DNA from: Arthrobacter sp. PAMC25564
GTDB taxonomy: Bacteria; Actinomycetota; Actinomycetes; Actinomycetales; Micrococcaceae
Direction: 5' to 3'
NCBI RefSeq assembly: GCF_004798705.1
Contig: NZ_CP039290.1
Location: forward strand, 2,852,001-2,916,000
Length of the DNA: 64,000 nucleotides
In this document: in pieces, positions 1-64,000 of the stretch
Numbering within the stretch: the stretch's first letter is position 1
Layout of the letters: each line of letters starts with the position of its first letter
Translations under genes and position numbers: made by a program
Notes under the pieces: generated by a model
Databases searched by the model: none
Told to the model about the DNA's origin: nothing
The model's input: only the letters and a program-made list of their open reading frames with translations

Positions 1-324
1 GCGTTCAAAGCCGGCGAGCAGGGCGTGGACACCCTGGTCCTGGCTGCCTTGGCCGCGGACCCAGCGGTTGATGCGCCAGCAGTCCGGCCAGTCCCCCTCG
101 ACTCCGATCCAGTTGTAGCCCTGCTCCTCGATGAGCCGCCGGCTGAGCGTGGCCCGCCAGGTATAGAACTCGTGGGTCCCGTGGGAGGCCTCACCCATCG
201 CGACGAAGCGGCAGTCCGCGGCACGCCGCACGAGCCCGTCCAGGTCCCGGTCGGTCTTCAGGGGCCGGGCGAGGGCGTGGATCTCCTGCAGCACGGAGGT
301 TTTCGTGACCGCCCCGGGCTTCAT
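1..324 (-). CDS. Erythromycin esterase family protein (partial, C-terminus outside window)
   Basis: The first 108 residues of a protein of the erythromycin esterase (EreA/EreB-like, Pfam PF05139) superfamily; the rest lies beyond base 1. GEASHGTHEF (residues 44-53) and GVEGDWPDCWRINRWVRG (74-91) match the conserved N-terminal blocks, which carry active-site Glu and His residues. Characterised members hydrolyse the macrolide lactone ring, but most chromosomal actinobacterial members have no proven substrate, so a resistance role should not be assumed. The ATG at 322-324 overlaps the TGA of the upstream metallo-hydrolase gene (ATGA), which indicates one operon and translational coupling. Some family members are fused to a phosphoribosyltransferase domain; whether this one is cannot be seen. 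Confidence 0.85.
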   Translation of the reverse strand, partial: MKPGAVTKTSVLQEIHALARPLKTDRDLDGLVRRAADCRFVAMGEASHGTHEFYTWRATLSRRLIEEQGYNWIGVEGDWPDCWRINRWVRGQGSQDQGVHALLAGFER

Positions 325-1703
325 CGCGGATCCCCGATGGAGATGGTCTCCAGGTGCTCGGGCACTCTGGCCCGCCAGCCGAGTTCCCGTTTGATCCGGA
401 TCCGGAGGGCGTCCGAGGCTTCCGGCTCGCCATGCGTGATGTAGGTCATGCGGGGCTCTTTCTCTGCGGCTTTCAGCCAGGCGATGACACCGTCGGCGTC
501 GGCGTGGGCGGACAGGCTTTCCATCTGGACCACTTCGGCGCGGATCCTGACATCCTCGCCGTAGATGCGGAGCTCGCGCCCGCCGGCTGCAAGGCTCGCG
601 CCGCGGGTTCCCCCGGCCTGGTAGCCGCTGAGGATGATGGCGTTCTTCGGATCCGGGCCGTACGCGGCGATGTGGTGCAGGATCCTGCCGCCGGTGAGCA
701 TGCCGCTGGCCGAAATGATGATCATCGGACCGCCCCGGAGATTCAGGAGCTTGGACTCATCCACCGTGCGCGTGAGTTTGGCCAGCTTGTACATGTTCTC
801 GTATTCATCCCGTTTGAGGTGGTGTTCCTCGGGGTGCCGCTGGTACATCCCGGAGGCATCGATGGCCATGGGGCTGTTCAGGTAAACCGGGATGTCCGGG
901 ATTGCATTCTTCCTCCGGAGCCTGGACAGATACAGCAGCAGCGTCTCGGCCCTGCCGACGGCGAACGCGGCGAACATGATGACTCCGCCCCGCTTCGCGA
1001 CCCGGTTGATGATTTCGCCCAGCTGCTGCTCCGGGTCCTCGGTGGAGTGTTTCCGGTTCCCATAGGTGGATTCCGTCACCAGCACGCCGGTCTCGACGAG
1101 CGGGCGCGGCGGATACATGAACGGGTCGTCCGCCCGCCCCAGATCGCCGGTGAAATGCACGGACTGCGAGCCCATCTGCACGTGGACCTGCGAGGCCCCC
1201 AGGATGTGACCGGCGGGCAGGAAGGTCATTTCCATGCCGCCGCCGAGCTCCAGCGGGTCGTCAAAGCCCTGGATCCTGAAGCTGTTCAGGGACTTCACGG
1301 CATCAGCCGCGGTGTAGAGTGGAAGCGGCGGGCTGTGCCTGGACGATTCCCGATGGAAGGCATAGCGGGCCTCCTCCTCCTGCAGGTGTCCGCTGTCGGG
1401 GAGGATGAGCTTGCAGAGTTCGGTGGTGCCCTCCGTGGCGTACACAGGTCCGCCGAAACCGTCGCGGACCAGCGCGGGAACGTAGCCGGTGTGGTCCAGG
1501 TGCGCATGGGTCAGGACAACTGCGTCGATGGAATGCGGCGGGACGGGAAAAGGGACCCGGTTACGCTCGCGGCTGCGTTTGTAGCCTTGGAAGAGTCCGC
1601 AGTCGACCAGCACGCGTTTGCCCCCGGCTTCGATCAGGTACCGGGAACCGGTGACGGTATCGGTGGCTCCGAGGAACCGGAGGCTCGGCTGTTCTTGTTT
1701 CAT
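321..1703 (-). CDS. Beta-CASP metallo-beta-lactamase-fold RNase-like hydrolase
   Basis: About 460 residues, the usual length of the YSH1/CPSF73-like family (COG1236). It has an N-terminal metallo-beta-lactamase fold with THAHLDH (residues 65-71), FTGDLGR and STYGNRKH, then a beta-CASP insert (GRAETLLLYLSRL, ISASGMLTGGRILHH) and a C-terminal RMMBL part (SLSAHADADGVI, THGEPEAS). Relatives cut RNA with two zinc ions bound by the His/Asp motifs, and all expected ligand motifs are present. The ATG at 1703 is preferred over an upstream in-frame start because GGGAG lies just before it and homology begins at MKQEQPSLRFLGA. The gene is translationally coupled to the erythromycin-esterase-like gene downstream. 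The substrate is unknown; RNA processing is inferred from the family. Confidence 0.9.
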   Translation of the reverse strand: MKQEQPSLRFLGATDTVTGSRYLIEAGGKRVLVDCGLFQGYKRSRERNRVPFPVPPHSIDAVVLTHAHLDHTGYVPALVRDGFGGPVYATEGTTELCKLILPDSGHLQEEEARYAFHRESSRHSPPLPLYTAADAVKSLNSFRIQGFDDPLELGGGMEMTFLPAGHILGASQVHVQMGSQSVHFTGDLGRADDPFMYPPRPLVETGVLVTESTYGNRKHSTEDPEQQLGEIINRVAKRGGVIMFAAFAVGRAETLLLYLSRLRRKNAIPDIPVYLNSPMAIDASGMYQRHPEEHHLKRDEYENMYKLAKLTRTVDESKLLNLRGGPMIIISASGMLTGGRILHHIAAYGPDPKNAIILSGYQAGGTRGASLAAGGRELRIYGEDVRIRAEVVQMESLSAHADADGVIAWLKAAEKEPRMTYITHGEPEASDALRIRIKRELGWRARVPEHLETISIGDPR

Positions 1704-1953
1704 GGTGCTCCCGTTCCGCTGCCCGTGTCCGTCCGGCAACGGGCTGCCAGAGCCACGACGGGTGCATGGACGAGAACGCGTTTGACTTGTGCATCGCGAC
1801 TTACCCTCAAGCTTCCGCCTCCGCCGTGACCGCCCCTAGGGCCGAAAGTCACGTTCGCGAACCGCTCCTGCTCACGGATAGGATTTCCGGATAGGCTTTT
1901 TCGGGCGCAAAGCCGGAAACAGACTCCGGCGGACGCAGCGGCAAGGACGCACG

Positions 1954-3711
1954 ATGAGCAGGAAATGCAGCAGGGGAACACCAGCCCCTGGGCGCACCGG
2001 GGCTGACCGCCCCTGGACGGTCCACTACGGCACGGGTGTTCCCACGGACCTCAAACTTCCCGAGGGTTCCCTCGTGGACCTGATGGACGCCTCCGTCCGG
2101 CGCTACGGGTCCCGGACGGCGTTGGAATTCTTCGGGGCCCGGACCAGCTACCGCGAGCTCGGCGTGTTGATCAGGAGGGCAGCCGCCGGGCTGAAGAAGC
2201 TGGGCGTCAAAGCCGGGGACCGTGTGGCCCTCGTCCTGCCGAACTGCCCGCAACACATCATCGCCTTCCATGCGGTGCTGCGCCTGGGAGCGGTGGCTGT
2301 GGAACACAACCCGCTCTATACGGACCGCGAACTGCGCCACCTGTTCGAGGACCACGGCGCCACCGTGGCGATCGTCTGGGACAAGGCAGTGGAACGGGTC
2401 CGGCTACTGCCCGCCGACGTCGGGGTCCGGAGCATTGTTTCGGTGGAACTGATCCCGGCGATGCCGCTGCTGCAGCGGTTGGCGCTGCGGCTTCCGGTGC
2501 CCGCGGCCCGCAAGGCACGTGCTGCCCTCTCCGTCGGGAAGCATGCACCCACGGCCCACACGGCGCCGGCCCCCCGCACGGTGCTGCGCTGGAAGGAGCT
2601 CCTCAAAGCCGGCGAGCTGAAGAACAAGCACCCCCGTCCCGCGGCCCAGGACCTCGCCGTCCTCCAGTACACCTCCGGCACCACCGGCCAGCCCAAGGGC
2701 GCCATGCTCAGCCATGCCAATCTGCGGGCCAACGCCGCGCAGGGCCGGGCCTGGGTGCCGGGGCTCCGCGACGGCAGCGAAACCGTCTACGCGGTGCTGC
2801 CCATGTTCCACGCCTACGGGCTGACCCTCTGCATGACCTTTGCACTGAGCATCGGCGCGAAGCTCGTGTTGTTCCCCAAGTTCGACGTCGACCTCGTGCT
2901 GAAGGCGCTCAGGAAGTCACCGGCCACCTTCCTGCCGGCGGTGCCGCCGATCTATGACCGGATCGCCGCCGCGGCGGCGGAGCGCGGCGTCGGGCTGGGC
3001 AGCATCCGCTTCTCCATTTCCGGGGCCATGAACCTTCCGACGTCGACGGTGGAGGCCTGGGAGAAGGCGACCGGCGGGTACCTCATCGAAGGCTACGGGC
3101 TGACGGAAACCTCCCCCATCGCCCTCGGCAATCCCTTCGGTCCCAGCCGGAAACCGGGAACCGTCGGGGTGCCGTTTCCGCTGACCGACATCCGCGTCGT
3201 GGACCCGCAGAACGTGCTGACCGACCGTGCCCCGGGCGAGGAAGGCGAGCTCCTGATCCGCGGGCCGCAGGTTTTCGCCGGCTACTGGAACCGGCCGGAG
3301 GAGACCGAGGAGGTCCTGCTCGAAGGCGGATGGTTCCGCACCGGCGACATCGTCTCGGTGGACAAGGACTGTTTCGTCACCATCAGGGACCGGATCAAGG
3401 AACTGATCATCACCGGAGGGTTCAACGTCTCGCCCTCCGAGGTGGAGGACGTCCTCGCAGGGTACCCGGGCATCGCCGAGGTCTCGGTGGTCGGCCTGCC
3501 CCGTCCCGGCGGCGGCGAGGACGTGGTGGCCGCCGTCGTCGCGTCCGCCGGGACCACGGTTGATGCGCACGCGCTGCTGGCCTTTGCCCGCAAGCATCTC
3601 GCGGCGTACAAGGTGCCGCGCCGGGTGGAAGTCCTGGAGGTGCTCCCGCGCTCGCTCATCGGCAAGGTCCTGCGCCGTGAAATCAGGGACGCCCTCGTGG
3701 CGGGGCGCTGA
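1954..3711 (+). CDS. fadD: Long-chain fatty-acid--CoA ligase (acyl-CoA synthetase)
   Basis: 585 residues of the ANL adenylate-forming superfamily. It activates a carboxylic acid, probably a fatty acid, with ATP and then CoA. Visible motifs are the AMP-binding loop YTSGTTGQPKGA (from residue 239), GYGLTETSP (from residue 380), GWFRTGDI and the C-terminal hinge with catalytic lysine in SLIGKVLRREIRD. Length and domain order are normal and the gene is intact. AAGGA lies upstream of the ATG. The gene is divergent from the beta-CASP hydrolase and stops nine bases before the convergent TspO-like gene. Substrate chain length cannot be read from sequence, so medium-chain or aromatic acids remain possible. 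Confidence 0.9.
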   Translation: MSRKCSRGTPAPGRTGADRPWTVHYGTGVPTDLKLPEGSLVDLMDASVRRYGSRTALEFFGARTSYRELGVLIRRAAAGLKKLGVKAGDRVALVLPNCPQHIIAFHAVLRLGAVAVEHNPLYTDRELRHLFEDHGATVAIVWDKAVERVRLLPADVGVRSIVSVELIPAMPLLQRLALRLPVPAARKARAALSVGKHAPTAHTAPAPRTVLRWKELLKAGELKNKHPRPAAQDLAVLQYTSGTTGQPKGAMLSHANLRANAAQGRAWVPGLRDGSETVYAVLPMFHAYGLTLCMTFALSIGAKLVLFPKFDVDLVLKALRKSPATFLPAVPPIYDRIAAAAAERGVGLGSIRFSISGAMNLPTSTVEAWEKATGGYLIEGYGLTETSPIALGNPFGPSRKPGTVGVPFPLTDIRVVDPQNVLTDRAPGEEGELLIRGPQVFAGYWNRPEETEEVLLEGGWFRTGDIVSVDKDCFVTIRDRIKELIITGGFNVSPSEVEDVLAGYPGIAEVSVVGLPRPGGGEDVVAAVVASAGTTVDAHALLAFARKHLAAYKVPRRVEVLEVLPRSLIGKVLRREIRDALVAGR

Positions 3712-3720
3712 ACCGGGTGA

Positions 3721-4236
3721 CTACTGCTGCCTCACGGCCGCGCCGGGATTGAGTCTCGCGATTTCGGTCGACAAGACAGTGGCGAATCCGCACCAGAGGG
3801 CGTACGGGGCCAAGGACACTCCGGCGGTCCGGTTCAACCGGTACGTCCGCCGCACCAGGTCGGCGCTGCTCGCCGTCAGCACGGCACACTCCGCCGCGGC
3901 CAGCCACGGCCGGCGGGCACGCCAGAAAAGCCAGCTCCACGTCGCATTGAGAACGAGGTTGGCGGCCAGGGCACCCCGGTAGGCGCGGATCTGCTGCCGC
4001 CTGGACTCGCCGCCGGGAGCGTCTATCGCAGCTGTGCTGTCCAGGGCGACGGCGGAACTCACGGCGAGGTCCGCGTAGAGTGCTGTCCACACCACGGGAA
4101 AGGCAATGGCGGACGGCTGCCAATCGGGTTTGCGCAGCCGCCGGTACCAGCGGCTCTCCGGATCCGTCGCTGCCCCGCCGGCCGCCGCCGTCACTGCGGT
4201 CGCAGCCGCCGTCCACACCACGGTCATCAGTTTCAT
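3721..4236 (-). CDS. TspO/MBR family membrane protein
   Basis: 171 residues, typical of the five-helix TspO/peripheral benzodiazepine receptor family, whose members bind tetrapyrroles and take part in stress or porphyrin handling. Family signatures are LRKPDWQPSAIAFPVVWTAL near the N-terminus and NATWSWLFWRARRPWLAAAE in the second half. An acidic/alanine-rich insert around DSTAAIDAPGGESRRQQ between helices is slightly unusual. The ATG at 4236 is chosen because AGAGGAGC precedes it; longer in-frame extensions are arginine-rich and non-homologous. It converges on the acyl-CoA synthetase with almost no spacer and no clear terminator. The ligand is not predictable from sequence. Confidence 0.85.
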   Translation of the reverse strand: MKLMTVVWTAAATAVTAAAGGAATDPESRWYRRLRKPDWQPSAIAFPVVWTALYADLAVSSAVALDSTAAIDAPGGESRRQQIRAYRGALAANLVLNATWSWLFWRARRPWLAAAECAVLTASSADLVRRTYRLNRTAGVSLAPYALWCGFATVLSTEIARLNPGAAVRQQ

Positions 4237-4390
4237 CGCTGCTCCTCTGTTCGCATCGTTGTCGCCGTCTCCAGGCGCAGGATCCCGGCGGACCCCGCTC
4301 ACCACGGCAGCCCCGCGTACCGCACATGCTACGGAACTGCCGCGCCGCCGTCGACGGCAAAACCCTTGCGGCACTCCGGCACAGCTGATA

Positions 4391-4405
4391 GGCCTGTAAC
4401 AGGCC
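4391..4405. promoter_or_regulatory. Short perfect inverted repeat upstream of the molybdopterin oxidoreductase
   Basis: GGCCTG, a 3-base TAA centre, then CAGGCC: a perfect six-base inverted repeat 70 bases before the GTG of the YdeP/FdhF-type gene. It could be an operator or an RNA hairpin in the leader. No regulator can be assigned. Confidence 0.35.
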
Positions 4406-4475
4406 AAAGGGTCGGGTGCGTAGTGGTAGATAAGCGCCGGCCTGAACCGTCGGTGGTTGCAGAAGGGAAGTTCAC

Positions 4476-6827
4476 GTGACTCGTAAGACTCCTCAGGTCG
4501 AGGAACCGTCCGAGAAAGAGCTTGTTGTCGGGAACGGGCCGAAGAGCTGGGCCGCGGGCGTCCCGGGCGTATACCACTCCATGAAGCCGGCGATCGAGCA
4601 GATGGGGCTGAACCGGACCCGCAAAACCGTTATGGCCATGAACCAGAAGCACGGCTTCGACTGCCCAAGCTGCGCGTGGCCGGACCCGAACCACCGCAAG
4701 GCCTTCGAATTCTGTGAAAACGGAGCAAAAGCCGTCACGTGGGAGGCGACGCCGGTGGTCATCGCCCACGAGTTCTGGGCGGAGCATTCCGTGAGCGAGC
4801 TGCGGAGCCGCTCCGAGTACTGGCTGGGCATGCAGGGCCGCCTCACGGAGCCGGTCCACAAGCCGGCCGGTGAGGACCATTACAAGCCGGTCACCTGGCC
4901 CGAAGCGATCCGGATCATCGCGGACAAGCTCAAGAGCCTGGACTCACCTGACGAGGCTGCCTTTTATACCAGCGGCCGGACGTCGAACGAGGCCGCCTTC
5001 CTCTACCAGCTGCTGGTCCGCGGCTACGGCACCAACAACCTGCCGGACTGCTCCAACATGTGCCACGAATCCTCGGGCTGGGCCATGGGCCAGACCATCG
5101 GCATCGGCAAGGCCACCGTCAACTTCGACGACTACGCCAACGCGGACCTGATCATCGTCATGGGCCAGAACCCGGGAACCAATCACCCCCGGATGATGAC
5201 CGAGCTTGAGAACTGCAAGCACAACGGCGGCAAGATCGTCGCCGTCAATCCGCTGCCCGAGGCCGGCCTGCGCCGGTACAAGAATCCGCAGCAGGTCAAC
5301 GGAGTCATCGGCCACGGCGTCCAGATCGCGGACCAATTCCTTCAGATCCGGATCGGCGGCGACATGGCGCTGCTGCAGGCCGTGTCCAAGCGCGTCCTCG
5401 ATGCCGAGGCAAAGAACCCCGGGAAGGTCCTGGACCACGCGTTCCTGGCAGAACACTGTGAGGGACTTGAGGAGCTCAAGGAGCACCTGGCCGGGCTGGA
5501 TGAGCGCGCCGTACTGGAAGCCACGGGCCTGCGCAGCGAGGACATCGATGAGGTCGCCGCCCGCTACCTCAAGGCTGAGAAAGTCATCATCACCTGGGCC
5601 ATGGGGATCACCCAGCAGAAGAAGGGCGTGGCCACCATCAAGGAGATTATCAACCTCCTGCTGCTCCGCGGCAACATCGGCAAGCCCGGCGCCGGCGCGT
5701 CCCCCATCCGGGGCCACAGCAACGTCCAAGGCGACCGCACCATGGGCATCTGGGAGCAGATGCCGCAGTCCTTTATGGAAGCCCTCGGCAAGGAGTTCGG
5801 CTTCGAGCCGCCCCGGGAACACGGCGTGGACGCCGTGGAAACCATCAACAGGATGCGCGACGGCAGGATCAAAGCTTTCGTGGCGCTCGGCGGCAACTTC
5901 GTCGGCGCCATCTCGGACACGAACGCCGCTGAAGCGGCCATGCAGAACACCGAACTGTCCGTACAGATCTCCACGAAACTCAACCGGTCCCACACGGTGA
6001 CCGGCGCGGAAGCCCTGATCCTGCCCACGATGGGCCGGAGCGAGATCGATGTCCAGGAGTCGGGGCCACAATTCGTGTCGGTGGAGGACACCGTCTGCGC
6101 CGTGCACCCCTCCTGGGGCAGCGTTGAACCGGTTTCACACCAACTCCTCTCCGAACCGGCCATCGTCAGCCGGCTCGGCAAGGCGCTGGTCGGTGACACG
6201 GTCCAGGCCGACTGGGACGGTTTCGAGAAGAACTACGACCTGATCCGGGACCACATCTCGCGGGTCGTCGGCGGCTGCGAGGACTACAACGAGCGGATCC
6301 GGCAGGAAGGTGGCTTCATCCTGGCGAACGGGCCGCGGGATTCCCGCACCTTCCCCACACCGACGGGCAAGGCAGTGCTGACCGTCAACTGGCTGGAACA
6401 CGTGGAGAAGCCGGAAGGCACGCTGATCCTGCAGAGCATGCGCTCCCACGACCAGTTCAACACCACCATCTACTCGCATAACGACCGCTACCGGGGCATC
6501 AAGAAGGGCCGCCATGTCGTGTTCGTGAACCCGGAGGACATCGCCGAACTCGGCCTTGCCGACGGGCAGTATGTCGATATCCGCGGCGTATACGAGGACG
6601 GCGAGGAACGCGTGGTCCGCAAGTTCCGGTTGGTTTCCTACCCCACCGCCCGCGGCTGCGCGGCCGCCTACTACCCGGAGGCCAACGTGCTGGTGCCGCT
6701 GAACCACACGGCCGAAGGCAGCAACACTCCAGTCTCAAAGGCGGTGATTGTCCGGCTCGAACCCAGCAAGGACCAGACCCCGGACGGTCCGGCCAGCCTG
6801 GCATCCGGCGCGGCCCAGGCACGGTAG
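4476..6827 (+). CDS. FdhF/YdeP-family molybdopterin oxidoreductase
   Basis: 783 residues of the bis-MGD molybdopterin oxidoreductase family, YdeP/formate-dehydrogenase-alpha-like branch. Near the N-terminus DCPSCAWPDP (Cys63, Cys66) and Cys80 suggest a reduced Fe-S site. DCSNMCHESSGW around residues 190-200 occupies the place of the Mo-liganding Cys/SeCys segment in FdhF. MGQNPGTNHPRMM and GNIGKPGAGASPIRGHSNVQ are cofactor-binding blocks, and the C-terminal molydop-binding domain is complete. The GTG start follows AGAAGGGAAG. Formate oxidation is not established for YdeP-type proteins, and E. coli YdeP is linked to acid resistance, so the substrate is open. It sits beside other molybdenum genes and ends at a large palindromic element. 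Confidence 0.85.
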   Translation: MTRKTPQVEEPSEKELVVGNGPKSWAAGVPGVYHSMKPAIEQMGLNRTRKTVMAMNQKHGFDCPSCAWPDPNHRKAFEFCENGAKAVTWEATPVVIAHEFWAEHSVSELRSRSEYWLGMQGRLTEPVHKPAGEDHYKPVTWPEAIRIIADKLKSLDSPDEAAFYTSGRTSNEAAFLYQLLVRGYGTNNLPDCSNMCHESSGWAMGQTIGIGKATVNFDDYANADLIIVMGQNPGTNHPRMMTELENCKHNGGKIVAVNPLPEAGLRRYKNPQQVNGVIGHGVQIADQFLQIRIGGDMALLQAVSKRVLDAEAKNPGKVLDHAFLAEHCEGLEELKEHLAGLDERAVLEATGLRSEDIDEVAARYLKAEKVIITWAMGITQQKKGVATIKEIINLLLLRGNIGKPGAGASPIRGHSNVQGDRTMGIWEQMPQSFMEALGKEFGFEPPREHGVDAVETINRMRDGRIKAFVALGGNFVGAISDTNAAEAAMQNTELSVQISTKLNRSHTVTGAEALILPTMGRSEIDVQESGPQFVSVEDTVCAVHPSWGSVEPVSHQLLSEPAIVSRLGKALVGDTVQADWDGFEKNYDLIRDHISRVVGGCEDYNERIRQEGGFILANGPRDSRTFPTPTGKAVLTVNWLEHVEKPEGTLILQSMRSHDQFNTTIYSHNDRYRGIKKGRHVVFVNPEDIAELGLADGQYVDIRGVYEDGEERVVRKFRLVSYPTARGCAAAYYPEANVLVPLNHTAEGSNTPVSKAVIVRLEPSKDQTPDGPASLASGAAQAR

Positions 6828-6841
6828 GGCCGCCCGCTCCA

Positions 6842-6924
6842 CGGGACATGCCCAGTCCAGACCGCGGGCAATGGACATATTGCCAACATGTCCATTCCCG
6901 GGTCCGAAGGGAGGGCATGTCCCG
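6842..6924. terminator. Nested palindromic element between convergent genes (probable bidirectional terminator)
   Basis: The outer arms CGGGACATGCCC (6842-6853) and GGGCATGTCCCG (6913-6924) are perfect 12-base inverted repeats. Inside them, 6865-6878 pairs with 6888-6900 in a 13-base-pair stem with one bulged C and a 9-base loop. The hexamer GGACAT or its complement occurs in all four arms. There is no U-tract, but the position between convergent stops fits a two-way terminator. A repeated regulator site is the alternative. Confidence 0.6.
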
Positions 6925-6940
6925 AGGAGGCTGGCTGCCG

Positions 6941-7258
6941 CTATTGGGCCCGCTTGGCCCAGCCCTCTTCGTCAGGGCCGCCGGACTCGCCGTGCTCGCA
7001 CAACTCAATGACCTTGTCTGCAGCGGCATAGACGGCGTCCTGCGTGCTCTTCCGGCCGTGGGTCGAGGCGGTGCCCGCGGCGTAGCCGACGATGAAGGCA
7101 CTGATCGCATCCGCGTGCGGCCCCACGGCTTTCAGCGACTCGTCCGCGACCTGGACGATCTTCCCGTGGTCCACTTCCAGGTCAAGGATCTGCAATGCCT
7201 GGATCAGGCGGGCGCTCCAGTGCCGCAGCGAACTGTCTTCGTCCCGGGGCAACGTCAT
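6941..7258 (-). CDS. DUF6457-like small protein
   Basis: A 105-residue soluble protein resembling the DUF6457 domain of actinobacteria: an N-terminal helical stretch (LRHWSARLIQALQI), a central VGPHADAISAFIVGYAAG segment and a charged C-terminal helix. The function is unknown. Its position between a molybdopterin oxidoreductase and a CO dehydrogenase operon fits a role in molybdenum-cofactor metabolism, but this is inference from context only. AGAGGAG lies seven bases before the ATG. It may be co-transcribed with the LysR gene 99 bases upstream on the same strand. No cysteines or histidines suggest a metal site other than one Cys near the C-terminus. Confidence 0.7.
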   Translation of the reverse strand: MTLPRDEDSSLRHWSARLIQALQILDLEVDHGKIVQVADESLKAVGPHADAISAFIVGYAAGTASTHGRKSTQDAVYAAADKVIELCEHGESGGPDEEGWAKRAQ

Positions 7259-7357
7259 TTTTACTCCTCTTCACAGGGTGCGTCAGTCGGTTAGCGTTCC
7301 CCACAAGGGTTAGCACCGACCGCGGTGTTGTGCAATGCTCCACGGCGGCTCCCGTCC

Positions 7358-8338
7358 TCAGCTCCACAGCGCGACGTGGAACTTCGAACCCCGGCGCTCG
7401 AGCCCCCGCGAACCGCCCGGGGCGACCATCGCGGCGGTCGCGTCGGCAGTGCCGGCGAAGCGCTGCAGCGTCTGCGCCATCGTGGTGGTCCGGTGGTGGT
7501 CCAGGGTGCTCGCCCACCACAGGCCTGTGACCGGTGTCCCGACGACGGGCAGCCGGACGAGGACCCCGCCCTGGAACTCGGCCCGGACAATGTGGCCGAG
7601 CGCCAGCATGATGCCCTCCCCCGCCCGGACCGCAGCCAAGGCTTCCGTCTCGCTGCTGAGCCGGATGACCTCCGGCGCCACCCCCATTGACGCCAGCCAG
7701 CGTCCCTCCTCCGAGCTGTCCTGGATCCCCGCCGGTCCGGCAAACCACGGCCGGTCCAGCAGCCGGGCCACGGAGACCGGTCCGTGCGGCCGGGCCAGCG
7801 GATGCCCCGCGGCCGCGACCAGGGCTCGCTGGTAGCGCAGGAACGGAACGCACTCCAGGCCCGGCTTGCTCACGGCCGTACCCGCCGGCGCGCTCGGACG
7901 GGCACCCAGGGCGATGTCGTACGCGCGTTCCTGCAGGAGTGAGGCAAGGTCCTCGGCGGACTCGACCACGACGTCCACCGAAGCGCCGGGGGCACGCTTG
8001 GTGAAGAGGTCCAGCAGCCGGCCGGCCGCGTGCTCGGCGAACGGCGCTGTCGCAGCGATCTTCAGCCGTCCGGCGTCGTTCTGGGCGTGGGAAACTTCCC
8101 AGCGGGCCTGGTCCGCCAGCCCGACGATGTCCTGGGCATGGTCGGCCAGCGCCCGGCCGCCGGGGGTCAGTGCTATGCCTCCCCCGGCGCGCACGAAGAG
8201 CGGATCACCAAGGTCCTGCCGGAGCGCCGTCAAAGCAGCGGACACCGCCGGTTCGCTGACGCCGAGGGCCTCCGCGGCAGCGTGCAGCGAGCCCAGCCGG
8301 GCGACGAGGGCGAACGTGCGGAGCTGGCTCAATGTCAT
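7358..8338 (-). CDS. LysR-family transcriptional regulator, divergent from the cox operon
   Basis: About 326 residues. An N-terminal winged HTH (TLSQLRTFALVARLGSLHAA, then AEALGVSEPAVSAALTALRQ) is followed by a periplasmic-binding-protein-like effector domain. This is the standard LysR layout and length. It is transcribed away from coxMSL across a 119-base intergenic region holding a near-perfect palindrome directly in front of this gene, so control of the cox operon with autoregulation is likely. ATG at 8338 is favoured; an in-frame GTG two codons upstream is possible, and neither has a strong Shine-Dalgarno sequence. The inducer is unknown. LysR-type regulators are commonly reported beside coxMSL in actinobacteria. 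Confidence 0.88.
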   Translation of the reverse strand: MTLSQLRTFALVARLGSLHAAAEALGVSEPAVSAALTALRQDLGDPLFVRAGGGIALTPGGRALADHAQDIVGLADQARWEVSHAQNDAGRLKIAATAPFAEHAAGRLLDLFTKRAPGASVDVVVESAEDLASLLQERAYDIALGARPSAPAGTAVSKPGLECVPFLRYQRALVAAAGHPLARPHGPVSVARLLDRPWFAGPAGIQDSSEEGRWLASMGVAPEVIRLSSETEALAAVRAGEGIMLALGHIVRAEFQGGVLVRLPVVGTPVTGLWWASTLDHHRTTTMAQTLQRFAGTADATAAMVAPGGSRGLERRGSKFHVALWS

Positions 8339-8346
8339 CGACACGG

Positions 8347-8370
8347 CGTCATAACCTTTCGCTTATGACG
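8347..8370. promoter_or_regulatory. LysR-type palindromic operator
   Basis: CGTCATAA, 8 bases, TTATGACG: perfect eight-base arms containing a T-N11-A core. It lies immediately upstream of the LysR start and next to the probable cox promoter, the usual place for an LTTR recognition/autoregulation site. Confidence 0.7.
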
Positions 8371-8373
8371 ATA

Positions 8374-8403
8374 TTGACACTCCGTATCAGGCGGGGCAAG
8401 ACT
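8374..8403 (+). promoter_or_regulatory. coxMp: Candidate cox operon promoter
   Basis: TTGACA at 8374-8379 is a perfect -35 hexamer four bases after the palindrome. With 18-base spacing the -10 would be AAGACT (8398-8403), a weak match, which suits an activator-dependent promoter. No transcription start is proven. Confidence 0.45.
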
Positions 8404-8457
8404 GGCCTGAAATCGGCGCTGCGCGACGTTGCCAGCGCCCTGGCGTGAGGTGGGACT

Positions 8458-9336
8458 ATGCAGATTCCGGCTCCTTTCGACTATGTGCGGGCCACTTCGG
8501 TGGACAACGCCCTGGAACTCCTCTCGCGCCACGGCACGGAGTCACGGGTCGTGGCCGGGGGCCACAGCCTCCTGCCGATGATGAAGCTCCGGCTCTCCCG
8601 GCCCGAGTGGCTGATCGATATCAACGACCTGTACGAACTCGACTTCATCCTGCGCGACGGCGACACCCTGCGCGTCGGTGCGCTGACGCGGCACACGACG
8701 CTCCTGGAGTCGGATGAAATCGCGGCGCTCTTTCCCATCGTCCGTGACGCCGAAGCCGTGATTGCCGATCCGATCGTCCGGAACCGCGGGACCATCGGCG
8801 GATCGCTCTGCCAGGCTGACCCGGCCGAGGACCTGTCCACGGTCTGCGATGTGCTGGGCGCGGAAGCCGTGGTCCGGGGGCCGGCCGGCGAGCGCATCCT
8901 GGCGATGGCTGACTTCCACCGCGGACCGTATGAAACGGCGGTGGGCCAGGACGAGCTGCTGTGTGAGCTCCGCTTCCCGATCCATCCCCGTTCCGGCAGC
9001 GCCTACGAAAAGGTCGAACGCCGGGTGGGCGACTGGGCCGTCGGCGCCGCGGGCGCGTCCGTGACCCTCGCGGCGGACGGCACCATCGCCGAGGCCGCTG
9101 TCGGACTCACAGCTCTCGGGCTCGGCCACACCGTCGCCGAGGCCGCAGGGCTGCTCCGCGGCCAGCAGCCCCGAGAGGAACTTTTTGTGGAGGCCGGACG
9201 CCTTGCCGCGGCAGCCTGCAACCCGGTGTCCGACCAGCGCGGCCCGATTGACTACAAACGGCATCTCGCCGACGAACTCACCCGGCGGGTGCTGCGGCAA
9301 GCCTGCGCCCGCGCCGCCCGGACCCAGGAAGGCTGA
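8458..9336 (+). CDS. coxM: Aerobic carbon monoxide dehydrogenase, medium (FAD) subunit
   Basis: 292 residues of the molybdenum hydroxylase FAD-binding subunit family. The two FAD pyrophosphate motifs are AGGHS (residues 33-37) and TIGGS (112-116), at nearly the same positions as in Oligotropha CoxM. It passes electrons from the small subunit's Fe-S clusters to the quinone pool or another acceptor. It is the first gene of the operon, with GAGGTGGG before the ATG and five bases to coxS. The M-S-L order and the form I active-site motif in the large subunit support CO dehydrogenase rather than xanthine dehydrogenase. Confidence 0.93.
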   Translation: MQIPAPFDYVRATSVDNALELLSRHGTESRVVAGGHSLLPMMKLRLSRPEWLIDINDLYELDFILRDGDTLRVGALTRHTTLLESDEIAALFPIVRDAEAVIADPIVRNRGTIGGSLCQADPAEDLSTVCDVLGAEAVVRGPAGERILAMADFHRGPYETAVGQDELLCELRFPIHPRSGSAYEKVERRVGDWAVGAAGASVTLAADGTIAEAAVGLTALGLGHTVAEAAGLLRGQQPREELFVEAGRLAAAACNPVSDQRGPIDYKRHLADELTRRVLRQACARAARTQEG

Positions 9337-9341
9337 AGCGG

Positions 9342-9869
9342 ATGCAGATCAGCATGACCGTCAACGGCAACGAAGTCACGTCCGACATTGAGCCCCGCGT
9401 GCTCCTGGTCCACTACATCCGCGAGGTCCTCGGACTGACCGGTACCCACTGGGGATGCGATACCAGCAACTGCGGGACCTGCGTGGTCCTGATGGACGGC
9501 CAGCCGGTGAAGTCCTGCACCGTCCTCGCGGCGATGGCTGCCGGACATGACATCCGCACGGTCGAGGGACTGGCCAGCGGCGCAACCCTGGACCCGGTCC
9601 AGCAGGGCTTCATGGAGGAGCACGGGCTGCAGTGCGGTTTCTGCACCCCCGGGATGATGCTGACCGCCCGCGCCCTGCTCGATAAGAACCCGCACCCGGA
9701 CGCCACCGAGATCCGGCAGGCCATTTCAGGCCAGATTTGCCGGTGCACCGGCTACGCCACGATCGTCCGCTCGGTACAGTGGGCGGCTGCCCACCCGGCC
9801 GGCGTCACCGCGGCCGCGGACACCGCGGCCACAGCCGAAGAGGCACAGGACACAGAGGTGAAGGCATGA
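9342..9869 (+). CDS. coxS: Aerobic carbon monoxide dehydrogenase, small [2Fe-2S] subunit
   Basis: 175 residues with both [2Fe-2S] domains of the xanthine oxidase family: Cys39, 44, 47 and 59 form the plant-ferredoxin-like cluster, and Cys98, 101, 133 and 135 (CGFCTPG and CRCTGY) form the cluster near molybdenum. All eight ligands are present. A C-terminal extension of about 25 alanine/threonine/glutamate-rich residues is not needed for cluster binding. The stop overlaps the start of coxL (ATGA), implying coupled translation and fixed stoichiometry. Confidence 0.94.
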   Translation: MQISMTVNGNEVTSDIEPRVLLVHYIREVLGLTGTHWGCDTSNCGTCVVLMDGQPVKSCTVLAAMAAGHDIRTVEGLASGATLDPVQQGFMEEHGLQCGFCTPGMMLTARALLDKNPHPDATEIRQAISGQICRCTGYATIVRSVQWAAAHPAGVTAAADTAATAEEAQDTEVKA

Positions 9870-12259
9870 CCGTCATCCACGACCGGCCGTCGAATCCGGC
9901 TGCCGGCGACGAGGACCGCCCGATCGGCTACGGCCGGATCCAGCGCAAGGAAGACCCGCGCTTTGTCCGCGGCAAGGGCCACTACGTGGACGATATTGTC
10001 CTGCCCGGCATGCTGCACGGCGCCATCCTGCGGGCTCCGGTGGCGCACGCCCGGCTCGTGTCCATCGATACCACCAACGCCCTGGCGCATCCCAAGGTGG
10101 TGGCCGTCATCACCGGCAAGGACCTGCTCGGCCTGAAGCTCGCGTGGGCGCCGACGCTCTCCGCGGATGTCCAGGCCGTCCTGGTCACGGACAAGGTGCG
10201 CTTCCAGGGCCAGGAGGTCGCCTTCGTCGTGGCGGAGGACCGCTACGCCGCCCGCGACGCGCTGGAGCTGATCGACGTCGAATACGATGTCCTGCCCCCG
10301 GTCATCGACGCCCGCAAGGCGCTCGACCCGGACGCTCCGGTGATCCGCGACGACATCGAGGGCCGGACGGACAACCACATCTTTGACTGGGAAATGGGCG
10401 ACAAGGCCGCAACCGAGGCAGTCTTCGCCTCCGCCGACGTCGTGGTCAGCCAGGAGATGGTGTACCCGCGGGTCCACCCCGCGCCGATGGAGACCTGCGG
10501 CGCCGTCGCCGATTTCGACGCGGTCAGCGGAAAACTGACCCTCTACGAGACCACCCAGGCCCCGCACGCCCACCGCACCCTGTTCGCGATTGTCGCCGGC
10601 ATCCCCGAGCACAAGATCCGGATCGTCTCCCCCGATATTGGAGGCGGCTTCGGCAACAAGGTCGGCATCTACCCCGGCTACATCCTCGCCGTCGTCGGCT
10701 CAATCGTCACCGGCCGCCCGGTCAAATGGGTGGAGGACCGCTCCGAGAACCTGATGTCCACCTCCTTCGCCCGGGACTACATCATGCAAGGCGAGATCGC
10801 GGCCACCAAGGACGGCAGGATCCTCGCCCTGCGCACCCACGTGCTGGCCGACCACGGCGCCTTCAACGCCACCGCCCAGCCCACCAAGAACCCGGCCGGC
10901 TTCTTCTCCATCTTCACCGGAAGCTACGACCTCAAAGCCGCGTACTGCTCCGTCACGGGCGTCTACACGAACAAGGCGCCGGGCGGCGTCGCCTATGCCT
11001 GTTCCTTCCGCGTCACGGAGGCCGTCTACCTCGTTGAGCGGATGGTGGACATCCTGGCCCGCAAACTCGGAATGGACCCGGCGGAGCTCCGGCTCAAGAA
11101 CTTTATCAAGCCCGAGCAGTTTCCCTACACCAATCAGACCGGCTGGGTGTACGACTCCGGCAACTACGAACCCGCCATGCGGCTGTCCATGCAGCTGGCC
11201 GGCTATGACGAGCTCCGCCGCGAGCAGCAGGAGAGGCGCGGGCGCGGGGAACTCATGGGCATCGGGGTCTCCTTCTTCACGGAAGTCGTGGGAGCCGGCC
11301 CCCGGAAGCACTTCGACATCGTTGGCCTCGGCATGGCCGACGGCGCCGAACTGCGCGTCCACCCCACAGGCAAGGCCGTCGTCCGCCTCTCGGTGCAAAG
11401 CCAGGGCCAGGGCCACGAAACCACCTTCGCCCAGATCGTGGCCGAGGAACTCGGCATCCCGCCGGAGGACATCGACGTCGTCCACGGCGACACCGACCAG
11501 ACACCGTTCGGCCTCGGCACGTACGGGAGCCGCTCGACGCCGGTGAGCGGCGGCGCCGTCGCCCTCGTCGCCCGCAAGGTGCGGGAGAAAGCGAAGCTGA
11601 TCGCGGCGGCCATGCTGGAGACCCGGGCGGAAGACCTCGAGTGGGAGAAGGGCCGCTGGTTCGTCAAGGGCGATCCCAGCGCAGGGAAGACCATCTCGGA
11701 AATCGCCATGGCTGCCCACGGCACCATGACGCTGCCCGAGGGGGTCGACGGCAACCTCGACGCCGAGGTCACGTATGACCCGCCGAACCTGACGTTCCCG
11801 TTCGGAGCCTACATCTGTGTGGTCGACATCGATCCGGGCACCGGGCACGTCAAGGTCCGCCGCTTCATCGCGGTGGATGACTGCGGTACCCGGATCAACC
11901 CGATGATCATCGAGGGCCAGGTGCACGGCGGACTCACCGACGGCGTCGGGATGGCCCTGATGGAGATCATCGAGTTCGACGCCGAGGGAAACTGCCTGGG
12001 CGGGTCGTTCATGGACTACCTGATCCCCACCGCGATGGAAGTGCCGGACTGGGAAACCGGTTTCACCGTCACCCCGTCACCGCACCACCCCATCGGAGCC
12101 AAAGGCATCGGCGAGTCCGCCACCGTCGGCTCGCCCCCGGCCATCGTGAACGCCGTCGTCGACGCGTTGGCACCCTACGGGGTGGTCCACATGGACATGC
12201 CCTGCACCCCGGCCCGCGTCTGGGCCGCCATGCAGGGCCACGCAAGGCCGCCGATCTGA
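9866..12259 (+). CDS. coxL: Aerobic carbon monoxide dehydrogenase, large (Mo-Cu) subunit, form I
   Basis: 797 residues, the catalytic subunit that oxidises CO to CO2 at a Mo-Cu site carrying molybdopterin cytosine dinucleotide. AYACSFR at residues 376-382 fits the form I signature AYxCSFR; Cys379 is the expected copper-sulfur ligand. The variable position is Ala where Oligotropha has Arg. Further cofactor motifs include PDIGGGFGNKVG, GQGQGHET-like blocks and GIGESATVGSPPA with the conserved active-site Glu at about 750. The start chosen is the ATG overlapping coxS; a longer in-frame frame has no homology. This separates the gene from form II CoxL-like proteins, whose role in CO oxidation is uncertain. 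Confidence 0.94.
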   Translation: MTVIHDRPSNPAAGDEDRPIGYGRIQRKEDPRFVRGKGHYVDDIVLPGMLHGAILRAPVAHARLVSIDTTNALAHPKVVAVITGKDLLGLKLAWAPTLSADVQAVLVTDKVRFQGQEVAFVVAEDRYAARDALELIDVEYDVLPPVIDARKALDPDAPVIRDDIEGRTDNHIFDWEMGDKAATEAVFASADVVVSQEMVYPRVHPAPMETCGAVADFDAVSGKLTLYETTQAPHAHRTLFAIVAGIPEHKIRIVSPDIGGGFGNKVGIYPGYILAVVGSIVTGRPVKWVEDRSENLMSTSFARDYIMQGEIAATKDGRILALRTHVLADHGAFNATAQPTKNPAGFFSIFTGSYDLKAAYCSVTGVYTNKAPGGVAYACSFRVTEAVYLVERMVDILARKLGMDPAELRLKNFIKPEQFPYTNQTGWVYDSGNYEPAMRLSMQLAGYDELRREQQERRGRGELMGIGVSFFTEVVGAGPRKHFDIVGLGMADGAELRVHPTGKAVVRLSVQSQGQGHETTFAQIVAEELGIPPEDIDVVHGDTDQTPFGLGTYGSRSTPVSGGAVALVARKVREKAKLIAAAMLETRAEDLEWEKGRWFVKGDPSAGKTISEIAMAAHGTMTLPEGVDGNLDAEVTYDPPNLTFPFGAYICVVDIDPGTGHVKVRRFIAVDDCGTRINPMIIEGQVHGGLTDGVGMALMEIIEFDAEGNCLGGSFMDYLIPTAMEVPDWETGFTVTPSPHHPIGAKGIGESATVGSPPAIVNAVVDALAPYGVVHMDMPCTPARVWAAMQGHARPPI

Positions 12260-12260
12260 C

Positions 12261-13169
12261 ATGACGCCGACTGCAGACTCCCTTGCGGCCCGGGCGAACG
12301 AGCTCGCCTCCCGCCGCGAGCCGTTCGTGCACGCCATCGTGGTCCGCGCCCAGCACCCCACCAGCGCCCATGCCGGGGACACGGCCCTGATCCTGCCAAG
12401 CGGCGAGATCCAGGGTTTCGTCGGCGGGAACTGCGTCGAGTCCTCGGTGCGGGAGTACAGCCTGCGGGTCCTGGCATCGCAGGAACCCCTGCTGCTGCGC
12501 ATTATCCCCGGCGAGCCGTCCCGCAGCGCCGAGGAAGGCGCGGTCGAGGTCTCCAACCCGTGCCTGAGCGGCGGGGCCATCGAGATCTTCCTCGAGCCAC
12601 ACATCCCGGCGCCCAGGGTTCTGGTTGTCGGCACCACGCCGGTGGCCCAGGCCCTGGAGACACTCGGCTCCGGCGTCGGCCTGGCCGTGGAACTCACCGA
12701 CGGGGAATCAGCAGCGCCGCGGGCCGACGATGCGGCGCTGATTGTGGCCTCGCACGGCAAAGCGGAGGAAGCCGCGCTCGAGGCCGCCCTGCGTGCCGGA
12801 GTGCCGTATGTCGCGCTGGTGGCCAGCAGCACGCGGGGCGCCGCGGTGCTGGAATCCCTCGACGTCGACCCGTGGCAGCGCGCCCGCGTCTTCACCCCGG
12901 CCGGCCTGCAGCTGGGCGCCCGCACCCCCGGCGAAATCGCGCTCGCGATCCTGGCCCAGCTCATCCAGGAGCGGGCGAAGTCCCGGCACGCCGCCCCGGC
13001 GCCTGCGACCGTGCCGGCGACGGCGATCGACCCCGTCTGCGGCATGACCGTCGCCGCCGTGGAAGCCTCGCTGCAGCTCGAGCACAACGGTGCCACCGTG
13101 TACTTCTGCTCGTCCGGCTGCCGTGCGGCCTTCCGCAAAGATCCGGAGCGCTATGCCCTCACCCTCTGA
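12261..13169 (+). CDS. XdhC/CoxI-type maturation factor fused to a C-terminal YHS domain
   Basis: 302 residues. The N-terminus is an XdhC_CoxI domain (GFVGGNCVESSVREYSLRVL), the middle a Rossmann-like XdhC_C domain ending LGARTPGEIALAILAQ, and after an Ala/Pro linker the last 45 residues form a YHS domain (DPVCGMTV, then YFCSSGCRAAF, FRKDPERYAL). XdhC proteins insert sulfurated Mo cofactor into molybdenum hydroxylases; YHS domains bind metals, often copper, through their cysteines. The fusion inside a CO dehydrogenase operon suggests, but does not prove, a role in building the CuSMoO2 centre. The ATG follows the coxL stop after one base. The next gene starts inside its 3' end. Confidence 0.88.
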   Translation: MTPTADSLAARANELASRREPFVHAIVVRAQHPTSAHAGDTALILPSGEIQGFVGGNCVESSVREYSLRVLASQEPLLLRIIPGEPSRSAEEGAVEVSNPCLSGGAIEIFLEPHIPAPRVLVVGTTPVAQALETLGSGVGLAVELTDGESAAPRADDAALIVASHGKAEEAALEAALRAGVPYVALVASSTRGAAVLESLDVDPWQRARVFTPAGLQLGARTPGEIALAILAQLIQERAKSRHAAPAPATVPATAIDPVCGMTVAAVEASLQLEHNGATVYFCSSGCRAAFRKDPERYALTL

Positions 13170-13815
13170 ACGCCCGCCCACAATGCACCGGACGGCAGGG
13201 CTGATCCTGGCGGCCGGCGCGTCGCTGCGGCTGGGCCGGCCCAAGCAGCTGCTCCCCTACGGCCACGGCGTCCTCCTCGACGCCGTGCTGGCGACCGCCC
13301 GGGACTGCGGCTTCGACCAGACCGTGCTGGCCCTGGGAGGTGCAGCCGGGGAAGTGCAGCGCACGGTCGACACCAGCGGCTGCGAGATCGTGCTCAACCC
13401 GGACTTCGGCGAGGGCTGTTCGTCCTCGATCGCCGCCGGCATCGGCGTGCTCCACCCGGACACGGACGCCGTGGTCCTCCTGCTGGGTGACCAGCCGGGA
13501 GTCCGTGCCGTCAACGCCCGGGCGGTCCTCGCGCTGCTGTCCACCGGGGAGGCTGCCGGGGAGGCCAGCGGCGGCCATGGCGCCCCGGGCATCGCCGTCT
13601 GCCGCTACGACGACGGCGTCGGCCACCCCATGGCATTCACCCGCCGGATGCTCCCGGAGCTTGCCGCCCTGCACGGCGACAAGGCAGTCTGGAAGCTGCT
13701 GGAGCAGCGGGCGGACGACGTCGTCGAACTACCCGTTCCGGGCCCCGTCCCGCCGGACGTCGACACGGAAGAGGACTACCGCCGGGTCCTGGCCGGACTG
13801 GAGGGCACGCCGTGA
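13153..13815 (+). CDS. mocA: MocA-like molybdenum cofactor cytidylyltransferase
   Basis: 220 residues of the MobA/MocA nucleotidyltransferase family. It has the N-terminal NTP-binding signature LILAAGASLRLGRPKQLLPY, and GDQPGV rather than the usual MobA form, which favours CTP:molybdopterin cytidylyltransferase. CO dehydrogenase needs the cytosine dinucleotide form of the cofactor, so the operon position fits well. ATG at 13153 is chosen for its GGAG and overlaps the previous gene by 17 bases; an ATG at 13183 lacks a ribosome binding site. The stop overlaps the coxD start (GTGA). Confidence 0.82.
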   Translation: MPSPSERPPTMHRTAGLILAAGASLRLGRPKQLLPYGHGVLLDAVLATARDCGFDQTVLALGGAAGEVQRTVDTSGCEIVLNPDFGEGCSSSIAAGIGVLHPDTDAVVLLLGDQPGVRAVNARAVLALLSTGEAAGEASGGHGAPGIAVCRYDDGVGHPMAFTRRMLPELAALHGDKAVWKLLEQRADDVVELPVPGPVPPDVDTEEDYRRVLAGLEGTP

Positions 13816-14735
13816 ACACGGCGGCGCGGACCGGCGCGGAGGAGGACGTGCAGCGCCGGATCCCGGATGTCCCGTCACTGATGGCCGCGCTCGACAGCAG
13901 CGACTACCTGGCCGACGTCGGACTGGCCACAGCGCTGTTCCTGGCCGTCCGGCTGCCGCAGCCCATCCTGCTCGAGGGCGAGGCCGGCGTCGGCAAGACC
14001 GAGGCGGCAAAGGCCCTGGCCGGGCTGCTGGACACGCCGCTGTACCGGCTGCAGTGCTACGAGGGAATCGACGCCGGCGAGGCCCTCTACGAATGGAACC
14101 ACCAGCGGCAGCTGCTCGGAATCCGCCTGGCGGAAGTCCGGGACGCCGCCGTCACCGAAACCGACCTCTTCGGCCCGGAATACCTGCTGCGCCGGCCGCT
14201 GCTGCAGGCGATCGAACATCCCGGTCCGCGGCCCGCGGTCCTCCTGCTGGATGAGATCGACCGCGCCGATGCCGAGTTCGAGGCCTTCACCTTCGAACTG
14301 CTCGCCGAGGCCGCGGTCACCATCCCGGAGCTGGGCACCATCCGGGCCACCCACCCGCCAATCGTCATCCTTACCTCCAACCGGACGCGGGACCTGCACG
14401 ACGCCCTGACCCGGCGCTGCCTCTATCACTGGATCGACTACCCCGGCCCGGAACGGATCGCGGAGATTGTGCGTCGCCGCGTGCCGGCCAGCAGCGGCCC
14501 GCTGGCCCTGCAGGCCGCCGCGGTGATCACCAGGCTGCGCACCCTGGACCTCGCCAAACCGCCGGGGATCTCCGAGGCCATCGACTGGGTCTCCGCCCTC
14601 GCCGTGCTGGGCATCGGACACATAGACGCCACGACGGCGGAACGGACCCTCGGCTCGATCGTCAAGAACCGCGACGACCTGGAACTGGTCGGCGCCCGCG
14701 GGGCCGACTGGCTCGTGGCCGGCACGGGCGGGTGA
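13812..14735 (+). CDS. coxD: CoxD-type MoxR AAA ATPase for CO dehydrogenase maturation
   Basis: 307 residues. Walker A is GEAGVGKT (56-63), Walker B LLLDEID (144-150), and sensor/arginine-finger segments ILTSNRTRDLHDALTRRC follow. CoxD in Oligotropha is a chaperone-like ATPase required for sulfuration and copper insertion at the Mo site, acting with the VWA protein CoxE. The adjacent VWA gene and GTGA overlaps on both sides show the same partnership here. It starts at GTG. Cytoplasmic, with no membrane segment. Confidence 0.9.
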   Translation: MNTAARTGAEEDVQRRIPDVPSLMAALDSSDYLADVGLATALFLAVRLPQPILLEGEAGVGKTEAAKALAGLLDTPLYRLQCYEGIDAGEALYEWNHQRQLLGIRLAEVRDAAVTETDLFGPEYLLRRPLLQAIEHPGPRPAVLLLDEIDRADAEFEAFTFELLAEAAVTIPELGTIRATHPPIVILTSNRTRDLHDALTRRCLYHWIDYPGPERIAEIVRRRVPASSGPLALQAAAVITRLRTLDLAKPPGISEAIDWVSALAVLGIGHIDATTAERTLGSIVKNRDDLELVGARGADWLVAGTGG

Positions 14736-15979
14736 GCCCCCTGATGGCCGGGAGCATAAAGGCCACGGCCGCCGCGCTCCCCTCGGTGGAGGCGGCCGGC
14801 CTGGCTGCGGCGTTCGTCACCGCGCTGCGCCGGGCGGGGCTGTTTTGCTCGCCGGACCGGGCAGCCCGGCTGGCCGAGGCCCTTCGCCTGATCCCACCCA
14901 GCGACGTCGACAAGCTTTACTGGGCGTGCCGGGTGGTGCTGGTGTCCGCCCGCGAACAGCTGCCCGTCTTCGACGCCGTCTTCTCTGCGGTGTTCCGCGG
15001 CGGCTTCGACCCCGCCGCGCGGCCCCGCAGTGCCGCGGCCCCGGCAGCGTCACCGCCCGGTGGCCCTGGCGAAGCACGCACCCGGCCCTCCCCGGCCGAG
15101 GACCGCACCCCGGGACACGCGCCGGCGCAACAGCGGACGGCACCGGCGATTGCCTCCGCGGGACCGGACAGCGGGGACCGCACCACCCCGGAGCGGGAAG
15201 CCGTGCTGGCCATGGCCTCCACCCAGGAGCGGCTGCACGAAACGTCCTTCGCGCAGTTGACCGGGGAGGAAGTGAAGGAGATCCGGCGGCTGGCGTCCCG
15301 GCTGCTGCTTGCCACCCCAACGCGTTTGAGCCGCCGCAGCCGCAAATCAGCACACAGCAGCGCCCGCCTGGACATCCGCGCCACGGTCCGCGCGGCCAGG
15401 CGCTCGGGCACCGGCACCACCCGCCTGTTGTATGCACGCCGTCGCCAGCAGCGCCGCAAGCTGGTGATGCTGTGCGATGTCTCCGGCTCGATGGAACCGT
15501 ATGCGCGGATCTTCGTCGCGGTGCTGCAGGGAGCAGTGGCAACTGCCGGGGCCGAGGCCTTCGTATTTTCCACCCGGCTGACGCGCCTGACCCGGCAACT
15601 GACGCGCCGCGATCCGGACGAGGCCCTGGCCCGTGCCGCGGAGGCCGCCCCGGACTGGGCCGGCGGCACCCGGATTGCCGACAGCATCCGGCACTTTGTC
15701 GACGAACACGGCCGCCGCGGCCTGGCCCGCGGCGCGGTGGTGGTGATCTTCTCGGACGGCTGGGCGCAGGAGGATCCCGAACAGGTCGCGGCCCAGATGG
15801 CGCGGCTACGGCGGCTGGCTCACCGGATCATCTGGGTCAACCCACGCAAGGCCGCTCCGGAATACCGGCCGCTGGCGGGCGGCATGGCGGCGGCCCTGCC
15901 ATACTGCGACGCTTTCGTCAGCGGACACAGCTACGCGGCATTGGCGGAGGTGGCGGCCGCGATCGGCGGCGAAGGATAG
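14732..15979 (+). CDS. coxE: CoxE-type VWA domain protein
   Basis: About 415 residues with a C-terminal von Willebrand A domain: the MIDAS motif DVSGSM begins at about Asp249, with later VIFSDGWAQEDPE. The N-terminal half is helical with a long Pro/Ala-rich linker (about residues 90-155). CoxE works with the CoxD ATPase to mature CO dehydrogenase. The GTG start overlaps the coxD stop; an internal ATG four codons later is an alternative. The 26-base gap to coxG carries a strong Shine-Dalgarno sequence (GGAAAGAGGGAA). Confidence 0.88.
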   Translation: MSPLMAGSIKATAAALPSVEAAGLAAAFVTALRRAGLFCSPDRAARLAEALRLIPPSDVDKLYWACRVVLVSAREQLPVFDAVFSAVFRGGFDPAARPRSAAAPAASPPGGPGEARTRPSPAEDRTPGHAPAQQRTAPAIASAGPDSGDRTTPEREAVLAMASTQERLHETSFAQLTGEEVKEIRRLASRLLLATPTRLSRRSRKSAHSSARLDIRATVRAARRSGTGTTRLLYARRRQQRRKLVMLCDVSGSMEPYARIFVAVLQGAVATAGAEAFVFSTRLTRLTRQLTRRDPDEALARAAEAAPDWAGGTRIADSIRHFVDEHGRRGLARGAVVVIFSDGWAQEDPEQVAAQMARLRRLAHRIIWVNPRKAAPEYRPLAGGMAAALPYCDAFVSGHSYAALAEVAAAIGGEG

Positions 15980-16005
15980 TCATCACTCAAGGAAAGAGGG
16001 AAGCA

Positions 16006-16794
16006 ATGCAGATAGACAGCACTTTCTCGGTCGTCGCCCCGATCGACACCGTATGGGACACCATCATGGACTTTGAACGTGTGGCCGGCTGCGTCCCCGG
16101 CGCCAGGATCCTGAACAAGCTCTCGGACGACGCCTACCAGGTGGGCATGACCGTGAAGCTGGGCCCGGTCAACATGCAGTACAAAGGGCTGCTCAACGTG
16201 ATCGAGCGCAACGCCGCCGGACACCGCGCCGTGCTCAGCGGCAAGGCGCAGGAAACCCGCGGCCAGGGCACCGCCGAAGCCACGGTGACCCTGCTACTGA
16301 CGGACGAGGCCGGCGGCACAACCCGCGGCACCGTCAACGCCGATCTCTCGCTTTCCGGCAAGGCCGCAGCCATGGGCAAGGGCGTGATTGGGAGTGTCAC
16401 CGAACAGATGATGGCCTTGTTCGCCGGCAATCTGCAGGCCATGATCGCCGGGCCCGCGCCGGAGCCTGCCGCCGGGGCCGGGACCGCGGCACCGGCGTCC
16501 GGGACGGCGCCGGAACCCGTGACCCAGCCCGCGGCCGCGCCGTCGGCGGCGGCCTCGCCGTCTGCCCCGCCAGCAGCCAAACCTATGCCGTCGGCCGCCC
16601 TCCCGAGCCGCGCACCCGCCGGCAGCCTGGACGTCCTCAGCCTCGCGAAGGGGATCGCGGAGGAGCAGCTCTCCAGCCCCGGAAAGGTCCTGGCGCTCGT
16701 GGCGGTGGTGGCGTGCGCCTCCTACTGGGCGGGCCGGACGTCCGCGTTCCGGCTGATCCGGGCGATCGGGAGGCTGAAGTCCGACCGTGCGTGA
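16006..16794 (+). CDS. coxG: CoxG membrane-recruitment protein (SRPBCC family)
   Basis: 262 residues. Residues 1-145 form an SRPBCC/CoxG domain (FERVAGCVPGARILNKLSDD is the family signature). It is followed by a roughly 65-residue Ala/Pro-rich low-complexity linker and a C-terminal transmembrane helix (VLALVAVVACASYWAGR). CoxG is reported to tether CO dehydrogenase to the membrane and may bind quinone, linking CO oxidation to the respiratory chain. The helix-tailed form here fits that. The stop overlaps the next XdhC gene by eight bases. Confidence 0.9.
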   Translation: MQIDSTFSVVAPIDTVWDTIMDFERVAGCVPGARILNKLSDDAYQVGMTVKLGPVNMQYKGLLNVIERNAAGHRAVLSGKAQETRGQGTAEATVTLLLTDEAGGTTRGTVNADLSLSGKAAAMGKGVIGSVTEQMMALFAGNLQAMIAGPAPEPAAGAGTAAPASGTAPEPVTQPAAAPSAAASPSAPPAAKPMPSAALPSRAPAGSLDVLSLAKGIAEEQLSSPGKVLALVAVVACASYWAGRTSAFRLIRAIGRLKSDRA

Positions 16795-17914
16795 TGTCCT
16801 GGCCGCCATGATGCCGGGCTGGCAGAAGGGTGACACCGCCGGCCTGGCCACCGTTGTGAGCACGTTCAAGTCAGCCCCGCGGCTTCCGGGCGCGTCGATG
16901 CTCGTCACCGCCGAGGGGGAAGCAGTCGGTTCCGTCTCCGGCGGCTGCGTCGAGGGCGCCGTGTACGAGCTGGCCACCCAGGTCCAGAAAGACGGCACCC
17001 CCGTCCTGGTTCGCTATGGGATCAGCGACGACGACGCGTTCGCCGTCGGCCTGACCTGCGGCGGGATCATCGACATCTTCGTCGAGCCGGTTTCCCGGCA
17101 AAGCTTCGCCCAGCTCGACGCCGTCAGGCAGGACATCGCCGGTGAGCGGCGCGTCGGCGTCGCCACGGTCATCGAACACCCGGACACCACGTGGTTGGGC
17201 CGGCACCTGATCGTGCGGCCGGACGGCTTTGAGGGCGACCTGGGTTCGGAGCGGGCCAACCACGCCGTGGGCGATGACACCCGGGGCCTGCTCGCCGCCG
17301 GCCGCTCCGGCATCCTGAGCTACGGCCCCGACGGGGAGCGGCTGGACACCGGGATGCGGGTCTTCTTCGCCAGCTACGCCCCGCCGCCGCGGATGCTGGT
17401 CTTCGGCGCGATCGACTTCGCCGCAGCCCTGGCCCGGCTGGGCACCTTCCTGGGCTACCGCGTCACGGTGTGTGATGCCCGGGCTGTCTTCGCCACCCCC
17501 GCACGCTTTCCCGATGCGGCGGAGGTCGTCAACGCCTGGCCGCACCGCTATCTTGCCGAGCAGCTGGCACAAGGCCTGGTGGATGAACGCACCGTGATTT
17601 GCGTCCTCACGCACGATCCGAAGTTCGACATTCCGCTGCTGGACGTTGCCCTGCGCGGCCGGCCGATCGCCTTCATCGGTGCCATGGGTTCGCGCCGGAC
17701 CCACACGGACCGGCTTGCCAGGCTGCGTGAGGCGGGCCTGGGCGAGGAGCAGCTGGCCAGGCTCCACAGCCCGGTGGGCCTTGACCTTGGCGCCCGTACG
17801 CCCGAAGAGACAGCGGTGTCCATCGCCGCGGAGTTCATCGCCAAGCAGTGGAACGGCAGCGGGGAACCACTCCGGCAACTCGGGGAACGGATCCACCACG
17901 ACGAGCAGGATTGA
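16787..17914 (+). CDS. coxF: XdhC/CoxF-family Mo-cofactor insertion factor
   Basis: 375 residues. The N-terminal XdhC_CoxI domain (STFKSAPRLPGASMLVTAEG, GSVSGGCVEGAVYE, LTCGGIIDIFVEP) is followed by the Rossmann XdhC_C domain (FGAIDFAAALARLGTFLGYR, FIGAMGSRRTHTDRL, GARTPEETAVSIAAEFIA). By family it binds and inserts sulfurated molybdenum cofactor into CoxL. It is the second XdhC-type protein of the operon and, unlike the first, lacks a YHS tail and has the more canonical cysteines. It starts at GTG within the coxG 3' end. It closes the continuous, overlapping cox operon. Confidence 0.88.
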   Translation: MRDVLAAMMPGWQKGDTAGLATVVSTFKSAPRLPGASMLVTAEGEAVGSVSGGCVEGAVYELATQVQKDGTPVLVRYGISDDDAFAVGLTCGGIIDIFVEPVSRQSFAQLDAVRQDIAGERRVGVATVIEHPDTTWLGRHLIVRPDGFEGDLGSERANHAVGDDTRGLLAAGRSGILSYGPDGERLDTGMRVFFASYAPPPRMLVFGAIDFAAALARLGTFLGYRVTVCDARAVFATPARFPDAAEVVNAWPHRYLAEQLAQGLVDERTVICVLTHDPKFDIPLLDVALRGRPIAFIGAMGSRRTHTDRLARLREAGLGEEQLARLHSPVGLDLGARTPEETAVSIAAEFIAKQWNGSGEPLRQLGERIHHDEQD

Positions 17915-17923
17915 CCGGCACCG

Positions 17924-18050
17924 GTGATCGGGACCGCTGCCCTGAGCCGGGGGCTGACGGCACTGCTGCTGGCAGCCTCGCTCTACACGGCGTTCCGCGC
18001 CGGCCGCGGCATCGACGGCAGTCACGTTCGCGGCGCTTGCAGCCTGATAT
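17924..18050 (+). pseudogene. Possible gene-start remnant: one hydrophobic helix then loss of frame sense
   Basis: From a GTG at 17924 about 30 residues look like a membrane-protein beginning (LSRGLTALLLAASLYTAFRA). After roughly residue 33 the frame becomes Ser/Cys-rich and non-protein-like, and it then runs antiparallel in sense to the next gene. It may be the stump of a membrane protein that once followed coxF. It could equally be chance; no family is assigned. Confidence 0.3.
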
Positions 18051-18105
18051 TACGGAGCAGCACGTCAACTTCGCGAGGTTGCTTGCTGTGCTGCAGGATG
18101 TATCC

Positions 18106-18807
18106 ATGCCCGGTATCCGCCCCGCCCTGTCCGTGTCCTGCGCCATCGCCCTCCGCGGCGCCGTGCAGGACGCCATCCTGCCCGCCTTCACCCGCGAAAC
18201 CGGAACCGTCGTCGACGCGCATTACGCCACGACCAGCGCCCTGGTCCAGGAGATCGACGCCGGCGCACGCCCCGACGTCGTCATCGGTATCGCCGCCGCG
18301 ATGGAACGGCTGGGCGACGCCGGGATCCTCGACGCCGGGACGCTGGCGCCGCTCGCCAAGGCCGGGATCGGTATCGCCGTCGGCCCCGGCACCCCCGTAC
18401 CGGACGTTTCGACGGTAGAGGCCCTCATCAGTGCACTGACCGCGGCCCGCTCCGTGGCCTACTCACGGAACGGACCCAGCGGCGTCTATCTCGCCCGGCT
18501 GATGCGGGAACTGGGCATCGCGGAAAAGGTCAACGAACGGGCCACCGTCGTCGAGACGGGGTTCACCGCGCTGGCACTGCTGGACGGGCGGGCGGACCTT
18601 GCGGTCCAGCAAGTGAGCGAGCTCCGCTACGTGCCGGAGGCGATAATCGCCGGGCCGCTCCCGGCTGCCGTCCAGCACTACACCGAGTTTTCCGCCGGTA
18701 TCGCTGCCGGCGCCCGGGACCACTCCGGCGCCGCGGCACTGCTGGCGTTCCTGACCGCCGGTCCGGCCCAGGCGGCATACTCCGCTGCGGGGCTGGAAGC
18801 CGGCTGA
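18106..18807 (+). CDS. ModA-like substrate-binding-fold protein without a signal peptide
   Basis: 233 residues of the type 2 periplasmic-binding fold, most like molybdate-binding ModA proteins: ALRGAVQDAILPAFTRETGT near the start, ARPDVVIGIAAAMERL, and SVAYSRNGPSGVYLARLM in the hinge region. There is no lipobox, signal peptide or membrane segment, and the protein begins almost directly in the first beta strand, so as read it would be cytoplasmic. ATG at 18106 has a weak GCAGGATG ahead; an in-frame GTG at 18088 is possible. No ModB or ModC gene is near. It may be an intracellular sensor, an orphan binding protein, or a truncated gene in this scarred region. Confidence 0.7.
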   Translation: MPGIRPALSVSCAIALRGAVQDAILPAFTRETGTVVDAHYATTSALVQEIDAGARPDVVIGIAAAMERLGDAGILDAGTLAPLAKAGIGIAVGPGTPVPDVSTVEALISALTAARSVAYSRNGPSGVYLARLMRELGIAEKVNERATVVETGFTALALLDGRADLAVQQVSELRYVPEAIIAGPLPAAVQHYTEFSAGIAAGARDHSGAAALLAFLTAGPAQAAYSAAGLEAG

Positions 18808-18832
18808 GGGGGCCGGGCGGCGGGGCCGGTCC

Positions 18833-19290
18833 GACGCAGAACGTCCGCTGGCCAACCGGCAGCTTGGCGATGTCCGACAACGTGGCCAGCCCGTATTTTT
18901 CAGCCGTTTCATTCGTCACGGCCAGGGCATACGTGTTGTTCAATGGAGCCTTCGCGACCCAGGTCAGGCCGTTGCCCAGATCCTCGTCATGGACCGCCTG
19001 CCATTGTGCGTCCTGCTCGGGGATCCCGGACGGGTGTCCCATGAACGAAAGCCAGGCGGTACCCGTGTAGTCCCAGAGGATGTCTGCTTTCCCGGCAAGC
19101 ATCGGGGACCGGGTGGGCTGGCTGCCGGGGACGTTTGTCAGGTCCGAAACCTCGAAACCGGCTGCCTTGACGGCGAGTACCGCCATCTGGCCCAGGATGA
19201 GCCCCTCGGTATTGTTCCGTCCGGTGACCGTCAGATGCGCCCCGGCTGCACCCGCAACGGACCGGATGGTGCCCGGCTCCCGCCGGTTTG
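18833..19290 (-). pseudogene. Osmoprotectant ABC transporter substrate-binding protein, truncated at both ends
   Basis: About 150 residues match the N-terminal lobe of OpuAC/ProX-type glycine betaine/choline-binding proteins (LTVTGRNNTEGLILGQ, NVPGSQPTRSPMLAGKADIL, DYTGTAWLSFMG, LNNTYALAVTNE, LPVGQRTFCV). The signal peptide and lipobox that should precede it are missing, and the frame of the only nearby ATG (19307) does not match. At the other end homology stops after TFCV at 18833, 25 bases from the stop of the convergent ModA-like gene, so the whole second lobe is gone. The protein cannot be functional. Confidence 0.8.
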
Positions 19291-19307
19291 TTCGATTTGA
19301 AGAGCAT

Positions 19308-19957
19308 CTACAGTCCCTTCGGACGGGCCACGTGTTCAACGACCCGTCCAACCCAGTCAATAAACAGCGCCAGCAGGGCAACCAGCAAGGATCCGACCAC
19401 CAGGACCGTGGGCAGGTTGAGCTGGACGCCCGTGGTGATCAGGATCCCCAGCCCGCCCCCGTTGGTAAAGGTGGCCAGGGCGGCGGTCCCCACCAGCAGC
19501 ACCAGCGCCGTGCGGATCCCGGCGGGCATGATCGGTACGGCCATCGGCAATTCCACCTTCAGCAGGACCGCGGCGGCGGTCATGCCCATGCCGCGGCCAG
19601 CCTCCACCAGCCGCTGGTCCACGTGCTGGAGTCCCACCATGGTGTTCCGGAGTACAGGTAATACCCGTACAGGACGAGGGAAATGACGGCGGCCCAGAAG
19701 CCGAATCCAAGCCAGAAGGCCAGGAGCACAACGAGCCCGATGGATGGCGCAGCCTGGCCGATGTTCGCCAGTACCAGCACCGGACCGCTCAGGAAGTGCA
19801 GGCTCTTGCGGGTCAAGGCAATTCCGAGCGGAACCGCCACGACCAGCACGATCACCGCCGCCAACAGCGTCAGCTGCAGATGTTCCAGGGTATGGGCCCA
19901 CAGGGCTGCGGGCGTCAGGGTCGTCAGTTCTGCCGGCGACAGGTCCGCGCTGAGCAA
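19308..19957 (-). pseudogene. Osmoprotectant ABC transporter permease, frameshifted
   Basis: A ProW/OpuCB-type membrane permease readable only in two frames. The first (from about 19957, best start TTG) gives HTLEHLQLTLLAAVIVLVVA and ends normally at SLVLYGYY. Near 19652-19658 the frame shifts and homology resumes with PVLRNTMVGLQHVDQRLVEA through the EAA-loop region to the C-terminus at 19308. The lost bases fit a four-base deletion at a CTG/CCTG repeat. The neighbouring binding-protein gene is also broken and no ATPase gene is present, so the transporter is dead. Confidence 0.8.
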
Positions 19958-20322
19958 CCATCAAGGAACATGCGCTGTGCGCCGGTTGTCTGTGGGCGGA
20001 ACCCGGTCCGCTCCATAGCGGCGCGCATGAGAATCCGCCGTTACCAGGCCACCCTGGTGCCGGCCATCGGCACGGATACCGTTACAAATATTGTTATGAC
20101 GGTGCTCTCGAGGGACGCCTCGGAGTGAAATCGCCGGAGCCCGTCGCCAGACGGACGGGGAGGAGGGCCAAGGCCATTTGGCTCCTCAGTGTTGCGGGTA
20201 ACCACCAAGCATGCCCGATTGGCATCGTTCACGCCGTCCACGGGCGCCGGCCTGCGCCGCAGCAGGGCCAGGGCTTTGGCCGGCGGAGGCGGGCCGGCCG
20301 CCGTCGGGCGTAAGCTCGTGGG
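19958..20322. other. 365-base intergenic region
   Basis: No convincing gene on either strand. It contains a locally AT-rich patch with ACAA-ATA-TTGT (20084-20094) flanked by non-concentric ACCGT/ACGGT (20078-20082, 20099-20103), probably the old promoter/operator of the decayed transporter. The right half is GC-rich and leads to the YciO-like gene without a recognisable promoter. Confidence 0.5.
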
Positions 20323-20943
20323 ATGGCGAGATACTTCGATGTGCATCCGGACAATCCGCAGGCCCGCTCCATCCACCAGGCGGTCGAAATCTTACGTTCG
20401 GGCGGCCTGATCGCCTATCCGACCGACTCCTGCTACGCCCTGGGTGCGCAACTGGGGAACAGGGAGGCGCTGGACCGGATCCGCGCCATCCGGCACCTTG
20501 ACGACAAACACCACTTCACCCTGGTCTGCAAGGACTTTGCGCAGCTCGGGCAGTTTGTGCAGATCGACAACGATGTGTTCCGCAGTATCAAGGCCGTCAC
20601 GCCTGGCAGCTATACCTTCATCCTGCCCGCCACCAAGGAGGTCCCCAAGCGGCTGCTGCACCCGAAGAAGAAGACCGTCGGCGTGCGCATCCCGGACAAC
20701 CATGTGGTTCAGGCCCTGCTGGCCGAGCTCGGCGAACCCCTGCTGTCCAGCACGCTGCTGTTGCCGGACGAGGAGGAACCGCTCACACAGGGCTGGGAGA
20801 TCAAGGAACGCCTCGACCATGTGCTGGACGCCGTGATCGATTCCGGCGATTGCGGGGCGGAGCCGACGACGGTCATCGACTTCTCCAGCGGGGTCGCGGA
20901 TGTGGTCCGGCGCGGAATGGGCGACCCTTCCCGGTTCGAATAG
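20323..20943 (+). CDS. YciO/YrdC/Sua5-family protein (threonylcarbamoyl-AMP synthase-like)
   Basis: 206 residues of the YrdC fold, closest in style to YciO: GGLIAYPTDSCYALGAQLGN near the N-terminus, KHHFTLVCKDFAQL, PGSYTFILPATKEVPKRLLH and KKKTVGVRIPDN. YrdC/TsaC makes threonylcarbamoyl-AMP for tRNA t6A37; YciO paralogs bind similar ligands but their role is less certain. Normal length and intact. It is followed by a convergent small membrane protein 42 bases on. A housekeeping TsaC is expected elsewhere in such genomes, so YciO is the safer label. Confidence 0.85.
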   Translation: MARYFDVHPDNPQARSIHQAVEILRSGGLIAYPTDSCYALGAQLGNREALDRIRAIRHLDDKHHFTLVCKDFAQLGQFVQIDNDVFRSIKAVTPGSYTFILPATKEVPKRLLHPKKKTVGVRIPDNHVVQALLAELGEPLLSSTLLLPDEEEPLTQGWEIKERLDHVLDAVIDSGDCGAEPTTVIDFSSGVADVVRRGMGDPSRFE

Positions 20944-20985
20944 GCCGGCACAGGCCCACGCCGGCGCTGGCCCGGCTGCTTCAGG

Positions 20986-21291
20986 TCAGGCGGACGCCGT
21001 ACCGCCCGGCAGACCGCCGCGTGAGTGGCGGTTCCGCCGCCAGCGGCGGACGAGATCCGCGACGGCCAGCACTCCGGCGAGGGGCGACAGAACGGCCGCG
21101 CCGTAGACGAACAGGAGCCAGGTGATAGTCATCAACGGCGTCTGGCTGGTGCTCAGCAGGGAGAGCCCGCCGAACAGTCCCAGGGTCCAGAAGATGACCA
21201 CTCCGGACAGCACGGCCGACGCGGGAAAATACTCGCTGGTCACGACGGTTTTCAAGGTATTCAAGGTTTTCAAGGTATTCAAGGTTTTCAT
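20986..21291 (-). CDS. Small two-helix membrane protein with a repetitive N-terminus
   Basis: 101 residues of unknown function. The N-terminus MKTLNTLKTLNTLKTV is made by a tandem DNA repeat. Two hydrophobic segments follow (ASAVLSGVVIFWTLGLFGGL and MTITWLLFVYGAAVLSPLAG), then a basic tail (RRWRRNRHSRGG), predicting a cytoplasmic C-terminus. GGAGGG three bases before the ATG gives strong support for the start. The N-terminal repeat uses TTG leucine and AAA/AAT codons, unlike the GC-rich remainder. Expression level or membrane topology may vary with repeat number, but that is inference. Confidence 0.75.
   Translation of the reverse strand: MKTLNTLKTLNTLKTVVTSEYFPASAVLSGVVIFWTLGLFGGLSLLSTSQTPLMTITWLLFVYGAAVLSPLAGVLAVADLVRRWRRNRHSRGGLPGGTASA
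21247..21290 (-). repeat. 18-bp tandem repeat at the start of the small membrane protein gene
   Basis: Two full and one partial (8-base) copies of GGTTTTCAAGGTATTCAA on the + strand, itself a doubled 9-mer (GGTTTTCAA/GGTATTCAA). Read on the - strand each 9-mer encodes K-T-L or N-T-L. The unit is a multiple of three, so copy changes keep the frame. Confidence 0.9.
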
Positions 21292-21544
21292 GGACCCTCC
21301 TCATGCCTGGCGGTGGGGAAAGTCCGCCGGGGTCCTTCCCAGTATGAGGCTCGCGGGGACCGGATCTCCGGAGATTGCGGAGGACGTGATGAAACTAACT
21401 CCGCCGGGGCCGGAGGCCTGGGGATCTTGACTTCCAGCTCAGCCAGGAACGCAGCCGCAAGCCGCCCGAATCCGTGGGCGATGATCCTGACCGGACACCC
21501 GCAGGCAACCGGGCACCACATTAGGCGAGACGGGTATCCGGCCC

Positions 21545-22507
21545 CTACACGGCGGCCCGCGCCCGCTGCAGGAAGGAATCAAGGACCCGGCCCGCGTTCT
21601 CCTGCATACGCCTGGATTCGCCCGCAGGAAGTTGCCGCCCCTTGGGACCGTTCAGCCGTTCGCCCAGGCAGAGCAGCGCCGCGAGGACCTCTGAGAGCTC
21701 GGAGTTGCCATCGGCACGCTGCCTCAGGAGTCTCAGGTGCGCCGCTTGGAGGCCCGGGCCGGGCGCGCAGCCCAGGTCGCGGTCGAAGAGCCGGCGGCAA
21801 CGGTCGTACGCCGAGAGGCCCTCCACCGGCAGGCCTGCCTGCTCGTAGGCCTTCACCAGCATGGTCCAGGCCCTTTCGTTGAGGGGTTCGGACCGGATGG
21901 CTTCCTGGGCCAGGCCGATGGCGACGGCGGGCTTGTCAAGCAGCGCCGCAGTCTCCGCGGCGAAGAGCTCTGCCGCCACCTTCTCGGCTTCATGCTGGCT
22001 GCGTGCTTCGTCAGCCCACTCGGAGGTCATTTCGAACGCCAGCAGCGGCTCGGCGGCTATTTCCAAGGCCTCCAACAACATCCGGTGGGCCTCGGCGGGC
22101 CCCGACCCGCCAGCTGCATGGACCAAGCGGCGGAAATTCGCGAGATCCAGGTCGACAAGCTGCGGATCCAGGACGTAGCCGCTGTTGGCGGTGCGGAGCG
22201 GTCCGGTCTTGGACTGGCCCGGCTGGATCGCACGGCGGACGCCGCTGATGTAGCTCTCCAGTGTTGCGACAGCGCCGTCGCTGGCACCCGGGCCCCAGAG
22301 GATTTCGATCAGTCGGGTCTTGGATACCGGCGTTCCAAGATTCAGCAGGAGGATTTCAAGAATATGCCGCGGCTTGCATCCGCCCATGTCCGCGGCAGTC
22401 AGCGTCTCGCCGTTCCGGCGAACTTCAAACGTTCCGAAAAGACGGACTGAAATTGACGGTGTAGCTCCGGCCTGGTTTTCCACGATGGTCTCCGATTCCC
22501 CAGACAA
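21545..22507 (-). CDS. SARP/BTAD-type transcriptional regulator
   Basis: 320 residues. After a 17-residue lead there is an OmpR-like winged helix (VRLFGTFEVRRNGETLTAAD, KPRHILEILLLNLGTPVSKT, ETLW-type ILWGPGASDGAVATLESYIS) followed by the bacterial transcriptional activation domain (DLANFRRLVHAAGG to AYDRCRRLFDRDLGCAPGPG). This is the small AfsR-like SARP layout without ATPase or TPR extension. SARPs usually activate secondary-metabolite genes by binding direct repeats about 11 bases apart. No biosynthetic cluster adjoins it here, so the target is unknown. Confidence 0.87.
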   Translation of the reverse strand: MSGESETIVENQAGATPSISVRLFGTFEVRRNGETLTAADMGGCKPRHILEILLLNLGTPVSKTRLIEILWGPGASDGAVATLESYISGVRRAIQPGQSKTGPLRTANSGYVLDPQLVDLDLANFRRLVHAAGGSGPAEAHRMLLEALEIAAEPLLAFEMTSEWADEARSQHEAEKVAAELFAAETAALLDKPAVAIGLAQEAIRSEPLNERAWTMLVKAYEQAGLPVEGLSAYDRCRRLFDRDLGCAPGPGLQAAHLRLLRQRADGNSELSEVLAALLCLGERLNGPKGRQLPAGESRRMQENAGRVLDSFLQRARAAV

Positions 22508-22659
22508 ACAAACGTAATCGGAAGGTGGAGGGTGGAATCACTGCCGAACAAAGCTGTACTGAGACGCTGTTCCCTCCGACCTTCCAATAACACCGTGACA
22601 CGCCAAAGTTGGCGCAACAAGCGCTGAAACTACCCGATCTTTTCGCCGGAGAAAGACGC

Positions 22660-22687
22660 GTACCGGTGTCAGTACCGCCGAGTACGC
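22660..22687. promoter_or_regulatory. Candidate SARP direct repeats
   Basis: GTACCG at 22660 and 22672 and GTACGC at 22682: three related hexamers at 12- and 10-base steps, roughly 150 bases upstream of the SARP start. The spacing resembles SARP sites and would suit autoregulation. Short motif, so weak evidence. Confidence 0.3.
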
Positions 22688-22772
22688 CTTCGGAACGGTA
22701 AGCGGGTAGTCAGCAGCCGAAGCAAGTAGATTTTCGCCGGAACACCGTGCTGTGGCGTTGAATACAGGACGG

Positions 22773-23756
22773 CTAATCCCTCTCGGTCATCTCTTCGGGA
22801 ACCGCCACGACATGCAGTTCAACACCGTCGCGCAGCACGCCCAGGTCCAGGGGCGCCCCGATGGCCTCGGCAAAAAGCAACTTCTGCAGGCTCTCGGCGT
22901 TGGACACGGACGTCGCGCCGACACTCAGGAGGACATCTCCGGAACGGAGGCCGGCACGTTCGGCCGGAGACCCGGCGAGGACCTCGACGACGAGCAACCC
23001 CTCACGGTGTCCGGTCCGGACCACGGCGCTGGCCTGGAGCTGGACGGGCGTGTTGACCAAGCCGAGGTAGGCCCGCCGGACGCGCCCGTCCTTGAGCAGT
23101 GAGGCAATGATGCGCCGGGAGGTGGCGTTGATGGGAACGGCCAGCCCCAGGCCGGCTCCGGCTACGGCCGTGTTGATGCCAACGATCCGGCTGCGGGCAT
23201 CCGCGAGCGCGCCTCCCGAGCTGCCCGCGTTGAGGGCGGCGTCGGTCTGGATGACATCCTCGATCATCCGGCGGTTGCGCCCGGACCAGACCGGGATCGA
23301 TCGGCCAAGGCCACTGACCACTCCGGCCGTCACGGAGCCCGACAATCCCAGGGGGTTGCCGACGGCGATGACCAGTTGCCCCACCTTGAGGGACTCGGCG
23401 TCGCCGAATTCGGCTGGCGTCGCGGTGGGAGCCTTGCCATGGACGACGGCGAGATCCGAGAGCGGGTCCGCGCCGACGACTTCCACCACAGTCCTGGTTC
23501 CGTCGGTATAAACCGCGTGGCCGTCCCGCATGCCGCCGACCACGTGGGCGTTCGTCAGGAGGTACCCGTCCGAGGTGAAGAGGACTGCCGAGCCTGCCCC
23601 GGCACGGGACCTGCCGTTGCGCCCGCTGCCCGTCATCTCGATCGCCGCAACGTGCGGGGTGACAGTCTCCGCTACCCGGATGACCGTCGCGGAATAGGAA
23701 TCCAGCGGGTCATCGGACGCGTCCGACCCAGGAACCCTGCTGATGACAGTGGCCAC
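22773..23756 (-). CDS. HtrA/DegP-like trypsin-family protease with PDZ domain, no export signal
   Basis: 327 residues. The S1C protease domain shows the His in LLTNAHVVGG, Asp in DPLSDLAVV and Ser in LNAGSSGGAL, then GLGLAVPINATSRRI, and a C-terminal PDZ domain (GLLVVEVLAGSPAERAGLRS). The GTG start is fixed by GGAGGT seven bases upstream; the protein then begins MATVISRVPGSDASDDPLDS with no signal peptide or membrane anchor, unlike most actinobacterial HtrA proteins. It is therefore probably cytoplasmic, or exported by another route. The role as a quality-control protease is from family knowledge. Confidence 0.87.
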   Translation of the reverse strand: MATVISRVPGSDASDDPLDSYSATVIRVAETVTPHVAAIEMTGSGRNGRSRAGAGSAVLFTSDGYLLTNAHVVGGMRDGHAVYTDGTRTVVEVVGADPLSDLAVVHGKAPTATPAEFGDAESLKVGQLVIAVGNPLGLSGSVTAGVVSGLGRSIPVWSGRNRRMIEDVIQTDAALNAGSSGGALADARSRIVGINTAVAGAGLGLAVPINATSRRIIASLLKDGRVRRAYLGLVNTPVQLQASAVVRTGHREGLLVVEVLAGSPAERAGLRSGDVLLSVGATSVSNAESLQKLLFAEAIGAPLDLGVLRDGVELHVVAVPEEMTERD

Positions 23757-23939
23757 GGTGCACCTCCTACGAACGGTACTTATCCAAGTCAACCACCGGC
23801 GTTGCACCGGTAGTCCCGCGCACCCTACGCCGTCAGAGAAATACGCCGCATGTCACGCGCCGGAGCAATAGTTCCGCCAGCCGCGGATCCGCCGCTAGGC
23901 TCGGAAGCAGACGAGCCCACCAGCCACAGGAGAACCTAC

Positions 23940-24434
23940 GTGAACCCAGCGTCCGCAACACCTGATCAGCTGCCTCCGCTGGGCCTCACCTGGGGTATCA
24001 AGCGCAGTTTCATCGCTTACATCAGGGACCTGCCGGACGGCACCGTCTCGGCGACGGACGGCGCCACGGTGGTCGAATCCAGCCTGTTCTGCTTCAGCCC
24101 CGAAGAATCCGACTATGACGTCGCTCTCGGCACCGGGGTGCTGCGCTTCCGCGGGGACGTCCGCCTCGCCGGGCACCACGGAATGTTGTTCGTCAGGCTG
24201 CTGGACCCGTGGATCGCGTTCACCGGCGGCCGCGGGGTCCTGTCCATCAGCACCGGCGGCCAGGGCCGTACCGCGGTAGGGTTTGTGCACGCCTCGGCGC
24301 CGCGCGAAATCGACGGATCCCTCGTCTGGGCGGACGTCGACGTCGTGATCTCCCCCGAGGGTGCGGAGCTGTTCGACGGGCAGTACGCGGCGCAACAGTC
24401 GATGGACCCCCTCTTCATCCGGGTGAAGGTCTAA
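23940..24434 (+). CDS. HtaA-domain protein (single domain, no signal peptide)
   Basis: 164 residues matching one HtaA domain (PF04213): LTWGIKRSFIAYIRDLPDGT at the start and a beta-rich body with VLRFRGDVRLAGHHGMLFVR and a terminal LFIRVKV. In Corynebacterium HtaA-type domains bind heme on the cell surface with conserved Tyr/His residues, and a Tyr and several His are present here. But no signal peptide, anchor or neighbouring heme transporter is seen, so the location would be cytoplasmic. The GTG start is set by CAGGAG seven bases ahead. A similar fold with another ligand is possible. Confidence 0.78.
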   Translation: MNPASATPDQLPPLGLTWGIKRSFIAYIRDLPDGTVSATDGATVVESSLFCFSPEESDYDVALGTGVLRFRGDVRLAGHHGMLFVRLLDPWIAFTGGRGVLSISTGGQGRTAVGFVHASAPREIDGSLVWADVDVVISPEGAELFDGQYAAQQSMDPLFIRVKV

Positions 24435-24492
24435 GGCCCCCAACACAGCCGCATCCCCACCTTCCTTCCGGACCGCGCCGCCGGATCCGTCC

Positions 24493-25242
24493 CTATCCAA
24501 GCGGGGCAGGCCGCACCCGGACGGGCGCCAGGATGCCGATCAGCGTGACGGCGGTGATGGACCCGGCCGCCATGATCGACGCCAGCACCACGATCTGGAA
24601 ACGGCCCGCTTCCACGGGCGAAACTCCCCCGAAGATCGCCCCGACAAACGCCCCCGGCAAGGTGACCAGACCCGTCGTCCTGGTCTGGTCGGTCGAAGGG
24701 ATGAGGGCGGAATAGACAGCGCGGCGTGCGAGTTCCAGGGTCGACTGCCGCCGCGTGGCCCCCAGGGCCAGCCATGCCTCCACCTCGTCCCAGCGCGCAA
24801 TCACGGTCTCGGCCAGGTGTCGGCCAGCCAGCGTGGCGATCGTCATCGCATTTCCGATCACGATGCCGCCTATCGCCAGGGCATACCGGGGTGTCAATGC
24901 GATGGCGCCGGTGCTGAAGATGATGGCCAGGGTCGCTGTGATGCCCAGGGCCATCGATCCGGCTACGACGCCCAGGCGGCTCCAGCCCCCTCCGAGCCGG
25001 CGTGAGGCGGTCCACACGGCGACGGTGAACATCACCAGCAGTGCGGCGGCGACCCACACCGGGCTGGTGATCACCCCGCCGAGAATCACGCTGATAGTGG
25101 CAAGCTGCGCCGCTCCGCGCAGGATTGAGAGCGCCGGGGCGGCACTGTGGGGCGCGCGGAATGCCGCAAGGACTCCCACCGTCAGGACCATCAGGATCCC
25201 GACTCCCAGCAGTGTGGGCAGGAAATCACCAGGCTCCGTCAT
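24493..25242 (-). CDS. fetB: FetB-like ABC transporter permease (UPF0014)
   Basis: 249 residues of the UPF0014/YbbM/FetB family with about six or seven membrane helices: LLGVGILMVLTVGVLAAFRA, WVAAALLVMFTVAVWTASRR, IVIGNAMTIATLAGRHLAET, the coupling loop EAWLALGATRRQSTLELARR, and DQTRTTGLVTLPGAFVGAIF. E. coli FetAB exports iron and protects against peroxide. The partner ATPase FetA is not adjacent, so this is an orphan permease in this window. Intact, normal length. It converges on the HtaA-domain gene, an iron/heme theme that may be coincidental. Confidence 0.85.
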   Translation of the reverse strand: MTEPGDFLPTLLGVGILMVLTVGVLAAFRAPHSAAPALSILRGAAQLATISVILGGVITSPVWVAAALLVMFTVAVWTASRRLGGGWSRLGVVAGSMALGITATLAIIFSTGAIALTPRYALAIGGIVIGNAMTIATLAGRHLAETVIARWDEVEAWLALGATRRQSTLELARRAVYSALIPSTDQTRTTGLVTLPGAFVGAIFGGVSPVEAGRFQIVVLASIMAAGSITAVTLIGILAPVRVRPAPLG

Positions 25243-25326
25243 CCGCCCAGCCTAGCGAGCACCACGGGCCGGGTGCCGCATACGCCGTCGGGATCCCCGC
25301 AGTCCGGAGGGGGCGGAGCCGGTGCC

Positions 25327-25596
25327 TCAGATGCCTGTCTGGGACTGCGGGATCTGCGTGGCCGGGCCGAAGAGCCAGCCGGAAACATCGCTGCGGAGGA
25401 CAAGGTGCGGTCCGCCGGTGGCACTGACGCTGCCGGTGGGAACGTAGTAACCGCGGCCCGCATCCGGGCCGCCGGCAGCCCGGTCCAGGGCCTCGGTGTG
25501 CTTTCTGCTCAGATGTCCTTGGGGACCAAGATCCCTGAGTTCGTCGAGTTCGGCTGGGGTCAGCCGTCCCATCACTGCAGCGATATCGGCCATCAT
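25327..25596 (-). CDS. Small hypothetical protein
   Basis: 89 residues, not recognised. It begins MMADIAAVMGRLTPAELDEL, a helical Leu/Asp-rich segment, and has a Gly-rich second half with SVSATGGPHLVLRSDVSGWL. No signal peptide, membrane helix or cysteine. GGAAGGG before the ATG and strong GC at third codon positions support real coding. It lies upstream of the FetB-like gene on the same strand, 84 bases apart. Confidence 0.6.
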   Translation of the reverse strand: MMADIAAVMGRLTPAELDELRDLGPQGHLSRKHTEALDRAAGGPDAGRGYYVPTGSVSATGGPHLVLRSDVSGWLFGPATQIPQSQTGI

Positions 25597-25829
25597 GAAT
25601 CCCTTCCGACGGGTCCTGGTTAAAGCAACAGGCTAGGTCACCGGAATTAACGGCGCATGACATCCAGGCGACGGGATTGGAACGAATCCGGGCATCCCGG
25701 GTTACGGCAGGCGGCCCCGGCTGTCGCGAGGGTCACGGTGCCCGGACCCCCTGTACCCGGCAAATTAAGGGTTTTATGCTGTACCGTTCATCCCGGAAAG
25801 TCAGAACAACCGAAAAGAGTATTAACCAG

Positions 25830-26132
25830 GTGGCAACCGATTATGACGAAGTCCGATCCGACGTCGCGGAATCACGCAACGCCTCCTTGGAGGCCCTCCG
25901 CTCCGCGAATGCGCCGGATGCACGCAGCGTAGCCCGTGAGCTCGACGAGGCCGACACCTCCGAAGGCGTGGAACTGCCGGGCGCTGACCTGTCCGGCGAA
26001 GAGCTGACGGTCACTGTCATCCCGCAGAAGGAAGACGAGTTCACTTGCTACTCGTGCTTCCTGGTCCGGCACCGGTCCCAGCTCGCCCGCGAAAAAGACG
26101 GCCACGCCTACTGTGCCGACTGCCTGAGCTGA
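25830..26132 (+). CDS. DUF4193 zinc-ribbon protein
   Basis: 100 residues of the actinobacterial DUF4193 family. It starts at GTG as MATDYDEVRSDVAESRNASL, with an acidic middle (ARELDEADTSEGVELPGADL) and a C-terminal zinc ribbon with CYSC and CADC pairs in FTCYSCFLVRHRSQL and GHAYCADCLS. The function is unknown; it is widely conserved and probably housekeeping. The start is chosen by family homology, since only a distant GAAAAGAG precedes it. Upstream in-frame residues look non-coding. Confidence 0.85.
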   Translation: MATDYDEVRSDVAESRNASLEALRSANAPDARSVARELDEADTSEGVELPGADLSGEELTVTVIPQKEDEFTCYSCFLVRHRSQLAREKDGHAYCADCLS

Positions 26133-26310
26133 TCGACCGGCTCCGGGGCGGCTGCGGCGACGGCGGGCACGGACCGGTCCGCTGGCGCTGGCCCGTCCCA
26201 CGCTTCACAATTGCCCCACGAAGCTACCCAGCATGTAATGAGAGTCACGTTCCGGTACGCTCCTCTTTGACGATGCGGCGAGTGCCGGCACGTGGCCGGA
26301 GGCTGAACTC

Positions 26311-28500
26311 ATGCGGTACAGGATCATCAGGTGGGCGGGGTCACGCGCCGGGCTGCCGCTGACCCCCACCGGACGGACGTCCCGCACCTGGAGCCTGAAG
26401 CGTGAATGGTCCAGGGCCTCCATGCTGATGCTGGTGGCACTGCTGGCCGGGGCCGGGGCAACGATCGTCGGTGTGCGGGGTGTCACGGACCAGGTCAAGG
26501 ACACTGCCACCCGGCTGCACCTCGAGTCCGACACCGTGGCGCAATTGAGTTCCGCCCTCGAGGCCCACGAACAGGCCGCTCTTCAACTGCTGGCCGCCCC
26601 GCCGGGCGACACGTCCGCTTTCATCCGGCAGCAGGAGGACCTCAACCACCGGTTCGACGACGCTGCCAGGGTCCTTCCGGCCGAGCGGGACATGCGGTCC
26701 ACCGTCATCACGGCACGCCAGGCCTGGCAGGACGCCCTGACGGCCCACGGCCTGTGGGGCAGCCAGGTGCAGGCGCTCCAAGGGGACCACCTGCCGGAGG
26801 CTCCTGCCCTTGGCGCAGCCGGTGCCGGCATCCGTGCGCTGCTGGCCGGCATCCAGCGTTCCTCGCTGGATGAGATGGACGCCGGCCTTGCCTACAGCGC
26901 GGAACTCCAACAGATCGTGATCGCGGCGCGCAGCGCGCTGTTTGCGCTGGCGGCGGCCGGAGTCGTATTCTTCCGCAGCCGGATGGTGAAGTACCTGCTC
27001 AGGCCTATCGAAGGCCTGCATCGCGGGGCTGTCCGCCTGCACGCCGGGGACTACAGCCACCGCATCGAGGTTGTCCGCCGCGACGAACTCGGAGAACTGG
27101 CCGAGGCGTTTAACTCCATGGCAGGCTCCGTCCATGACAGTCATCTGGCCCTGACCCACCGGGCGACCCACGACCCCCTTACCGGGCTGGCCAACCGCGC
27201 GGCGCTGACCGAGCGCCTGAACGCGGCGTTCAGGCCCGGAAGCGAGCGACAGACCCGGCACGAGGGATTGCTGATCATCGACGTCGACGATTTCAAGGAC
27301 GTCAACGACTCGCTGGGCCATGAGGGAGGCGACGCACTGCTGGTGCACCTGGCCAAACGGCTGCAGGGCTGCGTGCGCGCCCATGACCTCGTCGCCCGCC
27401 TGGGCGGCGATGAGTTCGCCGTAGTAGTCATGGACGACGGCGGCGGTTCCGTTACCGGTGTGATCGCCGAGCGGATCCATGAGGCGTTGCGTGCACCGTT
27501 TTCGATCGGTGAAGTCCGGTTGAAGGTCACGGTCAGCATGGGCGCCGCACAGCGCCGCCCCGAGACCAGGGACCCCGCGGAGCTGCTGCGGCAGGCCGAC
27601 TTCGCGATGTACATGGCCAAGCACGGCGGCAAGGGGCGATACCAGCTCTTTGACGCCCAGGGGTATGACCAGATGACCTACCGCGCCGCCCTCCGGACCG
27701 ACCTCGCCGCCGCTGTGCCCGCGCGGCAACTCCGGCTCGAATACCAGCCGGTGACCGATCTTCACACCGGTGAGATCCTCGGCGTGGAGGCGCTCGTCCG
27801 GTGGGAACATCCCACTCTGGGGCGGCTCGGGCCGGCGGAGTTCATTCCCCTGGCCGAAGAGACCGGTGACATCGATGCCATCGGCTGCTGGGTGCTCGAA
27901 ACAGCCTGCCGCCAGGCCGCCGGCTGGCGTGAATCGTTGAGCCACTGCGCGGATCTGTGGGTCTCCGTCAACATCTCCACGCTGCAGTTGCCGACGCCCC
28001 GGAGCATGGCCGCCATCGAGAGTATCCTCGCGGACCCCGCGGCGCAGGCGGACCGGGTGGTGCTCGAAGTCACCGAGACGGCCCTGGCGACCACCGCCGA
28101 CGGCGGGATCACCGCGCTGAGCAGGCTGAAGAGCTTCGGGGTACGCATCGCCATCGACGATTTCGGGACCGGCTACTCCTCCCTCAGCTCGCTGGCCGTC
28201 CTGCCCGCCGACATCCTCAAGATCGACCGCTCCTTCCTCGCCGGCCAGGCCTCGGACCCGCCGTCGGCCGCCATGCTCGAGGCCATCCTGGGGCTGGCCC
28301 AGAAACTCGATCTCGACGTGATCGCCGAAGGCATCGAAGACCCTGAACAGCTGGCCCTCCTCCGTTCCCTTGGTTGCACCATGGGGCAGGGATACCTCCT
28401 TGGCCGGCCGGCCCCTTCCTCGGTGATCGAGGCACTGCTGGCCTCGGACGCGCAGCTGGAGGCATGGTCCGGATCCGGCACCTCAGCCGGTGGCGTGTGA
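26311..28500 (+). CDS. Membrane GGDEF-EAL (diguanylate cyclase/phosphodiesterase) protein
   Basis: 729 residues. An N-terminal helix (MLMLVALLAGAGATIVGV), an extracytoplasmic helical sensor of about 150 residues, a second helix near 205-220, a HAMP-like linker (SRMVKYLLRPIEGLHRGAVR), then a GGDEF domain with intact GGDEF at 365-369 and an EAL domain with EALVRWEHP from residue 493, DDFGTGYSSLSSL and KIDRSFLAG. Both catalytic signatures are intact, so it could make and degrade cyclic di-GMP; the net activity cannot be told from sequence. In the GGDEF domain NDSLGHEGGDALL and LGGDEFAVV match active enzymes. No partner signalling gene is adjacent. Confidence 0.92.
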   Translation: MRYRIIRWAGSRAGLPLTPTGRTSRTWSLKREWSRASMLMLVALLAGAGATIVGVRGVTDQVKDTATRLHLESDTVAQLSSALEAHEQAALQLLAAPPGDTSAFIRQQEDLNHRFDDAARVLPAERDMRSTVITARQAWQDALTAHGLWGSQVQALQGDHLPEAPALGAAGAGIRALLAGIQRSSLDEMDAGLAYSAELQQIVIAARSALFALAAAGVVFFRSRMVKYLLRPIEGLHRGAVRLHAGDYSHRIEVVRRDELGELAEAFNSMAGSVHDSHLALTHRATHDPLTGLANRAALTERLNAAFRPGSERQTRHEGLLIIDVDDFKDVNDSLGHEGGDALLVHLAKRLQGCVRAHDLVARLGGDEFAVVVMDDGGGSVTGVIAERIHEALRAPFSIGEVRLKVTVSMGAAQRRPETRDPAELLRQADFAMYMAKHGGKGRYQLFDAQGYDQMTYRAALRTDLAAAVPARQLRLEYQPVTDLHTGEILGVEALVRWEHPTLGRLGPAEFIPLAEETGDIDAIGCWVLETACRQAAGWRESLSHCADLWVSVNISTLQLPTPRSMAAIESILADPAAQADRVVLEVTETALATTADGGITALSRLKSFGVRIAIDDFGTGYSSLSSLAVLPADILKIDRSFLAGQASDPPSAAMLEAILGLAQKLDLDVIAEGIEDPEQLALLRSLGCTMGQGYLLGRPAPSSVIEALLASDAQLEAWSGSGTSAGGV

Positions 28501-28672
28501 GGCGGCCCGGCGTCACTCCGGCCGGATATAGATCAATAACGTTGCGTGCTGTGCGGCGGACTGGCCGGGCCGGCACTGAATTTGCCGGCGCTCTTTCCTT
28601 GCACCAGGCGGACAATGGTGAGTAGTGGATTCTCCCGTAACTGCTAATTCCCAGCGCCGAGGATGGTACGCC

Positions 28673-29119
28673 ATGAACATTGGACAGGCACGGGCCGTAC
28701 TCTTGGGGGCCCTGGTTTTGCTCGGGACGGCCGGTTGCGCCGCTGGCGGCGGAACAACGGCCCCGCCGTCGTCCGCCACGGCGTCCGCGACGGCAGGCAT
28801 GCCCATGGAGTCTTCCTCCGCCATGACGTCGGCGGCCCCGGGCGCGGAAGGCTCCGCAGCGCCGGCCGCGGCCCCCGCCATCACCATCAAGGACTTCGCC
28901 TTTGGCGATCCAATGACGGTGTCCCCCGGCGCGACGGTATCGGTGACCAACATGGACACCGCGGAGCATACCGTGACCGCAGACCAGGGCTCGGCGTTTG
29001 ACGTGGAGGTCAAGGGCAGCGGCGGAAACGCGACGTTTACGGCTCCGTCACAGCCCGGCACCTATACCTTCCACTGCATCTACCACCCGAACATGCACGG
29101 GACGCTGACGGTCAAGTGA
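28673..29119 (+). CDS. Plastocyanin/azurin-like copper-binding lipoprotein
   Basis: 148 residues. A signal peptide with lipobox LGTAGC, a roughly 40-residue Ala/Ser/Thr linker containing two MPMES/AMTSA Met-bearing stretches, and a C-terminal cupredoxin domain: His in AEHTVTA and Cys-His-Met in FHCIYHPNMHG give the type I copper ligands. It is probably membrane-anchored outside the cell, carrying electrons or copper. ATG at 28673 is chosen for the signal peptide. The gene overlaps the next membrane protein gene (GTGA), a two-gene unit. Confidence 0.9.
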   Translation: MNIGQARAVLLGALVLLGTAGCAAGGGTTAPPSSATASATAGMPMESSSAMTSAAPGAEGSAAPAAAPAITIKDFAFGDPMTVSPGATVSVTNMDTAEHTVTADQGSAFDVEVKGSGGNATFTAPSQPGTYTFHCIYHPNMHGTLTVK

Positions 29120-29553
29120 GCGTCCGAAGCCACTCCGGCACTGTCGTGGGGGTGCGTGGAAGCAGCGTGGCCTTACGGGTGTTCACGGCCGTCGCCCTGT
29201 TCATCGATGCCGGCGTCCATATCCATCTCGCACCCGGCTATCCGGCCGGGAACTCTGCCGGGATCGGCCAGGGAAACCTCTTCCTGCTCGAGTCCGCGGC
29301 CGCGGTCCTGGCTGCGCTGTATGTCCTCCTGCGGGGCAGCAGGGCGGCCTATGCGGCCGCCTTCATCGTCGCCCTGAGCGCCTTTGCGGCAGTGGTCCTC
29401 TACCGTTATGTGAACCTGCCCGCGTTCGGTCCCTTCCCGGCCATGTATGACCCGGTCTGGTTCTTCGAAAAGTCCCTCAGCGCGGCGGCGGAAGCCGCCG
29501 GGACAATCCTGGCCGGCCTGGGATTCGTCCGGGCGGGCCGGCACCGGGCGTAG
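29116..29553 (+). CDS. Four-helix membrane protein coupled to the cupredoxin gene
   Basis: 145 residues of unknown function with about four transmembrane segments (ALRVFTAVALFIDAGVHIHL, FLLESAAAVLAALYVLL, AAYAAAFIVALSAFAAVVLY, and a C-terminal helix after FFEKSLSAA). His-rich DAGVHIHL in helix 1 could bind a metal. The GTG start overlaps the cupredoxin stop, so the two are probably translated together. A role with the copper protein is inferred from this linkage only. Confidence 0.78.
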   Translation: MSVRSHSGTVVGVRGSSVALRVFTAVALFIDAGVHIHLAPGYPAGNSAGIGQGNLFLLESAAAVLAALYVLLRGSRAAYAAAFIVALSAFAAVVLYRYVNLPAFGPFPAMYDPVWFFEKSLSAAAEAAGTILAGLGFVRAGRHRA

Positions 29554-29668
29554 GCCCCGGCGCGTCGCTCCCGAGCGTTCCGCCGCGGGCCGGGGCCGCC
29601 GTCGCGGGTCCTGCAGCGATGCCGAAGTGGCGCCTGCGGAACTTGTTAGCATGGGGGCGAGGTGGTTC

Positions 29669-30427
29669 ATGCCAGGGACAGCGGAGCGTCGTGCCGTGAC
29701 CGATGTGACAGCGGCGATGGCGGCGTTTCTGGTGCCCGGAATCTGGCTCTCGGCCATCACCATCCCCGGCGGCGGCCCACGGGTCCTGGCCATCGCTGCC
29801 GGCGCCGCCGTGGTCGGGCGGGCCGCCGCCGCCATTCTTCGACGCCGCCCCCTGCTGTCTTCTCCCGCTGACCGCGTCACGCTGCTGCGGGCCGTGCTGG
29901 TGGCGTGCTGCGGCACCGTAACCGTTGCGGGACTGTTCGCAGGGTCCCGGCCGGCGCTGCTCCTCGTCCTGATGGGCACCGTGGCCCTTCTGCTCGACGC
30001 CGTGGATGGCCGCGTTGCCCGGTTCACCGGCACCGCGTCCGCTGCGGGGTCACGACTGGATACGGATACGGACGGCGCTCTCGTGCTGGTGCTCTCATCT
30101 GCGGCGGCGGCAGTAGCCGGCCCCTGGACGCTCTGCATCGGTCTTATGTACTACGCCTTCCTCGCCGGCGGCTGGTTCCGGCCGTCGCTGCGGGAACCGC
30201 TGCCACCCAGTACCGCCCGGAAAGTTATCGGCGCCTTCCAGCCTTCCGCGTTGTTGTTCGCCCTGGCCCCCGGCGTCCCGTCCGCTCTGGGCGCGGCGGG
30301 ACTCGCCCTGGCCCTCACGTTGCTCGTCCTGTCCTTCGGCCGTGACGTCGTCGAGCTCGAGCGCCTCCACCGCATGCCGCGGGGCGCCGCGACGTCGTCG
30401 GGCCTCGGGCGGACTGGCGGCCGGTAA
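29669..30427 (+). CDS. CDP-alcohol phosphatidyltransferase family membrane protein
   Basis: 252 residues. The full CDP-alcohol phosphotransferase signature is present, DG-x2-AR-x8-G-x3-D-x3-D, read as DGRVARFTGTASAAGSRLDT followed by the last Asp. About six membrane helices surround it. Such enzymes move a phospho-alcohol from CDP-diacylglycerol or CDP-alcohol in phospholipid synthesis; the alcohol cannot be predicted. ATG at 29669 follows GAGGTGG; an upstream ATG at 29651 is less well placed. It converges on the DAO-Rieske gene with 16 bases between stops. Confidence 0.83.
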   Translation: MPGTAERRAVTDVTAAMAAFLVPGIWLSAITIPGGGPRVLAIAAGAAVVGRAAAAILRRRPLLSSPADRVTLLRAVLVACCGTVTVAGLFAGSRPALLLVLMGTVALLLDAVDGRVARFTGTASAAGSRLDTDTDGALVLVLSSAAAAVAGPWTLCIGLMYYAFLAGGWFRPSLREPLPPSTARKVIGAFQPSALLFALAPGVPSALGAAGLALALTLLVLSFGRDVVELERLHRMPRGAATSSGLGRTGGR

Positions 30428-30443
30428 GGAAGCCGCCGCGTGA

Positions 30444-31934
30444 CTAGGGCTGGCCGAAAGGTGATGGCCTCGGCACGAGGCTGGTCGATGCGGGACCTTG
30501 AATGACGGTGCCGTCGGTGGCAAACCGGGAGCCATGGCACGGACAGTCCCAGGTCACATCGGCAGAATTGAACTCGACGGTGCAGCCAAGATGCGTGCAG
30601 ACGGCCGAGACGGCCCGGAGCTTCCCGGCCGGGTCGGCGTAGACGGCAACCTTCTCGCCGTCCCGCTCAACGACGGACCCCTCCCCCGGAGCGGGAAGCG
30701 CGTGACCCGCCGCCGGACCGTCCCGGTCCACGGGCCGTGCCACGCTGACGGCCGGGGTGGCACGGTTGCTGTCGAACACCCGCGCCCAGGGGTTCACCCG
30801 GCCGCACAAGGTATCGGCGAGGATAAGGGCCGCGGCGGTGCCGTTGCTCAGGCCCCATTTGCGCAGGCCGGTGATCACATGGACATGCGAGGCCGAGGGA
30901 GGCATAATCCCCACGAAGGGCAGGCCGTCGATCGGGAGCCCGTCCTGCGTGGACCAGCGGAATTCCGCCCCGCCCGCGCCAAGCCGGTCACGGGAGAACG
31001 CCGCGAGCCGGCGGTACCGCTCGGTACTGTCGACGGACTCCCCCGCCGGGTGGCCTTCGCCGCCGGCAAGCAGGTAGCCGGTGCCCTCGACCTGGACCGC
31101 CAGGATCGAGCGCATCGGATCGTCGACGCTGATATAGGTTCCTTCCAGCGGCAGGGAGCCGGCCCGGCTGGCGACGACGTAGGAGCGGTGCAGGAGGCAC
31201 CGCGCGTCGAAAAATCCGCCGTCGCCGAACGGCACGTTGGTGGCCACGATGACGTCACGCGCCCGGACCGAACCCCGCCCCGTTTCGACGATGGCGGGCG
31301 AGCCGTCGCGGAGCGCCACGGCCCGGGACTCCTCGAACACAAAGCTGCCGCCACCGTCGACGGCGCGGGCGAGGCCCTGCAGGTATTTTACCGCGTGGAA
31401 CTGTGCCTGGTTTTCGAAGCGGACCGCGCCCTTCACCGCGAAGGGCAGGGGAACGTCGCTCGTGAAGACGGAGGGAAGGCCGAGCCCGGCGGCCAGGGCG
31501 GCTTCGTCCCGGACCAGGGCCAGGGCCTCGTCGGTTTCGGCGTAGCTGAAGTTGGCCACACGGCGGAAATCGCAGTCGATCCGCTCCGCCGAAACGACGC
31601 GCGCGATGTGCTCGACCGCGGCCTGGTTCGCCTGCCCGTAGCCGCGCGCGGTGTCCACACCGTGGCGGTCCGCCAGCGCCGTGTACGCCAGACGGTGCAG
31701 GGACGTGACCTTTCCGGTGGTGTGCCCGGTGACTCCGGTGCCGACACGGGCCGCCTCAACCACGGCCACACTGTGGCCCGCCCGTTTGAGGGCCAGCGCC
31801 GCGGTCAGGCCGGCGATGCCGGCGCCGATCACCGCCGTGTCGACCTCAAGGTCGCCGTCGAGCGCGGGATATCCGGTGACCCCGGCCGTGGCGACCCAGA
31901 GGGATACTGGTTTTCCTTCGGATCGCTCACTCAC
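30444..31934 (-). CDS. FAD-dependent oxidoreductase (DAO) with C-terminal Rieske domain
   Basis: 496 residues. An N-terminal FAD-binding DAO domain (VIGAGIAGLTAALALKRAGH, TGHTTGKVTSLH) is fused to a Rieske [2Fe-2S] domain in the last 100 residues with CTHLGC and CPCHGS. All four Rieske ligands are present. This fusion is widespread in actinobacteria and bacilli and its substrate is unproven; amine or amino-acid oxidation with electrons passed through the Rieske centre is likely. The GTG start is set by GGAAGG seven bases upstream. No signal peptide. Confidence 0.88.
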   Translation of the reverse strand: MSERSEGKPVSLWVATAGVTGYPALDGDLEVDTAVIGAGIAGLTAALALKRAGHSVAVVEAARVGTGVTGHTTGKVTSLHRLAYTALADRHGVDTARGYGQANQAAVEHIARVVSAERIDCDFRRVANFSYAETDEALALVRDEAALAAGLGLPSVFTSDVPLPFAVKGAVRFENQAQFHAVKYLQGLARAVDGGGSFVFEESRAVALRDGSPAIVETGRGSVRARDVIVATNVPFGDGGFFDARCLLHRSYVVASRAGSLPLEGTYISVDDPMRSILAVQVEGTGYLLAGGEGHPAGESVDSTERYRRLAAFSRDRLGAGGAEFRWSTQDGLPIDGLPFVGIMPPSASHVHVITGLRKWGLSNGTAAALILADTLCGRVNPWARVFDSNRATPAVSVARPVDRDGPAAGHALPAPGEGSVVERDGEKVAVYADPAGKLRAVSAVCTHLGCTVEFNSADVTWDCPCHGSRFATDGTVIQGPASTSLVPRPSPFGQP

Positions 31935-32132
31935 GGCAATGCCTTCCGACGAGCATGCATCCCCCGCCCCGAAGGTGCGTGCAGATTCCCGGTGAAGATG
32001 GTCGGAATCTAGCACCATTCAGAATGCCTGCATAGGGCCGGAAGGGCGGGCGCAGGCCCCCTGCATCGCCGGCTGGCCGCCGCCGGACCCCCGGCGTAGA
32101 CTCGAGCAAAATTCCGGGATGAAAGCCCTTTT

Positions 32133-32726
32133 ATGAATAAGAACCGGCTGGAGGCATTCAGCGACGGCGTGCTTGCCATCATCATCACCATCATGGTGCT
32201 GGAACTCCACGTTCCTGCGGAGCCAAGCTGGAGTGCGCTGCTGGACGAACTCCCGACGTTCTTCAGCTACTTGCTGAGCTTCATCTATGTCGGGATCTAC
32301 TGGAACAACCACCACCACATGCTGCATCTGGCCGGCAGGGTCAACGGCGGGGTGCTCTGGGCAAACCTGCATCTGTTGTTCTGGCTCTCACTCTTCCCCT
32401 TCACCACACGCTGGCTGAACACCGCGGGCCTGGCGGAGGTCCCCGTCCTGGTGTACGGGCTGAATCTGCTTCTCGCTGCCGTCGCCTTCTATCTTCTGAA
32501 GTCGGCCCTGATCGGCCAGCAAGGAAGGAACGGCCCGCTGGACGTGGCCCTGGGCCGGGACTGGAAGGGAAAGGGATCCCCCTTCCTCTACATCCTGGGC
32601 ATGGGGCTCAGCCTGGTGAACCCCGTCCTGGGCCTCGTGGTCTACAGCGGCGTAGCAGCGATCTGGCTCCTTCCGGACCGGCGGGTGGAGCGGTTCCTCA
32701 CGCGCACCGCTGAACCCAACGGCTGA
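32133..32726 (+). CDS. TMEM175/DUF1211 potassium-channel-like membrane protein
   Basis: 197 residues with six predicted helices and the TMEM175 signature R-x3-FSDG at the start (RLEAFSDGVLAIIITIMVLE), WNNHHHMLHL in the third helix region and FWLSLFPFTTRW. Bacterial TMEM175 proteins form tetrameric, weakly selective potassium channels. Complete and normal length. It is divergent from the DAO-Rieske gene across 198 bases and convergent with a small GNAT gene. Confidence 0.87.
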   Translation: MNKNRLEAFSDGVLAIIITIMVLELHVPAEPSWSALLDELPTFFSYLLSFIYVGIYWNNHHHMLHLAGRVNGGVLWANLHLLFWLSLFPFTTRWLNTAGLAEVPVLVYGLNLLLAAVAFYLLKSALIGQQGRNGPLDVALGRDWKGKGSPFLYILGMGLSLVNPVLGLVVYSGVAAIWLLPDRRVERFLTRTAEPNG

Positions 32727-32786
32727 GATCCTGCGGGCCGGGGAACGGGTCAGCGGCGCCTGCGCCGGGCGCGGTGCGGAAAGCCC

Positions 32787-33125
32787 TCATCGCCGGGCGC
32801 GCCCTGCCAGCGAGGTGTTGAGAAATTCCAGGATGTCCGGGGTGGGCGTCCTGATATGCGCCGCATATCGGGTGTGCTTCTCCACGTAATTCCTGATGTA
32901 CGGGCAGACCGGGACGATCACGAGCCCGGCGGCCACCGTCTCGTCAAGGGCCTGGGCCGCCAACCGCCCGGCAAGCCCCTGCCCGCCATACTCTTCGTCG
33001 ATGACCGTGTGGTAGAAGATCCGCTGGGAACCATCGTGATCCAGATAGGCCGACTGGCCGATGACGGCTTCGCCGTCGAGCACTTCGAAGCGGCCCCGCT
33101 CAGGGTGGTTGCGGATGGTGATCAT
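32787..33125 (-). CDS. Short GNAT-like N-acetyltransferase (YidJ/YjdJ type)
   Basis: 112 residues of the small acetyltransferase family: FEVLDGEAVIGQSAYLDHDG, FYHTVIDEEYGGQGLAGRLA with the acetyl-CoA loop GGQGLA, and VVPVCPYIRNYVEKH-like VIVPVCPYIRNYVEKHTRY containing the conserved Cys-Pro-Tyr. The substrate is unknown. ATG at 33125 is chosen by homology and length; the open frame continues upstream without similarity. It lies 35 bases downstream of the pirin gene on the same strand and may be in one transcript. Confidence 0.83.
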   Translation of the reverse strand: MITIRNHPERGRFEVLDGEAVIGQSAYLDHDGSQRIFYHTVIDEEYGGQGLAGRLAAQALDETVAAGLVIVPVCPYIRNYVEKHTRYAAHIRTPTPDILEFLNTSLAGRARR

Positions 33126-33160
33126 GGCCAAGCTCTCCTCGCTTCTCTCCGGGTGGCGGT

Positions 33161-34159
33161 TCAGTCGCGGGGGCGCATGCGGACGTTCGGGAGGGCCGGA
33201 GCCGGCAGCGGTGCCGGCTGGCCGCCCGGAAAGGTGCCGAAGCGGGGGCCCCCGGCTCCTGCGGCGGCAGCAGCCCCGCCGTCCTCCGCACCGATCTCGG
33301 CCTGCCATTGTGCCCGGTATCCGACGATTTCTTCGTGGCTGCGGCCGACGAAATTCCACCACATCACGATTGGTTCGCCCAGCGGTTCCCCGCCGATGAG
33401 AAGTACGCGCAACGGTCCGCTGCCGGCCGCCAGGGTCAGGGACGCACGGCCAAGCGGGAGGTAGGCGAGGTGGTCCTTCGCGACGGAGTGCCCGTCCAGG
33501 TCCAGGGTTCCCGTGTCCACCAGCAGTCCGTGTTCGAAGGACGGCTCGGTGTCCAGGCGCAGCTGCGCCCCCGGCTCGAGGATGATCTCCGCGCCGAGCA
33601 AGGGTGTGTGGGTGGTGACCGGAGAGGTGGAACCGGCGAGGGATCCCAGGAAGACGCGCATGGTCCAGCCGTCCCCGCTGAGCGCCTCCGGGCGGTAGTG
33701 CTCGAAGGTCGGTTCCATGTGGCGGGCGCGTTCCGGCAGCGCCACCCACAGCTGGGCGCCATTCAGGACATCGGTGTCCGGGGTGGAGAACTCCGAATGG
33801 CTGATACCGCGGCCCGCGGTCATCAGGTTGACTTCGCCGGGCCGCACCGCAGCATGGAAACCGGCCGAGTCGCGGTGTTCGATCTCACCGGTGAACAGCC
33901 AGCTGACCGTCTGCAGTCCGGTGTGCGGATGGCGCGGGACGTGCATTCCGCCGCTGTCGCCGACCCGGTCCGGGCCGTAATGGTCCAGGAAGCACCAGGC
34001 ACCGATGAGGCTGCGCTGGCGTTGGGGAAGGGTGCGTCGCACATCCATCGCCCGAGGTCCGCCCAACGGGACCTGCCGCGGGACCAGTATTTCCACGCCG
34101 ATGCAACTGTCGTCGGTTTCGCAGAGAACTTCCTGGGGGGCAACTTCGGTATTGCTCAT
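33161..34159 (-). CDS. Pirin family protein
   Basis: About 332 residues, a bicupin of the pirin family. The N-terminal cupin carries the metal site HPHTGLQTVSWL followed by EIEHRDSAG, and NLMTAGRGISHSEFS; the C-terminal cupin includes GTLDLDGHSVAKDHLAYLPL. Pirins bind iron or other metals, and some are quercetin 2,3-dioxygenases or redox regulators, so function is uncertain. A roughly 30-residue Ala/Pro/Gly-rich tail is extra. ATG at 34159 is preferred; a GTG two codons upstream is possible. Confidence 0.87.
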   Translation of the reverse strand: MSNTEVAPQEVLCETDDSCIGVEILVPRQVPLGGPRAMDVRRTLPQRQRSLIGAWCFLDHYGPDRVGDSGGMHVPRHPHTGLQTVSWLFTGEIEHRDSAGFHAAVRPGEVNLMTAGRGISHSEFSTPDTDVLNGAQLWVALPERARHMEPTFEHYRPEALSGDGWTMRVFLGSLAGSTSPVTTHTPLLGAEIILEPGAQLRLDTEPSFEHGLLVDTGTLDLDGHSVAKDHLAYLPLGRASLTLAAGSGPLRVLLIGGEPLGEPIVMWWNFVGRSHEEIVGYRAQWQAEIGAEDGGAAAAAGAGGPRFGTFPGGQPAPLPAPALPNVRMRPRD

Positions 34160-34233
34160 GAGCACAGCCTAGCGCCGCCCGGATCCCGGTGCCCGACTTC
34201 TGTACTGTGGCCGTCTACCAGCATCATTGATTC

Positions 34234-34893
34234 ATGCCCATCCCCGAATCCGCCATCACCATCCCTGTCGGCGACGGCACAGTCCCCGGCGCCTATGCCC
34301 GCCCTGACAGCCCCTTTGCCACGCTCGTCGTCGCCCACGGTGCCGGGGCAGGCATGGACCATCCGTTCCTGACCGGCTTCACCCGGGCCTTGAACGAGGA
34401 ATCCGTCGCAACACTCCGCTTCAACTTCCCGTACCGCGAGGCGGGCAGGAAGTTCCCGGACAGGCCGCCGGCTGCCATCGCAACCTGGCGGGCCGCCATG
34501 GAGGCGGCAGCCTCGCGTTCGGACGGCGAGCCGGTGTGGGCCGCCGGCAAGTCATTCGGCGGGCGCATGGCCTCGATGGCCGTTGCCGAGGGCATGCCGG
34601 CGGCCGGACTGGTCTACCTCGGATACCCGCTCCATCCCCCGGGAAAACCGGAAAAGCTCCGCGACGGGCACCTCTACGGACTGACCCTGCCGATGCTCTT
34701 TCTGCAGGGCACGCGCGATCCCTTCGCGAGCCCTGAACTGCTGGAGGGCATGGTGGCCCGCATCCCGTCCGCGACGCTTCAGTGGAGCCAGGGCGGCGGC
34801 CACACCTTTGAGGTCGCCGGGCTTAAGCGCAGCCCCGAGGAAGTGGGGGCCTCGCTGGCCGGACCGGTCGCGGCCTTCATGAAGGTGCACTGA
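34234..34893 (+). CDS. Alpha/beta hydrolase (KANL3/TEX30-like)
   Basis: 219 residues. Nucleophile elbow GKSFGG, acid in QGTRDPFASPE and His in GGGHTFEV form a complete catalytic triad. HGAGAGMDHPFL near the start and ATLRFNFPYREAG are family signatures. The substrate is unknown. It is divergent from the pirin gene and its last 17 bases overlap the 3' end of the convergent GNAT-like gene. Confidence 0.85.
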   Translation: MPIPESAITIPVGDGTVPGAYARPDSPFATLVVAHGAGAGMDHPFLTGFTRALNEESVATLRFNFPYREAGRKFPDRPPAAIATWRAAMEAAASRSDGEPVWAAGKSFGGRMASMAVAEGMPAAGLVYLGYPLHPPGKPEKLRDGHLYGLTLPMLFLQGTRDPFASPELLEGMVARIPSATLQWSQGGGHTFEVAGLKRSPEEVGASLAGPVAAFMKVH

Positions 34894-35515
34894 AGCGCAG
34901 GACGTCGGCCACGGCCGTCCAGCCCGCGGCCGTGTAGCCGGCCACGTCCAGCGGGTCCAGGACTGTGTAGAGTGTGCCCGCGCCGTGCACGCCGGCCTCG
35001 TCGGCGAGCGCCGCGACCACCGCGGCCCCCAGGTGATCGGCGTCGTCCGGATGCCGGGTGCGGACTCCCCCGATCACCGCCAGGCCGTCCTGGATACTGA
35101 TCCGCCCGCTGGCGACCGGATGGTCGAAGACGGAAATTTCGACGACGTCGTACAGCTCCAGGGGGGCCTCGGCGAGCTGCGCGTCCTCGGGCAGCGCCGG
35201 TACCACGTCCAGGTCTTCCGTCCTAGCAGCGAGCAGGGATTCCTCCCCGACGGCGGCCAGGCCGCGGGCAGCAGCATAGGCCCGCGCCTTTTCGGGCTCG
35301 CTGGTTGCCAGCGCCAGGACGGCTCCGGGTTGCTGGAGGACCACCGCAGCGGCGCCGTCGACGCCGCTTCCCGGCCACGCGAGGATGTACTCCGGCTGGC
35401 GGTGTTCCCCGTCCGGGACGGCCATCACGCCGTCCGCCTCGACCGCCGATGCCCGGCCCTGGACGGCGAGCCATCCGGCGGCCCATCCGGGAAGGGCGTC
35501 CTGCCATTCAGCCAT
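34877..35515 (-). CDS. GNAT-fold hypothetical protein
   Basis: 212 residues. The C-terminal part (VASGRISIQDGLAVIGGVRT, then GAAVVAALADEAGVHGAGTL) resembles a GNAT acetyltransferase core with a weak acetyl-CoA loop; the N-terminal half is Ala-rich and unrecognised. Activity is uncertain because the usual Q/R-x-x-G-x-G/A loop is degenerate. It lies 15 bases downstream of the cyclopropane synthase gene on the same strand, so they are probably co-transcribed. Confidence 0.65.
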   Translation of the reverse strand: MAEWQDALPGWAAGWLAVQGRASAVEADGVMAVPDGEHRQPEYILAWPGSGVDGAAAVVLQQPGAVLALATSEPEKARAYAAARGLAAVGEESLLAARTEDLDVVPALPEDAQLAEAPLELYDVVEISVFDHPVASGRISIQDGLAVIGGVRTRHPDDADHLGAAVVAALADEAGVHGAGTLYTVLDPLDVAGYTAAGWTAVADVLRFSAPS

Positions 35516-35530
35516 GACGCGTTCCCCCCT

Positions 35531-36823
35531 TCAGAGCCAGGCGGTCCGGCGCAGCGGCGGCTCGGCGCCGCCAGGGCGCTGCACGAGCACCTGATTGACG
35601 CCCGTCAGTCCCGCCTCGAAGCCCAGGGCGCTCGCGGCCATGTAGAGCCGCCACACCCGGGCCCGCCCGAGGCTGGCGGACTGCACGGCCTCATCCCAGT
35701 GTTCTTCCAGGTTCTTTACCCAGGCCCGGAGGGTCAGCGCATAGTGCCGGCGCAGGGCCTCGACGTCGAGCACCTCCAGCCCTCCGGACTCCAGGGCCCC
35801 GAGCATCTCGGAGAGGCTGAGCATCTCGCCGTCGGGGAAGACATAACGGGGAATGAAGGAATCCGGGTCCGGGGCCGTGGGTCCGGCGTTCCAGGAGATG
35901 GCGTGGTTGAGCAGCCTGCCGCCGGGGCGCAGCAGCCCCTGCAGCTGGGAGACGTAGTGGCGGATCTGCTCGCCGCCGCCTACGTGCTCTGACATGCCGA
36001 TGGAGCTGATCGCGTCGAACGGTCCGTCGTCGACGTCGCGGTAGTCCTGCACGCGGATCTCGATCCGGTCCGTCAGCCCGGCGTCGGCCGCGCGTTTGCG
36101 GGCCAGCGCCGCCTGTTCGGTGGAGAGCGTGACGCCGACGACGTCGACCCCGTAGTTCCGTGCCGCGTGCAGGGCGAAGCTGCCCCAGCCGCAACCGACG
36201 TCCAGGACCCGCATGCCCGGTTTCAGCCCCAGCTTGCGGCAGACCAGGTCCAGTTTGGCCGCCTGGGCGGCGTCCAGGCCGGTGCTCTCGTCGTTCCAGA
36301 CCGCACACGAGTAGACCATCGACGGGCCCAGCACGAGGGCGTAGAAGTCATTGCCGACGTCGTAGTGGTGCGAGATGGCCGCCGCGTCGCGGCCCTTGGA
36401 ATGGCGTTTGCCGTAACGCGTGACACGGGCTTCCTCCGGCGGAGGCGCCGGGTTGGGCCCGAGGGCGCCAAGCCGGACGGCGGCCGTAACCAGGGTCCAG
36501 ATCTCGCGCGCCGTGAGCGGGCGGAAGGGGCCGGGCTCGGCGAACTTCCCGGCGGAGCTCAGGGCAGCGAAGGTCGCGAAGATGTCGCCGGGCGCGTCAA
36601 TATCCCCGGCCACGTAGGCCCGGCTCAGCCCCAGCTGCCCCGGCGACCACAGGATCCGGCGCAGCGCCCGCCGGGAGCGGAACTCAATCTTCGGGGCGTC
36701 AGCCGGGCCGGCTTCAGAACCGTCCCACGCCCGCAGCCGGAGCGGGATCTCCTGGGTCCCGAGGACGATCGCCAGCGCGCCGGCCAGCCGTGATGCCACT
36801 CCCGTGGTTTTCGCCATGTTCAT
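35531..36823 (-). CDS. cfa: Cyclopropane-fatty-acyl-phospholipid synthase family methyltransferase
   Basis: 430 residues. The SAM-binding motif VLDVGCGWGSFALHAARNYG, HYDVGNDFYALVLGPSMVYS, CAVW, and later SSIGMSEHVGGGEQIRHY are typical of CFA synthases, which add a methylene or methyl group from SAM to unsaturated acyl chains of membrane lipids. ATG at 36823 follows AGAGAGG; longer frames lack homology. Intact, normal length. Product (cyclopropane or methyl-branched) cannot be told apart from sequence. Confidence 0.9.
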   Translation of the reverse strand: MNMAKTTGVASRLAGALAIVLGTQEIPLRLRAWDGSEAGPADAPKIEFRSRRALRRILWSPGQLGLSRAYVAGDIDAPGDIFATFAALSSAGKFAEPGPFRPLTAREIWTLVTAAVRLGALGPNPAPPPEEARVTRYGKRHSKGRDAAAISHHYDVGNDFYALVLGPSMVYSCAVWNDESTGLDAAQAAKLDLVCRKLGLKPGMRVLDVGCGWGSFALHAARNYGVDVVGVTLSTEQAALARKRAADAGLTDRIEIRVQDYRDVDDGPFDAISSIGMSEHVGGGEQIRHYVSQLQGLLRPGGRLLNHAISWNAGPTAPDPDSFIPRYVFPDGEMLSLSEMLGALESGGLEVLDVEALRRHYALTLRAWVKNLEEHWDEAVQSASLGRARVWRLYMAASALGFEAGLTGVNQVLVQRPGGAEPPLRRTAWL

Positions 36824-37000
36824 TGCCTCTCTTCCAACACTGTGCCTGCTCCAAGAAGCGCACCCGCGCCTTGCTGCCTTCAATCTATGTGGCAAACATG
36901 GCGTTCGGACAGGGGACACGTCCTTCGGATTCGTCCGCAATGATGATTACAAGGCGCACGGCTCTGGCGCTCCCCGCGTCGGGTGCCTATCGTGTTGGCT

Positions 37001-37342
37001 ATGTCTGAAGCTTTCGCGTCTCTCGTCGAGGCATTCAAAAACGTAGGTGTGTCCAGGGCCTACGGCACTCCGGTGCAGATCGCCGGGGAAGAAATCATCC
37101 CGGTGGCATTGGTGTCCTTTGGCTTCGGCGGGGGCAGCAATCCCGACGCCGGGAATGGCGGGGACGGTGCAGCCGGCGGAGGGGGCGGCGGATTCGTGCT
37201 TCCGCTGGGCGTCTACGGGCGTGGCCCGCGCGGGCACATGGTGTTCCGGCCCAATACCCTGGCGCTGCTGGCCGTGCTGGTCCCGCTCGTGTGCGCCGTC
37301 GGCGTCGTGGTGCGCGGCGTCGCCCGTACTGTCAAGGCCTAG
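37001..37342 (+). CDS. GerW/YtfJ-family protein
   Basis: 113 residues with the GerW/YtfJ core (YGTPVQIAGEEIIPVALVSF, then GFGGGS), a Gly-rich loop (GGDGAAGGGGGGF), a VLPLGVYGRGPRG strand and a C-terminal transmembrane helix (LALLAVLVPLVCAVGVVV). In Bacillus the family acts in spore germination; in non-sporulating actinobacteria its role is unknown. ATG at 37001 or a GTG six codons earlier are possible starts; neither has a strong ribosome site. Confidence 0.78.
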   Translation: MSEAFASLVEAFKNVGVSRAYGTPVQIAGEEIIPVALVSFGFGGGSNPDAGNGGDGAAGGGGGGFVLPLGVYGRGPRGHMVFRPNTLALLAVLVPLVCAVGVVVRGVARTVKA

Positions 37343-37444
37343 CGCGGGTCAGCCCCGGCGTCCGGCGAGCCGCGACGGGTTCGTGAACTGACGGGTCTGC
37401 ATGAGCCAAGGCGAGGGCTCCAGGATGGCGGTGTGCCGTGGCGC

Positions 37445-38782
37445 CTACTCCGAAGAGCCCGGGGACGGGGAGGCCGCCGGCGCGTAAATCCCGCCGATCA
37501 GGGCCCGGGCGATCACCGCCGCCGGGTCCCGTCCGTCCGCCGACGGAGCGAGGTTCGTCCACACCACGAGCGTCACCTTGTTCACGGGGTCGCTGCCCAT
37601 AAACGAGTTGAAACCGGGCAGCTCCCCCGTGTGCCCGTAGAGCTGCCCGAACTTGGCCAGAGCCAGTCCGTAGAGAGCCCCTCCGGCGTCGTTCGGGTCC
37701 ACCGGCCGGGGGCTGTCCAGCCATACCTTTTGCAGCTCGGGCCTGAGGAGTTTGCCGCCCGTGATGGCTTCGGCCCAGGTCGCGAGGTCGCCGGCGGTCG
37801 AGATTCCCTGGCCGGCGGCCCACGCCCACGACGGGTTGGAGTTGGTGTAATCGTTCGGGGCAAGGGTTCCGGCTTTTGCCCGGGCGATCAGGTCGGCCGG
37901 CAGCTGGGAGCTGGCAATCGTCAGGACGTTGGTCATGTACATGTAGCCCTGCGGATGCGGGGACGGCAGCACATTCGAGTCCGACGGCGGGAATGACGTC
38001 TGGCTCAGACCGAGCGGCCCGAGGATCCGGTCCTGGATGATCCGGGCCAGCGGTTTTCCTTCAAGTTTTTCGGCGATCAGGCCCAGCAGGACGGTGTTGG
38101 TGTTCGAGTAGTGGAAGCCCTGCCCGGGTGCGAAGTAGACCGGAAGCGGAAGCGCGATTGCGAGGAGTTCCTCCGGCGTCCAGACGCGTTGCGGGGTGGT
38201 ATCCAGGGCCAGGTTGAGCTCGTACGATTCAGAGTAGTTGTAGAGGCCGCTCCGCATGGTGAGCAGCTGTTCGATCGTGATGTTGGCACCGTTGGGAACA
38301 TCCGCCCGGTATATCGCGACCGGGTCGCTGAGCTTCAGCCGGCCTTCCTGCACGAGCTGCAGGATGACGGTTCCGGTCCACGTCTTGGTGATGGAACCGA
38401 TCCTGATGTGGTCATCCAGCGAGACCGGCGCGTTTCCCCCGAGGTTGCTGACCCCGTAGGTGGAGGTGAATCCCCCCTCCGGGGTGCGCAGCAGCACGAC
38501 TGCCCCCGGAACCAGCAGCTCCTTGGCAGTGTCCTCGAAGGTCTTCTGCAGCTGCGCCTTATCCAGGGGCAGCAGGGCCGGTGCCGCCGCGGTACTGGTG
38601 GCCGTCGTGTCAGTAGCAGTAGCAGTGGCAGGAGCGGTGGAAGTGCTGGTGGCCGACGACGTCGATCCCGGCTGCGGCGGCCCGGAGCCGGTGCACGCCG
38701 ACACGGCGAGCAGCGCGGCGGCCAGGCACACTGCGGTGAAGGACCGGCGCAGTCTGCGCCTGGCACGGTTTGCTGTGGTCAT
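37445..38782 (-). CDS. S12-family serine hydrolase / D,D-carboxypeptidase-like lipoprotein
   Basis: 445 residues. A signal peptide with lipobox LAVSAC, a Ser/Thr/Ala-rich linker, then a beta-lactamase class C/S12 domain with SxxK as SITK, YxN as YSN and HTG in YGHTGELPGFNSF. All three catalytic elements are present. Probably anchored outside the membrane, acting on peptidoglycan peptides or D-amino-acid esters; beta-lactamase activity is not implied. The start is fixed by the signal peptide. Downstream of the LigD-like gene by 20 bases. Confidence 0.87.
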   Translation of the reverse strand: MTTANRARRRLRRSFTAVCLAAALLAVSACTGSGPPQPGSTSSATSTSTAPATATATDTTATSTAAAPALLPLDKAQLQKTFEDTAKELLVPGAVVLLRTPEGGFTSTYGVSNLGGNAPVSLDDHIRIGSITKTWTGTVILQLVQEGRLKLSDPVAIYRADVPNGANITIEQLLTMRSGLYNYSESYELNLALDTTPQRVWTPEELLAIALPLPVYFAPGQGFHYSNTNTVLLGLIAEKLEGKPLARIIQDRILGPLGLSQTSFPPSDSNVLPSPHPQGYMYMTNVLTIASSQLPADLIARAKAGTLAPNDYTNSNPSWAWAAGQGISTAGDLATWAEAITGGKLLRPELQKVWLDSPRPVDPNDAGGALYGLALAKFGQLYGHTGELPGFNSFMGSDPVNKVTLVVWTNLAPSADGRDPAAVIARALIGGIYAPAASPSPGSSE

Positions 38783-38802
38783 CGTTGGCTCCTTGTCGGC
38801 CT

Positions 38803-39825
38803 TCAGCCTTTGCTGCGTGCCCGGCTGGGCTGCACCCGCAGGGGTTCTCCGGGCATTTTCGGGAAGTCCGGCGGGAAGGGAAGCTCCCCGAGCCCGGCCG
38901 CAAGATCCCGCTCCCACCACTCCAGGAGGGCGTCGATGGTGCCCGCGCTCGAATGCATCCCCGCCCACGGATCGCCGGTGCTCTTGAGCCTCTCCGGGAC
39001 GGTGATGACCGTGAAGTCGTCCGGGTTGGCGCCGTCCAGCTCCTCCCAACCGATCGGGCACGAGACCGTGGCATTCGGCAAGGCACGCGGGCTGTAGGCG
39101 CCAGCCATCGTGCGGTCGCGGTTCGCCTGGTTGAAGTCCACGAAGACCCGTGTGCCGCGTTCCTCTTTCCACCAGGCCGTCGTGACCTTTTCGGGCATCC
39201 GCCGTTCGAGTTCGCGGGCGGCCGCGATCACGGCGTGCCGGACCGCCAGGAATTCGCGGGTGGCCTCAATGGGGGCGAACACGTGCAGCCCGCGGCTTCC
39301 GGAGGTCTTGATAAAGGCGGTCAGCCCCGCCTCGGCCAGCACGGACCGCAGCTCCACGGCGGCGGTGGCCGCCTCCGCGAACCCCGTGCCGGGCTGCGGG
39401 TCAAGGTCGATCCGCAGCTGGTCCGGATTGTCCGGGTTGCCGGCCCGGGACGCCCACGGATGGAACACCACCGTGTTCATCTGCACCGCCCAGACCGCGG
39501 CGGCGACCTCGTCAATGACCAGCTGCGGGTGTGAGCGGCCACTCGGATAGACCACTACCACCGACCTCACGAAGTCAGGGGCCCCCTTGGGCGGATTCTT
39601 CGAGAAGAACTGTTCGCCGTCGACGTTGTCCGGGAACCGTTGCAGCGTCACGGGCCGGCCGCCGTTCGCTGCGAGGAAAGGGTCCCCGACGTCGACGATG
39701 TACCGGGCGAGGTCCAGTTTGCTCAGGCCCGGCTTCGGCCAGAGGACACGCCCGGGACTCGATATCCGCAGTTCCCGGGCCCCCTGCGGACCAGTGACAG
39801 TGACCGTTGCTTCTTCCCTGACCAT
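38803..39825 (-). CDS. Stand-alone LigD polymerase/primase-domain protein
   Basis: 340 residues covering only the LigD polymerase domain (archaeo-eukaryotic primase fold): RVLWPKPGLSKLDLARYIVD, FFSKNPPKGAPDF, catalytic DLD in LRIDLDPQPG, KTSGSRGLHVF and VFVDFNQANRDRTMAGAYSP. It would fill or extend ends, inserting ribonucleotides, in non-homologous end joining. No ligase or nuclease domain and no Ku gene are nearby, so it is a separate PolDom as seen in many actinobacteria. ATG start; weak ribosome site. Confidence 0.88.
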   Translation of the reverse strand: MVREEATVTVTGPQGARELRISSPGRVLWPKPGLSKLDLARYIVDVGDPFLAANGGRPVTLQRFPDNVDGEQFFSKNPPKGAPDFVRSVVVVYPSGRSHPQLVIDEVAAAVWAVQMNTVVFHPWASRAGNPDNPDQLRIDLDPQPGTGFAEAATAAVELRSVLAEAGLTAFIKTSGSRGLHVFAPIEATREFLAVRHAVIAAARELERRMPEKVTTAWWKEERGTRVFVDFNQANRDRTMAGAYSPRALPNATVSCPIGWEELDGANPDDFTVITVPERLKSTGDPWAGMHSSAGTIDALLEWWERDLAAGLGELPFPPDFPKMPGEPLRVQPSRARSKG

Positions 39826-39882
39826 GGGGACAAGCTACTCCCGGCGGACCCGCAACCCAATAGCTGACGCCCGTGCGCCGGC

Positions 39883-41073
39883 CTACCGGACGTGCAGCCA
39901 GGTTTCGATGGCGGTCGCGGCCGCTTCGGCCCCTCCGGCCTCGCGGACTGCCAGGCTCATTCCGGCGACATTCCGGCGGATCCGCGGATCGCCACTGACC
40001 CCGGATACGGCGTCCAGAAGGGCCGACGGCGTGAGGTCCGCGGCCGCCAGCTGCAGCCCCAGGCCTAGCTCCGTCAGGCGGCGGGCCGTGGCTTCCTGCT
40101 CGGGCTGCTGGGGAAATGCCACCATCGGGACCCCGAAGTAGAGTGCTTCCATGGTCGAGTTCATCCCGGCATGGGTGAGAAAAACATCCGCGTGGCGCAG
40201 TACCAGCAGTTGCGGAAAGAACGCCAGGACCTGGAAATTCGCGGGAACCGGTCCCAGCGAGCCGGGGTCCGTCTGCTCGCCGACGGCCATCGCGACGTCC
40301 CACTTGCCCTGGCCGAAGGCCTCCATGCACATTCGAAAGAAGTCCGGCTGCCGATTCAACGGGGTGGTGCCGAGCGAGATGAAGAGCAAGGGCTTCGGCC
40401 CCTCATGGGTCCACTCCGCATGGGATTCACGTCCGCCAACGCACGGACCCACGAACTGGAACCGTTCATCGAAGGTCTCGCCCATGGGCTGGAACGCGCG
40501 CGGAATGAAGACGATGTTGAACGGCGCTGGCGGTCCGTCGAACATCCGTGGAGCTCTTACGCCCTGTTCGGCGGCGAACTCAACGAGCCAACGGCCCGCC
40601 GTCGTCCACGCCTCCACCATTTCCGGGCGAGGCGCGGCGGGAAGGAGCGTCCTGATCGAGAAGTGCTCGTTGGTGGCATACGTGGGCATCAGAGCGATCG
40701 CAGGCACACCGGTCTTCTCCGCCGCCATGCTGCCGCTGATGGTCATCGCGTCGAAGCAGACGGCGTCGGGCGGGTCCTCCTTGAGCTGTTCCACCAGGAC
40801 CGGAAAGCTGGCACGAAGATCCTCGAACACGCGCTTCATCATCGGCAGCATTAACTGCCCCCGGGCAGGGAGACCGGGCCCCTGATCCGGCAACAGTGCC
40901 ATCCAGTTCTCCCCGGAGGCGTGGAATGCCGCCCCGGCTTCCTCGATCTGCGGGGCGAAGTTGGCAGCGGTGAAATAGCTGACCCGGTGGCCGCGGCGGA
41001 CCAGTTCAGCAACCACGGCCAGGGTCGGGTTAACGTGGCCCGCGGCGGGAATGGATATGAAGGAAAAATGCAT
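39883..41073 (-). CDS. MGT-family glycosyltransferase (UGT-like)
   Basis: 396 residues of the GT1/macrolide glycosyltransferase group: SIPAAGHVNPTLAVVAELVR at the N-terminus (acceptor side) and the nucleotide-sugar motif THAGMNSTMEALYFGVPMVA with FPQQPEQEATA. It transfers a sugar from UDP- or TDP-sugar to a small hydrophobic acceptor; in macrolide-exposed bacteria such enzymes inactivate macrolides, but the substrate here is unknown. ATG at 41073 is preferred over GTG at 41082 because GGGGAG is correctly spaced only for the ATG. Confidence 0.87.
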   Translation of the reverse strand: MHFSFISIPAAGHVNPTLAVVAELVRRGHRVSYFTAANFAPQIEEAGAAFHASGENWMALLPDQGPGLPARGQLMLPMMKRVFEDLRASFPVLVEQLKEDPPDAVCFDAMTISGSMAAEKTGVPAIALMPTYATNEHFSIRTLLPAAPRPEMVEAWTTAGRWLVEFAAEQGVRAPRMFDGPPAPFNIVFIPRAFQPMGETFDERFQFVGPCVGGRESHAEWTHEGPKPLLFISLGTTPLNRQPDFFRMCMEAFGQGKWDVAMAVGEQTDPGSLGPVPANFQVLAFFPQLLVLRHADVFLTHAGMNSTMEALYFGVPMVAFPQQPEQEATARRLTELGLGLQLAAADLTPSALLDAVSGVSGDPRIRRNVAGMSLAVREAGGAEAAATAIETWLHVR

Positions 41074-41194
41074 GACGATCACTCCCCGTCGCCTGGCTGA
41101 CGCTGGACCAGCGGCGGCTCCATCGGCGGCATCTCACTTTATGATGCGCCTGGAATGACCGCGGCGCGATACCCGGCGGGCTCCGGGGCGGTGT

Positions 41195-41206
41195 TGGCAC
41201 GTGCCA
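41195..41206. promoter_or_regulatory. Perfect 12-base palindrome
   Basis: TGGCACGTGCCA, fully palindromic, 27 bases ahead of the 76-residue gene. Good operator geometry; no regulator can be named. Confidence 0.4.
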
Positions 41207-41233
41207 TTCCCATGACGGCGCGGAACGTGAACA

Positions 41234-41464
41234 ATGGCACTCATGAGTGCAACATACGAGGCATCGCGGCGCGTCACGTCAAATACCCCGGAGGTCGTGG
41301 CTTCGGCCGTCCGGGAAGCCATCCAGGAACTGCGGGACACCCTCCAGCGGCATGGCATCGCCGCCGCGTTTGACGACCTTGCCCGGCTGGGACACACGGA
41401 GTCCTGGGACGGCGAGGGGCAGCGCTGGGTCCACGTCAGCTGGGAGGGCGAAGAAGCCGGATAG
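41234..41464 (+). CDS. Small hypothetical protein (76 residues)
   Basis: Not recognised. A helical, Ala/Arg/Glu-rich N-terminal half (VVASAVREAIQELRDTLQRH) and an acidic Trp-containing C-terminus (SWDGEGQRWVHVSWEGEEAG). No membrane helix or cysteine. High third-position GC supports coding. A second ATG three codons in is an alternative start. It is preceded by a perfect palindrome and followed 120 bases later by glutamate decarboxylase. Confidence 0.6.
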   Translation: MALMSATYEASRRVTSNTPEVVASAVREAIQELRDTLQRHGIAAAFDDLARLGHTESWDGEGQRWVHVSWEGEEAG

Positions 41465-41584
41465 TCCGGGCACTGTCCGTTGCCGCCGCGCGGCAGTGAA
41501 GGCCAGGTGGGCGTTGCCCACGGTAGCGTGGGGCACGGCAAACCGTGCCACAGCCGCGACGCGGCGATTCCAAAGGAGCGAGCC

Positions 41585-42985
41585 ATCAACAGGTCACACC
41601 GGACATCGAAAAGCGAGCCCGACACGGCCGTTGAACTCAACCCCATGTTCAGCCGGCCCGGCGAGTCCACCATGTTCCCGCGCTTTGAGCTGCCAAACCA
41701 GGAATCCCTGCCCTCGACCGCGTACCAGATCGTCCACGATGAAGCCATGCTTGACGGCAACGCCCGGCTGAATCTGGCGACCTTCGTCGGTACCTGGATG
41801 GAGCCGGAAGCGGCCAGGCTCTACGCAGAGTCCTTCGACAAGAACATGATAGACAAGGACGAGTACCCGCAGACGGCCATGATTGAGACCCGCTGCTGGC
41901 GTATGCTCGCGGGCCTGTGGAATGCGCCGGACCCGGCCAAGGCCATCGGGACCTCCACGATTGGTTCCTCCGAAGCGTGCATGCTCGGAGGCCTTGCACT
42001 GAAACGGAAATGGCAGCACGCCCGGCGCGCGGCGGGCCAATCGGCGGAGAAGCCGAATCTGGTCCTCAGCTCCGCCGTCCAGGTCTGTTGGGAGAAGTTC
42101 TGCAATTATTGGGACGTTGAAGCCCGCTACGTCCCCGTATCGATGGAGCATCAGGTGCTCGACGGACACGACCTGGACCAGTACGTGGACGAGAACACCA
42201 TAGGCGTAGTCGCCATCATGGGCGTGACGTACACCGGCCGGTACGAACCCGTCGACAGGATCTCGGCGGCCCTGGACGAAATCCAGGCCAGCCGCGGACT
42301 CGACATTCCGATCCATGTCGACGGCGCCTCCGGGGCCATGATCGCCCCTTTCCTGCAGCCGGACACCGTCTGGGACTTCCGTCTCGCCCGGGTGGCCTCC
42401 ATCAACACCTCAGGCCACAAATATGGATTGGTGTATCCGGGCCTGGGCTGGATCGTCTGGAGGGACGAAGCTGCGCTGCCCGATGACCTGGTCTTCCACG
42501 TGAGCTACCTCGGCGGCGACATGCCGACCTTCGCACTGAACTTCTCCCGGCCCGGAGCCCAGGTCCTGCTGCAGTACTACCTCTTCCTGCGGCTCGGTTT
42601 CGACGGGTACAAATCGGTCCAGTCCGCGTCCCGGGACGTCGCCGTGTTCCTGTCCGGGCAAATCGGAAAGATGGATGCTTTTACCCTCCTGAGTGACGGA
42701 TCCGATATTCCCGTCTTCGCGTGGCAACTCACCGACGGCCACACCCGGAACTGGAACCTTCATCACCTCTCCGAGCGGCTGCGCATGAGCGGCTGGATTG
42801 TCCCCGCCTATCCCTTGCCTGACGGACTCAGCGACATCACCGTACAGCGCGTCGTCGTCCGGAACGGGTTCACCCGCGACCTCGCAGCCAGCTTCCTGGA
42901 GGACCTCGAAAAGGAGGTCACCTATCTGGACGGCCTGAACGCACCTTTCCCCTCGGAGGGGCACACCCCGGCCTTCCACCACTAG
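41585..42985 (+). CDS. gadB: Glutamate decarboxylase, apparent ATC start
   Basis: 466 residues if initiated at ATC, exactly the length of E. coli GadB. A PLP-dependent group II decarboxylase: TSTIGSSEACMLGGLALKRK, IHVDGASGAMIAPF, and SGHKYG with the PLP lysine at about 279. It converts glutamate to GABA, consuming a proton. Homologues have about 20 residues before NPMFSRPGE, which matches a start at ATC 41585, placed seven bases after AAAGGAG; no ATG, GTG or TTG fits that ribosome site. The first ATG (41645) would remove conserved residues. No GABA antiporter is adjacent; a class II amidotransferase follows after 27 bases. Confidence 0.88.
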   Translation: MNRSHRTSKSEPDTAVELNPMFSRPGESTMFPRFELPNQESLPSTAYQIVHDEAMLDGNARLNLATFVGTWMEPEAARLYAESFDKNMIDKDEYPQTAMIETRCWRMLAGLWNAPDPAKAIGTSTIGSSEACMLGGLALKRKWQHARRAAGQSAEKPNLVLSSAVQVCWEKFCNYWDVEARYVPVSMEHQVLDGHDLDQYVDENTIGVVAIMGVTYTGRYEPVDRISAALDEIQASRGLDIPIHVDGASGAMIAPFLQPDTVWDFRLARVASINTSGHKYGLVYPGLGWIVWRDEAALPDDLVFHVSYLGGDMPTFALNFSRPGAQVLLQYYLFLRLGFDGYKSVQSASRDVAVFLSGQIGKMDAFTLLSDGSDIPVFAWQLTDGHTRNWNLHHLSERLRMSGWIVPAYPLPDGLSDITVQRVVVRNGFTRDLAASFLEDLEKEVTYLDGLNAPFPSEGHTPAFHH

Positions 42986-43012
42986 CCGGCTGACGCCGGA
43001 TAAGGAGTGCCG

Positions 43013-43882
43013 ATGTGCCGACTGTTCGGCCTGCACGCCGGTCCCGAGCCGGTCCGGGCCACGTTCTGGCTCCTGGATGCCCCTGACAGCCTCGCAGACC
43101 AGAGCAGGAGGGAGCCCGACGGCGCCGGAATAGGCACCTTTGACGCGGCAGGCAGGGCGCATGTGGCCAAGCAGCCGCTGGCCGCGTGGGAGGACCACGC
43201 GTTCGCGCGCGAGGCACGGGACCTGAAGAGCACAACGTTCCTGGCCCATGTCCGGTATGCCACCACCGGCGCACACACCATGGTCAACACCCACCCGTTT
43301 GAGCAGGACGGGCGGCTGTTCGCCCACAACGGCGCCTTTGGTGACCTCCCCCGGATTGACCAGCGCCTGGCCCGCCTCGGGGCCGCCGATCTCGTGCACG
43401 GGCAGACCGACAGCGAACGCCTTTTCGCGCTCATCACCGCCGAGAGCCGGCGGACCGGCGGCGACGTCGGGGAAGGCATCACCCGGGCCATCACGTGGAT
43501 CGCCGGGGAGCTGCCGGTGTTAAGCCTGAACCTCATCCTGACGACGGCGACGGACCTTTGGGCGGTCAGGTACCCGGCCAGCCATGAGCTGTACATCCTG
43601 GAACGGGACCCGGCCGGTGCCCCCCGCCCTGCAGCCCCTCTGGACGCCCGAAGCGCCCGCATCCACGCCCGCAGCGAGGATCTCGCCCGCTCGGCCCAGG
43701 TCCTCATCGCCACCGAGCCGATGGATCACAATCCCGGCTGGCGGCCGGTAGTGGCCGGTGAACTCGTGCATGTCGGTCCGGATCTCGCGGTGACCGCCAG
43801 CTTCCCCTTTCCGGAGACCCCGGCGCATCCCCTCACGCTGTCCGATCCTGACCTGTCAGCACCGACATCCCGGAAGCCGTGA
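43013..43882 (+). CDS. Class II glutamine amidotransferase (EgtC/YafJ-like)
   Basis: 289 residues. Met-Cys-Arg-Leu-Phe-Gly start with catalytic Cys2, and THPFEQDGRLFAHNGAFGDL, GQTDSERLFALI are N-terminal nucleophile amidotransferase signatures. It hydrolyses glutamine or a gamma-glutamyl amide to glutamate. EgtC of ergothioneine synthesis is related, but no other egt gene is here. ATG at 43013 is favoured over GTG 43007 since GGAG spacing fits and Cys must be residue 2. It directly follows gadB, suggesting glutamate supply to the decarboxylase. Confidence 0.82.
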   Translation: MCRLFGLHAGPEPVRATFWLLDAPDSLADQSRREPDGAGIGTFDAAGRAHVAKQPLAAWEDHAFAREARDLKSTTFLAHVRYATTGAHTMVNTHPFEQDGRLFAHNGAFGDLPRIDQRLARLGAADLVHGQTDSERLFALITAESRRTGGDVGEGITRAITWIAGELPVLSLNLILTTATDLWAVRYPASHELYILERDPAGAPRPAAPLDARSARIHARSEDLARSAQVLIATEPMDHNPGWRPVVAGELVHVGPDLAVTASFPFPETPAHPLTLSDPDLSAPTSRKP

Positions 43883-43906
43883 TTGTGCGGGGCCGGCCCG
43901 GCGGGT

Positions 43907-45007
43907 TCAGCCCGGGAGATTGAGGATCTCGGCGTACCGCGTGATCATCATGTCCTGTCCCTTGATCCGGGAGATGAGCTCCGTGCCGGCGATTTCCCCG
44001 CCGGGAAGTTGCCCGGAACCCCCAGCCGGCCCGAGCGGGAGGATGATCACAGGCGGTGCCGGGGTATATTCCGTGCGTTCCGTGCTCCCCGCCAGTTGTG
44101 CCCGGATGTTCGCGGCGGCAATCCTGGCCTGGTTGCCTGCGACGCTCGCCTTGTTCACATCGATCGCCGCGATGTCGCCCAGCGCGTAGACATTCTTGGA
44201 TCCTGCGACCGTCAGTTCAGGGGTGACCAGCAGGTACCCCTCGGCGGTGCGGGCTGCCAGCAGGTCCCCGGCCAGGTAGCCGGTCTGCGGCGCTATCCCA
44301 TAGCAGCGGAACCAGATGTCGGCGTCGATGGTGCTGCCGGCCGCCGTGGAAACGGAGAACCTGCCGGCCTGCCCCGCAGGCAGCTCCGGAAGCCGGGTGA
44401 GGGGGCTTCCCATCACCTGCTCCACCCCGAGGTCACGCAGTTGCCGGTTAAGCTCATCCCGCAGCCGCTGGTCGTAGGGCCCGGGCAGGATCTGTTCGGC
44501 CTGGTCCACCAGGACGATTTCCTTGTCCGGCCAGGCTGCGGCGATTTCCCCGGCAAACTCGAGCCCGACCGCCCCGGCGCCCAGCAGCATCACGCGGCCG
44601 GCCCGCTTGAGATTCTCGTGGGCGGTCCGATACCGCTCGAGCGCTTCCGCGGTGCTGTCCGTGCCGCTCTTGGCCGGGAAGGGGTAGCTTGACCCGGTAG
44701 CCAGGACGATGATGTCCGGCGTTAATTGCATCCCGGATTCAAGCCCGACGCTGTTCCCGTCAACCCTGACGGCCCGGTCGCGGATGACCCGGCCACGCGC
44801 GAGCAGACGGTCGTAGGGCAGGAACATGCGGGGCAGGAAATCCGGCTGCACGACTGCCCGCAACGCCGCGATGTTGTGCACGAACGCGTCCTTGGGTTCG
44901 ACCAGGATAACCGCGGCATACTCATCCAATGCCTTGGCCAGATTGATGCCCCCATACCCTCCCCCGATGATCACGACCAGGGACTGCTGCGATGCTGACT
45001 CGTTCAT
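43907..45007 (-). CDS. FAD/NAD(P)-dependent oxidoreductase, FSP1/NDH-2-like
   Basis: 366 residues with two Rossmann folds: FAD site VVIIGGGYGGINLAKALDEY and NAD(P) site VMLLGAGAVGLEFAGEIAAA, plus the C-terminal FAD-binding KNVYALGDIAAIDVNKAS. Resembles AIFM2/FSP1-like flavoproteins and type II NADH dehydrogenases that reduce quinones. No clear membrane anchor is seen. AAGGGGG precedes the ATG. Divergent from the P-type ATPase across 142 bases and convergent with the amidotransferase gene. Confidence 0.84.
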   Translation of the reverse strand: MNESASQQSLVVIIGGGYGGINLAKALDEYAAVILVEPKDAFVHNIAALRAVVQPDFLPRMFLPYDRLLARGRVIRDRAVRVDGNSVGLESGMQLTPDIIVLATGSSYPFPAKSGTDSTAEALERYRTAHENLKRAGRVMLLGAGAVGLEFAGEIAAAWPDKEIVLVDQAEQILPGPYDQRLRDELNRQLRDLGVEQVMGSPLTRLPELPAGQAGRFSVSTAAGSTIDADIWFRCYGIAPQTGYLAGDLLAARTAEGYLLVTPELTVAGSKNVYALGDIAAIDVNKASVAGNQARIAAANIRAQLAGSTERTEYTPAPPVIILPLGPAGGSGQLPGGEIAGTELISRIKGQDMMITRYAEILNLPG

Positions 45008-45149
45008 GGAAACCCCCTTGTTGGACGCGCGTAAACGGGATCGCCGCCATCATGGACGTCTGCCTCCTATTTTAATCCGCCAGGTCCGCAGCGGGACCAA
45101 CGCACGCCAATACCTTCCCCTTCGCTTCCCTGCCGGGTAACAATGAGGC

Positions 45150-47825
45150 ATGGAACCGGCGAATGACCTCCGGGAGGCATCGCTTGGCCTCAGCAGCGAC
45201 GATGTCGCCGTACTGCGTGCCCGCTTCGGCAGCAACACGATTCCGGCGGAGCGCACCCGGCCGTGGTGGTCCCGGCTGGCCGCAGAACTGACCCACTTCT
45301 TCGCGCTGATGCTGTGGGCGGCAGCCATCCTCGCCTTCGTGGCCGGCACCCCGCAACTCGGCTGGGCGATCGCCGCCGTCGTCGTCGTCAACGGCCTGTT
45401 CGCCTTCTTCCAGGAGGCCCGCGCGGAAAGGGCCTCCGCAAAGCTGCGCGAGCTGCTGCCGGCCCGTGTCAGGGTGCGCCGCGACGGCAAGCCCACCACG
45501 GTGGACGCGGCGGAACTGGTCCCCGGCGACGTCGTCCTGCTCACCGCCGGGGACCGGATCCCGGCGGACCTTCAGCTGATCTCGAGCTCTTCCCTCAGGT
45601 TCGACGAGTCCATGCTGACCGGCGAAAGTGAGCCGGTCCCGGGACTTCCGGGAGACTCCGTACCGGGCGGGACATTCGTCGCGGAAGGGGATGCCGTGGG
45701 CCTCGTGACGGCCACCGGCAGCGCCACACGGCTGGCGGAGATTGCCCGCCTGACCACCCGGGCGGCTCCCCCGCCCAGCCCGCTGGACCTGGAGCTCAAG
45801 CGGATCGTCAAGATCATCGCCGCCATCTCGATCAGCGTCGGCGTCGCCTTCTTCCTGATTTCACTGCTGATCGGCAACCCGCTGACGGGCGCCTTCCTCT
45901 TCGCCATCGGCGTCACCGTGGCCATGGTGCCCGAGGGCCTGCTGCCCACCGTTACGCTGTCCCTGGCCATCGGTGCGCAACGGATGAGCAAGCGTCATGC
46001 CCTGGTCCGGAACCTGCAGGCGGTGGAGACCCTGGGTTCAACCACCTTCATCTGCACGGACAAGACGGGCACCCTGACGCAGAACCGGATGAGCGCCGTT
46101 CAGGTCTGGACGCCGGAGGGAACCCTCACGGTGGATGGCAACGGCTACGAGCCCAGCGCGGAATTCGACGGCACGGATGCTGCCCGGCGGCTGGCCGCCG
46201 TCCTCGCCGCCGGCGCCCGTGCCGCGTCGCAGGGCGACATCGAGGAACATGAGGGCCGCTGGCGTGCCCTGGGGGATCCCATGGAGGCTGCCATCGTCGC
46301 CCTCGACCGCCGGCTGGGCGGGGGTGCGGAGGCGTCCCCGCCCGAGGTAAGTTTCGCGTTCGACAAGGTCCGCAAGCGCACGGGCGCCGTCTCGGGCGAT
46401 CAGCTGTGGGTCAAGGGCGCACCGGAATCCGTGTTCGCGGCCTGCGTCTGGCCGGAGGACGGGTCCCCCGGCGCCGATCCCGGCGCAGACGCCCAGGCCG
46501 CGATGGACACCATGGCCTCTGTCGGACTGCGGGTGCTGGCGGTGGCGGGGCGCCGGCTCTCCGCCGCGGAGCAGCAGGGAGCCATGGATGGCGCACTGGG
46601 GGCTGCCGACCTTGAGAGCGGGCTTGAGCTGCTGGGCCTGCTTGGCCTGCACGATCCCCCGCGCCCGACCGTTGCCGGCGCAATCCGCCAGGCCCGGGAA
46701 GCCGGAATCAAGATTGCCATGCTCACCGGGGACCATCCGGTCACGGCCGCCGCGATCGCCCGGGAGATCGGACTGATCGGCGATGGGACGCCCGGCAGCG
46801 GCGAACCTGGCCCCGGGATTGTCCTGGACGGAAACCAGCTCCCGGAGGACCTGCAAGTCCTTGGTGCCCTGCTGGACCGCGAGGGAGTTGTGGTCTCGCG
46901 TGTTTCCCCGGAGAAGAAGCTGATGGTGGCCCAGGCCCTGCAGCAGCGCGGCCATGTGGTGGCCATGACCGGGGACGGCGTCAACGACGGCCCGGCCCTG
47001 GAGGCGGCGGACATCGGCGTCGCAATGGGCCTGAGCGGAACCGACGTCGCCCGGAACGCCGCGGACCTGGTGCTGCTGGACGATGATTTCGCCACGATGA
47101 TCGTGGCGGTGGAACAGGGCCGGGCGACCTACTCCAACATCCGCCGTTTCCTGACCTACCATCTGACGGACAACGTGGCCGAGCTGGCCCCGTTCGTCAT
47201 CTGGGCGCTCTCCGGCGGCCACTTCCCGCTGGCCATCGGAGTGCTGCAGATCCTCTTCCTCGACATCGGCACCGATCTCGTGCCCGCCCTGGCCCTGGGC
47301 AGTGAAAAACCGGGCGACGGCGTGATGTCGCGCCCCCCGGAGAAGCGGCATCTGCTGGACGGAAGCCTGGTCTTCCGGGTCTTTGCACTGCTGGGCCCGG
47401 TCGAGGTGCTGTTCGAGATGAGCGGCTTCCTTGTGGTGCTGCTGGCCGGTGGCTGGCGGGCGGGCGGACCGCTGCCGGACCCCGGGCTGATGGCGGCGGC
47501 GTCCGGCACGGCATTCACCGCCGTCGTGCTGGGACAGCTGGCCAACGCCGTCGCCTGCCGCAGCGCCGGCAAACCCTTCTGGCGGCTGCGCTGGAACGGC
47601 AACCCCCGGCTCATCTGGGCAGTGCTGATCGAGGTAGCGCTGCTGTGCATCTTCCTCTTCGCGCTCCCGGTGGCCGAACTGCTCGGTCAGGCCCCGCCGA
47701 CGCTGGAGGGCTTCGTCATCGCGGCGCTGGCCATTCCCGGTGTGCTGTTTGCCGACGCGGCACACAAGGCGATCCGCTTCCGCATGCGCCGGGGGATGAC
47801 GCAACCGGTGCTGCCGCACCACTGA
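45150..47825 (+). CDS. P-type cation-transporting ATPase (P2-like)
   Basis: 891 residues with full P-type ATPase features: N-terminal cation ATPase domain, A-domain MLTGESEPV, DKTGTLTQNRM with phosphorylated Asp about 304, GDGVNDGPAL hinge and about ten membrane helices. MVPEGLLPTVTLSLAIGAQR in helix 4 (PEGL) matches the P2 group, which moves calcium or exchanges sodium and potassium. Ion specificity cannot be settled from sequence; it is not a heavy-metal type as it lacks CPx. Complete, normal length. Confidence 0.9.
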   Translation: MEPANDLREASLGLSSDDVAVLRARFGSNTIPAERTRPWWSRLAAELTHFFALMLWAAAILAFVAGTPQLGWAIAAVVVVNGLFAFFQEARAERASAKLRELLPARVRVRRDGKPTTVDAAELVPGDVVLLTAGDRIPADLQLISSSSLRFDESMLTGESEPVPGLPGDSVPGGTFVAEGDAVGLVTATGSATRLAEIARLTTRAAPPPSPLDLELKRIVKIIAAISISVGVAFFLISLLIGNPLTGAFLFAIGVTVAMVPEGLLPTVTLSLAIGAQRMSKRHALVRNLQAVETLGSTTFICTDKTGTLTQNRMSAVQVWTPEGTLTVDGNGYEPSAEFDGTDAARRLAAVLAAGARAASQGDIEEHEGRWRALGDPMEAAIVALDRRLGGGAEASPPEVSFAFDKVRKRTGAVSGDQLWVKGAPESVFAACVWPEDGSPGADPGADAQAAMDTMASVGLRVLAVAGRRLSAAEQQGAMDGALGAADLESGLELLGLLGLHDPPRPTVAGAIRQAREAGIKIAMLTGDHPVTAAAIAREIGLIGDGTPGSGEPGPGIVLDGNQLPEDLQVLGALLDREGVVVSRVSPEKKLMVAQALQQRGHVVAMTGDGVNDGPALEAADIGVAMGLSGTDVARNAADLVLLDDDFATMIVAVEQGRATYSNIRRFLTYHLTDNVAELAPFVIWALSGGHFPLAIGVLQILFLDIGTDLVPALALGSEKPGDGVMSRPPEKRHLLDGSLVFRVFALLGPVEVLFEMSGFLVVLLAGGWRAGGPLPDPGLMAAASGTAFTAVVLGQLANAVACRSAGKPFWRLRWNGNPRLIWAVLIEVALLCIFLFALPVAELLGQAPPTLEGFVIAALAIPGVLFADAAHKAIRFRMRRGMTQPVLPHH

Positions 47826-47840
47826 GGGGAAAAAGCGCGG

Positions 47841-48854
47841 TCAGCCGTTCACCAGGTCAGCGTGGTGCACCTCGACGACGTTGGGGTGTGCCCGCAGCCG
47901 GTAACGCAAGGCATTGTCCCCGTAGGTTTCCAGAATCGGGCTGTTCGTCGGGTCCACCGACAGGCCGCGGGCCTTGGCCTGGAACTCCGGGCTTACCGCG
48001 AGCTGCGGCATGGTCGCGTCCAGCGCCGGGTTGTAGAAGAACGGCAGCGAGACCCGGTCTGTGCCCTTGAGAGGCGAAATCACCCGGTGCAGGGTCGCCT
48101 TCAGATAGCCGTTCGTGGCCAGTTCGAGCATTTCCCCGATGTTGACCACAAACGTGCCCGGAACCTGCGGTGCGTCGATCCACTTCCCCTGGTAGTCAAC
48201 CTGAAGTCCGCCCTTGCCGGGCTCGACCAGCAGCAGCGTCAGCACCCCGCCGTCGCGGTGCGAGCCGACGCCCTGCTTGGGCTCCGGGTTGGACTCCCCC
48301 GGATACCGCACAATCTTGAGCAGGGGGAAAGCCTGCGCCGCGAAGGCTGCGTCGAAAGTGTCCTCGGGTGCCCCGAGCGATACCGCCACGGCCCGCAGGA
48401 GTGTGAGTGAGATGGTGCTCAGCCGCTCGGTCCACTCCGAGACAATCGCCCGCATCCCGGGCAGCGCCTCAGGCCACAGGTTGGGGCCTTCCAGACGCCA
48501 ATAGTCGGCAACCCCCGGGCCCGGCGCGACGGCGATGCGCTCGACGCCGATATCGATCTGCTCGCGCCAGTCCACAGCACCGTCCGTCAGCTCTCCGCCG
48601 ACCCGCGTGTACCCTCTGAACTGCGGGCTGAAGACGTTCTCGAGTGCGAGCTTCTGTTCGTCGGGCAACTCGAAGAAGCGGCGGGAGACCTCCAGCATGG
48701 CGTCCGTCAGTTCCTGCGGGACCCCATGGCCGGCCAGGTAGAAGAAGCCGACCTCATGCATGGCGTCACGCAGCTCGTCCCGGAATGCGGCCGCCTCTTC
48801 CGGACCAGCCTGCAAACGGGAAAAGTCAAGTACGGGCAAAGTTTCGAGTGACAA
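47841..48854 (-). CDS. 2-oxoglutarate/Fe(II)-type oxygenase, isopenicillin N synthase family
   Basis: 337 residues: N-terminal DIOX_N domain (LPVLDFSRLQAG, GFFYLAGHGVPQELTDAMLE) and C-terminal double-stranded beta helix with iron ligands HRD in VGSHRDGGVLTLL and the distal His in ATLHRV, and the co-substrate motif RVSLPFF. It hydroxylates or oxidises an unknown small molecule; isopenicillin synthesis itself is not implied. Starts at TTG (48854), supported by AAGGA nine bases upstream. Its promoter lies in an unusually AT-rich stretch. Confidence 0.86.
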   Translation of the reverse strand: MSLETLPVLDFSRLQAGPEEAAAFRDELRDAMHEVGFFYLAGHGVPQELTDAMLEVSRRFFELPDEQKLALENVFSPQFRGYTRVGGELTDGAVDWREQIDIGVERIAVAPGPGVADYWRLEGPNLWPEALPGMRAIVSEWTERLSTISLTLLRAVAVSLGAPEDTFDAAFAAQAFPLLKIVRYPGESNPEPKQGVGSHRDGGVLTLLLVEPGKGGLQVDYQGKWIDAPQVPGTFVVNIGEMLELATNGYLKATLHRVISPLKGTDRVSLPFFYNPALDATMPQLAVSPEFQAKARGLSVDPTNSPILETYGDNALRYRLRAHPNVVEVHHADLVNG

Positions 48855-49019
48855 CGTCTGTAGTCCTTTTCAGTACATTTGGCAAGCTGGAGCCTTGATT
48901 GACCTCAATGTTACGCACCGGACTGTGGTATTGAAATTTAAGGTTTCGAAATAAGACATTTGGAACTCCACGGATTCTTCCGGCATAACTTCCGCCGGCC
49001 CTGCCGCCTTGCTGCCGGC
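48855..49019. promoter_or_regulatory. AT-rich intergenic region upstream of the oxygenase
   Basis: 165 bases with a markedly AT-rich part (about 48896-48962), including TTGAAATTTAAGG and TTTCGAAATAAG, and two copies of CCAAATGT read on the - strand. No gene. Probably holds the promoter and operator of the oxygenase gene. Confidence 0.45.
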
Positions 49020-49811
49020 TCAGCCGGCAAAGGCCGCACGGAAGGCGGCGAGGGCTTTGTCCCCCGCTTTGAGGCCCGGGCCGCCGGAGGCGCCGGCCTC
49101 CAGGCCGATGACGCCGGAGTACCCGGCGTCGTTCAGTGCCGCTGCGACGGCGAGGTAATTGATCTCTCCGGTGCCGGGTTCGAACCGGCCGGGGACGTCG
49201 GCCACCTGGATCTCCCCGATCCAGGGCCGTGCGGCACGGACCAGTTCGATCAGGTTTCCTTCGCCGATCTGCGCATGGTAAAGATCCAGCATCATCCGGA
49301 CGTTGGGGCGGTCCACGGCCGAGACGAGGGCCAAGGTGTCCTTGGCCCGGGCCAGCGGAATACCGGGGTGGTCCCGGACCGTGTTCAGGTTCTCCAGCGC
49401 AAACGTCACCCCGTGCTTCCCGCCCAGGGCTGCGAGTCGTTCCAGCGTGCGGAGAGCCGTCAGCCACATCTGGCCCGTGGACCGATGGACGGGACGGACG
49501 GCCATGCCGCCGTCCCCCAGTTCTGCGGGATGGACCACCATCCGCTCCACTCCGAGTTCCAGTGCTGTGCGGATCAGCTTTGCCGCGGAGGCCAGGACCT
49601 CGTCAGCACTGTCCGGATCGATCAGGCTGCCGCCGAAGTAGCCGCTCATGGAGGAGAACCGGGCGCCCGTTGCAGCCAAGGCGCCGATGTCCCGCCCCCT
49701 TGTGTCCCAGAGCTCCACCTCGAAGCCCTGCTCGTGGATCCGGTGCACGCGGTCGATCAGGGGCAAGTCCCCGTAAACCATTTCGGCGCACACGGCCAGA
49801 CGGAAGCTCAT
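49020..49811 (-). CDS. Hydroxypyruvate isomerase-like TIM-barrel protein
   Basis: 263 residues of the xylose-isomerase-like TIM barrel family, near Hyi/sugar phosphate isomerases: GFEVELWDTRGRDIGALA, RMVVHPAELGDGG, LENLNTVRDHPG with metal-binding Glu, MMLDLYHAQIGEGNL, and IQVADVPGRFEPGTGEINY. Typical metal ligands (Glu, Asp, His, Glu) are present. It overlaps the upstream Gfo/Idh gene (ATGA), so the two are one operon for breakdown of a sugar or polyol. Confidence 0.85.
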   Translation of the reverse strand: MSFRLAVCAEMVYGDLPLIDRVHRIHEQGFEVELWDTRGRDIGALAATGARFSSMSGYFGGSLIDPDSADEVLASAAKLIRTALELGVERMVVHPAELGDGGMAVRPVHRSTGQMWLTALRTLERLAALGGKHGVTFALENLNTVRDHPGIPLARAKDTLALVSAVDRPNVRMMLDLYHAQIGEGNLIELVRAARPWIGEIQVADVPGRFEPGTGEINYLAVAAALNDAGYSGVIGLEAGASGGPGLKAGDKALAAFRAAFAG

Positions 49812-50929
49812 GCGCTCTTACCGACCGGATGGAGCCGGGGCTCGGCCGCCTGCAGTCCGGCAATGGAGGATACATCCACCGTGGCACCGGTCCTGGCCGA
49901 AAGCGCCGCGGCCAGGGCAACCGCCAAGGCGTTCCGGGCATCCGTCCCGCCGGGACCCGGGGTCCCGGGCGCCTCCAGTCCGTCGCGGCGGGCCTTCACA
50001 GCGTCGACGAAATGGGCCAGTTCCGCGGTGTAGGCGTCGTGGAAGAGGTCCACGTTCAGCCGCACGGTGGCCGCGCCGATCCCGGCCGCGGTGTAGCTCG
50101 TCGCGCTGGAGGCCTGCGGTCCGCCGGCTGTCACCATGCCGGCTGAGCCGAACACTTCTCCGCGAACGTCGTAACCGTACAAGGCGTTGAAGTTCGCTTC
50201 CGCGACCGCGATGGCGCCGTTGCTGTAGGTGATCGTGACGACTGCCGTGTCCAGCAGCCCCCCGGGCTTTGCTTCCGGGGCCACCAGCGCATCGGCAACC
50301 GCATGGACGCGCACCGGGACGGCGCCGGGGTTCAGCCAGTTCAAGGTGTCAAAGTCATGGATCAGGGTTTCCAGGAAGATCGTACCCGGCGGAATCCGCT
50401 CCGGATCCGCAATTCCTGCCGCGCTGCCGGGGTCGCGGGTCAGGGACCGCAGAAGCTGCGGTGTTCCCACCGCGCCGTCGTCGATGAGCTTCCGTGCCGC
50501 AGCAAAATCGGCAGCATAGCGCCGGTTGAAACCGAACTGGACGATCACTCCGGCGGCACCGGCCGCATCGAGGGCGTCATCGAGTTCCGCCACGGTCCGG
50601 CCGCCGGGCTTCTCACAGAACACATCCTTGCCGGCGCGCGCCGCAGCCGCGATCAGCCCGGAGTGGAACCGCGCCGGCGCCGCAACCAGGACGGCGTCGA
50701 TGTCCGGATCATTGATCACATCGGCCGCGTCCGAGCTGATCCTGGTGACCCCCAGACTGCCGGCCAGGGCCTCCACCGCGGGGAGGGCCGGATCGGCAAT
50801 GGCGTCAAGCCGGGCGCCGGGAATGCGGCGGGCAACGGACTCAGCGTGGAAGCTTCCAATCCACCCCGCGCCGATCAAGCCGATGCGGACTGGCCGGCCC
50901 GGGCTGACCGGGTGCTGAAGGTAACTCAT
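49808..50929 (-). CDS. Gfo/Idh/MocA-family dehydrogenase (inositol 2-dehydrogenase-like)
   Basis: 373 residues. N-terminal NAD(P)-binding GLIGAGWIGSFHAESVARRI, the catalytic-lysine motif FCEKPGGRTVAELDDALD (EKP), and a C-terminal substrate domain with TLIHDFDTLNWL. Similar to IolG-type myo-inositol dehydrogenases, but the substrate could be another sugar. AAGGAG lies five bases before the ATG. It is the first gene of the operon with the Hyi-like gene and faces a divergent LacI regulator with two operators between. Confidence 0.86.
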   Translation of the reverse strand: MSYLQHPVSPGRPVRIGLIGAGWIGSFHAESVARRIPGARLDAIADPALPAVEALAGSLGVTRISSDAADVINDPDIDAVLVAAPARFHSGLIAAAARAGKDVFCEKPGGRTVAELDDALDAAGAAGVIVQFGFNRRYAADFAAARKLIDDGAVGTPQLLRSLTRDPGSAAGIADPERIPPGTIFLETLIHDFDTLNWLNPGAVPVRVHAVADALVAPEAKPGGLLDTAVVTITYSNGAIAVAEANFNALYGYDVRGEVFGSAGMVTAGGPQASSATSYTAAGIGAATVRLNVDLFHDAYTAELAHFVDAVKARRDGLEAPGTPGPGGTDARNALAVALAAALSARTGATVDVSSIAGLQAAEPRLHPVGKSA

Positions 50930-50950
50930 GGCGACTCCTTGAAATAGGCT

Positions 50951-50965
50951 TCTAGATCGTTCTAG
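50951..50965. promoter_or_regulatory. LacI-type operator 1
   Basis: TCTAGATCGTTCTAG: five-base palindromic arms around a central CG, as in LacI/GalR sites. Lies 22 bases upstream of the dehydrogenase start. Identical 14-base core to operator 2. Confidence 0.75.
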
Positions 50966-50997
50966 CCGAACTATCGTGGCATGTCCCACCCGCGCTG

Positions 50998-51011
50998 TCT
51001 AGATCGTTCTA
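50998..51011. promoter_or_regulatory. LacI-type operator 2
   Basis: TCTAGATCGTTCTA, an exact second copy of the 14-base core, 47 bases from the first and 26 bases before the LacI gene start. Two sites allow autoregulation and possible looping. Confidence 0.75.
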
Positions 51012-51036
51012 TAGACTGTTTGGGAAGAGGAGGAAC

Positions 51037-52032
51037 ATGACGGAACAGCAGCGCCGGCCCACCCTGATGGACGTGGCCCATGCCGCCGGAGTCTCCCGCG
51101 CCCTGGTCTCGATCGTGATGCGCGGCGCGCCGGGCGCCGCGGAAGCCACCCGCCGGAAAGTCCTGGACGCCGCCCGGGAACTCGGCTACCGGCCGGACTC
51201 CCGCGCCAGGCTGCTGCGCAGCAGCAGGACCAGGCTGCTTGGCCTGAGCTTCTCCAGCTCGCAGCCGTTCCACACGGAAATTGTCGACGCCGCCTACGCC
51301 GCAGCCGCCGCCCGCGGCTACGAAATTGTCCTGAGTGCCGTCGCCGATGGCAGGCCCGAGACACGCGCCATCGAGGCGTTGCTGGATTTCGGGTCCGAAG
51401 CGCTCATCCTGATCGCTCCGACCCTGAGCAGCGAGGCCCTGGCCGGGTACGCCGGCCAGGTGCCCGTCGTCAGCCTCCTCCGGGACGACGTCGACGGTCG
51501 CGTGGATGCCGTCAGCAGTGACAACGACGCCGGCATCCGGCTGGCCGTTGACCACCTCACCGGCCTGGGCCACCGCCGGATCGTCCATGTCGACGGCGGC
51601 ACGGCGGTCGCCGCGGAGGAGCGCCGGGCAGCCTTCCGGACCGGGATGATCCGCCACGGCCTGGAGCCCGTCATCGTGCCCGGCGGGCCGACCGAAGAAG
51701 ACGGGCTGAGCGCGGGCCGTTTACTGAAGGCCGACGTTCCCTCGGCAGTGATCGCATTCAACGACAGGTCAGCCCTGGGTGTGATGGAGAGCCTCCGCGG
51801 TTCGGGGCTGAACGTCCCCGCAGACGTGTCCGTCCTCGGCTATGACGACAGCCAGTTCGCCCGGCTCAGCTATGTCCAGCTCTCATCGATCAGCCAGGAC
51901 GCCCCGCTCCTGGCCGCCGCGGCCGTGGACCGGGCCGTGGACCGGATAGAAGGAAGCCAAACGCCGGTCCACGTCGTCAGGACGCCGCACCTGGTGGTCC
52001 GCAGGACGACGGCTCCTCCGCGGTCTCTGTAA
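51037..52032 (+). CDS. LacI-family transcriptional regulator
   Basis: 331 residues. N-terminal LacI HTH and hinge (TLMDVAHAAGVSRALVSIVM) followed by a sugar-binding periplasmic-protein-like domain (AVSSDNDAGIRLAVDHLTGL, VIAFNDRSALGVMESLRG, VLGYDDSQFARLSYVQLSSI). It probably represses the divergent dehydrogenase-isomerase operon through the duplicated TCTAGATCGTTCTA sites and is relieved by a sugar-like inducer. AGGAGG upstream of the ATG. Confidence 0.92.
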   Translation: MTEQQRRPTLMDVAHAAGVSRALVSIVMRGAPGAAEATRRKVLDAARELGYRPDSRARLLRSSRTRLLGLSFSSSQPFHTEIVDAAYAAAAARGYEIVLSAVADGRPETRAIEALLDFGSEALILIAPTLSSEALAGYAGQVPVVSLLRDDVDGRVDAVSSDNDAGIRLAVDHLTGLGHRRIVHVDGGTAVAAEERRAAFRTGMIRHGLEPVIVPGGPTEEDGLSAGRLLKADVPSAVIAFNDRSALGVMESLRGSGLNVPADVSVLGYDDSQFARLSYVQLSSISQDAPLLAAAAVDRAVDRIEGSQTPVHVVRTPHLVVRRTTAPPRSL

Positions 52033-52203
52033 CGGGTCTGCGGCACCATGCCATGATGGCGGCTTTTGCCCCCCCTTGGCGGTCCAGCCTCGAGGAGGAT
52101 GAGTGCGACGCCCCGAAACCGGCCAGCACGAGCGCATCCGAGCCGACACATCCGGCCAACCGGTACCGCGGGGCATTCGGCGATCTCTCGGCCGCGGCAA
52201 CGG

Positions 52204-53409
52204 TCAGGCCGGCGAGCCTGTCGCGGGCCTAGGCTCCCAGGTCACGGGAAGCTGTTTGAGGCCATAGATGATAGTGCTTTCCATCCGTTCCAGACGGGCC
52301 CGGGGGGCCAGTGCCAGCCCGGGCAGGCGCGAGACCACAGCCTGCAACGCAATGCTGGCCTCCAACCGGGCCAGTGGCGCGCCCAGGCAGAAGTGGATGC
52401 CCTGGCCGAAGGCGAGGTGGCGGTTCGGGGCCCGTCCGACGTCGAACGCATCCGGGTTTGGGAACTGATCCGCATCGCGGTTCGCCGAGCCGATCCAGGC
52501 GACGAGCGGCGAACCGGCGGGGATCCGGTGTTCGCCCAGTGTCGTGTCGGCGGCCGCGATGCGGTACATCGACTGGACCGGGGACCGGTAGCGGAGCACT
52601 TCTTCAATCGCGTGCGGGAGCAGTCCCGGCCCGGCGCCGAGCCGCTCGATCGTGCCGGGATTTTCGGTGAAACAAAGGACCGCGTTGCCGATCAGGTTGG
52701 TGGTCGTTTCATTGCCCGCGACGAGCAGCAGGGCGCAGAAGCCGAGAAGTTCGACGACGCTGAGGTGCTCCCCGTCGATCTGCGCCGCCAGCAGCTTGCT
52801 GATCAGATCGTTGCCCGGACGGTGCCGGCGTTCCTCGATCATGCCCATGAAATACTCGGCCATCTCCCGATGCGCGGTACCGTGGTCCTGCGGGGCACTT
52901 TGCCCGGACTCTTCGGGCGCCGGCCGGGTCTGGCTGACGATGACGTCGGACCACTGCTTGAAGCGGTCCCGGTCCGCTGCAGGGATCCCCATGAGCTCCG
53001 CGATGACGATGACCGGCAAGGGATATGCCAGTTCCTCGATGAGGTCCATGGTCCCCGCGGAGAGGGCCGGGGCCAGCAAAGCATCCGTGATTTCGGAGAT
53101 GCGCGGGGCGAGGGCCTCCACCGCCCGCGGCGTGAATGCCTGCGTGACGAGGGAACGGAGCTGGCGGTGACGGGGCGGATCGGTATTGATCAGGCTGGCC
53201 GCGAAGAGCTGGCCCGTCTCGGACGGATTCCCGCCTGCCATCCGGGAGGAAAAGGTGGAGTGCTCGGACAGGACCCGCTGCACGTCGTCGTAGCGGAACA
53301 CATGCCACACCCCGGTCTCCTGGTCCTGGAAAACGGGCTGGCTCTGCCGCATCGTTTCGTACTGCGGAAACGGATTCAGCGGCTCTTCAATAGCCGGCAG
53401 GCGCAACAT
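52204..53409 (-). CDS. Cytochrome P450
   Basis: 401 residues, a class I bacterial P450. Heme loop FGQGIHFCLG with Cys341, I-helix AGNETT (231-236) and K-helix ExxR in EEVLRYR (269-275). No reductase or ferredoxin gene is adjacent, so redox partners are elsewhere. The substrate is unknown. AGGAGGG before the ATG. Soluble; monooxygenation of a hydrophobic small molecule is expected. Confidence 0.92.
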   Translation of the reverse strand: MLRLPAIEEPLNPFPQYETMRQSQPVFQDQETGVWHVFRYDDVQRVLSEHSTFSSRMAGGNPSETGQLFAASLINTDPPRHRQLRSLVTQAFTPRAVEALAPRISEITDALLAPALSAGTMDLIEELAYPLPVIVIAELMGIPAADRDRFKQWSDVIVSQTRPAPEESGQSAPQDHGTAHREMAEYFMGMIEERRHRPGNDLISKLLAAQIDGEHLSVVELLGFCALLLVAGNETTTNLIGNAVLCFTENPGTIERLGAGPGLLPHAIEEVLRYRSPVQSMYRIAAADTTLGEHRIPAGSPLVAWIGSANRDADQFPNPDAFDVGRAPNRHLAFGQGIHFCLGAPLARLEASIALQAVVSRLPGLALAPRARLERMESTIIYGLKQLPVTWEPRPATGSPA

Positions 53410-53547
53410 GGCAGGCCCTCCTGATAGGTCGGGCGACTTTTCCGTCGTTAAGCTCCCACGTTATTACCGTTAGGCCCGCAGCTAAAGGCCTGCATCATTC
53501 GTTCACGGGGCCATCCGGTGCCGGGGGTGCCTGCCGGCGGATCGGGG

Positions 53548-56193
53548 TCAGCTCCTGGCCTTGGTCCTTGCCGTGGCCGGTGCCGTCCACGGGTCTTCCG
53601 GCCAGGGATGCTTCGGGTAGCGGCCCCGCATCTCCGCCCGGACCTGTGCGTAGGGTCCGGACCAGAAGGAAGCCAGGTCGTCTGTCACGGCCAGTGGCCG
53701 CCGGGCCGGTGAGAGCAGGTGGAACAGCACCGGCACCCTTCCGCCCGCCAGCCGGGGCGTCTGGTCCCAGCCGAAGCACTCCTGCAGCTTGACCGCCACC
53801 ACCGGCCGGCCGTCGCCCCCGACGTCCGGGTAGTCGATCCGCACCCGCGAACCGCTCGGCACCTCGAGCGTCTCGGGCGCCAGCTCGCCCAGCCGGGCCG
53901 CGTCGGGCCACGGCAGCAGCCGCCGCAAGGGATCGGCCAGGTTGATCGCGTTCGTGGCAGCCCCGCCGGCCAGGGCCTCAAGCTCCGGAGCCAGCCACTC
54001 GTTCAGCCTGCCCAGCAAAGCCTGCTCGGACACATCCGGCCAGGGATTGCCCAGTTCCCGGTGCAGCAGTGCGATGCGGCGGCGCAGGGCGCCGGCCGCC
54101 GCCGACCATCCGATTGTCCCCAGCCCTTCCTTCTCCAGGGCGCGGGCCACCGCCGCTCGTCCCTCGTCCGCAGTCGGCCGTACCGGGGTGGAGGACAGCA
54201 CGATTGCCCCCAGACGGCGTTCCCGCCGGGCCGTGACCTTGCCCTGGCCGAACTGCGCCTCCACCGTTTCACTGCGCAGCTGCCGGGCGGCGGCCTCCGC
54301 CGTGTCCGCCGCGAGCGGCGCCGCGGACCGGATGACGGCGCCTGTTCCGGCCGCGTCGCGCCCTTCCGCGCGGGACACCTCGGCCACGGCCAGCCACTCC
54401 TGCCCGGAGAGCGGGCTGCCGGCCGGCAGTCCGGCCCGTGTGCCGGAGGTGAGCAGGTAGCGCTCCGGTCCGGCGCCCGGGACGCGCCGTCCCACCCGGT
54501 CGGGGAATGCGAGGGCGACGACGAAACCGACGGACTCCGCGGCCGTGACCCGTGCGGCGGGGGAAGGAACGGCGCCGGCCTTCTCCTGGTGTGCGATCGT
54601 CTCCATCCGCCGGACATCCTCCGCCCAGCGCCGGGCCGCCGGGTCCTTGCCGGTCCGCAGTGTGCCCAGCAGGCGGGTGAGGTCGGCGCCGGGAGCACGC
54701 TGGTCTCCGGAGACGAGGGCGACGGCCTCCGCCGCGGTCCGGTGGCCCACGACGGCGGCGCCGTCCAGAAGGGCGCGGGCCAGCCGCGGGTCGGCGGGAA
54801 TCCTGGCCAGGGTCTTCCCCAGCTCCGTGGCGAGGCCGCCTTCCTCCACCGCGCCGAGCTCCCGGAGTACCTCCACGGCCTCCTCCATCGCAGCCTGCGG
54901 CGGGGCATCCGGAAGCGCCAGTCCCCGGCCGCCGGGCGATCCCCAGCAGGCCAGGACCAGGGCGGCACCCGTCAGGTCCGCGACCGCGATCTCGGGGGTT
55001 GGGTGGGCCGGTGCGGCGCCATAGGTCTTCTGGTCGTAGCAGCGGACCACCCGCCCGGGCCCTTGGCGGGCCGCCCGCCCGGCACGCTGTTCTGCAGAGG
55101 CCCGGGAGCAGGACACGGTGACCAGTCCCGACATGCCTCGGCCGGCGTCACGCCTCGGCTCACGGGACAGCCCCGAATCGACCACCAGCCGGACTCCGGG
55201 AACCGTCAGGGAGGACTCGGCGAGCGCCGTCGAGACGATGATCCGGGGCGGCCCGCCGGGTTCCCGTCCGGAGACGGCACGGTCCTGCTCGGCCGGGCCT
55301 GCCTGGCCATGAAGCTCCAGTATCTCTGCGGCACCCCGGCCGCGCAGGCGGGCAGCGACGTGGGACACTTCCCGCGCTCCGGGGACGAACACCAGGGCGT
55401 CGATGTCCGCGCCGGCCCCGAGCGCCGCGGAGTGCGACGCCGCCGCCGTGTCCGCCACATGGTCCAGGAAGGCGCGGGTCACTCCCCGGGTATCCAGCCT
55501 GGGCACCGCCGCGGGTGCCCACACCGTTTCCAGCAGGTACAGCGCGGACGGACAGTCGACGACGGGAGCCGGGCCGCCGCCGTCGGCGTCCCCGATCAGG
55601 GCGGCGAAGCGCGGCGCGTCCAGGGTCGCGGACATGGCGACGAGCATCAGGTCGCCGCGCAACTGGCGGACCTCGGCGAGCATACCCATAAGCAGGTCCG
55701 TCTCGAGACCGCGTTCGTGGACCTCATCGAGGATCACGGCGTCGGTGCTGCCGAGCCCCGGGTCGGTGAGCAGCCGGTTCAGCAGGATGCCGGGGGTGAC
55801 GAACTCGATCAGGGTCCCGGGTCCTGCCTGGCGTTCGCCGCGGACCGTGTACCCGACGCGGTCCCCGGGCCGGCTGCCGTCCAGGGCGGCAAGGCGCCGG
55901 GCCGCCGAGCGCGCGGCGACGCGGCGCGGCTGGGTCACCACGATGCGCGGGGCCTTTCCTCGTGACGCCTGTGGGGCGGCGGACGCAAGGTTGGCGAGCA
56001 GCGGTGGAACCAGCGTGGTTTTGCCCGTCCCCGGAGGCGCCTGCACCACCGCAGTTCCCGCCGGGGCGCCGGCACGCAGCGCGGCGGCGAGCCCGCCCAG
56101 CGAGTCGGCAAAAGCCAGGCTGGCACCGATGGTGCCCAGATCGAACGGCCCGGCGGCGCAGGCGGAGTCCCGAGGGACAGTAGGAGAAGTCAC
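53548..56193 (-). CDS. hrpB: ATP-dependent helicase HrpB
   Basis: About 881 residues, a DEAH/DExH-type RNA helicase. P-loop GTGKTT (55-60), DEVHERG (motif II), SATLDAPRF (motif III), STALAESSLTVPGV, QRAGRAARQGPGRV (motif VI) and the C-terminal HrpB_C domain are present. Role in bacteria is poorly known. The GTG start at 56193 is chosen by homology; the ribosome site is weak. Only 40 bases separate it from the divergent pncB gene, with a small palindrome between. Confidence 0.88.
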   Translation of the reverse strand: MTSPTVPRDSACAAGPFDLGTIGASLAFADSLGGLAAALRAGAPAGTAVVQAPPGTGKTTLVPPLLANLASAAPQASRGKAPRIVVTQPRRVAARSAARRLAALDGSRPGDRVGYTVRGERQAGPGTLIEFVTPGILLNRLLTDPGLGSTDAVILDEVHERGLETDLLMGMLAEVRQLRGDLMLVAMSATLDAPRFAALIGDADGGGPAPVVDCPSALYLLETVWAPAAVPRLDTRGVTRAFLDHVADTAAASHSAALGAGADIDALVFVPGAREVSHVAARLRGRGAAEILELHGQAGPAEQDRAVSGREPGGPPRIIVSTALAESSLTVPGVRLVVDSGLSREPRRDAGRGMSGLVTVSCSRASAEQRAGRAARQGPGRVVRCYDQKTYGAAPAHPTPEIAVADLTGAALVLACWGSPGGRGLALPDAPPQAAMEEAVEVLRELGAVEEGGLATELGKTLARIPADPRLARALLDGAAVVGHRTAAEAVALVSGDQRAPGADLTRLLGTLRTGKDPAARRWAEDVRRMETIAHQEKAGAVPSPAARVTAAESVGFVVALAFPDRVGRRVPGAGPERYLLTSGTRAGLPAGSPLSGQEWLAVAEVSRAEGRDAAGTGAVIRSAAPLAADTAEAAARQLRSETVEAQFGQGKVTARRERRLGAIVLSSTPVRPTADEGRAAVARALEKEGLGTIGWSAAAGALRRRIALLHRELGNPWPDVSEQALLGRLNEWLAPELEALAGGAATNAINLADPLRRLLPWPDAARLGELAPETLEVPSGSRVRIDYPDVGGDGRPVVAVKLQECFGWDQTPRLAGGRVPVLFHLLSPARRPLAVTDDLASFWSGPYAQVRAEMRGRYPKHPWPEDPWTAPATARTKARS

Positions 56194-56200
56194 CCGTCCA

Positions 56201-56212
56201 TTGTGCCCACAA
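56201..56212. promoter_or_regulatory. Palindrome between hrpB and pncB
   Basis: TTGTG-CC-CACAA, perfect five-base arms, in the 40-base divergent gap: 7 bases from hrpB and 21 from pncB starts. A possible operator, for example for NAD-metabolism control; no regulator identified. Confidence 0.4.
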
Positions 56213-56233
56213 TCGAGCGGATTAGAGTGGACT

Positions 56234-57556
56234 ATGGATACCTCCCCCGCACCGGACCGGCCCCGCACGTCCCTGTTTACGGACCACTACGAGCTGACGA
56301 TGTTCCAGGCGGCCCTCGAATCCGGCGCGGCACACCGCAGGACCGTCTTCGAGGCGTTTGCCCGGGGGCTCCCGGACGGCCGTCGCTACGGCGTCGTGGC
56401 CGGTACCGGCCGCCTGCTCGAGGGCATCGCCGGCTTCCGCTTCGGCCAGTCCGAACTGGACTTCCTGGCCCGGACCGGGGTCGTCAATGCGGAGACCCTG
56501 GACCACCTCGCCGGCTACCGGTTTTCCGGAGATATCTGGGGCTATCCGGAAGGCGAGGCATATTTCCCGAACTCCCCCGTCCTGATCGTTGAATCAACGT
56601 TCGCCGAAGCGTGCATCCTGGAGACGTATGTCCTGTCTGTGCTGAACCATGACAGCGCCATTGCCTCCGCCGCGTCCCGGATGATCAGCGCGGCCGGCGG
56701 CCGGCCCTGCATCGAGATGGGTTCCCGGCGCACCCAGGAGGAGTCGGCTCCCGCAGCCGCGCGGGCGGCCGTCATTGCGGGATTCGCTGCCACCTCGAAC
56801 CTGGAAGCCGGCCGGCGCTACGGCCTGAGGACGGTGGGCACTGCTGCGCATTCCTTCACCCTGCTCCATGACTCCGAACGCGAGGCGTTCGCGGCGCAAC
56901 TGGCTTCCCTCGGGCCAGGAACCACCCTGCTCGTGGACACCTACGACGTCGAGACGGCCGTCCGCACGGCCGTCGAACTGGCCGGGGACAAGCTGGGGGC
57001 TGTCCGGCTGGACTCCGGGGACCTTGTGGCCCAGGCGAAGTGGGTCAGGACACTGCTGGACGGGCTGGGCAACGTCCACACGAAGATCGTGGTCACCTCG
57101 GATCTGGATGAATTCTCCGTAGCCGCGCTCCGGTCCGCCCCGGCAGACGCCTACGGCATTGGAACGTCCCTCGTGACGGGTTCCGGCGCCCCGACGGCGG
57201 GCATGGTCTACAAGCTGGTCAGCCGGACCAACGAAGCCGGCGAATTCGTTCCGGTGGCCAAGACCTCCCGGAACAAGGCCACCGTGGGCGGCCGCAAGTA
57301 TGCGCTGCGCAGGTTCGACGACGGCGGGACCGCCACGCAGGAGGTAATCGGCGTCGGCCATCCCCCCGCTGCCGGGCCCAAAGGCCGTGCACTCCTGCAG
57401 CAGTTCATGAAGGACGGCGAGCTGATTCCGGGCTGGACCGGCCCGGCGGCGGTGGCGCGTGCCCGACGGCGCCATGCTGATTCCCTGGACGAGCTGGCGG
57501 CGGAGGTGAAAAGGCTCCAGCGCGGCGCACCGGCCATCCCCACCATCTACGAGTAG
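56234..57556 (+). CDS. pncB: Nicotinate phosphoribosyltransferase
   Basis: 440 residues of the NAPRTase family: TDHYELTMFQAALESG at the start, GVVAGTGRLLEGI, AGGRPCIEMGSRRT, GTAAHSFTLLH, DTYDVETAVRTAVELA, AVRLDSGDL and FSVAALRSAPADAYGIGTSL. It makes nicotinate mononucleotide from nicotinate and PRPP in the NAD salvage pathway. Complete and normal length. It ends before a strong bidirectional terminator. Confidence 0.93.
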   Translation: MDTSPAPDRPRTSLFTDHYELTMFQAALESGAAHRRTVFEAFARGLPDGRRYGVVAGTGRLLEGIAGFRFGQSELDFLARTGVVNAETLDHLAGYRFSGDIWGYPEGEAYFPNSPVLIVESTFAEACILETYVLSVLNHDSAIASAASRMISAAGGRPCIEMGSRRTQEESAPAAARAAVIAGFAATSNLEAGRRYGLRTVGTAAHSFTLLHDSEREAFAAQLASLGPGTTLLVDTYDVETAVRTAVELAGDKLGAVRLDSGDLVAQAKWVRTLLDGLGNVHTKIVVTSDLDEFSVAALRSAPADAYGIGTSLVTGSGAPTAGMVYKLVSRTNEAGEFVPVAKTSRNKATVGGRKYALRRFDDGGTATQEVIGVGHPPAAGPKGRALLQQFMKDGELIPGWTGPAAVARARRRHADSLDELAAEVKRLQRGAPAIPTIYE

Positions 57557-57605
57557 GGCGCCGGACGACGCCGTGTGTTCCGCCGCCCGGCACCCTCCGG
57601 TCGCT

Positions 57606-57644
57606 CCGCCGCGTCCCCGGACAGGGTGTCCGGGGATGCGGCGG
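57606..57644. terminator. Strong bidirectional terminator hairpin
   Basis: CCGCCGCGTCCCCGGACA (57606-57623) pairs with 57627-57644 across a GGG loop: 18 base pairs with one G-T. It sits between the convergent pncB and qorB-like genes. No U-tract; the stem alone is very stable. Confidence 0.85.
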
Positions 57645-57650
57645 CCGGGC

Positions 57651-58511
57651 TCAGGCCGCGTGTGCCGCGCGGACCGCTTCTGACAGCGGGGTGGCCGGGC
57701 GGCCGAGCAGCTTAGCCAGATCCTCGCTGTCCGTGTCAAGATCCCCCGCCGCCGTGTTGGCTTCAAGCGCGGCGAAGAAACCCGCCGTCCCTTCATCCAG
57801 CCCGGCAGCAATCAGGCCCTGCTGGTATTCGGCCAGGCTGGCGTTGCGGTACGGGATGACCCGGCCCGTGATGTCGCTGACCGTTGCGGCCAGCTCGGCG
57901 AAGCCGAACGGCACGCCGCCCAGTTCGTAGATCTGGTTCCCGTGGCCTTCCCCGGTCAGCACGATGGCGGCCGCGGCGGCGAAGTCCGCCCGCGTGGCAG
58001 CGGCAACCTTGGCATCCCCGGCGGCGCCGACGACCGCGCCGGCCTGCAGGTACTGGCCCAGCTGGCCGGTGTAGTTTTCCGTGTACCAGCCGTTGCGCAG
58101 GAAGGTGAACTCGATGCCGGAGTCGCGGATGATGGCCTCGGTGGCCTTGTGCTCCGGAGCCAATGCGAGAGCCGTGGTGTCGGCCCGCAGCACACTGGTG
58201 TACGCGATCCGCCGGACGCCGGCGGCCATGGCGGCCGCGACGACGTTGCTGTGCTGGGCCACCCGCCGGCCAACCTCACTGCCGGAAATCAGCAGCAGAT
58301 TGTCGACGCCGGCCAGGGCGGCCGCCAGGGTGTCCGGCTCGGTGTAGTCGGCCTGCCGGACGTCGATGCCGCGTTCGAACAGGCCCGCGGCCTTGGCCGG
58401 GTTGCGGACAATGGCGACGATGTCCGCGGGATTGACGTCCTGGCCAAGCAGGGCCTCCATGACAAGCGCGCCAAGCTGGCCCGTGGCTCCGGTAACTGCA
58501 TACGTGGTCAT
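57651..58511 (-). CDS. NmrA/QorB-like NAD(P)H-dependent reductase
   Basis: 286 residues of the atypical short-chain dehydrogenase family, like E. coli QorB quinone reductase: AVTGATGQLGALVMEALLGQ cofactor site, GVDNLLLISGSEVGRR, IAYTSVLRADTTALALAPEH and FLRNGWYTENY. It probably reduces quinones or other electrophiles with NADPH. AAAGGA precedes the ATG. A 17-base palindrome upstream suggests HxlR/MarR-type redox control, as such genes often face an HxlR regulator; no such regulator is adjacent here. Confidence 0.88.
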   Translation of the reverse strand: MTTYAVTGATGQLGALVMEALLGQDVNPADIVAIVRNPAKAAGLFERGIDVRQADYTEPDTLAAALAGVDNLLLISGSEVGRRVAQHSNVVAAAMAAGVRRIAYTSVLRADTTALALAPEHKATEAIIRDSGIEFTFLRNGWYTENYTGQLGQYLQAGAVVGAAGDAKVAAATRADFAAAAAIVLTGEGHGNQIYELGGVPFGFAELAATVSDITGRVIPYRNASLAEYQQGLIAAGLDEGTAGFFAALEANTAAGDLDTDSEDLAKLLGRPATPLSEAVRAAHAA

Positions 58512-58598
58512 GATTTTCCTTTGTGATGGGCTGGGCGGTTCAAGCAGGTGCCTGTTTCCGGCGGACTGGAACGGGCGCTTCGATCACTATTGCTTGCA

Positions 58599-58615
58599 CC
58601 TACAACTAATGTAGG
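58599..58615. promoter_or_regulatory. Operator-like palindrome upstream of the QorB-like gene
   Basis: CCTACA-ACTAA-TGTAGG: perfect six-base arms in an AT-rich promoter region. Similar in form to HxlR/DUF24-family quinone-sensing sites (TAC...GTA). The regulator is not in the window. Confidence 0.6.
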
Positions 58616-58701
58616 CATTAATAATTGAAGCGTCAAGTAAATGTCGCCGGAATCGCTCCCTGCCTATGCCACCGTTGCCTCCAGTACGTCGCGGGTGAGG
58701 C

Positions 58702-59088
58702 TTAGCTTTCCACCAGCACGGGGATGCCCTCTGCGGCAGTTCGGCTGGCCGGCGCCCGGTGTGCGTAGAAGAGCCCCACGCTGATCAGCAGGCACAGGAT
58801 GGCGGAGCCGGCGTAGAGCGTGAAGAGCCCCGCGGGCCCGTCGGAGGCAAAGGCCACGCCGCCGAAGAACGGACCCATAAACGATCCGATAAACGCCATG
58901 GTGTTCGTGAGTCCGAGGATGGTTCCCCGGGAGTGGGGCGCGACGGCGTTGGTGGCGGTGGCGTTGATCAGGTTCTGCGCCGAGTGGCCGCCGATTCCCA
59001 TCAGCGCGACGCAGATCAGGCAGAAGACGAGGGACACGGGGCCCAGGAGGAGTCCAAGGAGTCCCGCACCCGCTTCGACGCCCTCCTC
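58702..59088 (-). pseudogene. MFS transporter, C-terminal fragment only
   Basis: About 125 residues match the last four helices of a major facilitator drug-efflux protein: GHSAQNLINATATNAVAPHS, GTILGLTNTMAFIGSFMGPF, FGGVAFASDGPAGLFTLYAG and LCLLISVGLFYAH. Homology begins abruptly near 59088; the upstream two-thirds of the gene is absent, and no promoter or start fits. The remainder must have been deleted. Not expected to be functional. Confidence 0.78.
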
Positions 59089-59148
59089 GCCCCCGCCTGA
59101 TCCGGGGCATGGGCTCCGCCGCCGGTCCCGGGCCCGGACGCGGCGGAG

Positions 59149-59757
59149 TCACTGCGCTTTTGCCGGGACCTCTTCATAGACGATGAATCCGGTTCCGTTC
59201 GGCAGGAACCAGTGTCTGCGGTGCCTCACCGGGCGGTAGATGTGGCCGAGGGGGTCCTTCACCCGGATGCCGTCCAATTGGTCCTCGGTGGCCAGCCGTT
59301 GATCGACATCGCGCAGGGTTGATCGGCGCACGGTGAGGCCGCCGATGTCAACGGTCCACGGACCGGGTTCCGGGCTGTGACCCTCAACCAGTTGGAGGGT
59401 TTCGAACAGGCCGGATACCAAAGCGCCGAGGGTGGGGGCCGGCAGACGCCTGAGCCGGTGCTCTTCCGGATGGGTCTCCCAGGCATCGGCCACCGCCTGG
59501 CGCAGCCAGTGGAATTCGACCGGACCGTGATCCCGGCCAAGGATCAGGTGGCGGTTCCTGTCCAGGGCAAGGTCACACGAGGTGCCGCTGCGGTCGATGA
59601 TGCACGACGCTTCCCCCACGTACTCGAAGTCCCCAAGCAGGTCTTGTGCGGTTGGATAGTACGAAAACGCGCCGCTGTCATCGACGACGACGAAATCGCG
59701 GGCGTCATCCGCAGGCGCCGGAACGCCTGCCGTGTCCGGTCGGGAGGTGGCATTCAT
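59149..59757 (-). CDS. Hypothetical protein
   Basis: 202 residues, not recognised. Soluble, with a repeating beta-rich N-terminal part (DFVVVDDSGAFSYYPTAQDL, ASCIIDRSGTSCDLALDRNR) and a C-terminal RPVRHRRHWFLPNG segment. No signal peptide or membrane helix. ATG at 59757 follows CAGGA with good spacing. It lies downstream of the amine oxidase locus on the same strand, separated by 184 bases, so linkage is uncertain. Confidence 0.65.
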   Translation of the reverse strand: MNATSRPDTAGVPAPADDARDFVVVDDSGAFSYYPTAQDLLGDFEYVGEASCIIDRSGTSCDLALDRNRHLILGRDHGPVEFHWLRQAVADAWETHPEEHRLRRLPAPTLGALVSGLFETLQLVEGHSPEPGPWTVDIGGLTVRRSTLRDVDQRLATEDQLDGIRVKDPLGHIYRPVRHRRHWFLPNGTGFIVYEEVPAKAQ

Positions 59758-59941
59758 GGCGGATCCTGCTCCTGTTGACGAACGGCCCGCGTCCACAGTG
59801 GCCGCGGCATTTCTTCTGCTTCATAACATCACCGGCCGGCTCTGGCCGGAAGGGGCCTTAACGCTTTCCATACGTCACGAAGAGGGCTGGCACAGGTGCC
59901 TGGACCTCTGCTTCCTGCCGTGTTCCTCGTCGGAGACGTGG

Positions 59942-60373
59942 TCACCCTACCCGGACGCGGAGCCGGGCAACCACCGTGGCGGCGAACATCGCCGTCGTAA
60001 TTTCCACAGCGATGATGGCCAGCGACGCCCCGGCCGCGGCCGTTGCGGTTCCGGCCGCGGCCGCGGCCGTCGTTGTGTGGCTGTGGCCCGACGGCCCCGC
60101 CGTAAGGAGCAGGAATGCATGCAGCGCGGCCATGACCGATGCCGAGACCATGACCTTGCGCAGCGCACTGACGCGGCGGTGCCGCCAGATATGCAGCGAA
60201 CACGGAACGCACACGGCAACCATGGCAAGCATAAGAAGACTCAGCCAAGGCCCGTGCTGGTTCCCGAGGGCGAACCATAGGTGCGCCAGGCAGGACCCGG
60301 CCGTCACGACGGCGCACACCCGGGAGTGGAGCATGGGGCCAGTTGCCCGGCCCCATGCCGGAATCGAGGCCAT
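59942..60373 (-). CDS. Small membrane protein downstream of amine oxidase
   Basis: 143 residues with about four membrane helices (VCAVVTAGSCLAHLWFALGN, LLMLAMVAVCVPCSLHIWRH, VSASVMAALHAFLLLTAG, and a C-terminal AIIAVEITTAMFAATVVA). A His-rich HSHTTTAA loop lies between helices 3 and 4, and Cys/His residues in helices 1-2 might bind metal. It starts 10 bases after the amine oxidase stop, so the two are co-transcribed. The function is unknown; copper handling for the oxidase is a guess from linkage. Confidence 0.72.
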   Translation of the reverse strand: MASIPAWGRATGPMLHSRVCAVVTAGSCLAHLWFALGNQHGPWLSLLMLAMVAVCVPCSLHIWRHRRVSALRKVMVSASVMAALHAFLLLTAGPSGHSHTTTAAAAAGTATAAAGASLAIIAVEITTAMFAATVVARLRVRVG

Positions 60374-60383
60374 CGCTTAACTT

Positions 60384-62297
60384 CTAACCATGGCAGTGGC
60401 CCCCCGCGGCCTCGGCCGAAGCAGGAACGTCCAGCACGGGGCTGCGGTCGAAGAACCCTTCCGGGCGCAGTTTGAATCCCACGGTGTCGACCGGCATGAT
60501 GGGCCAGTCTTCCACCCGGGGGAAATGGGTCAGCCCGAAGGTGTGCCAGAGGACGATGTCCTGGCCGTCGATGTCCCGGTCCTGCTCAATGTACGCCGGC
60601 AACCCCGCGCCCCCGGCGTGCTGATTCACGAAGTCGCCGGTGGGGTAACGCTCGTCTTCCGCGAAACGGGTGACCCACAGGTCCTTTGTGGCAAAGGCCG
60701 CCCGGCGGGCAATCGAGGAATCCGGGTCCGCCAGCAGGGTGGGCTGGCCCTGTGAATGGAGCTTGTATCCCACGGGTTCACCCAGGCGGTTCCTGGACTC
60801 CGGGTTGGAGATCACCCAGGTCCGCCCTGCACGCGCATCGGCCTCGCGGACACCGTCGGATTCCCGGGCCAGCACGGTGCGTTTCCGCGAGAAGGCGTTG
60901 CCCCGTTCGTTTCCCTCGCCCATTGCCTGCCGGACAACGTCCTCTTCCTCGACGCGGTTGGTGAGGCCGTCGATCGCCATGTCCAGCCGGGCGCTGAAGA
61001 TGTGCTGGTGGAACGGGGCGCCCAGGCCGGGGGCCAGCTGTGAGATATTCGCCGATCCGCCGTCGGGGTAGGCACTGGTGAAGACCACGCCGGTGGCCTT
61101 GGCCTCGAACTCGATGGTGCCGTCGAGGTAGAGGTACCAGTAGAAGCCGTAGTCATAGTTGCCGACGGTGGTGAAGAAGGAGATCACCAGGCGGCGGTTG
61201 CGGCGGGTGTAGCTGATGCCGGACCAGAGATCGGTGTGTTTGGCCAGGATGCCCCAGTCTTCCTCGTGCATGCAGATGCCGTTACGGATCTCGCGGGGAT
61301 TCCCGAAGGCGTCGCTGATGACCGGGCTGAGGTAGGTGATCTCGCCCAGGCAGTCGCAGCCGAGTTCCAGGGAGTTGGCGTACTGGCCCACCAGGTACTC
61401 GCCGGTGTCGAAGTAGTTCTGCCAGGACCGGATCGGCGACGGGTCCCCGTAGGGAACCACCATCTCGGCGATGGAGGCCCTGTTGATGATGGGGCGCTTC
61501 CGGTCACCGTCCCGGAAGGCAATGTTATGCAGCACCACGCCTTCACGGACGTCGAAGCCGACGTCGACGCTCCACTTTTCCCATTCGACATGGTTCCCGC
61601 CGCTGACCGTGAAGCTGGGCCCGTCCGGCTGGGTGATGCTGATGGGTTTCTGCGTGGTGCGGAGCGGCCCCGTGAGCCCAGGGTCGGTGTAGTTGCCGTG
61701 TTCTGCGGGAATCGGCACGGCGCCGGTATCCAGCACCTGGGTCACCGTCTTGCTGACGACGTCGACATACGCGACAAGCCCGTCGACGGGGTGCGCCCAG
61801 GCGCTGTCCTCGGGGAAATCCTGCACGAACGCGAGGCCCCGGAGGATGCGGCGGCCCTTCTCCTCCGGGTATTCGAAGACCCCGGCCGACAGCGGGGCGA
61901 CCCTGACCTTGCTGACGTCCAGGCCTCGGTCAGCGAGCGCCTGCAGCCAGCGCCCGTCCGCAGCCAGGAGCTCCTCCACGACCTCGAACTCCTCCTCCAG
62001 GACAGGGAGCTCGCCGGTGGCGGTGGTATCCAGTTCAATGCAGGAAACCACTGACTGCTGCGTCACGGAGACGGTGACGTCCGAGGGACGGGCTCCGGAC
62101 ACGTCGTGAATGAACGCCCGGAAGCGGCGGTCTTCCCGATCCGGAGCGTTGCGGGCCGGATCCAGGAGGCCCAGGTAGGCGATGCGTTTCTCCGGTCCGA
62201 GAAGACCCGCGGCGCGCAGGATGCTCTGGACCTCGGTGATTTCGGCGCCCGTTGCCAGGCGGTACGGGGTAACCGTGTCAGTTTTTGAGGGCGTCAT
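60384..62297 (-). CDS. Primary-amine oxidase (copper/TPQ enzyme)
   Basis: 637 residues, one short of the A. globiformis enzyme and collinear with it. TVGNYDYGF: Tyr381 is the TPQ precursor; Asp297 ([10 protein letters not shown]) is the catalytic base; His430, His432 (HQHIF) and His591 ([11 protein letters not shown]) bind copper. It oxidises a primary amine such as phenethylamine, tyramine or histamine to aldehyde, ammonia and hydrogen peroxide. A His/Cys tail (GGHCHG) ends it. No signal peptide. Regulated from the divergent TetR gene, with a palindrome in between. Confidence 0.95.
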
Positions 62298-62336
62298 GGC
62301 GGCCTTCTTGTCCGGGACCCTGACGGGTCGTAGTTT

Positions 62337-62360
62337 TATTTTCTATAGGTGTAGAGAATA
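62337..62360. promoter_or_regulatory. TetR-type operator between amine oxidase and its regulator
   Basis: TATTTTCTA-TAGGTG-TAGAGAATA: nine-base arms with eight matches, in the AT-rich divergent promoter. Placement fits repression of amine oxidase and of the regulator itself. Confidence 0.7.
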
Positions 62361-62418
62361 GCCGTACGTAAGATGTGCCACAAGAGTCCGCCGCAAAATA
62401 GACCCGGGGAGCAGTTGC

Positions 62419-63015
62419 GTGCCAAAGATTGTTGATCATGATGAGCGGCGCCTGGAGCTCGTGGACGCAACCTGGCGGATCATCGCCCGGTTGGGCGTGG
62501 AGGGGGCCACCATGCGGGAAATCGCCATCGAGGCAGGCTTCGCGAACGGCGCCCTCAAGCCGTACTTCCCCACGAAGGACACACTGCTCGCCTTCGCCTT
62601 CAGCCATGTCTTCAACCGGACCAATGAGCGGGTGGCGGCGGTCACCGCGGGAAAATCCGGCGTTGCGGCCCTCAGGGACTTCTGCCTCGAGGTGCTCCCG
62701 CTGGATGAAGAGCGCGTCAACGAAGCGCGCATCGTCATCCCCTTCTGGCAGAAGGCGGTCAACGACGAGGAAAAAGCGCTGATCCACCGTTCGTCAATGG
62801 ACCAGTGGCGCAGGATGATACTTGGATACCTCACCCAGGCCAGGGCCACGGGCGATGTCACGGCCGCCGTTCCGGACGAGGCCGTCGCCGGCCACCTGCT
62901 GAACATGCTGCTGGGCGCACAAATTACCGCCGCACTGGCACCCGAAGGCCCGATCAGCACCGATCTCATGGGCGAACTGGACGGATACCTGAGCCTGCTC
63001 TGCCCGGCCCGCTGA
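62419..63015 (+). CDS. TetR-family regulator, divergent from amine oxidase
   Basis: 198 residues. N-terminal HTH (GVEGATMREIAIEAGFANGA, LKPYFPTKDTLLAFAFSHVF) with the G-x-x-Y-F-x-K signature, then a helical ligand domain (TetR_C_6-like BetI type). The probable effector is an amine or its aldehyde. GTG start after GGGGAG. Likely represses the amine oxidase operon through the palindrome at 62337. Its stop codon lies in the AT-rich hairpin that follows. Confidence 0.88.
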   Translation: MPKIVDHDERRLELVDATWRIIARLGVEGATMREIAIEAGFANGALKPYFPTKDTLLAFAFSHVFNRTNERVAAVTAGKSGVAALRDFCLEVLPLDEERVNEARIVIPFWQKAVNDEEKALIHRSSMDQWRRMILGYLTQARATGDVTAAVPDEAVAGHLLNMLLGAQITAALAPEGPISTDLMGELDGYLSLLCPAR

Positions 63016-63044
63016 TCTTTTTTCGCCAAGTGTTGAAAAAAGAT
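63015..63044. terminator. AT-rich perfect hairpin after the TetR gene
   Basis: ATCTTTTTTC (63015-63024) and GAAAAAAGAT (63035-63044), perfect ten-base arms, 10-base loop. It begins at the TetR stop. It could terminate transcription or be a regulator site for the next gene; the A/T-only stem core is unusual in this genome. Confidence 0.5.
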
Positions 63045-63128
63045 GACACCGGCCGGCAGCCGCGCTAATCTGTAAAGACTGTGTCCCACAACACACGACC
63101 CAAGATGATTTAGGCGTCAGGATCTTCA

Positions 63129-64000
63129 ATGACAGCAGCGGTAGCGCATCCCGACAGGCAGGAACTCCGCACCAGCGTGGCCACTTCCTTTGACCATTGG
63201 CGGCACCTTGTGGCGGAGTCGTTTGTTCCGTTGCTGGCCCAGACCGGCGATGCGGAGACTTTCCACGGCCGCCTGCGGTCCCGGCTGCTGGACCGCCTGG
63301 CCATCGTCGAGGTCTCATCGACGAGCCACGAAGTCCACCGCACGGCTGCGCTGATTGCGCAGTCGGATCAGCGGTACTTCAAACTCAGTCTCCAGCTCCA
63401 GGGAACGGGCCTTCTTGTCCAGGACAACCGTGAGGCCGTGCTGCGTCCGGGCGACCTCGCAATCTATGACACCAACAGGCCATACAGCCTCGCGTTTGAA
63501 GAGCAGGCCCGGATGATGGTGGTGATGTTTCCCTACGACGCCTTGTCACTGCCGCCCGAATGTGTGGGCCAGCTTTCGGCGGTGCGGATGGCCGCGGGCG
63601 GCGGCCTGACCAGCCTTGTGGGCCCGTTCATTTCCCGGCTCGCGGAAAACCTGGACGTCCTGAATGGTCCGAGCGGCTCACGGCTCGCCACCAACGCCCT
63701 TGACCTTGTCTCCACGATGCTTCATTCCGAACTCGACATGGCGCCGGACCGGATGAAGCCGCTGGCCCTTCTGGCCTCCGCCATCCGCGAGTACATCGAG
63801 GCGAATCTCTCCGACCCGACTCTCTCCCCCGCTTCGATTGCGGCAGCCCATTTCATCTCCACCCGCCACCTGCACAACGTTTTCCACGAATCCGGGACCA
63901 CCGTTGCCAGCTGGATCAGGAGCCAGCGGCTGGAAGGTGCCAAGCGTGAGCTGCGCGATCCGCTGCATTCAGGGAAGTCCGTGGGGACGGTGGCCGCCCG
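63129..64000 (+). CDS. AraC-family regulator, FeaR-like (partial, C-terminus outside window)
   Basis: First 290 residues of an AraC/XylS regulator. The N-terminal AraC-binding-like domain (PF14525 type: SFDHWRHLVAESFVPL, GDLAIYDTNRPYSLAFEEQA) is followed by the first HTH (SPASIAAAHFISTRHLHNVF, SWIRSQRLEGAKRELRDP). The second HTH is cut by the window end. This is the FeaR layout, the activator of amine oxidase and aldehyde dehydrogenase in E. coli, which fits its place near the amine oxidase. AGGA upstream of ATG. Confidence 0.87.
   Translation, partial: MTAAVAHPDRQELRTSVATSFDHWRHLVAESFVPLLAQTGDAETFHGRLRSRLLDRLAIVEVSSTSHEVHRTAALIAQSDQRYFKLSLQLQGTGLLVQDNREAVLRPGDLAIYDTNRPYSLAFEEQARMMVVMFPYDALSLPPECVGQLSAVRMAAGGGLTSLVGPFISRLAENLDVLNGPSGSRLATNALDLVSTMLHSELDMAPDRMKPLALLASAIREYIEANLSDPTLSPASIAAAHFISTRHLHNVFHESGTTVASWIRSQRLEGAKRELRDPLHSGKSVGTVAA

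Follow-up and report, generated by a model that had tools for sequence, protein, structure and literature searches.

Aerobic microbes use form I CO dehydrogenase to take up CO from air and soil, and to our knowledge the route of copper insertion into this enzyme is unsettled. A gene in the CO dehydrogenase operon of Arthrobacter sp. PAMC25564 raises the question of whether a maturation factor might carry the copper itself. Within the 64,000-nucleotide stretch that we analysed (the window), this gene lies at 12261..13169 on the + strand and encodes, from an ATG start, a 302-residue protein that we identify below, by blastp and tree, as an orthologue of CoxF. Its open reading frame contains an XdhC_CoxI domain at residues 16-80 (12306..12500, +; PF02625, 56.6 bits, cut-off 24.3), an XdhC_C Rossmann domain at residues 120-234 (12618..12962, +; 72.2 bits, cut-off 29.7), and a C-terminal YHS domain at residues 256-299 (13026..13157, +; PF04945, 48.1 bits, cut-off 30.3). 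With all three models, including both XdhC domains, over their curated Pfam cut-offs, the initial annotation of an XdhC-type gene ending in a full YHS domain was correct. The two parts are joined by a variable Ala/Pro-rich linker (residues 241-252; 12981..13016, +), recognized from the alignment and from pLDDT, which falls to 69 at residues 241-250 of the predicted model; the fold-match list for the protein mainly spanned residues 115-246. Conservation and spacing point to four putative metal ligands in the YHS domain, D257 (13029-13031), C260 (13038-13040), C283 (13107-13109) and C287 (13119-13121), all on the + strand. The tail is the sole YHS match in the 4.17-Mb host genome (E ≤ 0.001).

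The gene is located directly 3' of coxL (9866..12259, +), its likely client. This coxL is of form I, with a TIGR02416 score of 1382 bits (cut-off 991) and the motif AYACSFR, whose cysteine we take to be the copper ligand; the assignment of the gene to a form I CO dehydrogenase operon was therefore also correct. In front of coxL are coxM, encoding the FAD subunit (8458..9336, +; FAD_binding_5, CO_deh_flav_C), and coxS, encoding the iron-sulfur subunit (9342..9869, +; Fer2_2, Fer2). On the other side are genes for a MocA-like NTP transferase of the molybdenum cofactor cytidylyltransferase type (13183..13815, +; NTP_transf_3, 110.5 bits; the best NCBIfam model, TIGR03310, scored under its cut-off), the AAA+ ATPase CoxD (13812..14735, +; AAA_5 and position in the operon), the VWA-domain protein CoxE (14732..15979, +; VWA_CoxE, 195 bits), CoxG (16024..16794, +; COXG, 54 bits), and a second, CoxI-like XdhC-family protein (16787..17914, +; PF02625, PF13478, and blastp to CoxI). 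Directly behind the latter is a gene for an SBP_bac_11 extracellular solute-binding protein (17983-18807, +), which possibly binds molybdate. A LysR-type regulator (7358-8344, −) is divergent from coxM, and an FdhF/YdeP-type molybdenum oxidoreductase (4476-6827, +) is encoded further upstream of the cox genes.

It matters which of the two XdhC-family genes is coxF because the enzyme of a coxF mutant contains molybdenum and sulfur, yet hardly any copper. As the reference for the CoxF/CoxI comparison, we used the cox region of Oligotropha (Afipia) carboxidovorans OM5 on plasmid pHCG3. In blastp, residues 1-244 of the YHS-tailed window protein aligned to residues 1-268 of O. carboxidovorans CoxF with 102 bits and 33.5% identity, the alignment stopping where the linker and tail start, while the score to CoxI was 35 bits. 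The last XdhC protein of the window gave 89 bits to CoxI versus 59 to CoxF. We also built a tree of 128 XdhC parts, with YHS excluded, by a quick IQ-TREE run without bootstrap, after removing near-copies and low scorers, which made up 29 of the 157 distinct rows. The window protein fell inside a 103-row CoxF clade that includes O. carboxidovorans CoxF (SH-aLRT 95), and the homologue of the window's last XdhC from a close Arthrobacter (L009) grouped with CoxI in the outgroup. Based on the alignment scores and the tree placement, we assign the YHS-tailed gene as coxF and the last gene as CoxI-like. This reverses the initial annotation, which had named the last XdhC gene coxF and had regarded the YHS-tailed protein as a separate factor beside it. 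A review likewise places CoxF closest to those XdhC homologues that occur in CO dehydrogenase operons, and CoxI closest to PaoD (PMC2997495).

Previous work in O. carboxidovorans (Pelzmann 2014, PMC4240915) found that enzyme from the coxF mutant contained 1.85 Mo, 1.40 sulfane sulfur and 0.043 Cu per mol, compared to 1.47-1.62 Cu in the wild type enzyme, and that its activity was 0.136 rather than 8.529. Because the mutant enzyme is nearly copper-free, CoxF has already been proposed as a copper donor, from the mutant and from a short sequence motif. The premise that the enzyme has no generally recognised, dedicated copper donor therefore holds only in part, a copper role for CoxF having been published in 2014 (PMC4240915). 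As the authors themselves caution, however, CoxE protein is missing from the F::km mutant as well, and the copper defect cannot be attributed to CoxF alone (PMC4240915). The word YHS does not appear in the main text of that study (PMC4240915). O. carboxidovorans CoxF shares with the window protein its XdhC body, its clade and a form I cox operon, but it is 280 residues long with no YHS domain, and its gene sits behind coxD-coxE, whereas the window gene is directly behind coxL. Thus, the copper phenotype has been shown for an orthologue that has no tail (PMC4240915). Since this enzyme is copper-loaded although its CoxF has no YHS domain, the tail is not needed everywhere.

The proposed copper motif of O. 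carboxidovorans CoxF is MCPSHGTM, from which the window protein has counterparts for the Cys, the Ser and the following Gly only. The Cys and Ser are kept in YHS-bearing CoxF proteins; among the YHS-less CoxF of other Pseudomonadota, CPS was present in 15 of 17 rows and the other 2 had no pattern match. The loop at C101 reads CPSxG in O. carboxidovorans-like CoxF versus CxSxG in tailed CoxF. The Cys is also present in the translation of the window's CoxI-like XdhC. With the motif only partly kept, MCPSHGTM is not supported as a general CoxF copper site.

We then consider the tail itself. In an alignment of the window protein with 120 listed close homologues (of 4528), giving 121 rows, mean identity to the window protein was 88% for the XdhC parts and 83% for the YHS domain versus 49% for the linker, whose length ranged from 11 to 46 residues. 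D257, C260, C283 and C287 were all kept in 121 of 121 rows. The difference in identity between YHS and linker, together with these four ligands, argues that the tail is not there by chance. Over a more divergent set of 112 distinct fusions, which together contain 114 copies of the YHS domain, the Asp was kept in 110, the first two Cys in 113 each and the last Cys in 114, and the ligands were nearly invariant even among proteins merely 31-40% identical to the window protein; in these 112 fusions the stretch between XdhC and YHS was 11-62 residues long. Tandem double YHS copies were seen in two CoxF proteins (L036, 10001-11119; L133, from genome G097). A CoxF encoded on a plasmid of Deinococcus sp. 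AJ005 (L084, 7947-9008) has a degenerate YHS tail, with one of the four ligands kept.

To relate the fusion to the type of coxL, we surveyed 618 genomes from three phyla that were drawn regardless of the fusion (149 Actinomycetota, 121 Chloroflexota, 348 Pseudomonadota). The XdhC-YHS fusion was present in 48 genomes, 45 of which also had form I coxL, as the initial annotation had predicted; 18 form I genomes had no whole fusion, and 552 genomes had neither (Fisher p about 6e-50, a value that ignores kinship). Among Actinomycetota, where form I coxL was called at E ≤ 1e-250, 25 genomes had form I coxL, 25 had the fusion and 23 had both. In 20 of the 25 the fusion lay at most 150 bases behind coxL on one contig; in three (G013, G028, G105) the two genes were on different contigs, and in G100 and G120 the fusion was beside a contig-end coxL fragment with 51-53% identity to form I versus 42-45% to form II. 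The two form I genomes of this phylum without a whole fusion were G017, in which the gene is cut by the contig, and G143, in which the tail is absent. Chloroflexota gave 20 genomes with form I coxL, 21 with the fusion and 20 with both, and in all 20 the fusion was on the contig and strand of coxL, within about 620 bases behind it. The remaining fusion genome, G234, had no form I match, the sequence being cut at the contig start; hence the three fusion genomes without a form I match (G100, G120, G234) are all cases at contig ends. None of the 10 Chloroflexota genomes with only sub-cut-off coxL relatives contained the fusion. Among the form I genomes sampled, CoxF thus usually carries the YHS domain in Actinomycetota (23/25) and Chloroflexota (20/20).

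Pseudomonadota present a different distribution. With two coxL candidates scored per genome, 18 genomes had form I coxL, 2 had the fusion, and both of these had form I coxL. A CoxF-type protein (E ≤ 1e-60) was found in 18 genomes, 17 of them shared with form I coxL, and 16 of the 18 showed only YHS-less CoxF; one of the 16, G410, has only the paralogue described below.

The XdhC search scored 15 candidates per genome in Actinomycetota, 18 in Chloroflexota and 6 in Pseudomonadota. Its non-fusion rows numbered at least 125 in Actinomycetota (122 XdhC and 3 with YHS only, in other proteins), together with 73 listed XdhC rows in Chloroflexota (E ≤ 1e-30) and 60 in Pseudomonadota (E ≤ 1e-24). Among the matches listed for the three phyla, the YHS part was covered in 0 of 255 other XdhC rows, some of them partial. 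Two Pseudomonadota rows continued beyond the XdhC part (G529 as far as position 296 of 319, G515 as far as 282 of 319); each contains two stop codons, and we take these extensions as read-through. Among the matches listed in the 618 genomes, no XdhC with a YHS tail was seen next to a xanthine dehydrogenase or a form II coxL, and so the fusion is not equally common near these enzymes. The chaperones of the XdhC/PaoD/CoxI family (structures 2we7/2we8 and 3on5) thus differ from the window protein in having no YHS in the 255 rows listed, and CoxF forms its own clade apart from them in the tree.

A scan of species genomes with the window protein as query, from which we used the best 80 of 530 loci, provided a further sample, biased towards the query. 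XdhC and YHS were in one open frame in 69 of the 71 loci L002-L072, and L073-L081 matched the window protein in the YHS part. In Arthrobacter sp. OVS8 (L009) the fused gene is divided between two frames, and in L022 it is open only in its later part; these disruptions may be true breaks or sequencing errors. A coxL with the CSFR motif was present in the same stretch in 62 of the 71, on the opposite strand in L038 and L060; in the remaining 9, coxL was cut, was outside the stretch, or had its motif region uncovered. Fusions were also found in Haloarchaea, Nitrososphaerales, SAR324, Verrucomicrobiota, Gemmatimonadota and Burkholderiales. Three stretches (L126, L150, L152) contain both a form I (CSFR) and a form II (AYRGAGR) coxL.

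How the YHS-less proteins arose can be approached from the tree. The 15 YHS-less proteobacterial CoxF rows, including O. carboxidovorans, form one clade (SH-aLRT 99) nested in a 24-row clade (SH-aLRT 96) with 9 YHS-bearing rows, although the inner forks are not resolved. The sister group of the 24-row clade contains 79 rows, all YHS-bearing except the split gene of L009 and G143, which has a form I operon of the window's class without the tail and adjoins mycobacterial rows in the tree. Because it is nested among YHS-bearing CoxF proteins, O. carboxidovorans CoxF has probably lost the tail. One basal gain and one loss would explain the tree, and two gains would do so equally if the 9 rows were one clade. 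The AIDPVCGM context shared by the fusions would favor a single origin. The tie to form I coxL may reflect one old fusion inherited with CoxF rather than many independent events.

In the stretches searched, we found no separate YHS gene that could stand in for the tail: there were none among frames of at least 100 residues in L113-L179, and none among frames of at least 35 residues in 20 stretches (L082, L113, L161-L178). The latter search recovered five tailed controls; L178 is without CoxF, and some contigs end early. A YHS-less CoxF-like paralogue stands beside YHS-tailed CoxF in L040, L054, L055 and L058, and was also seen in L176 and L177; it forms its own clade and also occurs in G410, a genome without a form I coxL match. 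In 14 of 17 Chloroflexota form I stretches (L143, L145-L149 and L151-L158, among L142-L158), and also in L083, coxL and coxF-YHS were present without coxD or coxE nearby. Loss of CoxE from such genomes was ruled out, as 45 of 45 form I genomes in two phyla had a VWA_CoxE match, the weakest (G056, 39.5 bits) still over the cut-off; in searched genomes whose operon shows only coxL and coxF, CoxE-family genes lie elsewhere.

What a YHS domain might bind can be judged from its relatives. By sequence, the window YHS weakly matches phenol hydroxylase PhN and ribosomal L24e, and toluene monooxygenases match it at E of about 0.05. PhN contains zinc in its YHS-like domain. L24e binds cadmium, and in the solved toluene-4-hydroxylase the YHS is without metal (PMC4626032); YHS/TRASH domains are not copper-only. 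The class IIIc adenylyl cyclase of Mycobacterium phlei resembles the window protein in having a C-terminal YHS behind a short linker, and its ligands (D178/C181/C204/C208) have the same D-x2-C-x22-C-x3-C spacing. The full-length cyclase is stimulated by 1-10 µM Cu2+ while its catalytic part alone is not, and six other metal ions, tested with Mg2+ present, fail to activate it (PMC4626032). Unlike the window protein, the cyclase has an unrelated catalytic part and serves signalling, as a sensor and not as a maturation factor.

The domain make-up, the orthology with CoxF, the linkage to form I coxL and the conserved ligands are observed. Taking these into account, we think it rather likely that CoxF-YHS acts in the maturation of form I (Mo-Cu) CO dehydrogenase, as a widespread form of CoxF that carries copper to the sulfurated molybdenum site. 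The XdhC part, which descends from factors handling the molybdenum cofactor of this enzyme family, would dock on the folded, sulfurated apo-enzyme. The YHS domain would hold one copper ion through Asp257, Cys260, Cys283 and Cys287, and the flexible linker would swing it to the Mo-SH site for direct hand-over, yielding the Mo-S-Cu centre at the motif cysteine of CoxL (AYACSFR). The tail could reach the Mo-SH group because the stretch before it is long and variable. We hold more tentatively, at somewhat under even odds, a broader version in which YHS-tailed CoxF is the ancestral, usual form and a dedicated copper-insertion chaperone, and the O. carboxidovorans form is derived, its loss of the tail having hidden the mechanism.

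Against copper carriage by the tail stands the M. phlei cyclase, in which the response to copper is a sensor effect and not delivery. It is the nearest experimental precedent, with a C-terminal YHS of equal spacing, for the idea that the tail senses copper and gates the XdhC part of CoxF without delivering copper itself, which would also explain how YHS-less CoxF can work. A stretch of 11-62 residues is nevertheless easier to reconcile with a tethered carrier than with a fixed gate, and the tandem YHS copies of L036 and L133 likewise speak against a gate; we regard sensing as unlikely. Just as unlikely, in our estimate, is a purely structural or docking role of the tail, which might contain zinc and help to hold CoxL, CoxD or CoxE without any part in copper handling. 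The existence of YHS-less CoxF would agree with this, as would the YHS-like domains of phenol and toluene hydroxylases, including the metal-free one of toluene-4-hydroxylase (PMC4626032). It sits less well with ligand positions that are conserved, in bacteria as well as archaea, in between 110 and 114 of the 114 copies, and with a fusion that accompanies the copper-containing enzyme of this family, the other XdhC rows, among the matches listed, being without YHS.

Two further readings seem much less probable. A protective role of XdhC for the sulfurated cofactor has been proposed (PMC4240915) and YHS adds three cysteines, so that the thiols of YHS might serve sulfuration, as a persulfide relay or by protecting Mo-SH, instead of copper delivery. 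We give this little credence: coxF mutant enzyme retains most of its sulfane sulfur and loses copper (PMC4240915), and xanthine dehydrogenase relatives also need sulfurated molybdenum, while the other XdhC rows listed have no YHS. Least credible of all is a functionless tail, fused by accident and then simply inherited. Most fusions do occupy a single continuous region of the CoxF tree and may stem from one event, but the better conservation of YHS than of the adjoining linker and the near invariance of the ligands in distant homologues argue against it. Copper carriage by the YHS tail thus remains the reading that we prefer.

The XdhC-YHS architecture is already visible in databases, as all 120 listed homologues (of 4528) combine these Pfam domains, and the record of one bears the name 'YHS domain-containing protein'. 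In the openly licensed literature, we found no paper on an XdhC-YHS fusion or on YHS together with CO dehydrogenase and coxL, nor did we find there any statement that the tailed gene is coxF, that it is linked to form I, or that the model organism probably lost the tail. The distribution of the tail suggests that this model organism, O. carboxidovorans, is the odd one out. A YHS-tailed helper encoded beside the enzyme in distant microbes is a candidate for copper's way into CO dehydrogenase, and the conserved YHS in CoxF of distant phyla gives the copper-donor proposal a concrete site that can be altered residue by residue.
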